This document shows positions 1 through 64,000 of a stretch of DNA of 64,000 bases, in pieces. A model generated the notes under the pieces. That model was not told the origin of the DNA and searched no databases. It was given only the letters and a program-made list of their open reading frames with translations. Source of the DNA: Hyphococcus sp. GTDB lineage: Bacteria; Pseudomonadota; Alphaproteobacteria; Caulobacterales; Parvularculaceae. The stretch lies in contig JANQON010000017.1 of NCBI GenBank assembly GCA_028289605.1, positions 1-64,000 on the forward strand, read 5' to 3'. A program made the translations under genes and the position numbers. Each line of letters starts with the position of its first letter. The first letter of the stretch is position 1.

Positions 1-2
1 AA

Positions 3-76
3 TGGAGCGGGTGAAGGGAATCGAACCCTCGTCTTAAGCTTGGGAAGCTCCTGCTCTACCATTGAGCTACACCCGC
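3..76 (-). tRNA. tRNA-Gly (CCC anticodon)
   Basis: Read on the minus strand this folds as a complete cloverleaf. It has a 7-bp acceptor stem (GCGGGTG/CACCCGC), a D arm starting at AGCTC, an anticodon loop TTCCCAA giving anticodon CCC, and the T-arm motif GGTTCGATTCC. The discriminator is U, as in bacterial tRNA-Gly, followed by an encoded CCA (positions 3-5). It decodes GGG. Confidence 0.95.
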
Positions 77-336
77 CGGCCGGAGCGCCATGATGTCGCT
101 GTCTGCGGCGAAAACGTCAAGATCGGCCGAATTTGGCGGCGGACGGCCGGTTCGCTTCCGAAAAGACCGAGGACGCGCACTCGACAGGCGCGGTAGAATC
201 TCACCAAATGTTCATTGAAGAGCGCGGTCGCGGCCATATTTCCGCCCGCGCAAACCGGTTTAGACATTGACCGAGAACGGCTTTCCGCCGCGGCCTGAGG
301 GCTCCGCCGGAAAGCGACGGAAAGGAGAGGCCGACG

Positions 337-1203
337 ATGTGGAAACGGCTTATTGGAATTATCGGCGCGGCGTTGATCGCCGCAGGCATGGCGACGGGAT
401 CAGCGCTCGCCGAGACAAAACGCGAAAAAGCGGACAAGCTCGTTGCGAAAGCAGCGGATACGGTCGCGTATTTCGCCAATGATACGGCGTTTGAACCGCT
501 CTGGGACCTTGCAGACGACGCCAAAGCCTTTGTTGTCATTCCGCGATCGCTTCGCGGCGGGTTTATTTTCGGCGCATCGGGCGGCAACGCCGTCATGATC
601 GCCCGCAAGGACGACGGCGCCTGGTCGGAACCGGTATTCATGACGGTCGGCTCGTTGTCTTTCGGGTTTCAGGCCGGCCTGGAGGGATCGGAAATCGTTC
701 TGGCGGTCATGACCCAGCGCGGGGTTGAGAACATTCTGTCGACGTCGGTTAAGCTTGGCGGCGACCTGACGGTGGCGGCCGGCCCGATCGGCGCCGGCGC
801 CAAGGCGCAAACCGCCGACATCCTCGCCTTTTCACGCTCGCGCGGCCTTTATGGCGGGATCAGTCTGGAAGGCGCGGTCTTGAAGGCGCGTCATAGTTGG
901 AACCGCGGCTACTACGGTGAGGATGTCCGACCGATTGACGTCATCTTCCTGAATAAGGTGTCGCGGCCAAACTCGGCGGTGCTTCAAAACGCCGTTTGGG
1001 CGCTCGCTCATCGCGACCAACGAAGGGAAGGGCCGGCGGCGCTGGTCGCGCCGGTGCAACCGGCCGCTGTGGACCCGGTTACGGGAGAACCTATCTCTCA
1101 GCCGATCGATCCGGTGACGGGCTTGCCGATAGAAGCTGATCAATATGAATATGAAGACGACGCCGTTTACGCGGCGCCCCTGGGCCCCGTAGACGAGCAA
1201 TAG
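337..1203 (+). CDS. SYLF (YSC84-type) domain lipid-binding exported protein
   Basis: A 288-aa protein with a signal peptide at residues 1-25 (hydrophobic core, then GSALA before ETKREK). Residues about 65-200 match the SYLF/YSC84 fold: a run of AFVVIP, GGFIFGASGG, SLSFGFQAG and a glycine-rich strand series ending in SRGLYGGISLEGA. SYLF proteins bind membranes or phosphoinositides in eukaryotes; the bacterial exported forms have no settled role. The C-terminal 50 residues are acidic and carry two PVTG-x-PI repeats. The start follows a good GGAGAGG site, and the gene ends just before a strong terminator, so it is probably monocistronic. Confidence 0.85.
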   Translation: MWKRLIGIIGAALIAAGMATGSALAETKREKADKLVAKAADTVAYFANDTAFEPLWDLADDAKAFVVIPRSLRGGFIFGASGGNAVMIARKDDGAWSEPVFMTVGSLSFGFQAGLEGSEIVLAVMTQRGVENILSTSVKLGGDLTVAAGPIGAGAKAQTADILAFSRSRGLYGGISLEGAVLKARHSWNRGYYGEDVRPIDVIFLNKVSRPNSAVLQNAVWALAHRDQRREGPAALVAPVQPAAVDPVTGEPISQPIDPVTGLPIEADQYEYEDDAVYAAPLGPVDEQ

Positions 1204-1233
1204 CAGAAACTTCGACGTTATCACGCAAGCTTG

Positions 1234-1268
1234 AACGCTCGCCGGTTGCCGCCGGCGGGCGTTTCTTT
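1234..1268 (+). terminator. Rho-independent terminator after the SYLF gene
   Basis: A 12-bp stem (AACGCTCGCCGG pairing with CCGGCGGGCGTT, one G-T pair) with a 6-nt loop, followed by TCTTT. It lies between the SYLF stop and the radical SAM gene and argues against any radical SAM start upstream of 1282. Confidence 0.8.
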
Positions 1269-1281
1269 AATCGCATTACGG

Positions 1282-2229
1282 ATGAATGAACGAGTGAACG
1301 TCAAAGCGCCGGGCGCGAAATTTAAGGATCCCGATACGACAGCGTGCGGCAGTCGGCGCGCGAAAGTTGCGTTTCAAGGGCTTGATACGCTTTGGGTGAA
1401 TACCGGAACGCTTTGTAACATTGAGTGCCTGCATTGCTACATTGAATCGTCGCCGGCAAACGACCGGCTCGCCTACATTACGCTGGCGGAGCTGAAACCG
1501 TTTCTGGAACAGGCGCACGCGGCCGGCGCCCGCGAGATCGGCTTTACGGGCGGAGAGCCCTTCATGAACCCTCAGATGCCGGAGATGGCTGAAGCAGCCC
1601 TCGCCCGCGGGTTTCAGGTCCTGATTCTCACCAATGCAATGAAACCGATGATGCGGGAACGGATTACCCGCGGTCTGTTGCGGCTGCGCGGGCGGTTTGG
1701 TGACGCGCTTCGCCTCAGAGTCAGTCTCGATCACTATGACGGCGCCGTTCATGATCGGGAACGAGGCGCCGTCAGCTTTGAAAAGGCGATGGCCGGACTT
1801 GTCTGGTTGTGCGAGCACGGATTTTCCGTATCCGTTGCAGGGCGGGCGGGCTTCGGCGAAAGCGATGCGGAATTGAGGAGCGGTTTTTCAGCGATATTCA
1901 AGGAGCACAACATTTCGATCGACGCTGATGATCCGCATGGTTTGGTCCTCTTTCCGGAGATGGACCAAACGGACGACGTCCCTGAGATAACCGAAAGCTG
2001 TTGGGACATGCTCGACAAGAGCCCAAACGACGTGATGTGTTCCAACGCCAGAATGGTGGTGAAGCGAAGAGGCGCGCCTGCGCCGGCGGTGCTGGCCTGC
2101 ACCCTGCTTGCCTATGACGGTGAATTCGAGCTTGGCGCGACTATTGAGGAGTCTGCGCGTCCGGTGAGTTTGAACCATAAGCATTGCGCGCAGTTTTGCG
2201 TTCTTGGCGGCGCGAGCTGTTCGTCCTAA
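1282..2229 (+). CDS. Radical SAM protein of unknown substrate
   Basis: A 315-aa protein. The radical SAM cluster motif is a CX3CX2C at Cys45, Cys49, Cys52 (CNIECLHC), followed by the SAM-binding GFTGGEPF loop. The C-terminus carries more cysteines (about 273, 302, 306, 313; HCAQFCVLGG), which could bind a second iron-sulfur cluster, although a SPASM domain is not clearly recognisable. The ATG at 1282 is chosen because the upstream TTG at 1231 lies in the terminator hairpin region. The stop is 10 nt before the DUF938 methyltransferase, so the two are probably co-transcribed. Substrate unknown. Confidence 0.75.
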   Translation: MNERVNVKAPGAKFKDPDTTACGSRRAKVAFQGLDTLWVNTGTLCNIECLHCYIESSPANDRLAYITLAELKPFLEQAHAAGAREIGFTGGEPFMNPQMPEMAEAALARGFQVLILTNAMKPMMRERITRGLLRLRGRFGDALRLRVSLDHYDGAVHDRERGAVSFEKAMAGLVWLCEHGFSVSVAGRAGFGESDAELRSGFSAIFKEHNISIDADDPHGLVLFPEMDQTDDVPEITESCWDMLDKSPNDVMCSNARMVVKRRGAPAPAVLACTLLAYDGEFELGATIEESARPVSLNHKHCAQFCVLGGASCSS

Positions 2230-2239
2230 ACCACTCGCT

Positions 2240-2905
2240 ATGGCGACCGACAAAACCGGTAAAAAAGAAACGGCTCTGGAATCCCGTTCAGCGGAGGGTG
2301 AAAAGCTTTATTCGCCATCCGCCGCCCGCAACCGCGATCCCATTCGCGATGTCATCGTTGCGCAGCTGGCGGGCGTCGGTTCGGTATTGGAGATCGGGTC
2401 GGGCACCGGCGAACACGCCGTGCATTTCGCCGCCGCCGCGCCCGGCCTTCAGTGGTTCGCCGGCGATCCGGATCCGTCGGCGCGCGATTCCATTGCCGCA
2501 CATATCGCCGGCTCCGGGCTCGAAAACGTTTCCGGACCGCATTGGATCGACGTTTGCGAAGAACACTGGGACGCCGCGCTCGACGTCTCCTATGGCGCGG
2601 TTGTTTCGATCAATATGATCCATATCGCTCCGTTTTCGGCGGCGGAGGGATTATTCGCGGGCGCAGGCCGATTGCTGCGCCCCGGCGGCAAGCTCCTGCT
2701 ATACGGCCCATTCGCGCGGAACGGCGTGCATACCGCGCCGTCGAACGAAGCCTTTGACGCCAGTCTAAAGGCCAGGGACCCGAGATGGGGAATTCGCGAT
2801 CTGGAGCACGATCTTGCGCCGCTCGCGCACAAAAACGCGCTGCGGCAGGATATTGTTATCAGCATGCCGGCCAACAACTTCACCGTGATTTTTGTAAAAG
2901 TTTGA
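2240..2905 (+). CDS. DUF938 family SAM-dependent methyltransferase
   Basis: A 221-aa class I methyltransferase fold. SAM-binding motif I, VLEIGSGTGEH, is at about residues 49-59 and the acidic loop (GDPDPSAR) follows. The family-specific YSPSAARNRDPI near the N-terminus and the RDPRWGIRDLE block are typical of DUF938. Family members are widespread in Proteobacteria without an assigned substrate. The gene starts 10 nt after the radical SAM gene, and their pairing suggests consecutive modification steps on one small molecule or peptide (inference). Confidence 0.8.
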   Translation: MATDKTGKKETALESRSAEGEKLYSPSAARNRDPIRDVIVAQLAGVGSVLEIGSGTGEHAVHFAAAAPGLQWFAGDPDPSARDSIAAHIAGSGLENVSGPHWIDVCEEHWDAALDVSYGAVVSINMIHIAPFSAAEGLFAGAGRLLRPGGKLLLYGPFARNGVHTAPSNEAFDASLKARDPRWGIRDLEHDLAPLAHKNALRQDIVISMPANNFTVIFVKV

Positions 2906-3661
2906 GAACATCAATTGTTTCAACGAGGTGTATTTCCACAGGCGACAATCCGAAAGAATGTGGAAAAATACTAATCGACGAAGCCCGAAAAGTCGGTATC
3001 CTGATGATGTTCCGACGGTCCTGTCGACACTAATTCGCAGCACAAAGCCTAGCGGCGGGTTAAAGGACGGGAACCGGAAGCTAGCCGGAAGCGACGCTCA
3101 GACGCTATTCGGCGAACCGAAGCAAACTCTCGAAGGAGGGGGCGCTGAAGCCTGAAGGCGGGCCGGTTGCATTCCGTGACGAACCTGAGCGGTTCGGCCT
3201 TTGAAACGGCGCCCAGTCTCGCAAGGGGTTCGGGCGACGGGGAGAAGGACCCGGGATCGCCGTAAGCAGCGGGTCAAGCTGCAAAACGGCGCGCGGCGTT
3301 GACGTCGCATCGGACTTCGGTCTGCGTGCGGAAAAGATGACGCGGGTCTTTTCGGAGACGCAAAGAATCGAATGAGGCGGCGGCCTGATTTAGAGTTTGC
3401 GCAGGAAAGATCTAGTTGTGGAGAAAGAGGGCCGTGAGGCTTTTGGACCAACCGCGATAGATCGAAGAGCAGTCGAATTCTCACTGGATTGGGGTGCTTT
3501 TCACATTTCGCGAAGGCGAACGAAAGGGAGCGGCGCAAGCGGCTCCCTTTTTGTTTTCGCGCCCGTCTAAGGCGGTCGTCCCGGCGGCAACGCTGTTGCC
3601 CGCGCTGCGACACACGGTTAAACCCCATCAAATCAACTCACCCAGGGGCGCAGAATCACGC
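2906..3661. other. Gene-free, hairpin-rich 756-bp region upstream of sucD
   Basis: No convincing protein gene was found here on either strand. The interval begins with an inverted pair of DnaA-box-like 9-mers (2932-2940 and 2959-2967). It then holds many short perfect hairpins: GAACC/GGTTC around 3181-3195, GCAGC/GCTGC around 3266-3282, and CGGAC-TTCG-GTCTG around 3311-3324. It ends with a Rho-independent terminator at 3526-3556. This looks like a transcribed structured RNA, but it does not match RNase P RNA, tmRNA or 6S RNA signatures that I know. The remaining 105 bp before sucD must hold its promoter and leader. Confidence 0.4.
3526..3556 (+). terminator. Rho-independent terminator of a possible ncRNA
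   Basis: Stem GGGAGC/GCTCCC enclosing an inner GC-GCAA-GC hairpin, followed by TTTTTGTTTT. It lies over 600 nt beyond the preceding stop codon, which is far for a terminator of the DUF938 gene, and about 105 nt before sucD. Confidence 0.75.
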
Positions 3662-4561
<900 letters not shown>

Positions 4562-4661
4562 AGGATTGAGGGCGCATTCTGCAGGCGATTTACGATTGAA
4601 ACCCGCGCCAGTTGGCGTATCTAGGAAAACAATCCGCTGCGGAAGAAGACGGGAACCAATC

Positions 4662-7616
4662 ATGGCCCATGACGGCGAGGCGCCGCGCAAACCGGCGAGC
4701 GCCCCCAACTCCCTTGAAGAGACGATGCTGTCCGGCGCGAACGCCCATTATCTGGAGCGTCTCTACAAGGAGTTCTTGCAAAACCCCAACACGGTCGACG
4801 CCGAATGGCGAGCGTTCTTTGAGCGCGAGGGCGATCCGGCCGGTGCGCCGACCGCTCCGAGCTGGGCGCGCAGCGACTGGCCGCTGACGCCGAATGGCGA
4901 GTGGACATCCGCGCTGGACGGCGACTGGTCAGCCACCGAAGAAGCGGTCAAGAGCAAGATTGAAAAGCGCGCGCCCGATGCGTCAGCCGAAGACGTGCGT
5001 CAGGCGACGCAAGACTCGCTGCGGGCGCTGATGCTGATCCGCGCGTATCGTATTCGCGGCCACCTTATAGCGGATCTCGACCCGCTCGGCCTCCAGCCCA
5101 ACACGGTGCACCCGGAACTCGACCCGGCCACGCTCGGTTTCACCGAAGACGACATGGATCGGCCGATTTTCATCGATATGGTTCTTGGTCTGGAGACCGC
5201 GAGCCTGCGCCAGATCATTGAGATTTTGAACCGCACCTATTGCGGAACATTCGCCGTCGAATTCATGCATATCACCGATCCCGAACAGAAGGCGTGGATC
5301 CAGCACCGCATCGAAGGACCTGACAAAGACATTTCCTTCACCCCTGAAGGCAAAAGGGCGATCTTCAAAAAGCTCGTTGAGGCCGAAGGGTTCGAGAACT
5401 TTCTCAACATCAAATATACGGGCACCAAACGCTTCGGGCTTGACGGCGCCGAATCCATGGTTCCGGCGCTTGAGCAGATCATCAAGCGCGGCGGCGCGCT
5501 TGGCGTCAAAGAAATCGTCATCGGCATGCCGCACCGCGGACGGCTCAACGTTCTCGCCGCGGTGATGGGCAAACCTTACCATCACATCTTTCACGAGTTT
5601 CAAGGCGGCTCGGTGACGCCGGACGACATCGGCGGCTCCGGGGACGTGAAATATCACCTTGGCGCGTCGTCGGACCGGGAATTCGACGGCAACAAAGTTC
5701 ACCTGTCGCTTACGGCCAACCCCTCTCACCTTGAAGCGGTGAACCCGGTCGTGCTCGGAAAGGCCCGGTCCAAGCAGGACCGGATTGAGCCGCCCGATCT
5801 TGACGCGCCGCGAACGCATGTTCTGCCGCTTCTGTTGCATGGGGACGCGGCTTTCGCCGGTCAGGGAATTGTCGCCGAATGCTTCGGCCTTTCGGGCCTG
5901 CGCGGATACAATACCGGCGGCACTATCCACTTTATTGTCAACAACCAGATCGGGTTTACGACAAGTCCGAAATTTGCGCGGTCATCGCCCTATCCGTCGG
6001 ATGTGGCGAAAATGGTCGAGGCGCCGATTTTTCATTGTAACGGCGACGATCCGGAATCGGTCGTATACGCCGCAAAGATCGCAACCGAGTTTCGCCAGCG
6101 GTTCGGCGCAGACGCCGTCATCGACATGTTCTGTTATCGCCGCTTTGGGCATAACGAGGGCGATGAGCCGAGTTTCACGCAGCCGCGGATGTATAAAAAG
6201 ATCCGTTCACTGAAATCGTCGCGCGAAATATACGGCGACCGTCTTGAAAATGAAGGCGTTCTCAAGGGTGGCGAGAATACGAGCGAGCGCGAGGATTTTC
6301 GCACTTTTCTCGACGAAGAATTTCAGGCTGCCGAGAATTTCAAGCCGAACAAAGCCGACTGGCTCGACGGGCAATGGTCCGGCTTTGTGCAACCGGTTGA
6401 CGACGACCGCCGCGGTGACACTGCTGTTGAGATTGACGCGTTGCGCGGCATTGGCGGGACTCTGACGTCCTATCCGGACAATTTCAATATTCACAAGACG
6501 CTCGCACGAATTCTGAATCAGAAGCGAAAGACCTTTGACGCGGGCGAAGGCATCGACTGGGCCACTGCAGAGGCGCTGGCGTTCGCGACGCTGCTGCAGG
6601 ACGGGTTCGGCGTTCGATTGTCGGGTCAGGATTCGCGGCGCGGAACATTTTCGCAGCGCCATGCCGTGTTTATCGACCAGGAATCGGAGAATACGTACAC
6701 CCCGCTGCGCCACATCGGCGATGCAAACGCCACGTTTGAAGTGCACGATTCAAATCTGTCGGAATTCGCCGTCATGGGGTTTGAGTACGGGTACTCGCTC
6801 GCCAATCCGAAGTTTCTCGTTTTGTGGGAAGGTCAGTTCGGCGATTTCGTGAACGGCGCACAGATAATTATCGACCAGTTCTTGTCCTCCGGCGAACGCA
6901 AGTGGCTTCGCATGTGCGGGCTCGTCTTGTTGCTGCCCCACGGCTATGAGGGTCAGGGGCCGGAACACTCATCGGCGCGGCTTGAACGATTTTTGCAGCT
7001 GTGCGCGCAGGACAATATGCAGGTTGCAAATTGCACAACGCCGGCGAACTATTTTCATATACTTCGCCGCCAGATGCGCCGGAACTTCAGAAAGCCGCTT
7101 GTCCTGATGACGCCGAAATCACTGTTGCGTCACAAAAAATGCGTCTCCACGCTTGAGGAAATGGGCCCCGGCTCTTCGTTCCACCGCGTTTTGTGGGACG
7201 ACGCTGAGTACAGGCCCGGCTCCACCGTAAAACTTGTGTCGGACTCGAAGATCAAACGCGTCGTGCTCTGCTCCGGCAAGGTTTACTATGACCTGTTGGA
7301 AGAGCGCGAAAAGCGAAACGTTGACGACGTCTATTTGCTGCGTGTCGAGCAATTTTATCCGTTCCCGGCGCATTCGTTGATCAAGGAACTGCAGCGGTTC
7401 AAGGGCGCAGAAATGGTCTGGTGCCAGGAAGAACCGAAAAATATGGGCGCCTGGTTCTTCATGGAGCCCAATCTGGAATGGACGCTGGATCAGATCGGCG
7501 CAAAGCACAAACGCGCGCGATATGCGGGCCGCCCTGCGGCCGCATCGCCCGCCACCGGGTTGATGGCCCGGCATAAACTGGAACTGGAAGAGTTGCTTGA
7601 CGAAGCTCTAGGCTAG
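4662..7616 (+). CDS. sucA: 2-oxoglutarate dehydrogenase E1 component
   Basis: A 984-aa thiamine-diphosphate enzyme, the E1 of the 2-oxoglutarate dehydrogenase complex; it decarboxylates 2-oxoglutarate and succinylates the lipoyl group of SucB. The N-terminal E2-binding segment ([16 protein letters not shown]) is near residues 23-40. The substrate/TPP region includes [11 protein letters not shown], the family-specific GDAAFAGQG motif and [10 protein letters not shown]. The C-terminal part has the transketolase pyrimidine-binding domain with [12 protein letters not shown]. The start at ATG 4662 ([10 protein letters not shown]) is preferred over an upstream in-frame extension. sucB follows 14 nt downstream. 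Confidence 0.97.
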
Positions 7617-7630
7617 ACGAAGGAACAAAA

Positions 7631-9124
7631 ATGGCCACCGAAATCCGCGTGCCTGCGCTTGGCGAGTCTGTCACCGAGGCGACCATCGCCAGATGGATGA
7701 AGCAAACAGGCGATAATGTTTCCGCCGATGAACCCTTGGTTGAACTTGAGACCGACAAAGTCTCGGTCGAGGTTCCGGCCCCCGGCGCGGGCGTGCTTGC
7801 ATCGATTGCGGCGCAGGAAGGCGACACCGTCGAAGTCAACGCCCTGTTGGGATCGATCGAGGAAGGCGGCGCGGCCGCGAAACCGAACGGCGGCGCGGCG
7901 CCGTCCGCAAGTGCTGACAACGCCGCCGCCGCTCCCGCGGGCGGCGGCGCAGAGGTCGAGGTTCGCGTTCCGGCTTCCGGCGAATCCGTCACCGAAGCCG
8001 ACATCGGCGAATGGCTGAAAAATGTCGGCGACGCCGTTGCCGTCGATGAACCGATTGTCAGTCTCGAAACGGACAAAGCGGCCATGGACGTGCCGTCGCC
8101 GGCCGCGGGCGTTATTAAGTCGATCAACGCAAAAGAGGGCGACACCGTTGAGGTCGGCGCGCTCCTGGCGATCATTGAAAGCGGGTCAGGCGCGGCGTCT
8201 TCCAAGGCGGCCGCAAGCGAGCCGGCGCCGGCTCCTGCCGCGCCCGCCGCTGCAGCGTCGACGGCGCTGTCGCCCGCGCCGCGCCGGATCGTCGCTGAGC
8301 GCGGTCTCGATCCAGCGACCATTCAAGGCTCCGGAAAGGACGGCCGTATCACGAAAGGCGACGCTCTCGCCGCCGCGCCGCAACGGGGCCGCGCGCCGCA
8401 GCCGTCCGCGCCGCGCGCGCCGGGAGAGCGTGAGGAACGCGTGCGCATGTCGCGCCTGCGGCAGACCATCGCCCGGCGCCTGAAAGAGGCGCAGGAAACC
8501 GCAGCGATGCTGACGACGTTCAACGACGTCGACATGACGGCAGTTATGGAATTACGCGGTCAGTACAAAGATCTTTTCGAAAAAAAGCACGGCATCAAGC
8601 TCGGGTTTATGTCATTCTTCGTGAAGGCTTGCTGTCACGCGCTGAAGGAGGTTCCGGACGTTAACGCAGAAATCGACGGAACCGACATCATTTACAAGAA
8701 CCACTATGATATCGGCGTCGCGGTCGGCTCAGACAAAGGCCTGGTCGTCCCTGTCGTGCGCGATGCTGACATGAAGTCGATGGCGGAAGTCGAGCTTGAG
8801 ATCGCCGAACTCGGCCGCCGCGCCCGTTCCGGAGAGCTGAAGCTTGAAGAAATGCAGGGCGGCACATTCACGATTTCAAATGGCGGCGTTTACGGCTCGC
8901 TCTTGTCAACGCCGATCCTCAACCAGCCGCAGTCGGGGATCCTCGGCATGCACCGTATTGAGAAACGCCCTGTTGTCATGGGCGATGACGTTGTCGTCAG
9001 GCCGATGATGTATCTCGCTCTGTCCTATGATCACCGCATCGTCGACGGCAAAGGCGCCGTTACCTTCCTCGTGCGCGTGAAAGAAAACCTGGAAGATCCG
9101 CAGCGGTTGTTGCTCGATCTCTAG
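7631..9124 (+). CDS. sucB: Dihydrolipoyllysine succinyltransferase (E2), with two lipoyl domains
   Basis: A 497-aa E2 core of the 2-oxoglutarate dehydrogenase complex. It carries two tandem lipoyl domains with lipoyl lysines at Lys43 (ETDKVSVEV) and Lys149 (ETDKAAMDV), separated by an Ala/Pro-rich linker. A peripheral subunit-binding domain lies at about residues 213-249 ([14 protein letters not shown]). The catalytic domain follows, with active-site His468 and Asp472 in [10 protein letters not shown]. coli SucB has one lipoyl domain and about 405 aa; the extra domain accounts for the added length. The 14-nt spacing to sucA indicates an operon, which ends at the terminator after this gene. 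Confidence 0.96.
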
Positions 9125-9149
9125 GACGGCGATTTTTAATGCAAGAAAA

Positions 9150-9187
9150 CGCCGCCCCTTTTGATTAGGGGGCGGCGCGTTTTTTTT
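9150..9187 (+). terminator. Rho-independent terminator after sucB
   Basis: Perfect 9-bp stem CGCCGCCCC/GGGGCGGCG with a short A/T-rich loop, then an uninterrupted T-tract. It ends the sucDAB transcript before the oppositely oriented ompW-like gene, so lpd must have its own promoter. Confidence 0.9.
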
Positions 9188-9232
9188 GGGCTCATGCATT
9201 CACACGGCTTAGTCGGCCGGCGACGTTTTGCC

Positions 9233-9910
9233 TTAGAAACGGTATCCAATGCCGGCGCTGACCACCCAGGGATCAAGATCGTGATCCGTTTGGATAAGAA
9301 CGCCGTTGGCGCCGGAAAACGTTGCGGTCGTATCAATAAAATACCGTTTTGCGTCGAGCGAGAATATCCAGCCCTTGTCATCTATCGGAACATCGAATCC
9401 GGCTTGCAAAGCCAGGCCGAATTCATCGGAAAGATCGACGTCCGTCACGCCGAGCGGCGCTGAACCGGCGCCGACGTCTTCGTCAAAAATAAAGAAATGC
9501 GCCGGTCCGGCGCCGATGTAGGGTTTGACCGCCCCGAGATTGGTCAGATGGTATTTGAGAGTGATCGTCGCCGGCAGAACGATGGCGTCGTCAATCAACT
9601 CGCCGCCCTGAAGGGCGCCGGCGCCGTCCACGTCATGCGGCGTGATACAGCAAATCGTTTCAACCGAAAAATTCTGTGTAAAGAAATATTCCAGGGCGAT
9701 TGTCGGAACATAGGAGTCGCTGACATCAGTTTGGCTCCCCGCGGGCAAGCCGACATTATCGGTGAGGACAGAGCTGATCTCGCCGTTGGGAAGCACGCCT
9801 GTTGCGAGTATTTTGGCCTGAAACTTTCCATTTGGATCGCCGGCATGAGCGGCTGTTGTGAGCGCAACCGGCGCCGCCAGGGCGATTATTGTGGTCTTCA
9901 GTAGTGTCAT
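9233..9910 (-). CDS. OmpW family outer membrane protein
   Basis: A 225-aa exported protein with a signal peptide (MTLLKTTIIALAAPVALTTAAHA, cleavage before GDPNG). It has alternating beta strands, the OmpW-like elements PTIALEYFFTQNFSVE, TLKYH and KPYIGAG, and a C-terminal aromatic residue (GIGYRF) as in outer-membrane barrels. OmpW-type proteins are 8-stranded barrels thought to pass small hydrophobic molecules. The start at 9910 has an AGAGGA ribosome site 9 nt upstream. The gene sits in reverse between sucB and lpd. Confidence 0.9.
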   Translation of the reverse strand: MTLLKTTIIALAAPVALTTAAHAGDPNGKFQAKILATGVLPNGEISSVLTDNVGLPAGSQTDVSDSYVPTIALEYFFTQNFSVETICCITPHDVDGAGALQGGELIDDAIVLPATITLKYHLTNLGAVKPYIGAGPAHFFIFDEDVGAGSAPLGVTDVDLSDEFGLALQAGFDVPIDDKGWIFSLDAKRYFIDTTATFSGANGVLIQTDHDLDPWVVSAGIGYRF

Positions 9911-10341
9911 GGTTTGGAATCCTCTTTCTTTGACAACGCCGGGCCGGCGCGAATGCGAGACGTCGCCTTGCCATTGGGTGCGAAACGAAACCGCGCCAGG
10001 TTCCACTTCCCCGCCTGCTGTTCAGCCCAGCGCGACGACGGACAGAGGATTTGGCGAACGGCGTTTACGCCGCGTTCCCACAAGACGCAGTCAAGTATTC
10101 AGTCACGCCTCCGCGTGTTCCCTTCGCGAACCACATGGGGGCTCTCCGCGATAGGCCAAGCCAAAGACTGGATGTGTTTTGATAGGTTTTTTTTATCGTG
10201 GGCCGAGCGCCGCGGCCGCTTTGGACACGGTCGTCGCCGCGGCGCTCCGCCCTTGCGCCGGTTGACGAGGCGAGCGGACGAGCCTACGTCGCCTTACGGA
10301 ATACCCGATCTCATCAAACCAACTTCATCGACGAGACACCT
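9911..10341. other. Intergenic region between ompW-like gene and lpd
   Basis: A 431-bp divergent spacer that must hold the promoters for both flanking genes. No protein gene was found. The clearest structure is an 11-bp perfect inverted repeat, GAGCGCCGCGG at 10205-10215 and CCGCGGCGCTC at 10237-10247, about 95 nt before the lpd start. It is preceded rather than followed by a T-run, so it is not a terminator for lpd-direction transcription. No promoter could be placed with confidence. Confidence 0.5.
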
Positions 10342-11736
10342 ATGGCAGAACAATACGACGTCGTGATCATCGGCGCCGGTCCGGGCGGCTATAATGCAGC
10401 GATCCGCGCCGGACAATTGGGTTTGAAAACCGCCATCATCGAAAAGCGGGACAATCAAAAGCTCGGCGGCACGTGCCTCAATGTCGGCTGCATTCCGTCC
10501 AAAGCGCTGCTCCATGCGTCAGAACTCTATGAGGCCGCGGAAAAGTCGTTTGACCAGTTGGGCATCAAGACAGGCGGCGTTGCGCTCGATCTCGCTCAGA
10601 TGCTGAGCCAGAAAGAGGACGCCGTCGAGGCGCTTACCAAGGGCGTTGAGTTCTTAATGAAGAAGAACAAGGTCGAGACGTTTCTCGGCGCCGGCGAGAT
10701 TGTTGGTCCCGGCAAGGTGAAGGTCGGCGACAAAACGCTTGAGACAAAGAACATTGTCATCGCAACTGGTTCAGAAGTCACGCCGTTGCCAGGCGTCGAG
10801 ATTGATGAAGAGCGGATTGTCTCGTCGACGGGCGCGCTTGAGTTCGCCCAGGTGCCGAAACATCTCGTCGTCATCGGCGGCGGCGTCATCGGGTTAGAGC
10901 TCGGATCTGTGTGGCGCCGTCTCGGCAGCAAGGTCACCGTGGTCGAATTCCTGGACAAGATCCTGCCGACCATGGACGCAGAGGTGTCCAAGCAGTTTCA
11001 GCGCATCCTCAAAAAGCAAGGGATGGAGTTCAAACTGTCGTCCAAAGTGACCGGCGCGGAAAAACTCAAAACCAAGATCAAGCTGTCGGTCGAGCCTGCC
11101 GCCGGCGGCGATGCGGAAACCATCGACTGCGACGCCGTGCTTGTGGCCATCGGCCGCCGTCCGCACACTGTCGGATTAGGGCTGGAGACTGTCGGCGTCA
11201 AAACCGACAAGCGCGGGTTTATCGAAACCGATCACTTTCGAACGTCAGTACAGGGCGTGTGGGCGATCGGCGACTGCATTACCGGCCCCATGCTCGCCCA
11301 CAAGGCCGAGGACGATGCGGTGGCGTGTATCGAATTGATCGCTGGCAAAGCTGGGCATGTGAACTACAACACAGTGCCGAATATCGTTTACACCTATCCG
11401 GAAGTCGCCTCGGTCGGGAAAACCGAAGAGGAGCTGAAAGCGGCCGGCGTCGCTTACAAAGTCGGCAAATTTCCGTTCATGGCGAATTCGAGGGCCAAAA
11501 CCAATCACGAGACGGACGGATTTGTTAAAATTCTCGCCGACGCCGAAACGGATAAGGTCCTGGGCTGTCATATTGTCGGCGTGGGCGCCGGCGAATTGAT
11601 CGCCGAAGCGGTTTCGGTGATGGAATTCGGCGGTTCTTCGGAGGACATTGCGCGCACTTGCCATGGCCATCCGACGCGATCCGAGGCGGTCCGCCAGGCC
11701 GCCATGGGCGTCGAAGGCTGGACGATGCAGGCGTAA
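10342..11736 (+). CDS. lpdA: Dihydrolipoyl dehydrogenase (E3)
   Basis: A 464-aa FAD/NAD-dependent disulfide oxidoreductase that reoxidises the dihydrolipoyl groups of SucB. The FAD-binding motif is GAGPGGYNAA at the N-terminus. The redox disulfide is Cys45/Cys50 in GGTCLNVGCIPSK. The NAD-binding GGGVIGLELGSV motif is central, the second FAD motif is GVWAIGDC, and the catalytic base lies in HGHPTRSE near the C-terminus. ATG 10342 gives the standard MAEQYDVVIIGAGPG start. It lies 10 nt upstream of a GNAT gene with its own ribosome site. Confidence 0.97.
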   Translation: MAEQYDVVIIGAGPGGYNAAIRAGQLGLKTAIIEKRDNQKLGGTCLNVGCIPSKALLHASELYEAAEKSFDQLGIKTGGVALDLAQMLSQKEDAVEALTKGVEFLMKKNKVETFLGAGEIVGPGKVKVGDKTLETKNIVIATGSEVTPLPGVEIDEERIVSSTGALEFAQVPKHLVVIGGGVIGLELGSVWRRLGSKVTVVEFLDKILPTMDAEVSKQFQRILKKQGMEFKLSSKVTGAEKLKTKIKLSVEPAAGGDAETIDCDAVLVAIGRRPHTVGLGLETVGVKTDKRGFIETDHFRTSVQGVWAIGDCITGPMLAHKAEDDAVACIELIAGKAGHVNYNTVPNIVYTYPEVASVGKTEEELKAAGVAYKVGKFPFMANSRAKTNHETDGFVKILADAETDKVLGCHIVGVGAGELIAEAVSVMEFGGSSEDIARTCHGHPTRSEAVRQAAMGVEGWTMQA

Positions 11737-11746
11737 GGAGCGCTTT

Positions 11747-12208
11747 GTGGGCGCAGCCCCGACGATCCGGCCAATCGAAAGCGGAGACTGTGAAGTATTG
11801 TTCGGCCTCATGGCCGCGCTTGCCGACCATGAAAATGAACGCGCCGCCTTAACCGTGACGGCTGACCGACTGCGCGCCTCTGGCTTTGGCGCTGCGCCGC
11901 AATGGCGCGGGTTCATTGCGGAGATGGACGGCGCAACCTGCGGCTACGCGACGTTCACGCAGGATTTTCATATCTGGAGCGGCGCCCCAAGGATCTCGCT
12001 GGACGACATTTACGTTGCGCCGGAAAGGCGCGGAACGGGCCTCGGCGAAAGGCTGATGCGGGCGGTGCTTGATACGGCCGAACGCCAGGGCGCTTATGTA
12101 AGCTGGACGGTTCAGCCTGAGAACAAGCGCGCAATCGCATTCTATGAACGGCTTGGCGCGAAATACTGGCTGACCGGAAAATGCGGGTGGCGCCCGAAAC
12201 CAAAATAG
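11747..12208 (+). CDS. GNAT family N-acetyltransferase
   Basis: A 153-aa protein with the GNAT fold: N-terminal TIRPIESGD, the central LDDIYVAPERRGTGLGERLM acetyl-CoA-binding motif A, and C-terminal NKRAIAFYERLGAKY. It begins with GTG at 11747, 7 nt after an AAGGAG site that overlaps the end of lpd, so it is likely co-transcribed with lpd. Homologues resemble diamine/amino-acid acetyltransferases, but the substrate cannot be read from sequence. Confidence 0.85.
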   Translation: MGAAPTIRPIESGDCEVLFGLMAALADHENERAALTVTADRLRASGFGAAPQWRGFIAEMDGATCGYATFTQDFHIWSGAPRISLDDIYVAPERRGTGLGERLMRAVLDTAERQGAYVSWTVQPENKRAIAFYERLGAKYWLTGKCGWRPKPK

Positions 12209-12232
12209 GCAAGATGAAACGCTTCGGCAGTT

Positions 12233-12853
12233 TTGGACATCATCGTGGACGAAAGCATCGAAACTTCCAAAACGCCGATGATTGATATCATCGATGACAT
12301 TGTCGCCGACGCTCGCGACGGCGAGCTGACGCTCGGCGACGTCCTCGATGATCTTGGCGATCGATCCTACGGGCCGCTGTTCTTTATCCTGGGACTGATT
12401 ATCTTATTGCCTATTGGCGCCGTTCCCGGCGTGCCGATCGTACTTGGCGGGGTTTTGGTGATCCTTGCCGTCCAGTTCGTATTCGGACTAAAGCATCCGT
12501 GGATGCCGGACCGATTTCGTCACCTCTCGGTGACGGCGGAAAAAGCGCAGGCCGCGCGCCAGCGAGCCGCGCCGTTTCTTCGGGCGGTGGATCGCGTCGT
12601 CGATACGCGGGTCGTCTGGATTGTTTCGCGGCCCATGCGCGTATTTGCGGCGGTTTCCATCATTCTCCTGTCTTTGACGATGATTCCGCTGGAGTTTGTT
12701 CCCTTCGGCGTCGCCGTCCCTGCGGCGGCGGTGTCCGCATTCGGATTGGCGATCGTTGCGCGCGACGGCGTGTTGATGATGGTCGCGTTGGGATTTGTCG
12801 GCGGCACCAGCTGGCTGCTTACGAGCGTCTGGGCCATGGTGTTCAGCGCTTAG
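12233..12853 (+). CDS. ExoD family membrane protein
   Basis: About 206 aa, with an acidic N-terminus (TLGDVLDDLGDRSYGPLFFILGLIILLPIGAVPGVP) diagnostic of the ExoD/exopolysaccharide synthesis family and about four hydrophobic segments. Family members are inner-membrane proteins linked to exopolysaccharide or alkaline tolerance in rhizobia; the biochemical role is unknown. The start codon is unclear: TTG 12233 or GTG 12245 are the candidates, neither with a strong ribosome site. The stop overlaps the convergent VOC gene by 4 bp. Confidence 0.8.
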   Translation: MDIIVDESIETSKTPMIDIIDDIVADARDGELTLGDVLDDLGDRSYGPLFFILGLIILLPIGAVPGVPIVLGGVLVILAVQFVFGLKHPWMPDRFRHLSVTAEKAQAARQRAAPFLRAVDRVVDTRVVWIVSRPMRVFAAVSIILLSLTMIPLEFVPFGVAVPAAAVSAFGLAIVARDGVLMMVALGFVGGTSWLLTSVWAMVFSA

Positions 12854-13233
12854 GCGTAGCTCACGACCTCATACTCAATATTGTCTTCGTCCATGAAGTA
12901 AAATCGCCGCCCCGGCTCATAGTCGCCGTGATTGAAGGGCTTGTATCCTGCGGCGGCCACGCGTTTTTCGATCTTGTCGAGATCGTCGACAACCACGCCG
13001 ACATGGTTGAGGCGGCCGACCATCGCATACCCGCCGGGCTTCTCGTCGGTCTTGTGACTTGTTGAATATAGCGCGACATACTGATCGTCTGTGCCCACAT
13101 GATACGTGTATCCATCGTCGATAGCCGGACCGCTCCAGCGAACTTTCCAGTCAAAAAGCGCGCACATTGTTTCAGCGGCGCGTTTTGAGTCGCTGACAGT
13201 TAGGTTCACGTGCTCCAGAATTGGTTTCGTCAT
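12850..13233 (-). CDS. VOC superfamily (glyoxalase/bleomycin-resistance type) protein
   Basis: A 127-aa single VOC domain: LEHVNLTVSD at the start, RLNHVGVVVDDLD in the middle and RRFYFMDEDNIEYEVVSY at the end, with the paired beta-alpha-beta-beta-beta modules. The metal/substrate positions look like His8, His78 and a C-terminal Glu (inference). It starts with ATG behind an AAAGGAA site, 14 nt after the stop of a 58-aa ORF, and both lie downstream of a SoxR-type promoter at 13453-13483. That places it in a redox-stress regulon. Substrate unknown. Confidence 0.85.
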   Translation of the reverse strand: MTKPILEHVNLTVSDSKRAAETMCALFDWKVRWSGPAIDDGYTYHVGTDDQYVALYSTSHKTDEKPGGYAMVGRLNHVGVVVDDLDKIEKRVAAAGYKPFNHGDYEPGRRFYFMDEDNIEYEVVSYA

Positions 13234-13247
13234 TGTTCGATTCCTTT

Positions 13248-13424
13248 CTAATAGTTGGCGAAAAAATGGGGGCGTTCAGCGGCGTTGCTCGGCTGCGAGC
13301 CGGATCGAAAATACGGCTCGCGGATACCGTATCTGTCGGTCCAGCCGAAATAGCCTTCCCGGCTTTGCGCCGCTTGCAACAATGGTTTTTTCAACGCCGC
13401 CAGGATGGTCCTCAGGCCGCTCAT
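13248..13424 (-). CDS. 58-aa small protein, first gene after the SoxR promoter
   Basis: A minus-strand ORF of 58 codons starting at ATG 13424, with an AAAAGGAAC ribosome site 7 nt upstream and a TAG stop 14 nt before the VOC gene. The product begins MSGLRTILAALKKPLLQ, an amphipathic basic helix, followed by SREGYFGWTDRYGIREPYF, an aromatic-rich part; there is no signal peptide or cysteine. I recognise no family. Its position directly behind the predicted transcription start of the SoxR box makes it the first target gene. Expression and product are predictions. Confidence 0.6.
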   Translation of the reverse strand: MSGLRTILAALKKPLLQAAQSREGYFGWTDRYGIREPYFRSGSQPSNAAERPHFFANY

Positions 13425-13452
13425 GACTGGTTCCTTTTCTCAACCTTGCATC

Positions 13453-13483
13453 ACGCTACGACGTCAAGTTAACTTGAGGTCAA
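13453..13483 (-). promoter_or_regulatory. SoxR-type promoter/operator (19-bp spacer)
   Basis: The 18-mer at 13462-13479, CGTCAAGTTAACTTGAGG, differs at one position from the E. coli soxS SoxR box as I know it. Read on the minus strand it lies between a -35 TTGACC (13483-13478) and a -10 TAGCGT (13458-13453) with a 19-bp spacer, the lengthened spacing that MerR-family activators require. It faces the 58-aa ORF and VOC gene and lies about 38 bp from the soxR start on the other strand. Confidence 0.85.
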
Positions 13484-13517
13484 GCGCTAAATGAAACTTT
13501 TTGAAGGAGAGCGGCCA

Positions 13518-13976
13518 ATGGCGTCGCAGCAATGGATCGCCATCGGGGAAGTGGCGTCGCGAACCGGCGTCGCAGTGTCCGCCGTACGGTTTTATGAAGA
13601 AAAAGGGCTGATCGAATCGCGACGGGACGGCGGCGGGCGGCGTCTGTTTTTGCGTTCTGATATTCGCCGCATTTCCTTTATCCTTATCGCTCAGCGTCTC
13701 GGTTTCTCACTCGACGACATAGGCGCGCATCTTCGCGGATTGCCAAACGGCCGTACACCGACAAAAAAGGACTGGGAAAAGATCAGCGGCCAATTTAAGG
13801 CCGCCATTGATGAACGGATCATCGCACTCACGACGATGCGCGAAAGATTGACCTCTTGTATCGGTTGCGGCTGTCTCTCGCTGAAATCTTGCGGGCTTTA
13901 CAACAGCGGCGATCAGGCTCGCAAAAAAGGGGCGGGTCCGCGCTACCTGATGGGAGACACGCCGCCGCATTTTTGA
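13518..13976 (+). CDS. soxR: Redox-sensing MerR-family activator SoxR
   Basis: A 152-aa regulator. The N-terminal winged helix (IAIGEVASRTGVAVSAVRFYEEKGLI) binds DNA and the dimerisation helix follows. The [2Fe-2S] ligands are Cys114, Cys117, Cys119 and Cys125 in the exact SoxR spacing CX2CXCX5C. Oxidation of the cluster by redox-cycling compounds activates target promoters. ATG 13518 follows an AAGGAGA site. The gene is divergent from the small ORF/VOC pair with a SoxR box between them, so it probably controls that pair and itself. Confidence 0.95.
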   Translation: MASQQWIAIGEVASRTGVAVSAVRFYEEKGLIESRRDGGGRRLFLRSDIRRISFILIAQRLGFSLDDIGAHLRGLPNGRTPTKKDWEKISGQFKAAIDERIIALTTMRERLTSCIGCGCLSLKSCGLYNSGDQARKKGAGPRYLMGDTPPHF

Positions 13977-14031
13977 GCGGCCCGTGAAAAAAGCGGCTCG
14001 ACTTTCGAAACGGCTTCGGTATTGATCGACT

Positions 14032-14301
14032 ATGGCAGCTTCCCTCACCGGCGCCGATATCGTGGGTCTTGTCGGCGTCAGTTTTGTCGTCGGCACCTAT
14101 TTTCTATCGCAGATTGGGAAGATGGACGTGACCCGCCCGCTCTATCCGGCGCTTAACGGGCTCGGCGCGCTGTTCATCCTCTATTCTCTCTTTCACACCT
14201 TCAATATGGCGTCTTTTGTGATCGAGTTGTTCTGGCTCGGGATCAGTTTGGTTGGGCTGGTCCGGTCGCTGTTCGTGGCCAATAAGCGCGACAAAACGTG
14301 A
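14032..14301 (+). CDS. CBU_0592-like small integral membrane protein
   Basis: An 89-aa protein with three predicted membrane segments (about residues 8-26, 38-56 and 60-80). The pattern VGLVGVSFVVGTYFLSQIG, then LYPALNGLGALFILYSL, then FVIELFWLGISLVGLVR, matches the CBU_0592-like family of small membrane proteins of unknown role. It stands alone between soxR and the peptide transporter. Confidence 0.75.
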   Translation: MAASLTGADIVGLVGVSFVVGTYFLSQIGKMDVTRPLYPALNGLGALFILYSLFHTFNMASFVIELFWLGISLVGLVRSLFVANKRDKT

Positions 14302-14527
14302 AGTCCGGACAGTCAGTTCGCCACGTTTTCGCCGTATCCGCGGTCCTACATTGACGACTTTAGCCTGATCGGCGCGAAGTCCTGTCGGCCTAAGGTCTGG
14401 ATTTTGCGATCGTTTCCGGCTTACATGCGGATCAATTTTGAGCGCCGGTCGCGTTATTGCGGCGAAAGGGTCGGCGCATATCAGGGGTCAGCGCCGGCGC
14501 GTGACGCGGCGCAAAACGGAGCACTCA

Positions 14528-16153
14528 ATGTTTTATCTGGTCTTGGCGGGCATCGCCCTCATTGGTTTGTTGATGACGCTTTTTCAGATGCGCCATCATC
14601 CCAAAGGACTGTTCATCCTTTTCTTCGCGGAGATGTGGGAGCGGTTTTCGTATTACGGCATGCGCGCGCTTCTGGTGCTCTATCTGACGCAGCATTTTCT
14701 GTTCAGTGAAACCGCCGCTTACGGACTTTACGGCGCCTACACCACGCTGGTTTATATTTTGCCGGTCATTGGCGGCGTCCTCGCGGACCGGTATCTCGGC
14801 CAGCGGCAGGCCGTCACCATCGGCGCGCTTCTGTTGGTCGCCGGTCACGGGCTGATGGCCGTCGAAGGCGAACAGGTGCAGGCGGGCGGTTCGCCCGACG
14901 CATTCGTGATCAACACCTTTTACATGGCGTTGGCGTTGATCATCATGGGCGTCGGTTTTTTGAAGGCGAATATCTCCACAATCGTTGGCGAACTGTATCC
15001 GAAAACCGACACGCGCCGCGACGGCGCATTCACGCTGTTCTATGTGGGCATCAACTTGGGGGCGGCCTTTGGCGCGCTCCTCGCCGGCTATCTCGGCGAG
15101 ACATATGGTTGGAAATACGGCTTCGGCCTCGCCGGCATCGGCATGCTTGCGGGACTTGTCGTTTTCGTTATCGGCAAGCCGCTTCTGAAAGGCGCAGGCG
15201 AGTCGCCCAATCCGGAGCTCCTCAATCGCAAACGATTCGCCGGATTGTCGACCCGGTGGCTGATCTATATCGGCACGTTGATTGGCACCATCTTCGTATG
15301 GTGGGTCGTGCGCGATCAGCAAACGGTCAACATCCTGCTGATGATCGCCGGCGCCCTGACCGTCGCATACATCCTGTTCCGATCGGTGTTCACGTTGGAC
15401 GCGCATGCGCGCGACCGCATATTCGCCGCGATGTTCCTGATTTCGGTTCAAGTCCTGTTCTGGGCGCTGTTTGAGCAAACCGGATCTTCGCTCAACATCT
15501 ACACGCGCGATGAAGTGGACCGCACGATCTTCGGTCAAGAGATCGTCACATCGGTGTTCCAGTCGATTAATGCGATCTACATCATTTTGCTGGGGCCGCT
15601 GTTCGCCATGTTGTGGGTCTGGCTCGGCAAACGCGGAATGGAGCCCACCGCGCCGCAGAAATTCGGTCTTGGCGTCATCCAGCTTGGGCTCGGATTCCTC
15701 GTTCTTGTGTGGGGCGCCAACATGGCAGGCGCGAGCGCATTGACGCCGGTGATCTTCATCTTCCTCATCTATCTGCTGCACACCACGGGCGAGCTTTGTC
15801 TGTCGCCGGTGGGGCTGTCGGCGATGACGCGGCTTTCGACGTCCTCCATGGTCGGACTGATCATGGGGACATGGTTCCTGGCGTCGGGCGCCGGCAACGC
15901 CGTCGCTGCGCTCATCGCCCAGGCCACGGCCGCCGAAGGACCCAATGGCGAAAGCCTGGTGCTGCAGGTCTATTCCAATGTTGGTTGGCTGGCTGTCGCC
16001 GTCGGCGTCGGCCTCATCGTCGTATCGCCTCTGATCAATTACCTCATGCATCTGAAAACGCTGAAGGACGAGCATCTCGCCGGCGAGAGCGAGATCGGCG
16101 AACCGATGGGCCCGGGCATTCACCCGGCGCGACGGGAAAATCCAGCCGAATGA
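14528..16153 (+). CDS. POT/PTR2 family proton-dependent oligopeptide transporter
   Basis: A 541-aa major-facilitator protein with about 14 membrane segments. The PTR2 signatures are clear: FFAEMWERFSYYGMRALLVLY near residues 33-53, containing the ExxERFxYYG proton-coupling motif, and GAFTLFYVGINLGAAFG further on. It imports di- and tripeptides with protons across the inner membrane. ATG 14528 places the first helix directly before the motif. The spacing to the adenosyltransferase gene is 16 nt, so the two may be co-transcribed. Confidence 0.92.
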   Translation: MFYLVLAGIALIGLLMTLFQMRHHPKGLFILFFAEMWERFSYYGMRALLVLYLTQHFLFSETAAYGLYGAYTTLVYILPVIGGVLADRYLGQRQAVTIGALLLVAGHGLMAVEGEQVQAGGSPDAFVINTFYMALALIIMGVGFLKANISTIVGELYPKTDTRRDGAFTLFYVGINLGAAFGALLAGYLGETYGWKYGFGLAGIGMLAGLVVFVIGKPLLKGAGESPNPELLNRKRFAGLSTRWLIYIGTLIGTIFVWWVVRDQQTVNILLMIAGALTVAYILFRSVFTLDAHARDRIFAAMFLISVQVLFWALFEQTGSSLNIYTRDEVDRTIFGQEIVTSVFQSINAIYIILLGPLFAMLWVWLGKRGMEPTAPQKFGLGVIQLGLGFLVLVWGANMAGASALTPVIFIFLIYLLHTTGELCLSPVGLSAMTRLSTSSMVGLIMGTWFLASGAGNAVAALIAQATAAEGPNGESLVLQVYSNVGWLAVAVGVGLIVVSPLINYLMHLKTLKDEHLAGESEIGEPMGPGIHPARRENPAE

Positions 16154-16169
16154 GCCGCAGGAGACGTCC

Positions 16170-16730
16170 ATGCCCGATCGGCTGACCAAAATCACCACCC
16201 GCGGCGGCGACGGCGGTGAAACCTCCCTTGGCGACGGATCAAGAGTGGCGAAAGACGATCCTCGGATCGTTCTCATTGGCGAAATCGACGAGCTCAATGC
16301 GGCGATCGGGGTTCTCATTGCGCATCTGGAGCCCGGCGACGTCGCCGCCACGCTCACCGGGGTCCAGCATGATCTGTTCGATCTCGGCGGCGGGCTTTGC
16401 TTTCCGGGCGCGCCATTGTTGTCCGAAGCTCATGTCAGTCGCCTGGATGAGGCGGGCGCGGCGCTGAACGAAGCGCTGCCGCCCTTGAAGGAATTCATCC
16501 TGCCCGGCGGCGCGCCGGCGATCGCCTTCGCCCATGTGGCGCGAACTGTTTGCAGGCGTTCGGAAAGGACGATGGCGGCGTTCGCAAGACAGGAAGACGC
16601 CGCTCACGCGCTCGCTTATCTCAACCGGTTGTCGGACTATTTGTTTATCGCCGGTCGTTTTGAAGCCAAACGTCTCGGGCTGGTTGAGACCCTCTGGCGC
16701 AAAGAAGCGAGCCTTTCCGCCGGCGAGTAG
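16170..16730 (+). CDS. Cob(I)yrinic acid a,c-diamide adenosyltransferase (PduO type)
   Basis: A 186-aa ATP:cob(I)alamin adenosyltransferase. The N-terminal ATP-binding segment KITTRGGDGGETSLGDGSRV corresponds to the family TRTGDDGTTGLGDGSRV. The four-helix core includes IGEIDELNAAIG and RTVCRRSERTM, with the conserved arginines. It converts cob(I)alamin and ATP into adenosylcobalamin in the cytoplasm. No other cobalamin biosynthesis gene is in the window, so it may act in salvage. The start ATG lies 16 nt after the transporter stop. Confidence 0.9.
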   Translation: MPDRLTKITTRGGDGGETSLGDGSRVAKDDPRIVLIGEIDELNAAIGVLIAHLEPGDVAATLTGVQHDLFDLGGGLCFPGAPLLSEAHVSRLDEAGAALNEALPPLKEFILPGGAPAIAFAHVARTVCRRSERTMAAFARQEDAAHALAYLNRLSDYLFIAGRFEAKRLGLVETLWRKEASLSAGE

Positions 16731-17211
16731 GCAGGCGGTTCGGCTGTGCAAGGCGCCGGCGGAGACCGCGGCGGCGCCTTGAGTTTCGCCGCGGCGCTTC
16801 GCGGTTGCTGACGGGCGGAACAACGCCGTGGAAGGGGGGGGGCTCAACCGGCGGTTGTTTCCGCCGGCTCGCAGACGCTGGGAATATGTTCTAATATCAC
16901 AGAATCCGACGGGCGCGCCCGCCGCCTGCGGCGCCGGAGTCACCGCCCCCGAAGAGGCTTATTTCGCGCTGAGCGCATCTCGTGCTCATCCGGGGTTTCC
17001 AGCGGTTAAATTTCTGTCAACGCAGGTTAACGAAGTCTTGCCGGAGGCGATGCGTTGATGCAACATTGTCACGCCGACAAGGCGAAATTGGGCGAAAATC
17101 GCACTTAACCATCTATATCCGGGACGACAAACTCGTTAGGACGATGAGAAAGGTTCCGAAGTCGGCGTCTGCGTTGGCGCACAAGTTTGAATCCACCTGA
17201 GGAGGGGTAAA
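16731..17211. other. Intergenic region before the OmpA-type porin
   Basis: No supported gene in these 481 bp. It holds a 10-bp perfect inverted repeat (CAAGGCGCCG 16749-16758 and CGGCGCCTTG 16772-16781) followed by only AGTTT, a weak terminator candidate for the adenosyltransferase gene. It also has a run of nine G residues around 16834-16842 and a CCGGCGG-TTGTTT-CCGCCGG hairpin at 16848-16867. The 150 bp before the porin are more A/T-rich and probably contain its promoter and untranslated leader. Confidence 0.4.
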
Positions 17212-18363
17212 ATGAAATTCAAGACGACCTTGCTGACGGCGGCGGCGACATTTGCAATCGCGCCTGCGGCTCACGCATATGAGGGTCTTTACGGCGCCAT
17301 CGGCGCGGGCCTCAGCTATTTCGGTTACGAGAACGATGTCAGCAACGACCATCCGGACGGCTCTGGTCCTTTCGCGTTTGACAGCGACTCCGACTATGAC
17401 AACGGCATCGGCATCTACACGGCGCTCGGCATCAAGCACGCAAACGGCTTTCGGACCGAGCTCGAATATTCGTATCGCAATGCCGACATCGACCAAATTG
17501 ATCCCCAGGCCGGTTTTGCCGGGGTCCCGAGCGGCAGCCTGAACGGCGATACGCGCATCCACGCATTTATGGGCAACGTCCTTTACGACTTCGACGGCGC
17601 CAGCAACATCGTCACGCCGTATATCGGCGGCGGCGTCGGCGTGGGCCGCGTCAATCACTCCATCGCCGGCGTGAACCCGGCGACGGGGCTCGCCATCGCT
17701 TACGGCAACCGGCAGTACAACTTCGCCTATCAAGGGATCGCCGGCGTTGCAGTTTCCCTGGCGGAAAATCTGGATCTGGATTTGTCGTATCGCTATTTCG
17801 GCATGCTCGGAAATTCTTACGAAGGCGCAGTGATCAACGGCGTCGCTTCCGAAATCAAAGCCGAGGCGGATTCGCACAATCTGTTTGCGGGCCTGCGTTG
17901 GAGCTTCGGCGACTCTGAGCCGGCCGCTCCCCCCGTTCAGTACAAAGACTGCTGGGACGGCTCCAGCGTTCCGATCTCTGCTGAGTGTCCGCCGCAGATC
18001 GTTGAGCAACAAGACGCGACCCTGGATCCGATTCAGTTCACGGTCTACTTCGACTATGACAAGTCGAACCTGACGCCGCAGGCGTCGACGCTTATCCAGG
18101 AGGCGTCGTCTCGCGCGCTGCAGAACAATGTCGACACTGTCGTCGTTGCAGGCAACACCGACACCTCCGGCTCTTCGGCTTACAACCAAGCGCTCTCAGA
18201 GCGGCGCGCCCGCGTTGTTCGCGATGCGCTGATCGCCAACGGCGTTTCGGCCGATGCGATCCGAACGGAAGCTTTCGGCGAAACCAATCTCGCCAAGCCT
18301 ACCGCAGACGGCGTTCGCGAACCGCTGAACCGTCGCTCTGAAGTGGTTATCAGCTTCGAATAA
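17212..18363 (+). CDS. OmpA family outer membrane protein
   Basis: A 383-aa protein with a signal peptide (residues 1-22, ending AAHA before YEGLYG). Residues about 23-240 form a beta-barrel (YIGGGVGVGRV, LDLSYRYFG, FAGLRWSFGD). A short linker has one cysteine pair (KDCWDGSSVPISAECPP), and residues about 275-383 form the OmpA C-terminal peptidoglycan-binding domain with FDYDKSNLTP and the NTDTSGSSAYNQALSERRA motif. It anchors the outer membrane to peptidoglycan. A strong ribosome site (GAGGAGGGG) and its own strong terminator suggest high monocistronic expression. Confidence 0.93.
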   Translation: MKFKTTLLTAAATFAIAPAAHAYEGLYGAIGAGLSYFGYENDVSNDHPDGSGPFAFDSDSDYDNGIGIYTALGIKHANGFRTELEYSYRNADIDQIDPQAGFAGVPSGSLNGDTRIHAFMGNVLYDFDGASNIVTPYIGGGVGVGRVNHSIAGVNPATGLAIAYGNRQYNFAYQGIAGVAVSLAENLDLDLSYRYFGMLGNSYEGAVINGVASEIKAEADSHNLFAGLRWSFGDSEPAAPPVQYKDCWDGSSVPISAECPPQIVEQQDATLDPIQFTVYFDYDKSNLTPQASTLIQEASSRALQNNVDTVVVAGNTDTSGSSAYNQALSERRARVVRDALIANGVSADAIRTEAFGETNLAKPTADGVREPLNRRSEVVISFE

Positions 18364-18385
18364 GCGCCGAGTTTTTCTCGGTCAG

Positions 18386-18419
18386 GCCGGCGCAGCGATT
18401 GCTGCGCCGGCTTTTTTTT
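18386..18419 (+). terminator. Rho-independent terminator after the OmpA-type gene
   Basis: Perfect 11-bp stem GCCGGCGCAGC/GCTGCGCCGGC with a GATT loop and eight T residues. It separates the porin from the convergent TetR gene. Confidence 0.95.
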
Positions 18420-18466
18420 GCCGTTTCGGAATATCTGCAAACGAGCGCGCGGGCGCACCGGCGACG

Positions 18467-19093
18467 CTACTTTTTGGCGAAAATCAGAAAAAACGCGTCG
18501 ACGCCCGTCGTCACCTGCTCTTCGATGGCGGCGTCCAAATCATCGGGAGTGTCGCCGAGCAACATCCGCGTGTGCAGCGGTTCGGTGATAAGCGCGCCCA
18601 GTCGCCACAATGCTGCTTCCGCATCATCGATGGACAGTGAGCCTTTCGCCGCGATGCGTTCGAGAATGGGCGTTGTTTGGTTCACCATCCATTGCGGACC
18701 GTGCTTGAGATAGTTGCGACCGATCGACGGTGTGCGTTCCGCCTCAAACGCCGCGATGCGCCGCAGCGACAACGCCTCGGGCGCGAGGACCCCTTTCACA
18801 AATTCCCGACTTAGCGCCAGTATCAACTCGCGCGGCGGCAGGGTCGCTTCAATGTCGCTGGTGTCGACGGGCAAAAGATGGCGGCAGGTTTCCTCGATCG
18901 CCGCGCCGAACAGTTCTTCCTTGGACCGGAAGCGGTTATAGACCGTACGCTTGGATACGCCCGCGACCAGGGCGATTTGGTCCATGCTCGCCGCGTCGAA
19001 CCCCTTGGACAAAAACGTGCTCCGCGCCGCATTGATAATTGCGTCGGTTTTTTCGTCGATCCGAGTTTTCTCTTTTAACGCTGCGCCCGCCAT
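18467..19093 (-). CDS. TetR/AcrR family transcriptional regulator
   Basis: A 208-aa repressor with an N-terminal helix-turn-helix (IINAARSTFLSKGFDAASMDQIALVAGVSKRTVYNRF; the TVYNRF recognition helix is typical). The ligand-binding C-terminal half contains EALSLRRIAAFEAERTPSIGRNYLKHGP, similar to the AefR-type TetR_C domain. Divergent from the PBP gene across 135 bp. No target pump or enzyme lies beside it, so its ligand and regulon cannot be inferred. Confidence 0.85.
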   Translation of the reverse strand: MAGAALKEKTRIDEKTDAIINAARSTFLSKGFDAASMDQIALVAGVSKRTVYNRFRSKEELFGAAIEETCRHLLPVDTSDIEATLPPRELILALSREFVKGVLAPEALSLRRIAAFEAERTPSIGRNYLKHGPQWMVNQTTPILERIAAKGSLSIDDAEAALWRLGALITEPLHTRMLLGDTPDDLDAAIEEQVTTGVDAFFLIFAKK

Positions 19094-19228
19094 AGGTCTT
19101 CATTATTCCCCGGTTGTTGGTCCCGGTTTCCTGAACCGGCCGACAATAGTCGGTTTAGAGCCGCTTGCCTACCGGTGAACGGGGCGCAGTTTACGTCTTG
19201 TTAACGATCGTCGCCGGATATCTCAGAA

Positions 19229-21127
19229 ATGGCGACACGAGCGAAAAAGCGAAAAACGGCGCGCAAATCCAGTCGAAAGCCCGCTGCGCGACGACGAAAG
19301 ACGACGCGCAAAGGTAAACAGCGCAGTGTCGGCCGTTACGCCGGTTACGTTGCGGATGCGGGGGTCTTTTGCATTACGGCGTTTATCGGCCTGGCGCTTG
19401 GCTTCGCGTTGATCGCTCGGGACCTGCCGGACACGAGCGCCTTGTGGCGACGCGGGGACGGGCCCAAGATCACTTTGTTGGCGGCGGACGGCGCGCCGCT
19501 CAGCGTATACGGCGCCAGTATGGGCGCGCCGGTGCGTCTCGCCGATCTGCCGCCGCATGCGCCGAACGCGATTCTCGCGGTTGAGGATCGGAATTTTTAT
19601 CATCACTTCGGCGTCAATCCGGTGTCGATCTTGCGCGCGGCCATCGTCAACGCGCGCCGAGGCGGCGTCGTTCAGGGCGGGTCGACGATTACCCAGCAGC
19701 TCGCCAAAAACGTCTTCCTGAAACCGGACCGGACCATGAAGCGCAAGATGCAGGAATTCCTGCTGGCTTTGTGGCTGGAGCGCAAGTTCACCAAAGACGA
19801 AATTTTGACCCTGTATCTCAATCGCGTTTACTTCGGGGCCGGCGCCTATGGCATTGATGCGGCAAGCTATCGATATTTCGGCAAGTCGGCGCGGTTCTTG
19901 ACCGTCGGCGAAGCGGCGGTGCTTGCCGGGCTGCTGAAGGCGCCGTCTCGATTGGCGCCGACGAACAATCCTAGTGACGCAGGACGGCGCGGCCGTCTTG
20001 TTATCGAGCAGATGATTGACGCAGGGTTTCTTACCCGCGACGAAGCCGAGATCGCCATCGCGCAGCCGATTCAAATCGCCAGCGGACGATTTGCGGCGGC
20101 GCCTTATTTTGTCGATTTCGTGCTTGCCGAAACGCGCCGGCGTTATGGCGGATACGATGCAGACCTCATTATACGGACGACTTTCGATCGTCGCGTTCAG
20201 ACTGCGGCCGAAGCAGGCTTCGACGCGGGCCTTGCACGCGCCGGCGGCGAGATCGTCGAGGCTCAGGCGGCGCTTGTCGTGCTCGATTCGGGCGGCGCAG
20301 TGCGCGCCATGATCGGCGGACGCGACTACGCGGCGAGCCAATTTAATCGCGCAGCGCAGGCCCGCCGGCAGCCAGGCTCGGCGTTTAAACCCTTCGTTTA
20401 TCTCGCCGCGGCCGAAGTCGGGGCGGATGCGCGTACGCGGGCGGAGGACGCACCGATTCGCATCGGTTCCTGGGCGCCGGACAACTACAAATCGAAATAT
20501 TACGGCGACGTCTCGCACGCTGAGGCGATGGCGCTGTCGTTGAACGCTGCGACGCTGCGCATACAAGAGCGCGTAGGGCGGGCGGCGGTCCGCCGCGTGG
20601 CGCGCAAAGCAGGATGGACGGCGGATCTCACCCAGGGACCGTCTCTCGGCTTGGGCGTCGACGCCGTATCGCCGCTGATGCTGGCGCGCGTCTATGCGCC
20701 GTTCGCCAATGGCGGGTTTCGCGTTGCTCCTTATTCCATCGAAGAGATCGTATCGACCGACGGCGACGTGCTTTATCGGCGCACGCCGGTTTTTGAGGAG
20801 GAAGTCGCATCGGCCGCCGCCATCGCGTCGGTGAACGCCATGATGGAAGGCGTCGTCGCCTGGGGCACCGGAAAAGCCGCAACGGTTCCCGGTTACCGCG
20901 CCGCCGGCAAAACCGGGACCACGCAAAACCACCGCGACGCCTGGTTTGTCGGTCACGCCGCAGGCCTTGTCTGCGCCGTGTGGGTCGGGCGCGATGACAA
21001 TGCGCCGCTGCCCGGGACGACAGGGGGCGGCGCGCCGGCGATGATCTGGGGCGAGGCGATGGCGCGCGCATTGCCGCCGCGTTACGTGGCGCCGCTTCAA
21101 CCCGAAGCGCTGGAAGACGCCGGCTAG
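19229..21127 (+). CDS. Class A penicillin-binding protein (PBP1-type transglycosylase/transpeptidase)
   Basis: A 632-aa bifunctional peptidoglycan synthase. A highly basic cytoplasmic tail (residues 1-36) precedes one membrane anchor (about 42-62). The GT51 transglycosylase domain shows the catalytic Glu119 in EDRNFYHHFGV and GGSTITQQLAKN. The transpeptidase domain has the SXXK nucleophile Ser384/Lys387 (QPGSAFKPF) and KTGTT at 561-565. It polymerises lipid II and crosslinks glycan strands. It is shorter than E. coli PBP1A and lacks an obvious inserted OB domain. Confidence 0.93.
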   Translation: MATRAKKRKTARKSSRKPAARRRKTTRKGKQRSVGRYAGYVADAGVFCITAFIGLALGFALIARDLPDTSALWRRGDGPKITLLAADGAPLSVYGASMGAPVRLADLPPHAPNAILAVEDRNFYHHFGVNPVSILRAAIVNARRGGVVQGGSTITQQLAKNVFLKPDRTMKRKMQEFLLALWLERKFTKDEILTLYLNRVYFGAGAYGIDAASYRYFGKSARFLTVGEAAVLAGLLKAPSRLAPTNNPSDAGRRGRLVIEQMIDAGFLTRDEAEIAIAQPIQIASGRFAAAPYFVDFVLAETRRRYGGYDADLIIRTTFDRRVQTAAEAGFDAGLARAGGEIVEAQAALVVLDSGGAVRAMIGGRDYAASQFNRAAQARRQPGSAFKPFVYLAAAEVGADARTRAEDAPIRIGSWAPDNYKSKYYGDVSHAEAMALSLNAATLRIQERVGRAAVRRVARKAGWTADLTQGPSLGLGVDAVSPLMLARVYAPFANGGFRVAPYSIEEIVSTDGDVLYRRTPVFEEEVASAAAIASVNAMMEGVVAWGTGKAATVPGYRAAGKTGTTQNHRDAWFVGHAAGLVCAVWVGRDDNAPLPGTTGGGAPAMIWGEAMARALPPRYVAPLQPEALEDAG

Positions 21128-21130
21128 CGC

Positions 21131-21856
21131 CTAACGCGCGCCGCCATAGGCGAAAAGAGCGGCCCCGTGCGCCGTGAACCAGTTTTCCGCTGCGCGGGGA
21201 TCGGCGCCGAGCGCGATAACCTGGCGCCAGAAGGCAGGGGAATGGTTCATGTGAATGAGATGGGCGCATTCGTGAGCGGCGACATACTGGAGGATCGCCG
21301 GCGGCGCCATGACCAGTCGCCACGAGAACGACAGCGACCCGTCTGATGAACACGATCCCCATCGGGTGCGCGTATCGCGTATCCGAATGGCGCGGCGCTT
21401 GCGGCCAAGCTGAAGGCAGTAGCTCTCCACTGCGCGTTCAAAGTCATTGCGGGCTTCGCGCTTCATCCAGTCCACCAAACGGCGATTGAGGTGCGCCACG
21501 GCGCCGCCGACGATCAATTGCGGGCGCGGGTCCTCGGCGACCCGGACCGGCGTTCGCGTATCTGCGGCGTGCGTTATGGTGTGCTCGACGCCCCGAAGCA
21601 GCGCAACACCGCCGTCGACAAAAGGCCGCGCGCGCAGGGAATCATCAAGCTGGCCGGCGATCCAGCCGCTGCGCTCGCGGGCGAAAGCAATGGCTTCCGG
21701 CAAGGCGCGTTTCGACGGCGCTGTAACATGAATTTCCCCAGCCGCGGGATCGACTTTCAAAATCAACCGCTTGGCGCGGCGATTGACGCGCGCCACAAGA
21801 GGGACTGCGCGCGCCTCGATTTCGATTTCGGTTCTCGTGATGTGGTTGTTTTTCAT
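21131..21856 (-). CDS. YgjP-like (DUF45/SprT-type) zinc metallopeptidase
   Basis: A 241-aa protein. The zinc site is HECAHLIHMNHSPAFW: His195, Glu196, His199 and His205. Upstream is the family motif TRWGSCSSDGSLSFSWRL, and the N-terminus has the RRAKRLILKVDPAAGEIHVTAP strand-rich region. This is the YgjP/M48-like family, cytosolic and of unknown substrate. It converges with the PBP gene, with 3 bp between stop codons. Confidence 0.9.
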   Translation of the reverse strand: MKNNHITRTEIEIEARAVPLVARVNRRAKRLILKVDPAAGEIHVTAPSKRALPEAIAFARERSGWIAGQLDDSLRARPFVDGGVALLRGVEHTITHAADTRTPVRVAEDPRPQLIVGGAVAHLNRRLVDWMKREARNDFERAVESYCLQLGRKRRAIRIRDTRTRWGSCSSDGSLSFSWRLVMAPPAILQYVAAHECAHLIHMNHSPAFWRQVIALGADPRAAENWFTAHGAALFAYGGAR

Positions 21857-21980
21857 AGATTCGAATCGACGCTACAATTTCGAACTTCGCGAGAATCGCG
21901 AAAAAATCAATTTGCTTTTTGAATAGTTTGCGCCACGCTGCGGTCTTTCATGCGCCTGCGCGGCGTTCAATACGATACTC

Positions 21981-24713
21981 ATGAATCACGTGACGACAAA
22001 AAAAGAGACCATTGCCGAACGTCGGCCGAAAAAGACAAACAGCGGCGAGGCTCAGAAAAGCGCGCCGCTGACGCCGATGATGGCGCAGTTCTTTGCGATA
22101 AAGCAAGAGGCAGGCGATGCTCTTTTGTTCTATCGCATGGGTGATTTTTACGAGCTTTTCTTCGACGACGCGATCGTCGCGGCTGGCGCGCTCGACATTA
22201 CGTTGACGAAACGCGGGCAGCATGCCGGCGACGACATCCCGATGTGCGGCGTTCCCTTTCACGCCTACGAAGCCTATCTCGCGAAACTGATCAAAGCTGG
22301 ATTCAAAGTCGCGATATGCGAACAGATGGAAGACCCCGCCGAAGCGAAGAAGCGGGGATCGAAGTCGGTCGTCCGGCGCGAAATCGTGCGCGTGGTGACC
22401 CCGGGCACGATCATCGAAGACGCGTTGCTCGATGCGCGGGCGAATAACTTCCTGGCGAGTCTCGCCGTTTTGCGCGGCGGCGATGAGGCCGCGCTTGCAT
22501 GGATCGATGTGTCGACAGGCGAAGTTTCGGTTCGTCGCGTATCCCCGGAAAACGCTGCGGCGGCGCTCGCCGCAATCTCTCCGAAAGAATTGATCGTCCC
22601 GCAATTGGATGAGTGCGCGCCTTGGCGGCCGGTAATTGATGCGGGCGCAGGCCTTGTCACGCCGTTCCCGCCGGAACAGTTTGATTCCGCGGCGGGGCGG
22701 CGTCGCATGTTATCGGCCTATAACGTCGCATCCCTAGACGCGTTCGGCGACTTTGACAGAGCAGAGTGTTCAGCGCTTGGTGCGCTCTTGGGGTATGTCG
22801 AGCTCACCCAGGCTGGGCGCATGCCGGCCATATATCCGCCTCGAAAGATGGATATCGCCGGTGCGATGGCGATCGATGCGGCGACCCACGCGTCGTTGGA
22901 GCTGACGAAAACGCAAAGCGGCGCCCGAAAGGGTTCCCTGTTGTGGGCGGTCGACCGAACGGTCACCGGTCCGGGCGCGCGGCTTCTGGCGCGGCGCATG
23001 GCTGCGCCATTGACCGATGCGGCGGCGATCAATGGTCGTCTTGATGCGGTTCAGTATTTTGAGCGCGCTGCGGATATGCGCGGCGCCGTGCGGCGGACCC
23101 TGAAAACGACGCCTGACATCGCCCGCGCGCTATCGCGGCTGTCGCTGGGGAGGGGCGGCCCGCGCGACCTCGTCGCCATTCGCGACGGGTTGGCCGCCGG
23201 CCGCGAAATAGCATCGGCGATGGCGGCGAACCGCCTTGCGTCGGCGCCGCCCTTGCTCGCGGACGCCTTGCAGGCGATCGAGAACAGCGACGGGGTCGGA
23301 TTCTCCGATCTCATGACGGAACTCAGCGCGGCGCTCGGTGAAAACCCGCCCTTGCTGGCGCGAGACGGCGGGTTTATCGCCAAAGGATATGACCCCGGTC
23401 TCGACGCGACCATTGCGTTGCGTGATGAATCCCGCCGCGTCGTGGCAGGTCTTGAAGCGAAATACCGCGCGCTCGTTTCCGTTAAATCGCTCAAGGTCAA
23501 ACACAACAATGTGCTCGGATATTTTGTTGAGGCGCCGCCGTCTCATGGCGACGCGCTCACGTCGCCGCCGCATGACGAGACATTTATCCATCGCCAGACC
23601 CTCGCCAGCGCTGTTCGATTTACTACCGGCGAGCTCGCCGAGCTGGACGCAAAAATCGCGCGCGCCCGAGACGAAGCGCTCGCCCGAGAACTTGACCTCT
23701 TCCAGAGCCTTGTCGATCGCGTCATGGATCGACGCAAATCCCTGGCGGAGGCCGCCGCAGGACTCGCCGCAATCGACGTGGCCGCTGCTCTTGGCGAGCT
23801 GGCGGTCGACGAGAACTTCGTCCGACCCCTGATCGACGATTCCCTGTCGTTCGATCTCTCGGCGGCGCGCCATCCCGTGGTCGAGCGTGCGTTGCGCGCG
23901 GGCGATGGTGATGCGTTCATTCCCAATGACTGTGTGTTGTCCCTAGAGAACGAGGCGCGCCTGTGGCTCGTCACGGGGCCGAATATGGCCGGCAAATCTA
24001 CGTTCTTGCGTCAGAATGCGCTTGTCGCCATTCTCGCTCAGTCAGGGTCGTACGTGCCGGCGTCGCGCGCGCATATTGGAATTATCGATCGTGTTTTCTC
24101 CAGGGTCGGCGCCGCGGACGATCTTGCACGGGGCCGATCCACATTTATGGTTGAGATGGTTGAGACGGCGGCGATTCTTAATCAGGCTACGGAAAAATCT
24201 CTTGTCATTCTTGACGAGATCGGTCGCGGCACATCGACGTTCGATGGGTTATCGATCGCCTGGGCCGCCGTTGAGCACCTCCACGACCAGGTGCGTTGCA
24301 GAGGACTTTTTGCAACGCATTACCACGAACTTACCGATCTCTCGGAGCAATTGCCGCGGCTCCTGAACATGTCCATGAAAGTTCGCGAATGGAAAGGCGA
24401 TATCGTTTTTCTTCATGAAATCGGCGCCGGGGCCGCCGATCAGTCCTATGGCGTTGCGGTCGCGAAGCTCGCCGGGCTGCCGGCCAGTGTCGTCAAGCGC
24501 GCCCAGGCGTTGCTGCGTGAATTGGAAGCGCGCGGCGACGGGGACGGCGTCGCCGGTCTGCCGTTATTCGCAACAGCGACCGCGTCGCCGGTCGATCCGC
24601 CAGTCACTTCTGCGGTGGAGGATGAAATCGCCGCCATAGAACCGGATGCGTTGACGCCGAAGCAGGCTTTGGAAACGCTTTACCGCCTCAAAGGGCTGCT
24701 CGATGAGCAATAG
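21981..24713 (+). CDS. mutS: DNA mismatch repair protein MutS
   Basis: A 910-aa mismatch-recognition ATPase. The N-terminal mismatch-binding domain has [15 protein letters not shown], with the mispair-contacting Phe-x-Glu. The connector, lever and clamp domains follow. The ATPase has the Walker [15 protein letters not shown] (about residues 666-678), the Walker [17 protein letters not shown] and the ATHYHEL motif. It works with MutL to start repair of replication errors. Followed 15 nt later by glnD, an order conserved in alphaproteobacteria. Confidence 0.98.
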
Positions 24714-24728
24714 CGCAAACCGGCCGGC

Positions 24729-27446
24729 GTGAGCAGCCGCGCCAAGACCGCCGGCGATGCGACCGCCTTTGACGCCAACGCGTTCAGAGAATCGCTTGAG
24801 CAAGCCTTCGCCGCCGAGCTGGCGGGCCGCCGGCACGGCGCGGTCAGCGCGGTGATGCGCCGCGCGGCGTCTGACGCCAGGTTGAGCGCATTTCAGTATG
24901 GCGACCGCGGCGACAAAATCGCGCTTCAGCTTTCCCGGGCCGTGGATGCGATGACGGGCGGCCTGTTTCAGTCGATGCCGAGAGACGGCGTCGCTTTCGC
25001 ATTGTGCGCTGTCGGAGGCTATGGCCGCAAAGAGCTTGCGCCCTTTTCTGATGTCGACCTTTTGTTTCTTCACGAGCCTGCAAGCGATGCGGTGGTGCGC
25101 CGGGCGCTCGATTTCATTCTCTATCCGATGTGGGATAGCGGGATGAAGATTGGTCACGGCGTCCACACGCCCAAAAGCGCCGCCACGTTCGCCAAAGAAG
25201 ACATGGTGGCGCGTACGTCTTTTCTTGACGCGCGTCTGGTCGCCGGATCGCGGTCATTGTTTGAGGCCTTCAAAACAGATTTTGACAAGTTAAGACGGCG
25301 CACGGGCGCGGACTTTGTCGCCGCCAAACTCCGCGAGCAGGATGAGCGCCAGCGCGCCGCCGGCGCCACGCGCTATCTTGTCGAGCCCAATATCAAGGAG
25401 GGTAAGGGAGGGCTTCGCGATGTGCAGACAATTCGCTGGATTTACAAATACGTATACGGTGGATCGATTGGCGAGAGTGTGGAAATAGACAAAATTCTCG
25501 GCGAGAAGAATGTTCGTGAACTCGTCAAGGCAGAGCGATTCCTTTGGTCGGTGCGCGCGCATCTTCACGACTTGAGGGGGCGGGCGGATGAGCATCTCAC
25601 TTTTGATATTCAGCCTTTGGTTGCTGAGCGTCTCGGATACGCCGATCGACGAGAAATGGCCGCGGCCGAGAGGCTGATGCGGCACTACTTTGTGACCGCG
25701 GTGGACACCGGTCGGCTGACGCGCGTTCTCTGCGCCCGGCTGGAAGAGGAAAGCGCGAAACGATTGCCGCGGTTGCCGCGTTTGCTTCCGAAGGCTCTGC
25801 AACGGGACGAGGCAACGGGCGCTCCTAATGTCCGTATACGCAATGGGAGACTTGATTTTGCGAGCGCTGCGCGCGCGGCGAAACGACCCCGTGACTTCTT
25901 TCGGCTTTTTCGCGCCTTCTCGAAAAGCGTGAAACTGGATTTTCATCCGGACGCGCTCGCGCTGGTGGCGGAGAACGTCGCCGCGGTGACGTCTGAAGTC
26001 CGCAAGGACGCCGAGACAGCCTTGTTGTTTAAAGGCATTCTGGAAAGCAATGAGCATCCTGAGCGTACGCTGCGCCTGATGACGGAGACGGGATTGCTGG
26101 GAAAATATGTTCCCGCTTTCGGTTCCATTGTCGGGCGCATCCACTACAGCCTGTACCGGCGGTTTACGCTTGATGAACAAGTCCTGCGCACGATTGGCGT
26201 TCTTCGCGACATTCGCATGGGGCGGCTGAAAAACGAGCATCCGATATCGACGCGCATCGTCAAGGCTGCAGAAAACCCGTACATTATTACTCTTGGCCTG
26301 TTTCTCCATGAGTCCGTATGGACGGTGAAAGGCAAGTCTGCCGCTGAATGTGAGAAGTTGATTGTCCGCATCGCCAAGCGCCTCGGCCTGAGCAGTGACG
26401 AGGCGCGACTTACGGCCTGGGGCGCCGCCAATTTTCTGCTTCTCGTTCGCACGGCTGAACGCCGAAACCTGACGGAAGCGCACGCTATTGCGCACTTTGC
26501 GGCGAAGGTGGGCGGACAGGACCGCCTTGATCTGATGCTCGTTCTGTCAACCTGCCACTTGCGGATTGTCGGTCCCGCCGCGTGGGACGAAGTCATCCGG
26601 CGTCAGCTCACGGAGCTTTATGACGGAGCGTCAGCCTGGTTCTCCGGGGGAATGGTTGCCCTGGAAAACCGGCTCGCCGATCGTGCGTCGGCGGCCCGCG
26701 CCGACGCCCATGAGCGTCTAGCGGATTCGCTGGATGCGGAGCCAAGCCGGTTCTTAAACCAGCTAACGGACGATATGCTGCGCTCTCTTGATACGGACAT
26801 TATCGTCCGGTTTGCACATCTGGCGCAGGCGGCCGAGCAGGACGCGGAGGCTGCGGCGGTGACGGTGACGCCGCGGGATGGGGATTTTGAGTGCATCGTG
26901 CGCGCGGAAGACCGGGCGGGTCTTCTCGCCGATATTGCCGGCGCGATCGCCGGCGCTGGTCTCAGCGTGCGATCCGTTCAGGCGCTAACGACTGCTGACG
27001 GCCGCGCTTTTGATGTCTTCTCCGTGCAATCCGCTGACGGATTGACGGCTGAGGACCCTGAGCTCGCGCAAAGCCTTCGCCAAAAAATCCTCGATGCGGC
27101 GTCGGGGCCGTTGAAGAAGCAGCCGAACTTAAAGCGGCGATTGGGCGACCGCCGAACGATTTTTAGTGTTGAACCTGAAGTGCGCATTGAGCGGGAAGCA
27201 TCGATTGACGCCGCGGTTGTGGAGGCGGAGGGTCTGGACAGGCCGGGCCTGCTTTATGAAATGGCGTCCGCGCTCGGTCGCATCGGGGTTTCCATCGCGT
27301 CCGCCCATGTTGCAACCTATGGCGAACGAGCGGTGGACGCGTTTTATCTTACGGACGCCGACGGGCGCAAAATTAGTGATTCGAAAACGCTGGGGCGCAT
27401 AGAACGGGCGCTTCTAGACGTGCTCGCCTCTGGCTCCGGCGCGTAA
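24729..27446 (+). CDS. glnD: PII uridylyltransferase GlnD with a degenerate HD domain
   Basis: A 905-aa nitrogen-status sensor that uridylylates PII (GlnB/GlnK) when glutamine is low. The nucleotidyltransferase domain is intact: GGYGRKELAPFSDVDLLFL. Two C-terminal ACT domains (CIVRAEDRAGLLADIAG and VVEAEGLDRPGLLYEM) bind glutamine. The middle HD domain, which normally removes UMP, has lost its metal ligands: the usual YTVDEH is FTLDEQ, LFHDIAKGRGGDHS is replaced by LFLHESVWTVKGKSA (His527-Glu528), and later His and Asp positions are Asn568 and His610. GTG start at 24729. Uridylyl removal is probably lost (inference). Confidence 0.93.
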   Translation: MSSRAKTAGDATAFDANAFRESLEQAFAAELAGRRHGAVSAVMRRAASDARLSAFQYGDRGDKIALQLSRAVDAMTGGLFQSMPRDGVAFALCAVGGYGRKELAPFSDVDLLFLHEPASDAVVRRALDFILYPMWDSGMKIGHGVHTPKSAATFAKEDMVARTSFLDARLVAGSRSLFEAFKTDFDKLRRRTGADFVAAKLREQDERQRAAGATRYLVEPNIKEGKGGLRDVQTIRWIYKYVYGGSIGESVEIDKILGEKNVRELVKAERFLWSVRAHLHDLRGRADEHLTFDIQPLVAERLGYADRREMAAAERLMRHYFVTAVDTGRLTRVLCARLEEESAKRLPRLPRLLPKALQRDEATGAPNVRIRNGRLDFASAARAAKRPRDFFRLFRAFSKSVKLDFHPDALALVAENVAAVTSEVRKDAETALLFKGILESNEHPERTLRLMTETGLLGKYVPAFGSIVGRIHYSLYRRFTLDEQVLRTIGVLRDIRMGRLKNEHPISTRIVKAAENPYIITLGLFLHESVWTVKGKSAAECEKLIVRIAKRLGLSSDEARLTAWGAANFLLLVRTAERRNLTEAHAIAHFAAKVGGQDRLDLMLVLSTCHLRIVGPAAWDEVIRRQLTELYDGASAWFSGGMVALENRLADRASAARADAHERLADSLDAEPSRFLNQLTDDMLRSLDTDIIVRFAHLAQAAEQDAEAAAVTVTPRDGDFECIVRAEDRAGLLADIAGAIAGAGLSVRSVQALTTADGRAFDVFSVQSADGLTAEDPELAQSLRQKILDAASGPLKKQPNLKRRLGDRRTIFSVEPEVRIEREASIDAAVVEAEGLDRPGLLYEMASALGRIGVSIASAHVATYGERAVDAFYLTDADGRKISDSKTLGRIERALLDVLASGSGA

Positions 27447-27499
27447 ACAGCCCTAAGCCGGCGTATTCGCGCGGAGTGTATTTTGGAGCAGAGCGGTCC

Positions 27500-29092
27500 A
27501 TGAGCGGCGGCATCGTGAAATCGCTGGCGACGGTAAGCGGCATGACCATGCTGAGTCGCGTGCTCGGCTTCGTGCGCCAGATATTGATCGCCGGCGTGAT
27601 CGGCGCCGGCGGCAACCCGGTGGCGGACGCGTTCTGGGCGGCCTTCCGTCTGCCGAACATGTTTCGTCGGCTCTTCGCAGAGGGCGCGTTTCACGCGGCG
27701 TTCGTTCCCATGTTTCAGGGGCGGCGCGTCGAAGGCGGCGATCCGGCCGCGAAGGCGTTTGCGGAAGAGGTGTTGGCCGGTCTTGTTTTTATTTTGACCC
27801 TGCTGACGGCGTTGGTCGAATTGGCGGCGCCGTTATTCGTCTACCTCGTCGCGTCCGGATTCGCGAACGATCCGGAAAAGTTCGAACTGACGACGCTCTA
27901 TTCGCGGATCATGTTCCCGTATTTGATGATGATGTCCCTGGTCGGACTCCTAAGCGGCGTTCTAAACTCGCTTGGCCGCTTCGCCGCCTCCGCCGGGGCG
28001 CCGCTGGCGCTCAATATTTGCCTCATCGTCGGGGTTGCGGCTTTCGCTGACGCTGAAACGGAAATCACCGGCATGGCCGCCGCATGGGCGGTTTTCGCCG
28101 GCGGTCTCATCCAGTTGGTTGTATTGCTGATCGGCGCATGGCGGCAGGGATATCTTCCTCGGCTGCGGCTGCCGCGGCTCACGAAAAGCATGAAGCGACT
28201 CTTTGTGCTTGGCGCGCCTGGCTTTATCAGCGCCGGCGCCGTTCAGATCAACCTGATTGTCGGCACCAACATCGCCAGTCAGCAACCGGGCGCGGTGTCC
28301 TGGCTGATGAACGCCGACCAGTTGTATCAGTTACCGCTCGCCGTCATTGGAATCGCCCTCGGTGTTGTGTTGCTTCCGATGCTGTCGCGCCGCGTAAAGG
28401 AAGGCGATGAGGAAGGCGCGGCCCGCGCCATCAATCGGTCGCTTGAGCTTGCAGCGCTCTTATCCTTTCCCGCGGCCGCCGCCTTTATGGTCATGGGTTC
28501 GCCGATATGCGACGCGCTGTTTCGGGGGCTCGCCAGCGACGCGCTGTCTCTTTTCGGCGGCCGCCAATCGGCGTTCACCGCCAACGATGTCGCCATGACC
28601 GGCGCCGCCCTCGCCATCTTCGGCGCCGGCCTGCCCGCTTTCGTCTGGCACAAGATCTTCTCGCCGGCGTTTTTCGCACGAGAAGATACGCGCACGCCGA
28701 TGAACTACGCGCTGGTCTCGATTGGTCTGAATATTGTGCTCGCCCTGTCGCTGTTTCCGGTCTTTGGATTTTTATCTGTCGCCGTCTCCACCGTGGCTGC
28801 GGCATGGGTCCAGGTCGCGCTGCTGGCCCAGAGGCTCTACCGCAACCGGCACTTCCAGCCCGGCGGACGGCTGGCCGGGCGCATCGCGCGCATCGCGCTC
28901 GCCAGCATCGGCCTTGCCGTGTTTTTGCACATCGCGCTTGGCTATACCGAACCTATCGCTGCGGTTTTCGCAAACCGGGAATGGATTGCGGTCGTCGCCA
29001 TCGCCTTTGCAGGCCTTGGCGCTTATGGGGTTCTGGCGCTCGCGCTTGGCGCCGCAAAACTCTCCGACTACAAGACGCTCGCCGGCGTGTGA
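27500..29092 (+). CDS. murJ: Lipid II flippase MurJ
   Basis: A 530-aa MOP-superfamily membrane protein with about 14 helices. The N-terminus (SGGIVKSLATVSGMTMLSRV, then GFVRQILIAGVIGAG) is characteristic of MurJ/MviN, as are NMFRRLFAEGAFHAAFVPMF and the central ALGVVLLPMLSR. It moves lipid-linked peptidoglycan precursor to the periplasmic face. ATG 27500 is preferred to an upstream TTG-type extension. It lies between glnD and trpS, the usual alphaproteobacterial order. Confidence 0.95.
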   Translation: MSGGIVKSLATVSGMTMLSRVLGFVRQILIAGVIGAGGNPVADAFWAAFRLPNMFRRLFAEGAFHAAFVPMFQGRRVEGGDPAAKAFAEEVLAGLVFILTLLTALVELAAPLFVYLVASGFANDPEKFELTTLYSRIMFPYLMMMSLVGLLSGVLNSLGRFAASAGAPLALNICLIVGVAAFADAETEITGMAAAWAVFAGGLIQLVVLLIGAWRQGYLPRLRLPRLTKSMKRLFVLGAPGFISAGAVQINLIVGTNIASQQPGAVSWLMNADQLYQLPLAVIGIALGVVLLPMLSRRVKEGDEEGAARAINRSLELAALLSFPAAAAFMVMGSPICDALFRGLASDALSLFGGRQSAFTANDVAMTGAALAIFGAGLPAFVWHKIFSPAFFAREDTRTPMNYALVSIGLNIVLALSLFPVFGFLSVAVSTVAAAWVQVALLAQRLYRNRHFQPGGRLAGRIARIALASIGLAVFLHIALGYTEPIAAVFANREWIAVVAIAFAGLGAYGVLALALGAAKLSDYKTLAGV

Positions 29093-29119
29093 GAGCCGGC
29101 GCGTGGAAAGAAGAAATCT

Positions 29120-30136
29120 ATGACCGGCTATAGCGGACCTATGCGCGTTTTATCGGGCATTCAGCCTTCCGGCGGCATGCATCTCGGCAATTATCTCGGC
29201 GCCATCCGCAAGTTTGTGGACCTGCAACACGAATATGACTGCCTTTTTTGCGTCGTCGATATGCACGCGATCACAGTCTGGCAGGATCCGGCGAAGCTCC
29301 GGGAGCAGACTTTCCATATCGCGGCATCCTATCTTGCTGCGGGGGTCGACCCGAACATTGCGGCGATTTTTCACCAGTCCGGCGTGCGCGCCCATGCCGA
29401 GCTCGCCTGGATTTTCAACTGCGTCGCTCGTCTCGGCTGGCTCGACCGGATGACCCAGTTTAAGGACAAGGCCGGCAAGGACAAGGAACGGGCGTCGGTT
29501 GGGCTGTACACCTATCCGGTTCTTCAGGCGGCGGACATTCTTGTATACAAAGCGACCCACGTGCCGGTCGGCGAGGACCAGAAACAACACCTCGAATTGT
29601 CCCGGGATATCGCCGGCAAGTTCAACCACGACTTTAAGGTGGATGATTTTTTCCCGTTGCCTGAGCCGCTGATCAAGGGGCCCGGCGCGCGCGTTATGTC
29701 TCTGCGCGATGGAACGGCGAAGATGTCAAAATCGGATGCATCCGAGAACGCGTGCATCTTCCTCAAGGACGACGCCGACGCCATAGCGCGCAAAATCAAA
29801 AAGGCGAAGACCGATCCCGAACCGCTGCCGTCTGAGACGGACGGGCTGGCGGTGCGTCCGGAAGCGGCCAATCTTGTGGGCATCTACGCCGCGCTGTCCG
29901 GCCGGACCGACGCGCAGGTGCTGGCCGAGTTCGGCGGACAGGGCTTCGGCGTGTTCAAGCCGGCGCTGGCTGACCTCGTCGTCGACAAAATCGCCCCCAT
30001 CGGCGCTGAACTGAACCGGCTCGAAGCGGATCCGGGGTATCTCGCCCAGGTGCTTGAGGAGGGGGCCGCCCGCGCCGCCGCCGTCGCCGATCCGATCGTT
30101 CGCGACGTTAAGGAAATTGTCGGTTTTCTGGTCTGA
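29120..30136 (+). CDS. trpS: Tryptophan-tRNA ligase
   Basis: A 338-aa class I aminoacyl-tRNA synthetase. The HIGH-like motif is [12 protein letters not shown] at about residues 18-29 and the KMSKS loop is AKMSKSDAS. Tryptophan/ATP-site elements [27 protein letters not shown] are intact. It charges tRNA-Trp in the cytoplasm. ATG 29120 is used, although ATG 29141 ([11 protein letters not shown]) also gives a complete enzyme. It follows murJ by 27 nt. Confidence 0.97.
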
Positions 30137-30241
30137 CGGGGCGCCTCAAACGGCGCAAAAGCCTGTTCGGCCGCCTTTCTGATGGGCGCTTATGGTTAAG
30201 CGTTTCTGAAATATTAACCGTCGGCGGCGTACCGAAGGTCT

Positions 30242-31258
30242 ATGAACGCCAACGCCAAACCGTCGAAAATGGCCGTTGAGGCCCGCAACGGCAAGCGGGC
30301 GCGCATCACGATTGTCGCGCCGTGCTTTAACGAAGCCGAGACGGTGGATCTTTTCGTTGAAACCATCGCAAAGACTCTTTCCGGCGCCGACTTCGACTAC
30401 GATCTCTTGTTCATCGACGACGGCAGTCGCGACGCGACGCGAGACCGTCTCACGGCAATCGCCCAGGAAGAATCGAATGTCCGAATGATTGCCCTGTCGC
30501 GGAACTTCGGCAAAGAATCCGCACTCACCGCGGGTCTCGATGCAGCCAACGGCGATGCTGTCGTGGTTATTGACGTCGACTTGCAGGATCCGCCGGAACT
30601 CATTCTCGACTTCGTGCGCAAGTGGCGAGAAGGCTACGACATTGTGTATGCCGCGCGTGAGGACCGAACCTCCGACACAACGGCAAAAAGGGCGACCGCG
30701 GGGGGCTTTTATCGTCTGTTCAACAAGATTTCGTCGACGCAGATCCCGGAAAACGCCGGCGACTACCGTCTCATGGATCGACGCGTCGTAGAAACAGTAA
30801 AGCTATTGCCGGAACGTTCGCGCTTCATGAAAGGGCTTTTCGCATGGGTCGGCTTCAAGTCGATCGGGGTTCCCTATGTCCGGCCCGCCCGCGTCGCCGG
30901 GGAAACGAAATTCAATTTCTGGAAGCTGTGGAATTTCGCGCTCGACGGCATCATCGGGTTCTCTACCGCACCGCTGCGGATATGGATGTACATCGGGGCT
31001 GTCATCGCCGTTCTGTCAGCGCTGTACGCAACATATATAGTCGCGGAGACGTTGATTTTCGGCCGCGACACGCCGGGTTATCCCTCTTTGATGGTGTCAA
31101 TCCTGTTTTTCGGCAGTGTACAGATGGTTTCCGTCGGCGTGCTCGGAGAATATATTGCACGCTTGTTTGCAGAGGTGAAGCAGCGTCCCATCTATGTCAT
31201 CGACGAGGTTGTCGGAGACGCGGCGGACGGAGACGCACCGTCGGGGCTAACGCCCTAG
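30242..31258 (+). CDS. GtrB/DPM1-type family 2 glycosyltransferase
   Basis: A 338-aa membrane glycosyltransferase. The GT-A domain has IVAPCFNEAETVDLF, FIDDGSRDAT and the metal-binding VVIDVDLQDPPELI. The family marker LSRNFGKESALTAGLDAA and the ENAGDYRLMDR acceptor loop are present. Two C-terminal membrane helices (about residues 240-262 and 273-297) are typical of enzymes that load sugar onto undecaprenyl phosphate. It may supply a lipid-linked sugar for envelope decoration. No flippase or polymerase gene is beside it. Confidence 0.9.
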   Translation: MNANAKPSKMAVEARNGKRARITIVAPCFNEAETVDLFVETIAKTLSGADFDYDLLFIDDGSRDATRDRLTAIAQEESNVRMIALSRNFGKESALTAGLDAANGDAVVVIDVDLQDPPELILDFVRKWREGYDIVYAAREDRTSDTTAKRATAGGFYRLFNKISSTQIPENAGDYRLMDRRVVETVKLLPERSRFMKGLFAWVGFKSIGVPYVRPARVAGETKFNFWKLWNFALDGIIGFSTAPLRIWMYIGAVIAVLSALYATYIVAETLIFGRDTPGYPSLMVSILFFGSVQMVSVGVLGEYIARLFAEVKQRPIYVIDEVVGDAADGDAPSGLTP

Positions 31259-31380
31259 CCGCCCTGCCGGCGGAAAGGCTTATATCGTTCAAAGGCTTAC
31301 GGGGCAGCCGGCGCGCGGTTGAACCGTTTGGCGCGACCGGGCGACTAATACCATAATTGTTCTGCACAGGAGGGGCGTCC

Positions 31381-31944
31381 ATGCGGCGCAGCCGGGCCCG
31401 CATCTTTGACGAATATCTCGCCAGTGCCGCGCGCGCGGGCGATCGCGGCGCCTTCGGTAAGCTGGCCGAGCGCTGGCACCCCAGGCTCCTGGCCCATGCG
31501 TGGCGTTTGACAAGCGACCCGGAACTTTGTCGCGACGTCGTGCAGGACAGCTGGGCGGACATTTCGAAGAATTTGCCCCGCCTCAATGACGCCGCCGCAT
31601 TTCCGGCCTGGGCGTTTCGCATCGTAACGCGCCGCGCCGCGGACGCCATCCGCAAGAAGCAACGTCAGCGAAAAGTAGATGAGGCGTACACGAATGAACA
31701 TACAGGGCGTGTAGCTGAGGCAAGCGATCTCGAAATGAACGCCGAGCGAGGCGCGCTGCAGGCGGCGATGGCGTCGCTGCCGCCGGATCAACGCGCTGCG
31801 GTGGCCTTGTTCTACCTGCAGGATTTAAGCGTAGCGGAAATCGCCGCAGCGCTTGAGGCGCCGTCAGGCACGGTCAAGACCCGTCTGATGCATGCAAGGC
31901 GCAAGCTTCGCGCCGTACTGGAAGGAGAAGCGAAAAATGGATGA
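31381..31944 (+). CDS. ECF-type RNA polymerase sigma factor
   Basis: A 187-aa sigma-70 family protein with region 2 (LAERWHPRLLAHAWRLTSDPELCRDVVQDSW) and region 4 (LPPDQRAAVALFYLQDLSVAEIAAALEAPSGTVKTRL). It lacks regions 1 and 3, as in the extracytoplasmic function group. ATG 31381 follows an AGGAGGGG site. The stop overlaps the start of the DUF6768 membrane protein by 8 nt, so the two are translationally coupled, the usual layout for a sigma factor and its regulator. Confidence 0.92.
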   Translation: MRRSRARIFDEYLASAARAGDRGAFGKLAERWHPRLLAHAWRLTSDPELCRDVVQDSWADISKNLPRLNDAAAFPAWAFRIVTRRAADAIRKKQRQRKVDEAYTNEHTGRVAEASDLEMNAERGALQAAMASLPPDQRAAVALFYLQDLSVAEIAAALEAPSGTVKTRLMHARRKLRAVLEGEAKNG

Positions 31945-32305
31945 TCTCGACAAGAAAATATCCGAGGCGCTCAGCGTCGAGGACCGCAACATTCTGAACG
32001 AATTCGAAGAGCAGGGGCTCATTGGTCAGTTTCGAACAGTTTTTCAGGGCAAGATGGGCTGGGTGTCGATCGCCAGTTTAATCGTCGGCGCCGCGATTCA
32101 GCTGATTTTCTTCTATGCGGCATGGAAGTTCTTCACGGTCCCGGAGCTTGACGCGCGCGTGTTCTGGGGCGCGGTCGGCTGGTTTACCGCGATGATGGTC
32201 GCCTTCATGAAAGTGTGGTTCTGGATGCGCATGGAATCGAACCGCGTCCTGCGCGAGGTCAAGCGGCTGGAACTGCAAGTCGCACGCCTTAACGGGCGAT
32301 CATGA
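31937..32305 (+). CDS. DUF6768 family membrane protein, possible anti-sigma factor
   Basis: A 122-aa protein. A cytoplasmic N-terminus (MDDLDKKISEALSVEDRNIL) precedes two hydrophobic helices (about 41-62 and 74-96) and a short basic C-terminal coil (VLREVKRLELQVARL). This matches the DUF6768 family that I know next to ECF sigma genes in alphaproteobacteria. It overlaps the sigma gene, which suggests it holds the sigma factor at the membrane; that role is inferred. Its 3' end overlaps the convergent gene by 17 bp. Confidence 0.75.
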   Translation: MDDLDKKISEALSVEDRNILNEFEEQGLIGQFRTVFQGKMGWVSIASLIVGAAIQLIFFYAAWKFFTVPELDARVFWGAVGWFTAMMVAFMKVWFWMRMESNRVLREVKRLELQVARLNGRS

Positions 32306-32753
32306 TGTTGAAGTCTTTCAAATCCGGCGCGACGAGTTCGCGCCGCGCTTGAACAGAGAACAACCGTTCCTTGGAATAGAATTCGAACGGGTAGTCTTTG
32401 CGTGCAAGCTGCGACGCCAGCAACGACGTCGCTCGATCATGCGGCGGCGCATCCAATCTTTCCGCACAAAAACCGTCGATAATCGCCAGGTAAAACACCG
32501 TGATCGTATGATGATACCCTTCACTGTCGGTATTCGGGACGCCGGTTGCTTCGTTATAGCGGCGAATAATACCCGGCATGGCGTCAAGCGCGCCGTCGAG
32601 GCCGACCTCATCGAGCAACATGACGCCAGCCGTCAGATGCGCCCCATGGGTCCATTCCGGCTTCGGAAGCGTTCGCGCTTTAAGGCCCGTCAGGATGTGC
32701 GTTGCATGATCGGCGCTGATAACGGCGCCGGCGTGAATGGGCGAATACGGCAT
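32289..32753 (-). CDS. Conserved protein of unknown function
   Basis: A 154-aa soluble protein without a signal peptide. Conserved-looking features are KPEWTHGAHLTAGVMLL, IRRYNEATGVPNTDSEGYHHTITVFYL and the C-terminal ARKDYPFEFYSKERLFS. The histidine-rich helical blocks resemble a widespread uncharacterised bacterial family whose members carry WTHxxHL and YHET-like motifs. It starts 3 nt after the isoaspartyl peptidase gene and probably shares its transcript. Confidence 0.6.
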   Translation of the reverse strand: MPYSPIHAGAVISADHATHILTGLKARTLPKPEWTHGAHLTAGVMLLDEVGLDGALDAMPGIIRRYNEATGVPNTDSEGYHHTITVFYLAIIDGFCAERLDAPPHDRATSLLASQLARKDYPFEFYSKERLFSVQARRELVAPDLKDFNIMIAR

Positions 32754-32756
32754 GGC

Positions 32757-33668
32757 TCAAAAGGTTCCGGAAAAGAGCTCCTGGTCCGGACCAAATCCCG
32801 CCCGCTTCATTCCTTCTGAATTCCAGGCGAAAGACACCTGCCCTTCTCTCGACACGGCGATGACGCCGCCGTCGCCGCCGAGCCGGGCGACATCCTTGAT
32901 CAGGCCGGCTGTCGCCTGGTTCAGATCGGCGCCCTGATACCGGACGCGCGACGCAACGTCCTGCGCGCCCCCGGCGAGAATAAAAAACTCTCCGAGCCCC
33001 GTGCAGGAGGCGGCGACATGCTCGTCCGCCCATGTGCCGGATCCAATCAGCGGCGTATCGCCTACGCGCCCTTCCAGCTTGCCGAAAACGCCGCCGGTTG
33101 ACGTCGCCGCCGCCAGGCGCCCCGTCTGATCGAGCGCAACGGCGCCCACCGTTCCATGACCGAGTTCGGCCTGGGTCATCTCTTCCGCATGGACGCCCAC
33201 GGGAATGACGTAATAGTCGGCGGGGTTGTCGACGAATTCAAATTTGCGTTTGCGGCAGAAATTCTCCGCGCCGGCGCCCGCCAGCATCACGTGGGGCGTC
33301 GTTTCCATTACGGCGCGGGCCGCGCTGATCGGATTTTTCAGGTGTTTCACGGCGGCGATGGATCCCGCGCGCCGCGTGATGTCGCTGGTCGGCGAATCGA
33401 TCTCGCCGCCGGCCATAATGGAAGCGTCAAGTTCAGCATAGCCCGCCTGGTTCGGCGGCGCGCCTTTGCCGGCGATGTAAAGACCCGACTCTTCCATGTC
33501 GGCCACCATCGCTTCGGCGACGTTGACGCAGCTGGCGCCGCTTTCGAGCATATCCCGCCCTTTCGCCGCCAACGCCAACAAATGAGCGTCCGCTTTAGAG
33601 TAATCGCGACCCTTGCGCGCGCCGGCGCCGCCATGGATCGCCAGCGCTATTTTCGGTCGTTGGGACAT
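32757..33668 (-). CDS. iaaA: Isoaspartyl peptidase/L-asparaginase (Ntn hydrolase)
   Basis: A 303-aa plant-type asparaginase. The N-terminus [12 protein letters not shown] is family-specific. The autocatalytic cleavage site and nucleophile is Thr173 in [10 protein letters not shown], and the substrate loop [16 protein letters not shown] follows. The precursor self-cleaves into alpha and beta chains and hydrolyses isoaspartyl dipeptides and asparagine. It is upstream of the unknown 154-aa gene with a 3-nt gap. Confidence 0.93.
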
Positions 33669-33759
33669 GGCCTTTCAGATAGCGCGCTGCGGCGGCCAAG
33701 GCTAGCCAACAGCGGCGTCCATCGCCTATTAGGCGGTGGAAGTCTTTCCGGAGTCGACG

Positions 33760-34482
33760 ATGACCAAACTCGCCCTCGTTCGCCATGGTCAAAGCGAGTG
33801 GAATCTGCAGAACCGCTTTACCGGCTGGGTCGACGTCGACCTCACGGAAAAGGGTCGCGCCGAGGCGAAAAGCGCCGGCGCGCTCATGCGCGCAACCGGC
33901 GTCGAATTCGCGGGCTGTTATACGTCCGTGCAGCGGCGGGCGATCCGCACCCTCTGGATTGCGCTTGATGAAATGGACCGGATGTGGCTGCCGGTGACGC
34001 GATGCTGGCGGCTTAATGAGCGCCATTACGGCGGCCTCACCGGTCTCGACAAAGCGGAGACGGCTGAAAAGCACGGCGCCGATCAGGTGAAGATCTGGCG
34101 GCGGTCCTATGACACGCCGCCGCCGCCCATCGATCCCGACAATCCGGAAAACCCCGCCAATGATTTCCGTTACAAAACGCTCGGTGTCGCCGTGCCCGAT
34201 GCGGAATCTCTTAAAGATACGCTGTCGAGAGTGCAGCCTTACTTTGAGGAAGAAATCGCGCCGCGGCTCGTCGCCGGCGAGTCGCTTCTGATCTCCGCAC
34301 ACGGAAACTCCCTGCGCGCGCTGGTAAAAGTTCTATTCAACGTGTCTGAAGACGACATTGTCAGCGTGGAGATTCCGACCGGCAATCCCCTTCTCATCGA
34401 TCTCCATGAGGGGACCGTTGCGCCGAACGACGCGCGTTATCTCGATCAGGAACGCGCGCAAGCGCTGCCGCCGATCAAATAG
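33760..34482 (+). CDS. gpmA: 2,3-bisphosphoglycerate-dependent phosphoglycerate mutase
   Basis: A 240-aa enzyme interconverting 3- and 2-phosphoglycerate. The phosphohistidine is His9 in LVRHGQSEWN. The family marks NRFTGWVDVDLTEKG, NERHYGGLTGLDKAE and ISAHGNSLRALVK, which holds the second catalytic histidine, are all present. ATG 33760 gives the canonical N-terminus. It is monocistronic by position and separated from the main glycolytic operon downstream. Confidence 0.96.
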   Translation: MTKLALVRHGQSEWNLQNRFTGWVDVDLTEKGRAEAKSAGALMRATGVEFAGCYTSVQRRAIRTLWIALDEMDRMWLPVTRCWRLNERHYGGLTGLDKAETAEKHGADQVKIWRRSYDTPPPPIDPDNPENPANDFRYKTLGVAVPDAESLKDTLSRVQPYFEEEIAPRLVAGESLLISAHGNSLRALVKVLFNVSEDDIVSVEIPTGNPLLIDLHEGTVAPNDARYLDQERAQALPPIK

Positions 34483-34531
34483 CAATGCTGAGCAACGATC
34501 GCGGAAGCGAATGCCGCCCGCGCGTCTTTCC

Positions 34532-35659
34532 TCACGGACAATTGGCGTAAGGCGGCGGACCGTCCTGCAGCGCCCGCGCCTGCAGCGCGAGCCGATATGT
34601 CTCCAGAACCTGATTGGTGCTGGCGTAGCCCGGATCATCGGGAATATTGGCGATGTAGTGATAGTAAGAGCCGGTTGTGTCGGTAAGCGTTGCGCTCGGA
34701 TCGCCCTGGACGCCCTTCCACGTGCTTTTGCTGACCGGCGTCGTGAACAGGGACGGATCGATCACCTGTTGTTTGCCCAAGAACCAGGTGTTGCGCACGC
34801 AAAGGGTGGGCGCCACGTGCCACCCCCAATGGACGTGACAGTTTGGGTCGTTCTTCGTCTGCGCGGTCAAGGAGCCCTGTATCCACACTTTCTTTGGGTT
34901 GAGGCCCATGTCCTTCATCAGCCGCACCATTTCATGGGCGCGGCCCCAACAGCCGTCATTCGGATACAGAAAAGGGATGCATGGCGGCGGGATGGTCAGC
35001 GGGTCGCAGGTTTTCGCATTCATGGCGTCAAAAACCTGTTGCGCCTTGGTCGCCGAGATGCAGCCGAACCAGCGCCACGGCCAAAACGGCCAGCGCCAGA
35101 TCCACCAGAGAACATCGTAGACCCATCGGAACGGGCGCCACAGCCAGAAAGTCTGCTTAGGGAACAAGGGCGGCTCGCCGTCAGGGCCCGGCCGAAAAAA
35201 ACGGACGTCGATAATGCTGTTCGCGTCGCCCTGCGTGACGATCACTGATATGTTTCGTCTGAGCGCATCATGCAGGATTTCGGCGAATTCGCCGAAATAA
35301 GGCGTGTCGGTTCTGAGCGCGAGGCGCGCATGAGACTGAACCAAATGCACTTCGAGCGAGCCGTCTTCGCGAGTGTTGATGGTCGCGACCGGCGATACCG
35401 CCGGCACAAGAAGCCGCGTCACAAACCCGGTGTCAGGCGATACTTCCAGATAGACCGGGCGCTTCAGGGCGGCGAGCCGTTCAAGAATATTGGCGAATCC
35501 TGGAGACCGGTCGTCGGCGGGATCGAGCCTGACCGCTCTGTCTTCGCCAAGAACGACCTCCGCGGCGCTTTTGCGCATGCTTTCAGCGCCCGCGGCGTCA
35601 TCGGTGCGCATCGGTTCAACACGGCGAACGCTGGATACAACGGCGTTTGGGTTTGGCAT
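34532..35659 (-). CDS. Protein-glutamine glutaminase-like protein with a tryptophan-rich segment
   Basis: A 375-aa protein. The C-terminal half matches protein-glutaminase (Gln_amidase-type) enzymes: a candidate Cys-His-Asp triad of Cys237 (NDGCWGRAHEM), His281 (WGWHVAP) and Asp301 (QVIDPSLF). The 44- and 20-residue spacings are close to the 41 and 20 I recall for the Chryseobacterium enzyme. Such enzymes deamidate glutamine side chains in proteins. Residues 171-199 contain ten tryptophans in 29 residues, probably a membrane-interface segment. The N-terminal 150 residues are unrecognised and no signal peptide is seen. Location and target are unknown. Confidence 0.72.
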   Translation of the reverse strand: MPNPNAVVSSVRRVEPMRTDDAAGAESMRKSAAEVVLGEDRAVRLDPADDRSPGFANILERLAALKRPVYLEVSPDTGFVTRLLVPAVSPVATINTREDGSLEVHLVQSHARLALRTDTPYFGEFAEILHDALRRNISVIVTQGDANSIIDVRFFRPGPDGEPPLFPKQTFWLWRPFRWVYDVLWWIWRWPFWPWRWFGCISATKAQQVFDAMNAKTCDPLTIPPPCIPFLYPNDGCWGRAHEMVRLMKDMGLNPKKVWIQGSLTAQTKNDPNCHVHWGWHVAPTLCVRNTWFLGKQQVIDPSLFTTPVSKSTWKGVQGDPSATLTDTTGSYYHYIANIPDDPGYASTNQVLETYRLALQARALQDGPPPYANCP

Positions 35660-35805
35660 CTCTTTCTCCCCAGAAGAATTGCCTCGATTTGTTTATGCCA
35701 CGAAAATGCGCCTGCGCCAATGAATGCGCAAGTTGCCGGATGGATGGCCAAAAGCGGCAAGCCGTGGAAATCGCCAGAGCCCGCCGTTGCGGCGGCGCCC
35801 CTGAA

Positions 35806-36132
35806 CTATCTTTCCAGCCCGTCGGCGATTTCGCGCACCCGCCGCGCGGCGGCTTCGACGGCCCGGCCGGCGGCGCCGGCGGTGTCCGGGTCGAGCGCGT
35901 CGCCGGCGCTTTCCAGGTCGGCGATGCGTTCCCTGGTTTCAAACAGTTCGTCGCACACGGTCAGGGCCGAAAGCAGCATGAGGCGCGCGTCGCCGATTTG
36001 TCCCAGCTCCGTCGCCAGATCGGAAACATATTGATCAAAATAATCAGCCAGGCTTTGGAGGCGCTCCTCCTGTCCATTGTCGCAGGTAACCGTGTAGACC
36101 CTGCCGTTCACCCGGATGTCGACTTGCGCCAT
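35806..36132 (-). CDS. zapA: Cell division protein ZapA
   Basis: A 108-aa protein starting MAQVDIRVNGRVYTVTCDNGQ, the ZapA globular head, followed by the helix RLQSLADYFDQYVSDLA, the LMLLSALTVCDELFE helix and a coiled-coil tail. It bundles FtsZ filaments at midcell. It is 5 nt downstream of the ZauP-like gene, and the pair is divergent from tkt as in other alphaproteobacteria. Confidence 0.93.
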   Translation of the reverse strand: MAQVDIRVNGRVYTVTCDNGQEERLQSLADYFDQYVSDLATELGQIGDARLMLLSALTVCDELFETRERIADLESAGDALDPDTAGAAGRAVEAAARRVREIADGLER

Positions 36133-36137
36133 GGGCG

Positions 36138-36368
36138 TTACTCCTTTCCGCGGTCGGCGTCGCCGATCATGGACTTTAAGTCGCCGATGGCGTCGGCCAG
36201 TTCACTGGAGGCGCGCTCGGCGCGGCTCCGGGCGCTGCGGATGTGCCGGCTTGCGGCGTCGGCGTCATCCCCCCCGGCCTGATCGCTGCTGAAGCGGTCG
36301 CCGATTTTGGCTTCCAACGTGTCTAGAGCGTCGGCGAGATCGGCGACGGCGCGTTCTAATAGGGACAT
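36138..36368 (-). CDS. ZauP-like (DUF4164-type) coiled-coil protein upstream of zapA
   Basis: A 76-aa acidic, wholly helical protein (MSLLERAVADLADALDTLEAKIGDRF, then RHIRSARSRAERASSELADAIGDLKSM) with heptad character. A small coiled-coil protein directly before zapA is known as ZauP in Caulobacter, where it acts with ZapA at the FtsZ ring. Assignment rests on position, size and coiled-coil nature rather than strong sequence motifs. Confidence 0.7.
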   Translation of the reverse strand: MSLLERAVADLADALDTLEAKIGDRFSSDQAGGDDADAASRHIRSARSRAERASSELADAIGDLKSMIGDADRGKE

Positions 36369-36537
36369 GAGGCGCGGGTCCTGCTGCGGTTACGGCTGCC
36401 CCACAATGTGGCGATGCGCGCTGATTCTGTCCAGAAGCCGGTTATCGGCCCCGCGGTCTTGACCCTCGGCGACCCGCGATGCATGAAGCGCCGAGGCGGT
36501 CGGCCTAATATTTTTGAGCAAAAGCAAGGACTTTTTC

Positions 36538-38523
36538 ATGACGGAGGGGAGCTTCGACGCCGCCGAACTCAGACGAATGGCGAATGCGATACGGGCGCTT
36601 TCCATGGACGCTGTGGAAAAAGCGAAGTCGGGCCATCCCGGCATGCCGATGGGAATGGCCGATGTCGCCGCCGTCCTGTTTTCCAAGCACCTGAAATTCG
36701 ACGCTGCAGCGCCGGCCTGGGCTGATCGCGACCGGTTTGTCCTGTCGGCGGGGCATGGCTCGATGCTGATCTACGCGCTCGGCTATTTGCTTGGCTATGA
36801 CGGCATGAGCCTTGAGGAAATCAAGAATTTCCGCCAGCTCGGGTCCAAGACGGCCGGTCATCCGGAATATGGTCACGCGCCGGCTGTAGAAACGACGACC
36901 GGACCGCTGGGGCAGGGTCTCGGCAACGCCGTCGGCATGGCGATCGCGGAAGCCCACTTGAACGCCCGTTTCGGGGACGCTCTGGCTGACCACCGTACCT
37001 ATGTGATCGCCGGCGACGGCTGTCTCATGGAAGGGATCAGCCAGGAAGCGATTTCCCTGGCCGGCCATCTGAAGCTCCGTAAGCTGATTGTCTTGTGGGA
37101 CGACAATAATATTTCGATTGATGGCCCGCTATCGTTGTCGGACTCCACAAACCAGCTTGACCGGTTCGCCGCTTCGGGTTGGGAGACCATCGGCGTTGAC
37201 GGGCATGACCCGGACGCTGTCGATGCGGCGCTGATGAAAGCGCGCAGTTCTGATCGGCCGACCCTGATCGCGTGTCGCACGACGATCGGCTACGGCGCCC
37301 CGACAAAGGCCGGCAAGGCCGCCGCGCACGGCGCGCCGTTGGGCGCTGACGAAATCTCCGGCGCTCGCGAAGCGCTTGGATGGTTGCACCCGCCCTTTGA
37401 AACGCCGGAAGATATTCTCAGCGCCTGGCGAAAACTGGGCGCCCGCGGCGGCGCAGCGCGGCTTTCCTGGGAGGCGCGCCTGGCGGAGGATCCCAATTGC
37501 GCCGCGTTCCGCTCGGCGCTCGCCGGCGATTACGCCTCGACGCTGAATGCGGCGATGCGGGACTACAAAAAAGCGCTTGCTGAGGCGCCGCAGAAAGTGG
37601 CGACCCGTAAGGCGTCGGAAATGGCGCTCGAAGTCGTCAACGACGTGATCGCGGAGACAGTGGGCGGTTCAGCGGATCTGACCGGTTCCAATAACACCAA
37701 GACCAAAAACATCGCCCCCCTGACGGCGGAAAACTATGCGGGCCGCTATGTGTATTACGGCATCCGCGAGCATGGCATGGCGGCGGCGATGAACGGCATG
37801 GCGCTGCATGGCGGGGTCGTGCCTTACGGCGGCACCTTTCTGGTCTTCACCGATTATTGCCGTCCGTCGATCAGGCTCGCCGCGTTAATGGGGTTGCGCG
37901 TCGTCTATGTGATGACTCACGATTCCATTGGGTTGGGCGAGGACGGCCCGACCCACCAGCCGGTGGAGCACCTGGCGGCGCTGCGGGCGATTCCCAACCT
38001 TAATGTGTTCAGGCCTTGCGACGCCGTCGAGACAGCGGAGTGCTGGGCTGCGGCGCTCACCAATCTGGCGACGCCCTCCGTGATCGCGCTGACCCGTCAA
38101 GGGTTGGAGCCGGTGCGACTGACGCATACGGATGAAAACCTGTCGGCGCGCGGCGCTTATATTGTCGCCGACGCTGAGAGTTACGACGCGACCATTATCG
38201 CCACCGGCTCAGAAGTTGAGTTGGCGATTGCGGCGAAGGCGACGCTCGCCGATCAAGGGGTGTCCGTCCGGGTTGTTTCGGCGCCTTGTTTTGAGCTGTT
38301 CGCGATGCAGCCGGAGAAGTACAAAAACGAACTCCTGGGCGAAGGGCCGCGGGTCGGCGTAGAGGCCGCGGTTCGCCAGGGTTGGGATCAGGTGCTGCGT
38401 GCGCATGACGCATTTGTCGGCATGAACGGCTTCGGCGCCTCGGCGCCGGCGAAAGCCCTTTACGAGCATTTCGGAATCACGACGGACGCTATTGTCGGCG
38501 CCGTTAAAAGTCAGGTTGGTTAG
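36538..38523 (+). CDS. tkt: Transketolase
   Basis: A 661-aa thiamine-diphosphate enzyme of the pentose phosphate pathway. The TPP motif [13 protein letters not shown] with the later DDNNISIDG is intact. Substrate histidines appear in [12 protein letters not shown] and GPLGQG. The second domain contains [15 protein letters not shown] and the [19 protein letters not shown] loop. ATG 36538 follows an AAGGA site; an upstream in-frame TTG would add eight residues and is less likely. First gene of the tkt-gap-pgk-fba block; gap begins 11 nt later. Confidence 0.96.
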
Positions 38524-38534
38524 GAGAGATAAAG

Positions 38535-39542
38535 ATGACATTGAAAATCGCCATCAACGGCTTTGGACGCATCGGCCGCCTCGCGCTGCGGTCTATTATT
38601 GAGAATAATCGGAACGGGGTTGAAGTCGTCGCCATCAACGACCTTGGTCCGGTCGAGACCAACGCCCATCTTGTGCAATACGACACGGTGCATGGTCGGT
38701 TTCCAAATGAGGTCAAGGTCGGCGCAGATTCAATCGATGTCGGCGCCGGGCCGATCAAGGTGACCGCCGAGCGCGATCCGTCGAACCTGCCCTGGGGCGA
38801 CATGGGCGTCGATGTCGTCTTCGAATGCACCGGCATCTTCACCGCGCGCGACAAAGCCGCAGTCCATTTAGACGCCGGCGCCAAGCGGGTTCTGGTTTCC
38901 GCTCCGGCTTCCGGCGCCGATAAGACCATCGTTTACGGCGTCAACCATGATCAACTCACGGGCGACGATCATGTTGTTTCCAACGCGTCATGCACGACCA
39001 ACTGTCTCGCGCCGGTGGCCAAGGTCCTGCACGATGCGGTCGGCATTGAGCGCGGTTACATGACGACCATTCACGCTTACACCGGCGACCAACCGACTCT
39101 CGATACGCTGCATAAGGATCTTTATCGCGCCCGTGCGGCGGCGGGGAACATGATCCCGACCTCCACAGGCGCCGCCAAAGCGGTTGGCCTGGTCCTGCCG
39201 GAGCTCAACGGCAAGCTTGACGGCTCCTCCATTCGGGTTCCAACGCAGAACGTGTCAGTTGTCGATCTTGTTTTCACGCCGAAACGCGATGCGTCCGTCG
39301 ACGATATCAACAACGCTGTGACCGAGGCGGCGAACGGACCGATGAAAGGCGTTCTCGGGGTCACGGACAGACCGCTTGTCTCATCGGACTTCAATCATGA
39401 TCCGCATTCGTCGACGTTTGCGTTGAATCAAACGCAAATTCTTGAAGGCAAACTCGTGCGCGTATTGTCTTGGTACGACAATGAATGGGGCTTCTCCACG
39501 CGCATGACCGATACAGCGCTTGAAATGGCGAAGCATATCTAA
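38535..39542 (+). CDS. gap: Glyceraldehyde-3-phosphate dehydrogenase, type I
   Basis: A 335-aa NAD-dependent enzyme. The Rossmann motif is INGFGRIGRLALR, the catalytic cysteine is Cys153 in SNASCTTNCLAP, and GAAKAVGLVLPEL and WYDNEWGFSTRM are conserved. It oxidises glyceraldehyde-3-phosphate to 1,3-bisphosphoglycerate. It starts 11 nt after tkt with a GGAGAG ribosome site and is followed by pgk after 27 nt. Confidence 0.97.
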   Translation: MTLKIAINGFGRIGRLALRSIIENNRNGVEVVAINDLGPVETNAHLVQYDTVHGRFPNEVKVGADSIDVGAGPIKVTAERDPSNLPWGDMGVDVVFECTGIFTARDKAAVHLDAGAKRVLVSAPASGADKTIVYGVNHDQLTGDDHVVSNASCTTNCLAPVAKVLHDAVGIERGYMTTIHAYTGDQPTLDTLHKDLYRARAAAGNMIPTSTGAAKAVGLVLPELNGKLDGSSIRVPTQNVSVVDLVFTPKRDASVDDINNAVTEAANGPMKGVLGVTDRPLVSSDFNHDPHSSTFALNQTQILEGKLVRVLSWYDNEWGFSTRMTDTALEMAKHI

Positions 39543-39569
39543 CGCAGACGACAAACAGGGGGACGCGCC

Positions 39570-40772
39570 ATGGCCGCCTATAAAACTCTCGACGACCTAG
39601 ATGTCGCCGGCAAGCGCGTCCTCGTCCGCGTTGATTTCAACGTGCCGATGAAGGACGGCGACGTCACGGACGCAACGCGCATCAATCGGGCAATGCCGAC
39701 GATCGAAGAATTGTCGAAAGCCGGCGCCAAAGTGCTGTTGCTCTCCCATTACGGTCGGCCGAAAGGCAAGGCGGACCCGGCGCTCTCGCTTGCGCCGGTT
39801 GCAAAAGCCCTCGCTGAGCGTCTCGGCGGGCCGGTCGATTTCGTCGAAGACTGCATCGGCGATCCGGTGACGACGGCGGCGAAGAAAATGCTCGACGGCG
39901 ACGTTGCTGTTCTGGAAAACACCCGGTTCCACAGCGGCGAAGAAGCAAACGACCCCGAGTTCGCCGGCGCCCTGGCTGAGAACGGCGATATCTACGTCAA
40001 TGACGCCTTCTCCGCCGCGCACCGCGCGCATGCGTCCACCGAAGGCATTGCGCGCCTATTGCCCGCCGCCGCCGGCCGGGCCATGGAAAAAGAACTCGAC
40101 TACCTGAAGGCGGCTCTTTCGGCGCCTGAACGGCCAATGATGGCGGTCGTCGGCGGCGCCAAAGTTTCCACCAAGATCGAGCTTCTGCTCAATCTTATCG
40201 GCAAGGCGGACATTCTCGCCGTCGGCGGCGGCATGGCCAACACATTCCTGTTCGCCAAAGGGGTGAGCGTCGGCAAGTCTTTGTGCGAGCCGGATCTCGC
40301 CGATACGGCGCGAGACATCATGGCGCAAGCGTCCAGCAAAGGATGTGAAATTGTTCTGCCGTCTGACGTTGTGGTCGCCAAGGAGTTTAAGGAAGGCGCC
40401 GACCGCGAGGTCAAAGACGCAGGCGCCGTCGCGGCGGACGATATGATTCTCGATTTGGGTCCGGAGACGGTCAATGTGATCGCGGAGAAAATCGAGGCGG
40501 CGAAGACCCTTGTCTGGAACGGCCCTCTCGGCGCTTTCGAAACCAAGCCGTTTGACACCGCCACCGTCGAAGCGGCGCGGTATGCCGCTCGGCGGGTCGG
40601 CGAGAGCGCCCTGGTTGCGGTAGCCGGCGGCGGCGACACGGTTGCAGCGCTCAATCACGCCCAAGTCGCGGGCGATTTCACCTATGTTTCAACAGCGGGC
40701 GGTGCGTTTCTTGAGTGGCTGGAAGGCAAGACGCTCCCCGGTGTGAAGGCCCTGGAGGACGCTTCGTCATGA
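39570..40772 (+). CDS. pgk: Phosphoglycerate kinase
   Basis: A 400-aa two-domain kinase that transfers the 1-phosphate of 1,3-bisphosphoglycerate to ADP. The N-domain has [14 protein letters not shown] and LSHYGRPKG, and the C-domain has [15 protein letters not shown] and the nucleotide-binding [15 protein letters not shown]. Length and motifs are normal. Its TGA stop overlaps the start of the NTF2-like gene (ATGA), which implies coupled translation. Confidence 0.97.
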
Positions 40773-41191
40773 ACCGGGAAGAACTGGAAAGATCGATCCA
40801 CGCCTTTTACGCCTCGCGCTTGAGCAATGACGCCGAAACGGTGCTTGCAGAGTTCGCGCCCGACGGCGAATTCGTCATGGAAGGATCACAGCGGTTCAGT
40901 CCCGTTGTTGCGGCTAACGCCAAAGCGCAAGGGGCGCAGGAGTTCGCCGATATGATCCGGCAGGTGGTGGGCCTGTGGGATTGGCGCAAACAGGAATTCG
41001 TCTCAATCTTGATTGAGAACGACCGAGCTGCGGTTTGCTACGACCTGACGACGGTGTTCACGCCGACCGGAGAAGAAATCACAACGCGTCTGGTCGATCT
41101 TTGGACCGTTGAAGACGGAAAGATTAAATCCTTACACGAATTTGTAGATACGGCGCTGGTCGCCGCTCTGGCCGCTAAGGTCGAGGGCTGA
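40769..41191 (+). CDS. SnoaL/NTF2-like fold protein inside the glycolytic operon
   Basis: A 140-aa protein with the NTF2-like pattern: an N-terminal helix ([25 protein letters not shown]), [10 protein letters not shown], and a C-terminal sheet ([24 protein letters not shown]). NTF2-like proteins bind or convert small molecules, but nothing identifies the ligand here. The gene overlaps pgk by 4 nt and precedes the aldolase gene by 61 nt, so it is expressed with the lower glycolytic enzymes. Confidence 0.75.
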
Positions 41192-41252
41192 ACGGCGATG
41201 GGTGCGCGCAAGACAATTCTCGGAAATCACTAACGACGTTTGGGAGGTATCG

Positions 41253-42146
41253 ATGACGCAAGCTGAAATGACCGCGCAGGCCGCAAGCAAGGACGGCTTT
41301 ATCGCCGCACTGGATCAGTCCGGCGGGTCTACGCCGAAAGCGCTGAAGCTCTACGGCGTTGACGAGAGCGCCTGGTCGAACGATGAAGAAATGTTCGCGC
41401 TTATTCACGACATGCGCGCGCGGATCATAAAGTCGCCGGCGTTCACCGGCGACAAGGTCATGGGCGCGATCTTGTTTGAGCGCACCATGGACGGCGACAT
41501 CGATGGAACGCCGACGGCGCAATATCTTTGGGAGAAATGCGGCGTTGTTCCGTTCCTCAAGGTCGACAAGGGCCTGGCCGACGCTGAAGACGGCGTCAAG
41601 CTGATGAAACCGATGCCTGACCTGGACGCGTTGTTGACGCGCGCCGTCTCAAAAGGCGTATTCGGCACGAAAATGCGATCCGTCATCGACGCGGCGAATC
41701 CGAAAGGCATCGCCGCGAATGTCGCCCAACAGTTCGCCGTCGGAAAGCAAATCCTCGCGCACGGGCTCGTTCCTATCCTGGAACCGGAAGTCACGATCAC
41801 CATCGAGGACAAGGCGGAGGCTGAAGATATTCTGCTCGCCGAGATCGCGAAGAACCTCGACGATGTTCCCGCCGGTAAACAGATCATGCTGAAGCTGTCG
41901 CTGCCGACGAAGCCGAACCAATACAAGTCGCTGATCGACGATCCGCGCGTGATGCGCGTGGTGGCGCTGTCCGGCGGGTATTCCCGCGAAGAGGCGAACG
42001 CCAAGCTTGCTCAGAATACGGACATGATCGCCAGTTTTTCACGCGCCCTGACCGAAGGGCTGTCCGCCAACCAGAGCGATGACGACTTCAATGCGACGCT
42101 GGCGACGACCATCGGCAGCATTTTTGAGGCCTCGCGGGCGGGTTAA
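41253..42146 (+). CDS. fda: Fructose-bisphosphate aldolase, class I
   Basis: A 297-aa enzyme of the small bacterial class I (Schiff-base) aldolase type. Features are FIAALDQSGGSTPKALKLYG near the N-terminus, ILFERTMDGDIDG, VVPFLKVDKGL, LVPILEPEVTI and the C-terminal ALSGGYSREEAN. It splits fructose-1,6-bisphosphate into triose phosphates without a metal. The start at ATG 41253 follows a TGGGAGG ribosome site. The choice of a class I rather than class II enzyme here is a lineage feature. Confidence 0.93.
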   Translation: MTQAEMTAQAASKDGFIAALDQSGGSTPKALKLYGVDESAWSNDEEMFALIHDMRARIIKSPAFTGDKVMGAILFERTMDGDIDGTPTAQYLWEKCGVVPFLKVDKGLADAEDGVKLMKPMPDLDALLTRAVSKGVFGTKMRSVIDAANPKGIAANVAQQFAVGKQILAHGLVPILEPEVTITIEDKAEAEDILLAEIAKNLDDVPAGKQIMLKLSLPTKPNQYKSLIDDPRVMRVVALSGGYSREEANAKLAQNTDMIASFSRALTEGLSANQSDDDFNATLATTIGSIFEASRAG

Positions 42147-42309
42147 CGCGCCGATAAGGCGCGGGCCGCCTGTTTCGCCGGCGCCTAGCTTTCACAAAAA
42201 TTTCTTTCTCCGCCCTTGCAATTCAGGGTCGGGCGACCGATGTTAGGCATAGGTAAACTAGTCGGTGTAATTATCGGTCGCCCTGACTGATCTCACTCGG
42301 AGTATTCAT

Positions 42310-43167
42310 ATGCCCGCCACCGGTTCCAGCCGTCTCGAAGACTACGATCCCAACGAGATTGAGCATATTGACGGTTATCCGACCCCGCCGCCGCCGCCGA
42401 TACGGCCGCTGCATGCGTTCATGTCGGTGATCCGGCTGGTCCGCAACAAGGAAGACACGACTCAGGTTTTTGAAGCGGTGTCGGCCCTTTCCGGCGATTC
42501 CGGGCGCAACATGTTTCGACGCTTTGTGGCGACGCCTTACGGCAAGCGCGTGGTTGAAACGCCGATCAAGCTGGAAGAGGTGTTGAGCGATCGCGAAATG
42601 CTGCGCGCGCTTCCCGACGGCAGCTTCGGCCGCGCCTATCTCGATTTCATGGAAGGCGAAAACCTCACCGCCGACGGGCTCATCGACGCCGCCGAAGAGG
42701 CCGGCATAGACTTTCGCGGCGACACCGATTTTGGGGCGTACCGCCGCATGTTCCTCAACGCCGATGTTTGCCACGACCTTTGGCATGTCGCCACCGGATA
42801 CGGCCGCGACGCCCTCGGCGAGCTTTGCAATCTCGTCTACACGTATGAGCAGACCAGAAACAAAGGTTTCCTCCTGATCATTTTTATTGGAGCGATAGCG
42901 CAGAAGCTTGAACAGCCGCGCGCGAAGATTCTCAGCTCGTTAATGGAAGCGCGCAAAAACGCCAAAGCTTCAGAGTGGATCCTCGGTTTTGATGTCGAAG
43001 AATTGCTTCGGCTGCCGTTGTCGGAAGCGCGCGAACGCCTTGGTCTCGGCCCAACGCCGATTTATGACGGCGTGCCGGAAGATATTAAGCGCAGCCTGTT
43101 GCAGCCGAAAAATGCAACTGCGGCGCCCGCCGGGGCGGCGCCCGCCCACGCGGGTCCCGCCGAATAG
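42310..43167 (+). CDS. coq4: Coq4 family ubiquinone biosynthesis protein
   Basis: A 285-aa homologue of mitochondrial Coq4. The diagnostic zinc-site motif HDXXHX11E is present: His155, Asp156, His159 and Glu171 in CHDLWHVATGYGRDALGE. Flanking YRRMFLNADVCHD and the ALLR-like helices support the family. Coq4 takes part in the C1 decarboxylation/hydroxylation of ubiquinone precursors (established for the eukaryotic protein). The C-terminal 25 residues are a low-complexity Ala/Pro tail. No other ubi gene is adjacent. Confidence 0.88.
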   Translation: MPATGSSRLEDYDPNEIEHIDGYPTPPPPPIRPLHAFMSVIRLVRNKEDTTQVFEAVSALSGDSGRNMFRRFVATPYGKRVVETPIKLEEVLSDREMLRALPDGSFGRAYLDFMEGENLTADGLIDAAEEAGIDFRGDTDFGAYRRMFLNADVCHDLWHVATGYGRDALGELCNLVYTYEQTRNKGFLLIIFIGAIAQKLEQPRAKILSSLMEARKNAKASEWILGFDVEELLRLPLSEARERLGLGPTPIYDGVPEDIKRSLLQPKNATAAPAGAAPAHAGPAE

Positions 43168-43202
43168 GCAAACAAGACGGGCGTCCTTATAGTTAAAGGC
43201 GT

Positions 43203-43850
43203 ATGCCTCACGACTGTCGCCTCTATCTCATCACGCCGCCGCATATAGACGACCTTTCATCCTTTAAGGACCAGGTCGCCGCCGCACTCGATGCGGGGGA
43301 TGTGGCGTGCGTACAATTGCGATTGAAAGACAAGGATGGGACGCCGGCCGACGACGGCGAAATCCTGCGCGCCGCTGAAGCAATCGGCGCGCTAACCCAT
43401 GATCGAGACACGGAATTCCTGATTAACGATCGACCGGACCTGGCTTTGCGCATCGGCGCTGACGGGGTTCATATCGGTCAGGAAGACGCACCTTACGATA
43501 ATGCGCGCGCCATTCTCGGCGACGATGCGACCATTGGGGTCACCTGTCACAATTCGAAACACCTTGGATTGCTCGCCGGCGAGGCGGGCGCGGATTACGT
43601 CGCCTTCGGCGCCTTTTTCCCGACGCAGACAAAGGACGCGCCGACGCAGGCGGATCCGGAAATCCTGCGCTGGTGGAATTTCGCGACGACGGTCCCAAGC
43701 GTCGCTATCGGCGGGATTACGCCTGCGAATTGCGGCGTACTGGTGCGGGCGCGCGCCGATTTCCTGGCTGTTTCCAACGCAGTTTGGACCCATGAGGAGG
43801 GGCCGGCGGCGGCGGTGCGCGCGTTCCTGACGGAGATCAACAACGCCTAA
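43203..43850 (+). CDS. thiE: Thiamine phosphate synthase
   Basis: A 215-aa TIM-barrel enzyme that couples the pyrimidine (HMP-PP) and thiazole phosphates. Visible motifs are CVQLRLKDKDG, FLINDRPDLALRIGADGVHIGQED, GVTCHNSKH, VAFGAFFPTQTK and SVAIGGITPANC. It begins 35 nt after coq4. A thiD gene, whose product supplies the pyrimidine substrate, lies separately at the window's right edge. Confidence 0.94.
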   Translation: MPHDCRLYLITPPHIDDLSSFKDQVAAALDAGDVACVQLRLKDKDGTPADDGEILRAAEAIGALTHDRDTEFLINDRPDLALRIGADGVHIGQEDAPYDNARAILGDDATIGVTCHNSKHLGLLAGEAGADYVAFGAFFPTQTKDAPTQADPEILRWWNFATTVPSVAIGGITPANCGVLVRARADFLAVSNAVWTHEEGPAAAVRAFLTEINNA

Positions 43851-43947
43851 CAGCTTACGTAAATTTAATCGCCTGGAACGAGGCTTGCATTGCCGCGGGG
43901 CAAGTCGCGCATTGGTTGTGCGACGCTGACACGCGGAGAATCGCGCC

Positions 43948-44097
43948 ATGAAAACACATTGGGGTCTTATCGGGGCCTGTGTCCTGTTTTCCACGGCGGT
44001 GTTCGCCATCGCCGTTCTTGAAGGGTTCAACAGTGTTGACCGCTCGTCCGCTTACGAAACGGCGCGCGTGACGCCAGCCAGCGGAGGGGAATTATGA
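43948..44097 (+). CDS. 49-aa single-span membrane protein coupled to the Sel1 gene
   Basis: A short ORF beginning MKTHWGLIGACVLFSTAVF with one hydrophobic helix (about residues 6-25) and a polar C-terminal tail. It has a GGAGAA ribosome site 7 nt upstream. Its TGA stop overlaps the ATG of the Sel1-repeat gene (ATGA), the normal sign of translational coupling. I recognise no family. It could be a small membrane partner of the Sel1 protein. Confidence 0.6.
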   Translation: MKTHWGLIGACVLFSTAVFAIAVLEGFNSVDRSSAYETARVTPASGGEL

Positions 44098-45062
44098 AGC
44101 GCGCACTGATCGGCGCCGTTTCCATGATCGCCGCAACGTCGGCGACGGCGGAAGAGCCGTCGCTGTCGAACGCGATGGACCGATTGAGCGCCGGCGCCTA
44201 TGGCGAGGCCTATGCGATTGCCGCGCCGCTGGCGTCGACCGGCGATGCGGACGCCAACCACCTGCTGGGTTTTCTCCATGAAAACGGCTTCGGCGTCGAC
44301 AAGGACGTTGAGCGGGCGCTTGATCATTACCAGTCGGCGGCGCTCGCCGGCAGCGCCGATGCGCAGTTCGCGGTTGCGGATATGATCCTGAAAGGCGTTG
44401 ACGTGCGCCGCGATGAAGCCAAAGCGGCGGGTTGGTTGAAACTCGCCGTCATGCGCGGACACGCGCCGGCGCAGGTGCGCCTTGGCCTTCTGTATGCTGA
44501 CGGTTCAGGGGTGGAGCAGGACTTCCGTCAAGCGATTGCGCTTTTTGAGGGCGCCGCTATCGCCGGCGACGCCGACGGACAGTTCAATCTCGGCATGGCG
44601 TATCTGAACGGCGACGGGATCAAACAGAACGACGAACGAGCGGAGTACTGGTTGCGCAAAGCGGGGGATCAGGGGCACGGGACGGCGCAGTTCAATTTGG
44701 CCCTGCTGCTGGAATCCGGGCGCGCAGGGGACGCGAGCGACGGCGCGGCGCTCGACTGGATGGAGGCCGCGTCCGAAGGCGGGATGGCCGAGGCGATGAC
44801 GGCGATGGGACTCCTCGTGCACAAAAGCGCAAGCGCAGAAACAGGCATGAGCGCTGCGGACTGGTTTGAGCGCGCCGCAGAGGCGGGCGATCCGCAGGGA
44901 CAATTCCTCTATGCGGTGGCGCTGACGGAAGGCGACGGGCGCACGGTCGATCATCAGGTCGCGCTATTGTGGCTCGACCGGGTGCTGGAGCAACGGGCCA
45001 TCGACACGACCCTGCGCCGCAACGCCGAAGCGCTGCGCGTGCGTCTGGCCCGCCAAAGCTAG
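44094..45062 (+). CDS. Exported Sel1-like repeat protein
   Basis: A 322-aa protein with an N-terminal signal sequence (MKRALIGAVSMIAATSATA before EEPS). About seven tandem Sel1-like repeats of 33-37 residues follow, each with the A-x2-G-x-A-x-A-Q-x2-L core (for example APAQVRLGLLYADGSGVEQD and GDADGQFNLGMAYLNGDGI). Sel1 arrays form helical solenoids that scaffold periplasmic or signalling complexes. Coupled to the 49-aa membrane ORF. Partner unknown. Confidence 0.88.
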   Translation: MKRALIGAVSMIAATSATAEEPSLSNAMDRLSAGAYGEAYAIAAPLASTGDADANHLLGFLHENGFGVDKDVERALDHYQSAALAGSADAQFAVADMILKGVDVRRDEAKAAGWLKLAVMRGHAPAQVRLGLLYADGSGVEQDFRQAIALFEGAAIAGDADGQFNLGMAYLNGDGIKQNDERAEYWLRKAGDQGHGTAQFNLALLLESGRAGDASDGAALDWMEAASEGGMAEAMTAMGLLVHKSASAETGMSAADWFERAAEAGDPQGQFLYAVALTEGDGRTVDHQVALLWLDRVLEQRAIDTTLRRNAEALRVRLARQS

Positions 45063-45110
45063 GGGAAATATTCCCGTTTCGTTCTTTTGCGAACAGCCTA
45101 TGCTGTTCCC

Positions 45111-45614
45111 ATGACTTCAGTGATTCGCATCCTCGGCGTTGACCCGGGCTCGCAGGCCACCGGCTGGGGCGTCGTCGACGCCGCCGGCGCCAGCCTCACC
45201 TATGTCGCGTCCGGGGTTATCCGGCCAAAACGCGGCGCGGCTCATGCCGACAAGCTGGCCGAGATCTTTGCGTCCCTGCGGGCTCTCATCACCTGTCACA
45301 ATCCGCTCGAAGCGGCGGTGGAAGAAACCTTCGTCAACGCCAGCCCGCGCGATGCATTGGTGCTGGGACAGGCGCGGGGGGCGGCGATGCTGGCGCCGGC
45401 GACGGCGGGACTGCCGGTCTCGGAATACGCCGCAAACACGGTAAAAAAATCGGTCGTCGGCCGCGGACACGCGCAAAAGGATCAAGTTCAGGCGATGGTC
45501 AAGGTGCTGCTGCCGAAATGCGGTACGCTTGCCGCGGACGAGGCCGATGCGCTCGCGGTCGCGATCTGCCACGCCCACCACGCCGACATGCGCCGGCTGG
45601 AGAGGGCGTCATGA
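45111..45614 (+). CDS. ruvC: Holliday junction endonuclease RuvC
   Basis: A 167-aa nuclease that cuts Holliday junctions. The first catalytic aspartate is Asp11 in [15 protein letters not shown]. The second acidic site is in [16 protein letters not shown], and the terminal pair is in [17 protein letters not shown] 45111 matches the family N-terminus. The TGA overlaps the ruvA start (ATGA). Confidence 0.96.
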
Positions 45615-46234
45615 TCGCCGCGCTGAAAGGAACCGTCGCCGCCTTGGGCGCTGAAACCGTGGTGATCGATGTCGGCGGCGTGGGCTATGAGGCGTACGCT
45701 GCGCCGCGATTGCTGCAGCGCCTGGGTGTTGGAGAAGCGGCGTCGCTTTCCATCGAGACCGTCGTGCGCGAGGACTTGATCCGTCTTTATGGATTTGAAA
45801 GCGAGGAAGAGCGCCAGGCGTTTCGCTTGCTTCAGTCGGTGCAAGGGGTCGGCGCCAAACATGCGCTCGCCATCCTGCAGGTCCTGCCGCCGGCGGATCT
45901 GTTTGACGCCATTTCGGCTGAAGACGTTACGGCGATTTCGAGAGCCCATGGCGTCGGGAAGAAGATCGCCCAGCGCATCGCGACGGAATTGCAGTCGAAA
46001 GTCGGCGCGATCGCCGGCGGCGAGGTCTTGCGCGTTGCGGCCAGGGGCAAACTGAAAGACGCGGCCACCGATCCGGCGCTGGCGGCGCGCGCCGATGCGG
46101 TGTCGGCTCTCTCAGGCCTCGGCTATGACGGCGTCGAGGCGCGCCGGGCGGTTGCAACCGCTGCGGAAGCGCTCGATGCGCCGGGGGTCGAGGATTTGAT
46201 CAAAGCGGCGCTGAAGCAGCTGGCGGCGGCGTAA
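45611..46234 (+). CDS. ruvA: Holliday junction branch-migration protein RuvA
   Basis: A 207-aa protein with an N-terminal OB fold ([27 protein letters not shown]), two helix-hairpin-helix motifs ([19 protein letters not shown] and [19 protein letters not shown]) and the C-terminal RuvB-binding domain ([19 protein letters not shown]). Tetramers hold the junction while RuvB pumps DNA. It overlaps ruvC by 4 nt and precedes ruvB by 19 nt. Confidence 0.96.
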
Positions 46235-46253
46235 TCATGATACGGATGAATTG

Positions 46254-47309
46254 ATGGCTGAACCCGCCTTTGAGAATGACCGCATGATTGACGGCGTCCG
46301 CAAGCCGGAGGACGCTGACGCGGCGCTGCGTCCCAAACAGCTCGACGATTTTGTCGGCCAGCGCCTCGCCAAGGATAATTTGCGCGTATTTGTGGAGGCG
46401 GCGCGGGCGCGGGCCGAAGCGCTCGATCACGTCCTCTTTCACGGCCCCCCGGGGCTTGGCAAGACGACGCTGGCCCAGATTGTCGCCAACGAATTGGGCG
46501 TCAACTTTCGCTCGACGTCGGGCCCTGTGATCACCAAGCCCGGCGATCTGGCGGCGCTTCTCACCAATCTCGAAGCAAATGATGTCCTCTTCATTGACGA
46601 AATCCATCGTTTGACGCCTGCGGTGGAAGAAGTGCTCTACCCGGCGATGGAAGATTATTGCCTCGACATCATGATCGGCGAGGGGCCGGCGGCCCGTTCG
46701 GTCAAGATCGATCTGCCCCGGTTCACATTGATCGGCGCCACGACCCGGTCCGGGCTCCTAGCGAAACCGTTGCTCGACCGTTTCGGCATCCCGGTGCGTC
46801 TCGATTTCTATTCCCATACGGATCTTTCCCGTATTGTCGCCCGCGGCGCCCAGAAACTGAACGCGGCGATGTCGGGCGACGGCGCCATGGAGATCGCGCG
46901 GCGGTCCCGCGGCACGCCCCGGGTGGCGGGCCGCTTGTTGCGCCGGGTGCGCGACGTGGCGACGGTCGAGGGCGCGGGCGAAATCGACGCCGCTGTTGCC
47001 GATAAGGCCTTGAAGCGGCTTGAGATCGACGGTCTCGGTCTTGATCCGCTCGACCGGCGCTATCTTCGTCTGATTGCGGAGCATTTCGGCGGCGGTCCTG
47101 TCGGCGTTGAAACCATCGCCGCGTCCCTCGCCGAAGCCCGCGATGCGGTAGAGGACGTGGTCGAGCCGTTTTTGCTGCAATGCGGCCTCATCCAGCGCAC
47201 GCCGCGCGGCCGGATGTTGTCCGCCAGCGCGTGGACGCATCTGGGTTTGACCGCGCCAAAGGGCGCAGGTTCGGATTTGTTTAACGACGCCGCGCCAACC
47301 CCTCGTTAG
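46254..47309 (+). CDS. ruvB: Holliday junction ATPase RuvB
   Basis: A 351-aa AAA+ motor. It has the N-terminal [11 protein letters not shown], Walker A in [14 protein letters not shown], Walker B in [11 protein letters not shown], sensor 1 in [15 protein letters not shown] and a C-terminal winged helix ([15 protein letters not shown]). It drives branch migration on the RuvA-bound junction. ATG 46254 (preceded in frame by a TTG) is taken as the start. Confidence 0.97.
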
Positions 47310-47364
47310 GCATTTAGAACTACCGTAGCGCCGTCCATCCGCTGAGCATTGCGGGGAGGGTGAC

Positions 47365-47880
47365 ATGGGCGGCTCGATTTTTCTGACCTTGTTTTTCGGC
47401 CTTTTTATCGCCGTCGGCGTCGGCGTTCTGGGCTTCGGCGTACATGCGCTGCAATTGGCAAAGCGCGCGGAGCAATGGCCGACGACGCCGGGCACGGTCG
47501 TGTCGTCTGATTTTGTCACCAACTACGACAGCGACGGCGATACGTATCGCGCGCAGGTGCGCTACACCTACAACGCCAACGGTGTTGAACTGACCGGCGA
47601 CAAGGTCGCGTTCGGATATGCTGCGTCATCGAGTGAGACCTTTCACCGCGACATACACAACGCGCTACCCGTCAACACCCAGGTTGCGGTTCGCTACGAT
47701 CCGCGCAACCCCGAGCGGGCCGTGTTAACTTTCGGAACAAATCAATCGATCAAGTTCCTGATCATCTTCGGCGGCGTCTGGACCATGTTCACCCTCGGCA
47801 TGATTGCGATGTTCTGGCTCTCCGGGCAGGGCGCGACGACGATCCTGCAAAACATGATTGTCTATTCCCGCGGCGCGTGA
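47365..47880 (+). CDS. DUF3592 domain membrane protein
   Basis: A 171-aa protein with an N-terminal membrane helix (residues 4-27), a central extracytoplasmic beta domain (WPTTPGTVVSSDF ... YRAQVRYTYNANGVELTGDKV ... VAVRYDPRNPERAVL) and a second helix near residues 125-148. The W-P-x-T-x-G-x-V start and the VxYDPxNPxxAVL end are typical of DUF3592. Role unknown. ATG follows a GGGAGGGTG site. Confidence 0.85.
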   Translation: MGGSIFLTLFFGLFIAVGVGVLGFGVHALQLAKRAEQWPTTPGTVVSSDFVTNYDSDGDTYRAQVRYTYNANGVELTGDKVAFGYAASSSETFHRDIHNALPVNTQVAVRYDPRNPERAVLTFGTNQSIKFLIIFGGVWTMFTLGMIAMFWLSGQGATTILQNMIVYSRGA

Positions 47881-47979
47881 TCGCGCATGTCTCGATTGTT
47901 TTTGCTCGGCGTTAACCTTGTTTGTCTTGCAACGGGGACAAACACACTCCATTCTCATTCCCATGTTCAACGAATTGAG

Positions 47980-47990
47980 AGGAGGTGATC
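47980..47990 (+). promoter_or_regulatory. Near-perfect extended Shine-Dalgarno
   Basis: AGGAGGTGATC is an 11-nt exact complement of the 16S rRNA 3' end, far longer than the usual 4-6 nt, placed 2 nt (7 nt from the GGAGG core) before an ATG at 47993. It strongly supports translation of the 25-codon ORF. Confidence 0.7.
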
Positions 47991-47992
47991 TG

Positions 47993-48070
47993 ATGTCGAG
48001 TGATTTCTTGGGGCCGAAAGGGTCAAGCGGGATGACGGTCGCCTCAGAGCAGCCTTTGCGGCGCCGCTAA
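47993..48070 (+). CDS. 25-aa peptide, possible leader of the ybgC-tol genes
   Basis: A 25-codon ORF (MSSDFLGPKGSSG..., ending in three arginines) read from an 11-nt perfect Shine-Dalgarno. It is followed by a GAGTCT/AGACTC hairpin (48083-48105) and then a full Rho-independent terminator (48112-48143), 27 nt before ybgC. That resembles either a free small-protein gene or a leader peptide with an attenuator for the tol operon. No family is recognised. A longer in-frame reading from ATG 47963 would translate through the Shine-Dalgarno and is less likely. Confidence 0.5.
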   Translation: MSSDFLGPKGSSGMTVASEQPLRRR

Positions 48071-48111
48071 CGCAAGAATTCAGAGTCTTTCGGCTTAAGA
48101 GACTCACGGAA

Positions 48112-48143
48112 GGGCCGCAGGAAAACTGCGGCCCTTTTGTTTT
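48112..48143 (+). terminator. Rho-independent terminator upstream of ybgC
   Basis: Perfect 9-bp stem GGGCCGCAG/CTGCGGCCC with a GAAAA loop, then TTTTGTTTT. It ends the short transcript carrying the 25-codon ORF, or acts as an attenuator for ybgC. Confidence 0.9.
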
Positions 48144-48169
48144 GCGCGGAATGCAGGCAACGTTTCGCC

Positions 48170-48577
48170 ATGACAATTTTCAACCATTCCGTTCGCATCT
48201 ATTACGAAGACACCGACTTCTCCGGCGTCGTTTATCATGCGGCGTATATGAAATTCTTCGAACGCGGACGAACGGAAGCCTTACGATCGTCCGGCGTGCA
48301 TCACTCAGAATTGCTCCTCCGGGACGAGCCGCTCGCCTTCGCCGTCCGGAAAATGACCACCGAATGGATTGCGCCCGCGAAGATCGACGACGTGCTGGAA
48401 GTGCGAACCCGGTTCACCGCCGCCAAAGGCGCAAGGATGTTTCTGGACCAGGAAATCTGGCGCGAAGACGCGCTGCTGGCGCGCGCGACGGTTGAGGCGG
48501 CGTGCATGAACCTCGAGGGCAAGCCGCGGCGCCTGCCTAGCGATATCGCCGAGCGGCTCGTCGCTGAGACGCCGTAA
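48170..48577 (+). CDS. ybgC: Tol-Pal-associated acyl-CoA thioesterase YbgC
   Basis: A 135-aa hotdog-fold thioesterase. RIYYEDTDFSGVVYHAAYMKFFERGRTE holds the catalytic aspartate (DTDFSGVVYH), as in the 4-hydroxybenzoyl-CoA thioesterase class. It hydrolyses short acyl-CoA or acyl-ACP and regularly precedes tolQ. ATG 48170 gives the usual start. About 280 bp separate it from tolQ, so tolQ may have its own promoter. Confidence 0.93.
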   Translation: MTIFNHSVRIYYEDTDFSGVVYHAAYMKFFERGRTEALRSSGVHHSELLLRDEPLAFAVRKMTTEWIAPAKIDDVLEVRTRFTAAKGARMFLDQEIWREDALLARATVEAACMNLEGKPRRLPSDIAERLVAETP

Positions 48578-48856
48578 TTTCGCGCCGGCTTCGATTAAAC
48601 TTCGGAAATAGCAGACCTTTGGTCTTTTCAACGCCGCTGATCCGCCGCATTTCGGCGGCAATTTCGCGCAAGAGGGATACTCTCGCCGCCGCAACAATGT
48701 TAACCATGTCCGTGCTATCCGCGCGGGAAGCGTCTCGCGGGGACAAGTGGATTTTGCGCCTAATTCGCTGGAAATAGCGGTAGAGGGCGCTGATTGAACC
48801 GTGAATGTAACTCGTTGGACCCGAATAAAGGGCGTTAAGTCAGGGGATTAGAAGAC

Positions 48857-49567
48857 ATGGAAACAGAACTCGCCGCAGTCGCCGCGGGGGGCGAATTCAG
48901 CCTCTGGAGCCTGTTTTTGCGGGCCGACCCGGTGGTCAAAACGGTGATGGGCATTCTCGTCCTGTCGTCGGTCTGGTCCTGGGCGGTGATCATCGACAAA
49001 TCGATGACCTTCGGCCGCCTGAAGCGCAAGTCGAAGAAATTCGAAGACCAGTTCTGGTCCGGCAAACCGCTCGACGAGCTTTACCGGCGCACCAACGACA
49101 AGGCCGATCATCCGATGGCGCGGGTCTTCACCGCCGCCATGGAGGAATGGGGCCGATCGAAAAACACCGGCCGCAACGACTCCCTCGTCATCGGCGCCAA
49201 GGACCGTATCGACAAAGTCCTGAACCTCACCGTCGCCCGGGAACTGGAAAAAGCGGAATCTTCGCTCGGCGTCCTCGCCACGGTCGGATCGGCGGCGCCC
49301 TTCGTCGGCCTTCTCGGTACGGTCTGGGGCATCATGAACGCCTTCCAGGCGATCGCCGTCACCAAAGACACCAACCTCGCCGTTGTTGCGCCGGGCATCG
49401 CCGAAGCGCTCTTCGCGACGGCGCTGGGCCTGCTCGCCGCCATCCCGGCGGTGGTCGGCTATAACCGCTATTCCTCCGCCCTCAATTCCTTTGCAGTGCG
49501 TCTTCAGGGCTTCGCAGACGAATTCTCCGCGATCCTGTCGCGCCAGCTTGACGAGCGGACAAAGTAA
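48857..49567 (+). CDS. tolQ: Tol-Pal system proton channel subunit TolQ
   Basis: A 236-aa inner-membrane protein of the MotA/TolQ/ExbB family with three membrane segments: about residues 20-45 ([20 protein letters not shown]), and the paired helices near 135-160 ([18 protein letters not shown]) and 175-200 ([19 protein letters not shown]). It forms the proton-driven motor with TolR that energises outer-membrane constriction. The stop directly abuts the tolR start. Confidence 0.96.
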
Positions 49568-50002
49568 ATGGGCGCGCAACTCAATCCCGCCGGCGGGCGC
49601 CATCGCCCCGGCCGCACCAAGCACATGGCGGAAATCAATGTGACGCCGTTCGTCGACGTCATGCTGGTCCTGTTGATTGTCTTCATGGTCGCCGCGCCCT
49701 TGCTGGTAGTCGGCGTCAATGTCGACCTGCCGGAAACCGCCGCCAGCCCGATCACCGACCAGGGCGAGCCGCTGACCGTGACGGTCTCGGAAGACGGCGT
49801 CATCTATGTGCAAGACACCGTCGTCGAATACGAAAACCTCGTCCCGCATTTGGAAGCGATCGCCGTCGCCGGCTACGACCAGCGGATTTTTATCCGGGGC
49901 GACCAAAACCGCGCTTACGGCGACGTCGCCCGCGTGATGGGCCGCATCAATTCCGCCGGTTTTAACCGCATCGGTCTCGTGATGGAGAACGAGGCGGAAT
50001 GA
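49568..50002 (+). CDS. tolR: Tol-Pal system subunit TolR
   Basis: A 144-aa ExbD/TolR protein with a single membrane helix containing the proton-carrying aspartate (INVTPFVDVMLVLLIVFMV). The periplasmic domain includes VNVDLPETAA and IFIRGDQNRAYGDVARVMG. It works with TolQ to harness the proton gradient. The start is contiguous with the tolQ stop and tolA follows after 39 nt. Confidence 0.96.
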   Translation: MGAQLNPAGGRHRPGRTKHMAEINVTPFVDVMLVLLIVFMVAAPLLVVGVNVDLPETAASPITDQGEPLTVTVSEDGVIYVQDTVVEYENLVPHLEAIAVAGYDQRIFIRGDQNRAYGDVARVMGRINSAGFNRIGLVMENEAE

Positions 50003-50041
50003 CGCCGGGCTAGCCGCCGGCAGAGGGGTGTTAACGGTTTC

Positions 50042-50902
50042 ATGCGTTTTGGCGTTTTCGTTTCGGTGCTCTTGCACGCAGCTGTGGTCGGCTTTGCCTT
50101 CCTGTCGCTGCCGTCAAGCTGGCGTCCCGACGTTGAGGCCGAGCAGTATATTCCGCTTGAACTGATCGCCGAGGCTGAGCTCGACCTGACAACGAGCGTC
50201 CCGGCGGCGAGCCCCGAACCTGTCGAGGAGCCGGAGCCCGAACCGGAGCCTGAGCCGGAGCCGGAACCCGAGCCGGAGCCCCCGGCGCCGGCTGAAGAGG
50301 TCGCGCCGGAACCGGAGCCTGAGCCCGAGCCGGAACCCGAACCCGCGCCGCTGGATCCTGAGCCGGAAGAAGAGCCGGAACCCGAACCGGAGCCGGAGCC
50401 TGAACCGCCCCAACCCGAGCCCGAGCTGGAGCCGAAAAGCGACGAACTCGATCTCGCCGCATTGTCGCAATTGATTGACAAGGAGCGCGAACGCGAGACC
50501 CAGGAAAGCCAGACGCCGTCTCAGACAACGGTTGAGGCCGATCGCGCCCGTGCGGCCATCGGGCCCGGGGATCGGTTAACCGCGTCCGACGAAGCGAGAA
50601 TGCGCGCCGCCGTCGAACGATGCTGGAACGCCAGCGCCATCATCGGCGCCCCGGAACCTGAGAAGCTGATCGTGGTTCTCGAGGTCGATCTCAATCGTGA
50701 CGGATCGTTAAGGGGCCAACCGAGGGTGGCGAACGCTATGCAAATCAATCTATCGGGCAACCGGTTCTGGAAGGTGGCGGAACAGACGGCGGTGCGCGCG
50801 GTGGTGTCATGCGCGCCATATGATTTTCTGCCGCAGGACCGCTACGAGTCTTGGAAGGAATTCACCTTGAATTTCGATCCGAGCCAGATGGTCGGCAGAT
50901 AG
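50042..50902 (+). CDS. tolA: Tol-Pal system linker protein TolA with a Pro-Glu repeat domain
   Basis: A 286-aa TonB/TolA-type protein. The N-terminal membrane anchor carries the TolQ-contacting SXXXH-like helix ([16 protein letters not shown]). Domain II, residues about 58-131, is an almost pure (Glu-Pro)n stretch, expected to be an extended rod rather than the Ala-rich helix of E. coli TolA. Domain III ([15 protein letters not shown] ... [17 protein letters not shown]) is the C-terminal TolB/Pal-contacting domain. The repetitive codons make this a likely site of length variation. Confidence 0.92.
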
Positions 50903-50961
50903 CCATATTGTCGCCCGGTAAGACGCGTAGTGATGACTGAGTTAAACAGAGAGCTGAAGCG

Positions 50962-52290
50962 ATGAAGCGTATTTTTGGGACGTTATGTGTTGGGTTCGCC
51001 CTGTTGGGCCTGCTGATCGTGACGTCGGCGTCGGCTGCGGCGCGCGTCACCATCGACATTACCCAGGGCAATGTCGACCCAATGCCGATTGCGGTTCCGG
51101 ATTTTCTGGGCGAGGCCGACAGCGCGCGCGAATTGGGCGGCGACATCTCCGAAGTCCTGATGAATAATCTCGAGCGTTCCGGCCTGTTTCAGGTCATCGA
51201 TCAGCGCGCCTATATCGAAACGCCCGCGAGCGTGAATGTCCGCCCGACCTTCGCTAACTGGCGTATCATCAACGCCCAGGTGCTGGTGGTCGGCGAAGTC
51301 AATGAGCTCGACGACGGCCGCATTCAGGTGGCGACCCGCGTCTGGGACGTTACGTCCAACGAACAGCTTGGGGCCGTCGCCTATACGACGCCTGCGGACA
51401 ATTGGCGCCGCGCCGCGCACAAGGTCGCCGATTTCATCTACAAAACACTGACCGGCGAAGAAGGCTATTTCGATACGCGTATCGTTTTTATTCACGAGAC
51501 CGGGGCGAAAGAAAATCGGGTCAAGCGATTGATGATCATGGATCAGGACGGCGCCAACCCGGTGCCGCTGACCGACGGATTGAACTACAAGGCGTTGACC
51601 CCCCGCTTCTCGCCGACCCAGCAGCAAATCACCTATATGGCGCTGTTCGACGACAAGCCGGGACAGGTTTATCTTTTCAATATCGAGACCGGCGAACAGG
51701 AACCGCTCGGCACGTTTCGCGGCATGACCTTCGCGCCGCGGTTTTCGCCCGACGGCCGCGAAGTGCTGATGTCGATCGAGCGCAACGGCAATTCCGATAT
51801 CTTCAAGATGGATCTCGCCACGCGCCGCCTGACCCGCCTGACCAACAATCCGGCCATTGACGTGTCGCCGTCCATGTCGCCGGACGGACGGCGCACGACC
51901 TTCGCTTCTGACCGCGGCGGGTCGCAGCAAATATACGTCATGAACGCCGACGGTTCCGGACAAAAGCGCATCACCTTCGGCGAAGGGCGCTATCAAACGC
52001 CGGTCTGGAGCCCGCGCGGCGATCTGATCGCGTTCACCAGGCAGTATAAGGGCCGGTTCTATATCGGCGTCATTCGTCCCGACGGCACGGGCGAGCGTTT
52101 GCTCACGGAGAGCTATCTCGACGAAGGACCGACCTGGTCGCCCAACGGGCGCGTCTTAATGTTCTTCCGCGAGCCCCGTCCGGGCGCCGGTTCTTCGCTC
52201 TGGTCGGTCGACTTGACGGGGCGCAATTTGCGCCGCGTGCGCACGCCGGCGGACGCGTCCGACCCCGCATGGTCGCCGATGTTGCCATAG
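50962..52290 (+). CDS. tolB: Tol-Pal system beta-propeller protein TolB
   Basis: A 442-aa periplasmic protein with a signal peptide (residues 1-26, ending ASAAA). The N-terminal alpha/beta domain (PIAVPDFLGEADSARELGGDISEVL) precedes a six-bladed propeller with repeats such as GMTFAPRFSPDGREVLMS, IDVSPSMSPDGRRTTFAS and YQTPVWSPRGDLIAF. It links Pal and TolA during envelope constriction. Followed by a 321-bp gap with a terminator before pal. Confidence 0.97.
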   Translation: MKRIFGTLCVGFALLGLLIVTSASAAARVTIDITQGNVDPMPIAVPDFLGEADSARELGGDISEVLMNNLERSGLFQVIDQRAYIETPASVNVRPTFANWRIINAQVLVVGEVNELDDGRIQVATRVWDVTSNEQLGAVAYTTPADNWRRAAHKVADFIYKTLTGEEGYFDTRIVFIHETGAKENRVKRLMIMDQDGANPVPLTDGLNYKALTPRFSPTQQQITYMALFDDKPGQVYLFNIETGEQEPLGTFRGMTFAPRFSPDGREVLMSIERNGNSDIFKMDLATRRLTRLTNNPAIDVSPSMSPDGRRTTFASDRGGSQQIYVMNADGSGQKRITFGEGRYQTPVWSPRGDLIAFTRQYKGRFYIGVIRPDGTGERLLTESYLDEGPTWSPNGRVLMFFREPRPGAGSSLWSVDLTGRNLRRVRTPADASDPAWSPMLP

Positions 52291-52611
52291 CGTTGCGGCG
52301 CCGAAATCGGCAAAATTGCTGCGCTGTAACGGAAAATTCATTCTCGAGCCGGAACGGCCAAGCTTGATCAGGGCGACGGACGAGGCTACGACTCCCATGT
52401 TGGTTAAATTTTAGGGTTTGACCGACATGGATTCTAAAGAAGGGGCTTTTAGCATTCATTGGGCTGAATCGGGGCGTTTAAGGGAACGCCTTTTTTGGTC
52501 TTGAACGCCGGCTCCATAAAAATGGGCCGTTTTGGGCGGCCGGCGAGAACGGAATGCGGCCGGCCTGACTGCTGAGGACTTAGAGATTGGGGAAGTGGAG
52601 CTAGGAAACCT
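52291..52611. other. tolB-pal intergenic region
   Basis: 321 bp without a supported gene. The main feature is a Rho-independent terminator at 52473-52496. The remaining 115 bp contain a GGCCGGC-rich stretch and presumably a separate pal promoter; a ribosome site GTGGAGCTAGGA precedes the pal ATG. Confidence 0.5.
52473..52496 (+). terminator. Rho-independent terminator after tolB
   Basis: Stem GGCGTT/AACGCC with a 6-nt loop and TTTTTT. It suggests that pal is expressed partly or wholly from its own promoter, allowing the abundant lipoprotein to be made in excess over TolQRAB. Confidence 0.75.
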
Positions 52612-53118
52612 ATGAAAACTCTAACGAAATTCGCCGGCGCGGCTGCTGCGCTTTTACTCGTATCGGCTTGCGCCACCAGCAGCGGTCCGGATGTCGACGC
52701 TTCTGCGGGGGCTGACACGTCTGCAGGCGCGGTTCCTTCCGGCCCGGTGCCGGGCAGCTTGGATGATCTCAAGCAGAGCGCCGGAAACCAGGTCTTCTTT
52801 GCTTACGACCAGTATACGCTGACCGCCCAGTCTCAGGCGACGCTCGCCCGTCAGGCCGCGTGGCTTCAGGAATACCCGGAGACCCGCGTCAAGCTCGCCG
52901 GCAACTGCGACGAGCGCGGCACACGCGAGTACAACCTTGCTTTGGGCGCGCGCCGGGCGGAAGCCGCGCGTGCGTATCTCGTCAGCCTCGGCGTCGACGG
53001 GTCGCGCATCACAACCGTCTCCTACGGCAAAGAACGCCCCGGCTGCACCGCTTCCAACGAGGGGTGCTGGGCGGAAAATCGCAACGCCACGACAACAATC
53101 GAATCGGTCGGCTCCTGA
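52612..53118 (+). CDS. pal: Peptidoglycan-associated lipoprotein Pal
   Basis: A 168-aa lipoprotein. The signal peptide ends in the lipobox LVSAC, with the modified Cys at about residue 20. The OmpA-type domain contains VFFAYDQYTLTAQSQ and GNCDERGTREYNLALGARRAEAARAYL, the diaminopimelate-binding motif. It anchors the outer membrane to peptidoglycan and is pulled by TolB/TolA. Good ribosome site upstream. Confidence 0.96.
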   Translation: MKTLTKFAGAAAALLLVSACATSSGPDVDASAGADTSAGAVPSGPVPGSLDDLKQSAGNQVFFAYDQYTLTAQSQATLARQAAWLQEYPETRVKLAGNCDERGTREYNLALGARRAEAARAYLVSLGVDGSRITTVSYGKERPGCTASNEGCWAENRNATTTIESVGS

Positions 53119-53310
53119 CCGGTCTTGCACAATGTAAGCGATCCGGGCGCGCCGCTTTGAAATGCGGCGCGCCCGTTTCGTTTCAGCCACAGTTTCGACC
53201 AGAAAACGCGACAGATTAGGGCTTCGGGACTGCCATATGGCGTCAGGGCGCAACTTGGCTACAATGTCAGCCGCGCTCTCAGCGCGCTCGAAGTGTTCAG
53301 GATGGATGAC

Positions 53311-54162
53311 ATGAGTTTTAGAATTTCCGCCCCGTTAGTCGGCGCTTTCGCCGGCCTCGTCGCTGCTGCGGTTTCTTTTCCCGCTGCAGCGGGCACGAAA
53401 GACGATGTGCGCGATTTGCAGGCGCGCATGGAGCGCGTTGAACAGGGCCTCACGGCGCAAAGCGCGGCGACCGTGCGCGTTAGCGAATTGGAGCGGCAGA
53501 TCCAGGTGCTGACAGGACGCATAGAAGAGCTGACGTACCAGCTTGACCAGCAGAACAGGCGCCTCGATGCGATCAGCGCCGCGCTTGCAGGCGATACGCT
53601 GGGCGCTGCTGACGCTTTGACGGGCGACTTCGGCGGCGGTTTTGCGACAGCGGGCCCAAGCGGGCCAGTACCCCTTGGCCCCAGCGCTCCGCTTACGGAT
53701 GATGCCGTTTCCGGCGCCGGCGCTGCGGCGGCCGCCGGCGGGGCGCCCGCCGGACCGGCGAATGTCGAACTGCCGATTAATCCGGACGCGGCCTATGATT
53801 ATGCGTCGAGCTTCCTGCTGTCAGGCGACTATTCCAGGGCGAAAGCGGCGTTCCAGCTCTACGCCGAAGCCTTCCCCAATCATGCGCGCACGCCGGACGC
53901 CAAGTTCCGTCTCGGCGAAATTCACCTGGCGCTGGGAGAAAACGCCGACGCGGCGGCGGTCTTTCTTGACCACGTCCAAACGTACCCCAACGACGCGCGC
54001 GCGGCGGAAGCCCACTTGAAACTCGGAACCGCCTTTGCGCGGATGGAGCAGTCAGATCAGGCCTGCAACATCTTCAAGACAATGAAGTCCAAGTTTCCGG
54101 CCGCGTCTCAATCGGTCACGCAACGCGCCAATCTTGAGATGGCGCGGATCGATTGCAACTAG
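53311..54162 (+). CDS. cpoB: Cell division coordinator CpoB (YbgF)
   Basis: A 283-aa periplasmic protein with a signal peptide (to about residue 27). An N-terminal coiled coil (DLQARMERVEQGLTAQ ... LTGRIEELTYQLDQQNRRLD) mediates trimerisation, and a C-terminal TPR domain follows (YDYASSFLLSGDYSRAKAAF, AKFRLGEIHLALGENADAA, AHLKLGTAF). It couples Tol-Pal to peptidoglycan synthesis. ATG 53311 is preferred over ATG 53302 and GTG 53293 for its AGGATGG ribosome site. Confidence 0.93.
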   Translation: MSFRISAPLVGAFAGLVAAAVSFPAAAGTKDDVRDLQARMERVEQGLTAQSAATVRVSELERQIQVLTGRIEELTYQLDQQNRRLDAISAALAGDTLGAADALTGDFGGGFATAGPSGPVPLGPSAPLTDDAVSGAGAAAAAGGAPAGPANVELPINPDAAYDYASSFLLSGDYSRAKAAFQLYAEAFPNHARTPDAKFRLGEIHLALGENADAAAVFLDHVQTYPNDARAAEAHLKLGTAFARMEQSDQACNIFKTMKSKFPAASQSVTQRANLEMARIDCN

Positions 54163-55469
54163 ACGCGCCGGTTTCGCCGGAGGCGTTTTCCGCGCGTCTG
54201 GGCGCGCTGGGCGTTACGGAAAACCGCATCGCTGTCGCTGTCTCCGGCGGCCGCGATTCCATGGCGCTGGCGCGTTTGACGGCTGCGCACGCCCGCAAAA
54301 GCGGTGTTGAAGCGACGGCGCTGATCGTTGATCACGGTTTGCGAGACGGATCGGCGCGCGAAGCCGCGCAGGCGCAAGCCTGGTGCGCATCGGCCGGACT
54401 TCCCGCGCGCGTTCTGACGTGGACCGGCGAAAAACCGACAAGCGGCGTCCAGGCCGCGGCGCGGCGCGCCCGTTACCGGTTGCTCGCGGCAACCGCAAAC
54501 GCCTTGGGGATCGGGGTTATTCTGACCGGCCATACTGCGGACGATCAGGCCGAAACCGTCCTGATGCGCCTTTCCCGCGGCGCGGGGCCCGCAGGTCTTG
54601 CGGGCATGAGCGAGCAAACGCAAATCGCCGCCGCCGCCGGCGACCCGGTTCGCCTGGCGCGCCCCCTGTTGGCGTTCACCCGCCGGCAAATGACGGCGAC
54701 CGTGCGCGCGTTTGATCAGGACTTTATCGATGATCCGTCTAATGAGGATTCCTCTTATGAGCGTGCGCGCGTGCGGCGCCGCCTGCAGGAGGCGGCAGGC
54801 GACGGTCCCCTGAACGCAGATGCGTTACTATCCCTGTCTGTGCGGATGGCGCACGAAGCTGCGGGAACCGAAGTAGCAGAACGCCGTGAGTTTCGCGCAC
54901 TGGCCGGGGTTTTTACGCGATGGGGCGGCGCATCTTTGCGTTTGTCCCAGATGGACCGAATGCGCGGCGCGTCGCCGGGCCTGGTTCGACGCCTCATTCG
55001 AGGCGTGAGCGGCGCGGACTATGCGCCGGATATCGGGGCCGCGGCGGACGCAGCGGCCGCAGCGGTTGCCGACGGCGCCGCCACGTTGGGCGGCGCCCTC
55101 TTGAAGCGTCACGGCGAGGCTTTGTGGATTCTGAGGGAGCCGGGGGCTGTTCTGGGACGGTCTGGCGTTGCGCCGCTGGGACCGATGAGTCCCGGCGCCG
55201 ACGACAGGATATTGTGGGATCGCCGCTTCGTGATCGGCGTCTCAAAACCGGGAATCTCAGTGTCGCCGCTTGGGGAAACCGGCTTAAAGGCTCTGGACCC
55301 GGCGACAGCATTGTTTGAGGGCCCCAGGGAAGGGCTCCTCGCCGCGCCGGGCCTTTATTGCCGCGGGCGCTTGATCGGCGCTCCCGGCCTCCTATGTGGC
55401 TCTGACGGCGGCTGGTTCGCCGCGGCGCTCGCGGCCGAACGTTTCGGCGGCGGGATTGTCAGATTTTAA
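54153..55469 (+). CDS. tilS: tRNA(Ile)-lysidine synthetase TilS
   Basis: A 438-aa PP-loop ATPase that converts C34 of tRNA-Ile2 to lysidine so it reads AUA. The ATP motif SGGRDSMALARL is at residues 31-42 and the substrate loop TGHTADDQAETVLMRLSRGAG follows. The start appears to be TTG 54153, inside the last codons of cpoB (10-nt overlap), implying coupled translation. The C-terminal domain is present but divergent. Confidence 0.92.
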   Translation: MQLDAPVSPEAFSARLGALGVTENRIAVAVSGGRDSMALARLTAAHARKSGVEATALIVDHGLRDGSAREAAQAQAWCASAGLPARVLTWTGEKPTSGVQAAARRARYRLLAATANALGIGVILTGHTADDQAETVLMRLSRGAGPAGLAGMSEQTQIAAAAGDPVRLARPLLAFTRRQMTATVRAFDQDFIDDPSNEDSSYERARVRRRLQEAAGDGPLNADALLSLSVRMAHEAAGTEVAERREFRALAGVFTRWGGASLRLSQMDRMRGASPGLVRRLIRGVSGADYAPDIGAAADAAAAAVADGAATLGGALLKRHGEALWILREPGAVLGRSGVAPLGPMSPGADDRILWDRRFVIGVSKPGISVSPLGETGLKALDPATALFEGPREGLLAAPGLYCRGRLIGAPGLLCGSDGGWFAAALAAERFGGGIVRF

Positions 55470-55587
55470 TGGTTTTTTCGAGATCGCCGGGGCCCGGCCA
55501 TGGCGCCGCGGTTTCTTAACGACTATCTAATAGATTACCGCGGTCGGCTTCCGCCCGGCGCCGCGACAGGATGAAACGGGAAATCGA

Positions 55588-57513
55588 ATGAACGGACGCA
55601 ATCTCTTGATCTGGGGCCTCGTTGTCGTCGTCTTTCTGGTGGCGCTGCAGCTTTTTTCCTCGCCGTCGAGCCAGCCCCAGGCCCAGGAGCTGACCTACAC
55701 TGAATTCGTCGAACGTCTCGACCGCGGCGAAGTTGACTCCGCCGAGGTCTCGCAGACGCAAGTGACCGGCAAGCTCAAAGAGGGGCAGAGTTTCGTCACC
55801 ACCATTACCGCCGACGGTCAGGCGGCGATCGCCGACCGGCTGAATGCGGCGGGCGTGCGAACGACGATCGAAAAAGAGGAAGAACTGCCGCTGCTCCTCT
55901 CGCTTCTGTTCAACATTCTGCCGCTGCTGATTTTCCTGGCGCTGTTCTTTTTCGTCATGCGCCAGATGCAAGGCGCCGGCGGCAAGGCCATGGGCTTTGG
56001 CAAGTCGCGCGCAAAACTGCTGACCGAGCGTCAGGGCCGTGTCACCTTTGACGACGTCGCCGGCATCGACGAGGCCAAAGAAGAGCTCGAGGAAATAGTC
56101 GAGTATTTGAAAGACCCCATGAAGTTTCAACGCCTCGGCGGAAAGATTCCGAAAGGCGCGTTGCTGGTGGGACCGCCGGGCACCGGTAAGACGCTGCTTG
56201 CGCGCGCGATCGCCGGCGAAGCGAATGTGCCGTTTTTCACGATCTCCGGCTCCGACTTTGTTGAAATGTTTGTCGGCGTCGGCGCCAGCCGCGTCCGCGA
56301 CATGTTCGACCAGGCGAAAAAGAATGCGCCCTGCATCATCTTCATCGACGAAATCGATGCGGTGGGCCGCCATCGCGGCGCCGGTCTCGGGGGCGGTAAC
56401 GATGAGCGCGAGCAGACCCTCAACCAGCTGCTTGTTGAAATGGACGGCTTTGAGGCCAATGAAGGCATTATCCTGATTGCGGCGACGAACCGTCCGGATG
56501 TCCTCGACCCGGCGTTGCTGCGTCCCGGCCGATTTGACCGCCAGGTTGTCGTGCCGAACCCGGATGTCGTCGGCCGCGAAAAGATTCTTCAGGTCCACAT
56601 CAAAAAGGTGCCGCTGGCGCCGGACGTTAATGTGCGCACCGTCGCCCGCGGCACCCCCGGCTTTTCCGGGGCCGATCTCGCCAACCTGGTGAACGAAGCG
56701 GCGCTCCTCGCGGCTCGCCGCGGCAAGCGCTACGTCACGGCGAAAGAATTCGACGACGCCAAAGACAAGGTGCTGATGGGCGCAGAGCGTCGATCCATGG
56801 TGATGACGGAAGAGGAGAAAACCCTCACCGCCTATCACGAAGCCGGTCACGCCATTGTCGGGCTCACCATGCCCGGCTCGGATCCCGTGCACAAAGCGAC
56901 GATCATTCCGCGCGGCAGGGCGCTGGGCATGGTCCAGTATCTGCCCGAACGCGACAAGCTGTCATTCTCGCTGGAGCAGATGAAAGCGCGCATCGCCATG
57001 GCCATGGGCGGCCGGGTTGCGGAAGAGTTGAAATTCGGCACCGAAAAGGTCACCTCCGGGGCGACCTCCGACATTGAACAGGCGACCAAAATCGCTCGGG
57101 CCATGGTGACGCAATACGGCCTTTCGGAAAAGCTTGGGCCGATCGCCTACGCCGAAGACGAGGGCGAAGTGTTCCTGGGACAGAGCATCGCCCGCACTAA
57201 GTCGATTTCGACCGATACGGCCAAGCTGATCGAAGATGAGATCAAGCGCTTTGTCACCGAAGGCTACGAAAAGGCGCGTCAGATTCTGACGGAACGCAAT
57301 GACGATTGGGAAGCGCTGTCCCAGGCGTTGCTCGAATATGAGACGCTAACGGGCGAAGAGATCGACACGCTGCTCAAGGGCGGCAAGATCGTGCGTGAGG
57401 ACCCGTCAGACTCAACCGACCACACGCCGCCGTCATCGGTGCCGAGCGCCGGCGCGCCGGCGACGACGAAAAAAGATGACGGAACCGGCGGCATGGAACC
57501 GAAACCGGCTTAG
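55588..57513 (+). CDS. ftsH: ATP-dependent membrane zinc protease FtsH
   Basis: A 641-aa AAA+ protease of the inner membrane. Two N-terminal membrane helices (about 5-22 and 101-123) flank a periplasmic domain. Walker A is GPPGTGKT at 195-202, Walker [16 protein letters not shown], and the zinc site is HEAGH at 417-421. It degrades unfolded membrane proteins and short-lived regulators, and in E. coli controls LpxC. The tail after residue 610 is low-complexity. A terminator follows at once. Confidence 0.98.
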
Positions 57514-57545
57514 TTCGGCCGCTTTTCTGCTGCATTGACCATGGT

Positions 57546-57576
57546 AAAAGCCTTCCCAACGAGGGAAGGCTTTTTT
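57546..57576 (+). terminator. Terminator hairpin touching the beta-lactamase start codon
   Basis: A 12-bp stem AAAAGCCTTCCC/GGGAAGGCTTTT with a 5-nt loop and a T-run, ending directly at the CATG of the next gene (ATG 57578). The right arm contains the only plausible ribosome site (GGGAAGG), so the hairpin could both stop ftsH transcription and hide that site. Confidence 0.8.
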
Positions 57577-57577
57577 C

Positions 57578-58510
57578 ATGCGCAGCGCTTTTTCTGCCTT
57601 ATCGATTATTCTTACGATCTTTTCCGCTGCGATGGCGCAAGAGCCGGCGGCGCGCTTTGACTGGGCGCAAGCCCAACCCCATTGGGTCAAGCCGATTGAG
57701 CCGTTCAGAATTATCGGAGACCTCTACTATGTGGGCACGGAAGGTCTCGCCGTTTATCTCGTCGCCGGCGAGCGCGGGCACGCGCTGATCGACGGCGGGC
57801 TCGCCGGCCATGAACAGACCATCATCGATAACATCGCGGCGCTTGGCTTCTCCATCAATGATGTGAAGTACCTCCTGAACACGCACGCGCATTTCGATCA
57901 CTCGGGCGGGCTGGCGACGCTGAAGGAAGTCTCTGGGGCCGAACTCTACGCCAGCGCGGGCGACCGGTCCGCGCTTGAGGGCGGAACCTATCTGGGATTT
58001 GAAAGCCGAACGGCGTTCAAGGCGCCGCCCGTTGAAGCGGACCTGTACTTTTTTGACGACGCGGACCGGGGGAACAATCCGAAATCGTCGCTTCAAGGCG
58101 TCGTCATCAGTTTCGGCGATTCCGCCACCCTGCGGTCTGAGGATACGCCCGGACATTCCCGCGGTTGCACCTCCTGGCGATTGGAGGTTGAGGAAGCAGG
58201 CGCAAACTATGACGTTCTCATCTTCTGCAGCGCCACCGTCGCAGCCAACCGCCTCATTCCGCCGCAGTATCCAGGCATTGTCGACGACTATCGGCTGACA
58301 TTTGAAAAGACGAGGGATTGGAATCCCGATATCTTCCTCGCCAATCATCCGGAAGTCTTCTTTATGAAGGAGACGCGCGAGAAACAAAAAACCGGGGATG
58401 CGCTCGCTTTTGTAAATCGAGGCGCGTTCCAGAAATACATTGCGGCGAAAGAACGCGCCTTTGACACGGCGCTTGAGACACAGATGCGCGAAGCGAGTGA
58501 TGCAAACTAG
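57578..58510 (+). CDS. Subclass B3 metallo-beta-lactamase
   Basis: A 310-aa exported zinc hydrolase. The signal peptide ends AMA before QEPAARFDW. Zinc ligands match subclass B3: HAHFDH (His103, His105, Asp107, His108), His193 in DTPGHSRGCTSW and His257 in ANHPEVF. B3 signatures ASAGDRSALEGG and VLIFCSATVAANRL are present. B3 enzymes hydrolyse penicillins, cephalosporins and carbapenems; activity of this one is untested. It sits between ftsH and folP-glmM, and its stop overlaps folP by 11 bp. Nothing around it suggests recent transfer. Confidence 0.88.
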   Translation: MRSAFSALSIILTIFSAAMAQEPAARFDWAQAQPHWVKPIEPFRIIGDLYYVGTEGLAVYLVAGERGHALIDGGLAGHEQTIIDNIAALGFSINDVKYLLNTHAHFDHSGGLATLKEVSGAELYASAGDRSALEGGTYLGFESRTAFKAPPVEADLYFFDDADRGNNPKSSLQGVVISFGDSATLRSEDTPGHSRGCTSWRLEVEEAGANYDVLIFCSATVAANRLIPPQYPGIVDDYRLTFEKTRDWNPDIFLANHPEVFFMKETREKQKTGDALAFVNRGAFQKYIAAKERAFDTALETQMREASDAN

Positions 58511-59336
58511 GTCGATCCCCAAAATTATGGGCGTCTTGAACGTCACGCCGGACTCTTTCTCAGACGGCGGACAATTTTCCGATAGCGACGCGGCGGTCGA
58601 CCATGCGTTTCGCCTTGTTGAGGACGGAGCGGGCATCATCGACGTCGGCGGGGAATCGACGCGTCCCGGCGCTGATCCTGTTCCCGAGGAAACAGAACTC
58701 GCCCGGGTCCTGCCTGTAATAGAGAAGATCGCCGGACGAACCAGCGCCGAGATATCTATCGACACCCGCAAGCCGGGCGTCGCCAGCGCCTGCATCCAGG
58801 CCGGCGCTTCGATCTGGAACGATGTAAGCGGATTGACTTTCGCCGAGGACAGCGTCGAGGTCGCCGCCGCGCTCTCTTGTAAGGTGATCGTGATGCATGC
58901 GCAGGGCGATCCCCGCACCATGCAGGACAATCCGCATTATGATGATGTCGTGTCGGAAGTGCTCGCCTGGCTCGCCGGGCGCATCGAGGTTTGCGTGGGC
59001 GCCGGCGTCAGCCGCTACAACCTGATCGCCGATCCGGGAATCGGTTTCGGTAAGACGCTCGATCATAACCTCGCCCTGATGAGGGTGCTTGAACGGTTTC
59101 AGGCGCTTGACGTCCCAATCCTGCTCGGCGCCTCGCGAAAACGGTTTATTGCGGCGCTGGACCGCCAGGGCCCGGCCGATGCGCGGCTTGGAGGGTCCAT
59201 TGCCGCCGCCCTTTCCGGGGCCGCGCGCGGGGCCGCTATTTTGCGCGTTCATGACGTCGCCGAGACCCGCCAGGCCCTGAAAATCGCCGCGGCCGTTAAC
59301 AATTGGCCTATGGCAAAGTCTCCGGCTGGGGGTTAA
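58500..59336 (+). CDS. folP: Dihydropteroate synthase
   Basis: A 278-aa TIM-barrel enzyme of folate synthesis, the sulfonamide target. It joins p-aminobenzoate to the pterin pyrophosphate. Motifs are IMGVLNVTPDSFSDGG, GGESTRPGADPV, SIDTRKPGVA, the MHAQGDPRTMQ loop and GASRKRFI. The start ATG 58500 lies inside the end of the beta-lactamase gene, so the two are translationally coupled. glmM follows after 60 nt. Confidence 0.96.
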   Translation: MQTRSIPKIMGVLNVTPDSFSDGGQFSDSDAAVDHAFRLVEDGAGIIDVGGESTRPGADPVPEETELARVLPVIEKIAGRTSAEISIDTRKPGVASACIQAGASIWNDVSGLTFAEDSVEVAAALSCKVIVMHAQGDPRTMQDNPHYDDVVSEVLAWLAGRIEVCVGAGVSRYNLIADPGIGFGKTLDHNLALMRVLERFQALDVPILLGASRKRFIAALDRQGPADARLGGSIAAALSGAARGAAILRVHDVAETRQALKIAAAVNNWPMAKSPAGG

Positions 59337-59396
59337 GCAATTGGGACCAGATTTTGCTATGGTTCAGTAACAGATTGGCTTGATAATGGGGGAGTT

Positions 59397-60764
59397 ATGC
59401 GCGGCGACGATCAGGTGACCGGGAAGCGGGAAATATTCGGAACAGACGGCGTGCGCGGCCTGGCGAACGCCGGCGCCATGACGCCTGAGAATATTCTCCG
59501 TCTCGGCATGGCGGTGGGGCGGGTCTTTAAAAACGGCGCCCATCGCCATCGGGTGGTGATCGGCAAGGACACCCGGCTTTCCGGATACATGATTGAGCCG
59601 GCGCTGACCGCCGGGTTCGCCGCGTCGGGCATGGATGTGTTCTTGCTCGGGCCGTTGCCGACGCCGGCCATGGCGATGCTAACGCGCAGTCTGCGGGCTG
59701 ACCTTGGCGTGATGATATCCGCCTCTCATAATCCGTATCATGATAATGGCGTGAAATTTTTCGGCCCGGACGGATTCAAGCTTTCAGATGAGACGGAATT
59801 GGAAATCGAGCGTCTCATGAAGGAGGGCGGCGAAGCCGGCCTCGCCGGGTCCGGAGATCTTGGCCGGGTTAAGCGCATTGACGACGCCGGCGCCCGATAC
59901 ATCGAGTTTGCCAAGGCGGCCTTTCCGCGCCGCATTTCGCTTGACGACGTGCGGGTCGTCATCGACTGCGCGAACGGCGCCGCTTACAAGGTGGCCCCGA
60001 CCGTGTTGTGGGAGCTCGGCGCGGACGTCAAGGAAATCGGCGTTGAACCCAACGGGTTTAACATCAACCGCGACGTTGGATCGACGGCGACCAAAAAACT
60101 GCAGGAAGCGGTCAAGGATTATCGAGCCGATATCGGCGTTGCTCTGGACGGCGACGCGGACCGGGTCATCATCTGTGATGAAAAGGGCAACATTATTGAC
60201 GGCGATCAGATTCTTGCGCTGATTGGCTCTTCCTGGAGCGCCGCCGGGAAACTCAAAGGCGAGGGCGTCGTTTCCACCGTGATGTCGAATTTGGGTCTCG
60301 AGAAGTTTCTGGAAAGTGAAGGATTAAAGCTGCGCCGCACAGCGGTTGGCGACCGTTACGTCGTGGAAGAAATGCGCAAACTGGGGATGAACGTCGGCGG
60401 AGAGCCTTCCGGACACGTTATTCTTTCCGACTACGCCACCACGGGCGACGGACTTGTGACGGCGCTGCAAGTGCTTGCGGCCGTAGCCGCCGAAGGGCGC
60501 GCGGTTTCCGAGGTATGCTGCAAGTTCGATCCTTATCCGCAGCTCCTACGCAATGTGCGGTATCGCAACGGCGATCCGCTGAGCACCGACGTCGTGAAGT
60601 CGGCGATTACCGCTGCAGAGGACAAACTCGGCCGACAGGGACGGCTGGTGATTAGAAAATCCGGCACCGAGCCTGTCATTCGCGTCATGGCGGAAGGCGA
60701 GGACACCTCTGTCGTACGCAGCGTTGTCGAAGACGTCATAGATGCGGTGGAACAGAGCGTTTAG
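59397..60764 (+). CDS. glmM: Phosphoglucosamine mutase
   Basis: A 455-aa enzyme that converts glucosamine-6-phosphate to glucosamine-1-phosphate, feeding UDP-GlcNAc for peptidoglycan and LPS. The active-site phosphoserine is Ser110 in [13 protein letters not shown]. The metal loop [10 protein letters not shown], sugar-binding GGEPSGH and phosphate-binding [11 protein letters not shown] are present. Usual partner of folP downstream of ftsH. Confidence 0.97.
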
Positions 60765-60814
60765 CGAGACACTCAAAAATCGACGGCCCGCGCTTGAAGC
60801 GTCGACCGCGCAAA

Positions 60815-60847
60815 AGAAGGCCGGCTTGCGCCGGCCTTCTTTGTTTT
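60815..60847 (+). terminator. Rho-independent terminator after glmM
   Basis: Perfect 11-bp stem AGAAGGCCGGC/GCCGGCCTTCT with a TTGC loop, followed by TTGTTTT. It separates glmM from the convergent AhpD-like gene. Confidence 0.95.
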
Positions 60848-60863
60848 AGGATTGGCGTCGAAA

Positions 60864-61406
60864 TTAGGCGGCTTGCGCTTTTACCACCGGAAAGTCGATT
60901 TCCGTTTGCGCAATGTGATTGACATAATTTGTCAGAATATTCGCGACCACATTGACAATCGTCTCGACGATTTCCCCGTCTGAGAGACCGGCGTCGCGCG
61001 CCGACTGCAATTGCGCGTCGGAAACGAAACCTTTCTCGTCGACCACCGCTTTGGCGAAGGTCAAGATCGCCTGCAGCTTGGCGTCGGACGACCTGGCGTT
61101 GAGGCGGCTTGAAATTTCCGCATCGTCCACTTTGAGGTTTTTAGAAATCGCCGAATGAGCGGAGGCGCAATAGTCACAGTTGTTTGCGCCGGCGACGGCG
61201 AGGGCGATAGCTTCGCGAGTTTTCTGATCGAATGATCCTTGTCCGAGTTCTTCGCCGATTGTCAGGGTGGCCTTCAGCGCCGCCGGTTCGTTGGCGAGCA
61301 CGCGGTAAAGGTTGGGAACGACGCCGATTTTTCCCTTGATCGCGGTGAAGAGTTCCGCCGCTTTGGGCGTTGCGTTGTCGTCTGTGACTTGGGTCAGTCT
61401 GGCCAT
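60864..61406 (-). CDS. Carboxymuconolactone decarboxylase family (AhpD-like) protein
   Basis: A 180-aa protein of the AhpD-like fold. The redox motif CDYCASAH (Cys77, Cys80, His84) follows the family helix REAIALAVAGANN, so it resembles peroxidase-linked AhpD proteins rather than true decarboxylases. Start ATG 61406 has a CAGGAGA ribosome site. It is divergent from a TetR gene with a GACC-GAAT-GGTC operator-like site between, so it is the likely regulated target; a role in electrophile or peroxide defence is inferred. Confidence 0.85.
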   Translation of the reverse strand: MARLTQVTDDNATPKAAELFTAIKGKIGVVPNLYRVLANEPAALKATLTIGEELGQGSFDQKTREAIALAVAGANNCDYCASAHSAISKNLKVDDAEISSRLNARSSDAKLQAILTFAKAVVDEKGFVSDAQLQSARDAGLSDGEIVETIVNVVANILTNYVNHIAQTEIDFPVVKAQAA

Positions 61407-61495
61407 TGGGGTTTCTCCTGTTTGAATTCTTTGCTTCCGATTTTTGCTCCGCGCTGTCTCTTGCAGCCCGTTGCGAAAGGTCATATATGATTACG

Positions 61496-61507
61496 GACCG
61501 AATGGTC
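61496..61507. promoter_or_regulatory. Inverted repeat between TetR gene and AhpD-like gene
   Basis: GACCGAATGGTC, a 4-bp inverted repeat with a 4-nt centre, lies about 90 bp from the AhpD-like start and 48 bp from the TetR start. It resembles the core of NemR-type operators (GACC-N4-GGTC) as I know them, so it is the best candidate operator. Confidence 0.55.
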
Positions 61508-61554
61508 AAGAATGAAATCGAGCAGCCCTGTTCACATCGAAGTGAGGACGAAAA

Positions 61555-62130
61555 ATGGCGCGACCCAGGGAGTTTGACGCAGATGAAGCGCTTGACGCTG
61601 TGATGGACGTGTTCTGGCGGCAAGGATTTGAGGGTACGTCGATGCACGATATTGAAGCGGCGACGGGCCTTAACAAGCAAAGTCTTTATCGCGTTTTCAA
61701 GGACAAGCGCGCGATGTATCTCGCCGCGCTCAATCGATATGACCAACAGGAGGTCGCCGGCGCGGCTGATATTCTCGCCGGGCCCGGTCGTCCTCGTTCA
61801 AAGTTCAAGAAGCTTTTCAATGCGGCGCTAGCGCCGGTTCTGGAGGGCGATGATCGCCGCGGGTGTTTTCTCTGCAACGCCAGCGCGGACCAGGGTCAGC
61901 TCGATCGCCAAACCCGGGACTTTGTCGGCGCAGCGATGAACAGGATGCTGCATGCATTCGACGACGCTTTGGCGACATCGCCCGTATACGCCCGTAAGGC
62001 GCAGGCGCGACGAACGTTGTCCGCCAAACTGCTCGCAGGCTATTTCGGGTTGCGCGTACTGGTGAGGGCGAATGTGGACGGCGCCACATTGGTCGCGGCG
62101 GCTGAGGCGCTGCTCTCGGAGATAGAATAG
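61555..62130 (+). CDS. TetR/AcrR family regulator
   Basis: A 191-aa repressor. The helix-turn-helix is DEALDAVMDVFWRQGFEGTSMHDIEAATGLNKQSLYRVF, followed by KDKRAMYLAALNRY. The C-terminal domain contains GCFLCNASADQGQLD, whose cysteines (GCFLCN) are typical of electrophile-sensing NemR/AcuR-like members. Divergent from the AhpD-like gene with the operator-like site between, which suggests it represses that gene until an electrophile modifies its cysteines (inference). Confidence 0.88.
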   Translation: MARPREFDADEALDAVMDVFWRQGFEGTSMHDIEAATGLNKQSLYRVFKDKRAMYLAALNRYDQQEVAGAADILAGPGRPRSKFKKLFNAALAPVLEGDDRRGCFLCNASADQGQLDRQTRDFVGAAMNRMLHAFDDALATSPVYARKAQARRTLSAKLLAGYFGLRVLVRANVDGATLVAAAEALLSEIE

Positions 62131-62131
62131 C

Positions 62132-62171
62132 AAAAGGCCGCCGGCAAGATACGCATGCCGGCGGCCTTTAC
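62132..62171. terminator. Bidirectional terminator between TetR and the basic exported protein
   Basis: Stem AAAGGCCGCCGGC/GCCGGCGGCCTTT with an 11-nt loop, flanked by A-runs on the left and T-runs on the right, so it can serve both convergent genes. Confidence 0.85.
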
Positions 62172-62185
62172 TACGCTACGCTACA

Positions 62186-62674
62186 TTACGAATAGACGTT
62201 GATGCGCGCGCGCCGAGAGCATCCGCGATTGGCGATTCGATACATCCGACGTTCGGAAACGTAACGCGCTTCCGGGCCGCGCGCGGTGACCGTGCACACC
62301 AGTCGAGGTCCGCGGCGCGTACGAATGACTTCTTCGACAAGGACAATGCGGGCGCGAAACCGCGTATCGTAAACCTCGCGATTGACGATTCGCGCGCGCG
62401 GGCCGCGATAGCCGTTGCGGCGACCGTAATAGCGATTTCGGCGGTCATAGCGATCGTAGTAGCGATCGTCGCCGAATGTGACCGAGAATCTGACCCCTGA
62501 ATCGCGATGGCGGCGATCATAGTTATAGTCATAGTCGTCATAGTGTTCCGCATGATGGGACCGGTGGTCGCGGCCCTTTTCGCTATCGGCGGGTTTCTTT
62601 GCGTGGGCGGCCGTGACGCTCATTGCGGCGACGCCCAGAAAGCCGGCGATAATCGCTTTCAACTTGCTTTTCAT
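62186..62674 (-). CDS. Exported basic Tyr/Arg/Asp-rich protein, function unknown
   Basis: A 162-aa protein with a signal peptide (MKSKLKAIIAGFLGVAAM ... AHA before KKPAD). Residues about 36-92 are extremely rich in His, Tyr, Asp and Arg (for example RSHHAEHYDDYDYNYDRRHR). The C-terminal part (about 93-162) looks folded, with CTVTARG and a second cysteine near the end (NRGCSRR). No family recognised; the composition fits metal or polyanion binding in the periplasm, which is a guess. Confidence 0.7.
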   Translation of the reverse strand: MKSKLKAIIAGFLGVAAMSVTAAHAKKPADSEKGRDHRSHHAEHYDDYDYNYDRRHRDSGVRFSVTFGDDRYYDRYDRRNRYYGRRNGYRGPRARIVNREVYDTRFRARIVLVEEVIRTRRGPRLVCTVTARGPEARYVSERRMYRIANRGCSRRARINVYS

Positions 62675-62852
62675 GTTGGTCCTCCGTGTCGTCCCAGCCG
62701 GATTTCGATGACATGGAAGCTAAAAGCGCATTGGGGCCATATTGGCGCGAAAACGAGCCCAAAAGCTGCCCAATTTATGATCGCGAACACAGCTTCGAGA
62801 GATTTGCGGAGATATTTGCGAAACAATGCGAAATCGGATTACTTATAGCGTC

Positions 62853-63338
62853 ATGTCGCAAGCAGAAACGATTTCTCCGCAGACGCGCGCCCATACAGCC
62901 GACGAAAGCGTTGTCGATCGCGAATCCTGCGGGATGGCGCGCGCGACTGAACTGATCGGCGATCGCTGGACGATGTTGATACTGCGCGAGGCGCTTTTCG
63001 GCGTGACCCGGTTTGACGACATTCAAAAGAATCTGAACTGCCCGCGAACGATTTTGTCAGGTCGTCTCAAGCGGTTGGTGGCGACCGGCGTGTTGACCCG
63101 ACGGTCCTATAAGGAACCGGGCCAGAGAACCCGCTCGCAATACGTATTGACGATGAAGGGGGTCGATCTCGCGCTGCCGATGATCGCGTTAATGCAATGG
63201 GGCGACAAATACTGCCTGGACGGCGGACCCGCTGCGGAAATCGTTGAACGACGCACCGGTGCGCCTTGTCGCGTCAGTCTCGTCAATGGAAGCGGCGCGC
63301 CCATCGGCGTCGGCGAAACAACCCTTCGAAAAGCGTAA
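62853..63338 (+). CDS. HxlR family transcriptional regulator
   Basis: A 161-aa winged-helix regulator. The HxlR hallmark Cys26 lies in RESCGMARATELIGDRWTML, followed by LREALFGVTRFDDIQKNL, TILSGRLKRLV and the Y-x-LT motif near residue 92. The extended C-terminus (residues 110-161) is typical of longer members. ATG 62853 is chosen over ATG 62826. It is 22 bp upstream of thiD but its target is unclear. Confidence 0.88.
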   Translation: MSQAETISPQTRAHTADESVVDRESCGMARATELIGDRWTMLILREALFGVTRFDDIQKNLNCPRTILSGRLKRLVATGVLTRRSYKEPGQRTRSQYVLTMKGVDLALPMIALMQWGDKYCLDGGPAAEIVERRTGAPCRVSLVNGSGAPIGVGETTLRKA

Positions 63339-63360
63339 TAATTCTGATAGCAAGGCGGCC

Positions 63361-64000
63361 ATGAAAGGTCGCGTTCTGATTATCGCAGGTTCCGATCCGT
63401 CCGGCGGCGCCGGGATCCAGGCGGACATAAAAACTGTGACGGCGCTCGGCGGCTACGCGGCGACCGCGATCACAGCCCTGACGGTGCAAAACACCCGGGG
63501 CGTCGGCGCAATCTATCCTGTTCCGTTAGATATCATCACACAGCAGATCGATGCAGTCCTGAGCGATATTGGGGCGGACGTCGTAAAGATCGGGATGGTC
63601 GGCGAACCCGACGTCGTCGACATGCTGGCGACCACGCTGTCCCCGACAGCAAATGCGACCCCCGTCATTCTCGACCCGGTGCTTGTCGCCACCAGCGGCG
63701 ATGCGCTCGCCGGCGAGGGGGTCGGCGCCGCGATTGCGGAAAAACTCGTCCCGCTGGCCGCCGTCGTCACCCCCAACACCAATGAGGCGACGGCGCTGAC
63801 CGGCGTGTCTATTGAGTCCCGCGACGACATGGCCGCCGCAGGGGAGGTGCTGCTGCGCCGGGGCGCGCGCGCCGCGCTCGTTACCGGCGGTCACCTGCCG
63901 GGCGACAACGTGGTCGACGTGCTCGTGAGCGATGAAGGCGTGGCGCGATTTGAGAACCCGCGCATCAATACGACGTCCACGCATGGAACGGGATGCACGC
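63361..64000 (+). CDS. thiD: Hydroxymethylpyrimidine/phosphomethylpyrimidine kinase (3' end outside window)
   Basis: The first 213 codons of a ribokinase-fold enzyme that phosphorylates HMP twice for thiamine synthesis. Motifs are IAGSDPSGGAGIQADIKT at the N-terminus, ALTVQNTRGV, DVVKIGMVG, VILDPVLVATSGDAL, VVTPNTNEA and the start of the anion-hole/catalytic STHGTGCT loop at the window edge. The full family length is about 265 aa, so roughly 50 codons are missing. Confidence 0.94.
   Translation, partial: MKGRVLIIAGSDPSGGAGIQADIKTVTALGGYAATAITALTVQNTRGVGAIYPVPLDIITQQIDAVLSDIGADVVKIGMVGEPDVVDMLATTLSPTANATPVILDPVLVATSGDALAGEGVGAAIAEKLVPLAAVVTPNTNEATALTGVSIESRDDMAAAGEVLLRRGARAALVTGGHLPGDNVVDVLVSDEGVARFENPRINTTSTHGTGCT

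Follow-up and report, generated by a model that had tools for sequence, protein, structure and literature searches.

The GlnD protein encoded in the window, a 64,000-nucleotide stretch of Hyphococcus sp. DNA, has lost the metal-site residues of its HD domain and kept those of its nucleotidyltransferase (NT) site. Comparison with relatives strongly supports a loss of the UMP-removing site that reaches beyond this one gene and across the whole family. Characterised GlnDs attach UMP to PII through the NT domain and take it off again through the HD domain (PMC4285133; PMC3480911). A protein that keeps the NT site but lacks the HD site is most simply read as a uridylyltransferase (UTase) without uridylyl-removing (UR) activity. 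We therefore favor, with a probability of about 0.6, that the family GlnD has been a monofunctional, glutamine-regulated PII uridylyltransferase since the family ancestor, in which the dead HD domain would be structural or regulatory.

The HD metal site in the window's GlnD

The glnD gene of the window is an open frame with a GTG start and 905 codons plus stop, and its neighbors are genes that we take to be mutS-like (upstream) and murJ-like (downstream). The features used below are as follows; the limits of the HD and ACT domains are by our own delimitation.

21981..24713 (+), open reading frame, mutS-like upstream neighbor of glnD
24729..27446 (+), glnD, 905 aa, sole GlnD match in its genome, TIGR01693 658.6 bits against a cut-off of 519.4
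25014..25070 (+), nucleotidyltransferase signature GGYGRKELAPFSDVDLLFL, aa 96-114, with G96, G97, G99, S107, D108 and D110
25314..25730 (+), PF08335 GlnD_UR_UTase region, aa 196-334, 130.4 bits, containing E219 and D231
26049..26648 (+), degenerate HD (UMP-removing) domain, aa 441-640
26157..26180 (+), R477 to Q484 (RRFTLDEQ), H-x-YTVDEH in intact enzymes
26307..26312 (+), H527-E528 replacing the HD pair
26433..26435 (+), F569 replacing the conserved His
26556..26558 (+), H610 replacing the last Asp
26844..27113 (+), ACT domain 1, aa 706-795, PF01842 at 723-778
27171..27437 (+), ACT domain 2, aa 815-903, two PF01842 stretches in the protein's Pfam result
27476..29092 (+), open reading frame, murJ-like downstream neighbor of glnD

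The protein passed the TIGR01693 cut-off over its whole length. It shares with the bifunctional GlnD of E. coli and other proteobacteria (TIGR01693/PF08335) its length, the NT catalytic residues and the domain order NT - GlnD_UR_UTase - HD - ACT - ACT, but differs from them in the missing HD metal-site residues and in falling below the cut-off of NF003467 (PRK05092; 757.1 versus 959 bits), presumably the alphaproteobacterial GlnD model. A Pfam search of the protein returned PF08335 and two ACT (PF01842) stretches, and no HD domain match. Both C-terminal ACT domains are present by Pfam, and ACT folds were also predicted. A preliminary description of this DNA had called the nucleotidyltransferase motif and both ACT domains intact and the frame open, without the look of a pseudogene, and the present results agree on both points. 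Sequencing error or a pseudogene was rejected because 43 family genomes share the same HD state and dN/dS is low in the close pairs tested.

The window GlnD was aligned with E. coli GlnD (NP_414709.1, L257), with intact GlnDs of the same order and with family members. Bifunctional UTase/UR enzymes have an HD metal site composed of H477, H484, H527-D528, H569 and D610. At these positions the window GlnD has R, Q, H-E, F and H, respectively, that is, the substitutions H477R, H484Q, HD527-528 to HE, H569F and D610H. The surrounding motifs read RRFTLDEQ for H-x-YTVDEH, LHES for LHD and CHLR for ADI, and a segment AANFLLL stands where intact enzymes carry the conserved His. The comparison with E. 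coli and close relatives, which had been proposed as a check, thus confirmed the loss of HD residues. The preliminary description had correctly placed Arg477 and Gln484 at the two His, His527-Glu528 at the HD pair and His610 at the last Asp. It had assigned the next His to Asn568, which was wrong: the conserved His aligns with Phe569, and column 568 is variable even among intact enzymes. The K-G-R-G-G-D-H-S block, reported as gone, is indeed absent, but this block is not fully conserved in intact same-order GlnDs, several of which read KG-x-GDQ.

Distribution of the HD substitutions in the family and outside it

The family (f1) was taken to be Parvularculaceae, whose members are mostly marine. 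Among 80 whole genomes of relatives, 75 gave a GlnD match; 48 of the 80 belong to the family, 43 of them with a GlnD match, and 8/8 GlnD-bearing genera of the family were sampled. The 42 aligned family rows (the window and L010-L050) were drawn from these 43 GlnD-bearing genomes. Outside the family, the class set of 118 rows consisted of 8 same-order GlnDs, 9 more of the order and 101 class-wide GlnDs, with G000 and G049 left out. The phylum set of 61 GlnDs, E. coli included, was a selection, drawn across families and classes, from 191 matching genomes; loci L258-L262, L269 and L273 were omitted from it because their genomes had been counted already.

Neither Asp528 nor Asp610 was present in any of the 42 aligned family GlnDs. 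Both are also absent from the 43rd, that of G024, which shows the same dead state with Arg477, His-Glu and His610. In contrast, the whole HD site was found in 177 of 179 GlnDs outside the family (116/118 of the class set and 61/61 of the phylum set, the latter being 60 plus L279, which was checked separately from the phylum alignment and has an intact site). The two exceptions of the class set were L170, whose last two ligand positions are Gln and Asn, and L222, with Gln for His569. Position by position, 477 is Arg in 42/42 family rows and His in 118/118 outside rows, and 484 is His in 30/42 versus 118/118. Position 527 in the family is His in 31 rows, Gln in 8 and Arg in 3. Position 528 is Glu in 39 and Gln in 3 family rows versus Asp in 118/118 outside, 569 is His in 22/42 versus 116/118, and 610 is His in 32, Arg in 7, Tyr in 2 and Asn in 1 versus Asp in 117/118. 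Lys531, present in 118/118 rows outside the family, is replaced by Trp in 34/42 family rows. Moreover, all 119 homologues among the matches listed (window excluded), some from named Hyphococcus species and partly overlapping with the 42 family rows, have Arg477, and none has Asp528 or Asp610.

Two genes deserve separate description. The GlnD of G024, from the same genus as the window (L326), is split mid-gene into two overlapping frames, possibly through an assembly fault. L170 (G168, same class) is a very divergent GlnD, perhaps with an independent and partial HD loss.

In a tree built without the HD columns, the 42 family rows fell on one side of a branch with an SH-aLRT of 100, a grouping that fits a single, ancestral loss of the HD site for the family as a whole. 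The non-HD columns likewise give the family a long stem (0.55), indicating that the whole GlnD protein changed and not the HD domain alone.

A second HD-containing GlnD-like gene, which the preliminary description had suggested looking for, was not found in the window's own genome, where GlnD gave one match only. G034 gave two GlnD matches, the second being a fragment that is identical to the first at 552/571 positions and has the same dead HD.

Conservation of the NT site and of PII Tyr51

The residues G96, G97, G99, S107, D108, D110, E219 and D231, presumably the catalytic residues of the NT domain, are invariant in 42/42 family rows. The same holds for D728 in ACT domain 1 and for R838, G840 and L841 in ACT domain 2.

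The UMP acceptor on PII is Tyr51 (PMC4285133). This residue was kept in 30/30 PIIs from 26 of the 43 GlnD-bearing family genomes. In the window's own genome it is present in both GlnB (L074) and the GlnK-like protein (L089); two weaker PF00543 matches of this genome, L090 and L091, did not align. The order outgroups had Tyr51 in 14/14 PIIs examined. Genus g4 of the family (G030, G038 and G043) has PII and GlnE, and no GlnD match was obtained in 3/3 of its genomes; here position 51 of PII is Leu in 3/3 (L104, L105 and L106). In G030 another gene lies upstream of murJ, at the place where the window has glnD. murJ was not found in G038 and G043, whose assemblies may therefore be incomplete; the Tyr51Leu substitution, on the other hand, favors a real loss of GlnD in this genus. 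G007 (L083; 84% complete), a family genome in which GlnD and murJ were not found, keeps PII Tyr51. Among GlnD-less genomes outside the family, 3 of the 20 searched have PII, and Tyr51 is present in 3/4 such PIIs, so that its value as a general marker is reduced; another 20 GlnD-less genomes of the class-wide search stand apart from this count. Within the family, the retention of Tyr51 together with GlnD and its replacement by Leu in g4, where GlnD was not found, support live uridylylation wherever GlnD remains.

Conservation of the pseudo-HD domain

The HD domain is less alike within the family than in related GlnDs: its identity was 0.61 among 17 order outgroup rows versus 0.38 among 16 rows of other family genera, compared with 0.51 versus 0.44 for the NT domain in the same two groups. 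HD dN/dS was 0.024-0.097 in 9 family pairs. The predicted structure model had a pLDDT of 88.8, and a search of solved structures by sequence returned nothing at E 0.001. The family HD can be described as a conserved pseudo-domain under purifying selection, whose fold may be intact according to the prediction.

Migration of the metal ligands to other residues was also considered and rejected, as no alternative conserved set of His, Asp or Glu was found in the family HD. The near-fixed residues E453, D482, E483 and H504 are common outside the family too, and the only family-typical HD residues were E528, D620 and C609.

The rest of the nitrogen circuit

GlnE, which reads PII-UMP versus PII, carries both nucleotidyltransferase motifs in the window's own genome. 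The GlnK-like PII gene adjoins what we take to be an AmtB-like gene and gltBD-like genes. Beside glnB lies a gene for a 227-aa protein (L074:1836-2516) whose relatives turned up in another eight of the 30 PII loci examined. It has no Pfam match, and a guess that it encodes a 2-oxoglutarate (2OG) oxygenase was dropped.

The NtrC model TIGR01818 matched all 80 genomes, with 1 above the cut-off, and was too general; the comparison therefore relied on NtrB and gene order. In a search with outgroup NtrB, at least 163 bits were reached in 24/32 outgroup genomes and in 0/48 family genomes; three family genomes scored 76-83 bits, a level also seen for the weaker second hits of outgroup genomes. NtrB and NtrC, named by motif and BLAST, lie between a dusB-like gene and ntrY-ntrX in the order outgroup L252 and adjoin ntrY-ntrX in the outgroup L253. 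At the family loci L247, L248, L249 and L254 the dusB-like gene immediately precedes ntrY-ntrX, with no ntrB-ntrC between them, and at L250 NtrB was not found before ntrY. G055 (family f5; L251, L055) also has no NtrB-NtrC beside ntrY-ntrX, yet its HD site is intact, so that a genome can lose NtrBC without losing the HD site. NtrB is missing in 8/32 outgroup genomes and 4/4 of their aligned GlnDs keep the HD site; NtrBC loss as the sole cause was rejected on this ground.

Parts of the PII cascade are missing here and there in the family. G028 (genus g2, 99% complete, about 3.0 Mb) gave no GlnD, PII or GlnE match, and the whole cascade seems to be missing from it. In G029 and G037 (genus g3) GlnE seems to be missing, with one weak PF03710 match each, and GlnD and PII are kept; GlnE matches are present in G042, the third genome of this genus.

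Proposed mechanism and alternative explanations

If the family GlnD is a uridylyltransferase without UR activity, its NT domain would put UMP on Tyr51 of GlnB and GlnK at low glutamine. At high glutamine the ACT domains would only halt further uridylylation, as the UMP could not be removed, and PII-UMP would be cleared via growth dilution and turnover. Fast control might then come from direct binding of 2-oxoglutarate, ATP and ADP to PII. Such binding is argued to suffice for several targets (PMC4285133). The dead HD domain may act as a scaffold or an allosteric part between the NT and ACT domains, by analogy with E. coli RelA. RelA synthesises (p)ppGpp, and its HD is an inactive pseudo-hydrolase, a conserved domain that modulates its partner domain (PMC8012599). 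Both proteins would descend from an ancestor with synthesis plus hydrolysis and have an HD domain that is dead yet conserved, a likeness in the way of working only. RelA differs in being another protein with another substrate, and SpoT covers hydrolysis in E. coli, where here no second GlnD was found. Extending the proposal, a one-way, growth-reset PII mark might serve the whole family as a memory of nitrogen limitation, with a regulatory pseudo-HD and with NtrB also lost; this is put forward tentatively, at somewhat under even odds.

The preliminary description had named one-way uridylylation, or reversal by another enzyme, as the consequences. The loss of the site on which this was based stands, and the pair of alternatives was the right one, although sequence cannot choose between the two. 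A separate enzyme, such as a phosphodiesterase, another HD protein or a phosphatase protein, would remove UMP in a two-protein reversible cycle like that of RelA and SpoT. Retention of the GlnE motifs and of PII Tyr51 is in keeping with a signal of two states, and GlnE as a receiver that uses both PII states argues for some way back from PII-UMP. RelA offers a precedent, as its hydrolase domain is inactive while SpoT hydrolyses (PMC8012599). Nevertheless, a second GlnD-like gene was not found in the window's genome, no candidate came to light in an analysis short of a systematic screen for hydrolases, and we regard a separate UMP-removing enzyme as rather unlikely. It is less probable still that the HD domain itself hydrolyses PII-UMP through rearranged ligands such as His484, Glu528, His569 and His610. 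Position 528 is Glu in nearly all family rows and His is frequent at 484, 527, 569 and 610; a residual site built on the persisting His527 (31/42), His484 (30/42) and His569 (22/42) is conceivable, but these never occur with Asp528 or Asp610. The family shares no conserved set of ligands. The window's GlnD has Gln484 and Phe569, and the Gln and Arg rows at 527, the Arg rows at 610 and the change of Lys531 to Trp in most rows all speak against such a site.

Reversal might also be a property of the NT domain, by phosphorolysis or pyrophosphorolysis of PII-UMP. The deadenylylating domain of GlnE works by a phosphorolysis-type reversal. No sequence feature of the family NT points to this activity, however, and the domain has the same catalytic residues as ordinary GlnDs; we regard such a reversal as very improbable. 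Finally, the whole GlnD could be a non-catalytic relict, with PII modification abandoned in the family. A GlnD match is absent from four family genomes that are at least 89% complete (G028, G030, G038 and G043), the family stem is long, and the gene of G024 is split, possibly by an assembly fault. Against these observations stand the NT catalytic residues, kept in every aligned row, a dN/dS far below 1, and Tyr51 in 30/30 PIIs with GlnD versus 0/3 in g4, and we consider a relict GlnD the most improbable of these explanations.

Relation to known systems and significance

C. glutamicum GlnK is reportedly regulated by modification, membrane sequestration and proteolysis (described in 2004), a case in which turnover may serve to reset PII. 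Actinobacterial GlnD adenylylates GlnK (PMC4285133); it resembles the family GlnD in that Tyr51 is modified and differs in that the modification is adenylylation. A literature search on the GlnD HD domain, UR activity and Parvularculaceae found no natural dead-HD GlnD in titles and the beginnings of abstracts, a scope that is not proof of absence.

The role of PII modification needs re-evaluation, as stated in PMC4285133. The purpose of this modification is an open question, and the family offers a natural writer without the known eraser. It also provides a ready comparison between the family with the writer only, relatives with both writer and eraser, and close kin that have neither of them. 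Any other enzyme that took UMP off PII in these bacteria would represent a new kind of PII-UMP hydrolase. If nothing removes the UMP, uridylylation of PII can serve as a slow mark that runs in one direction.
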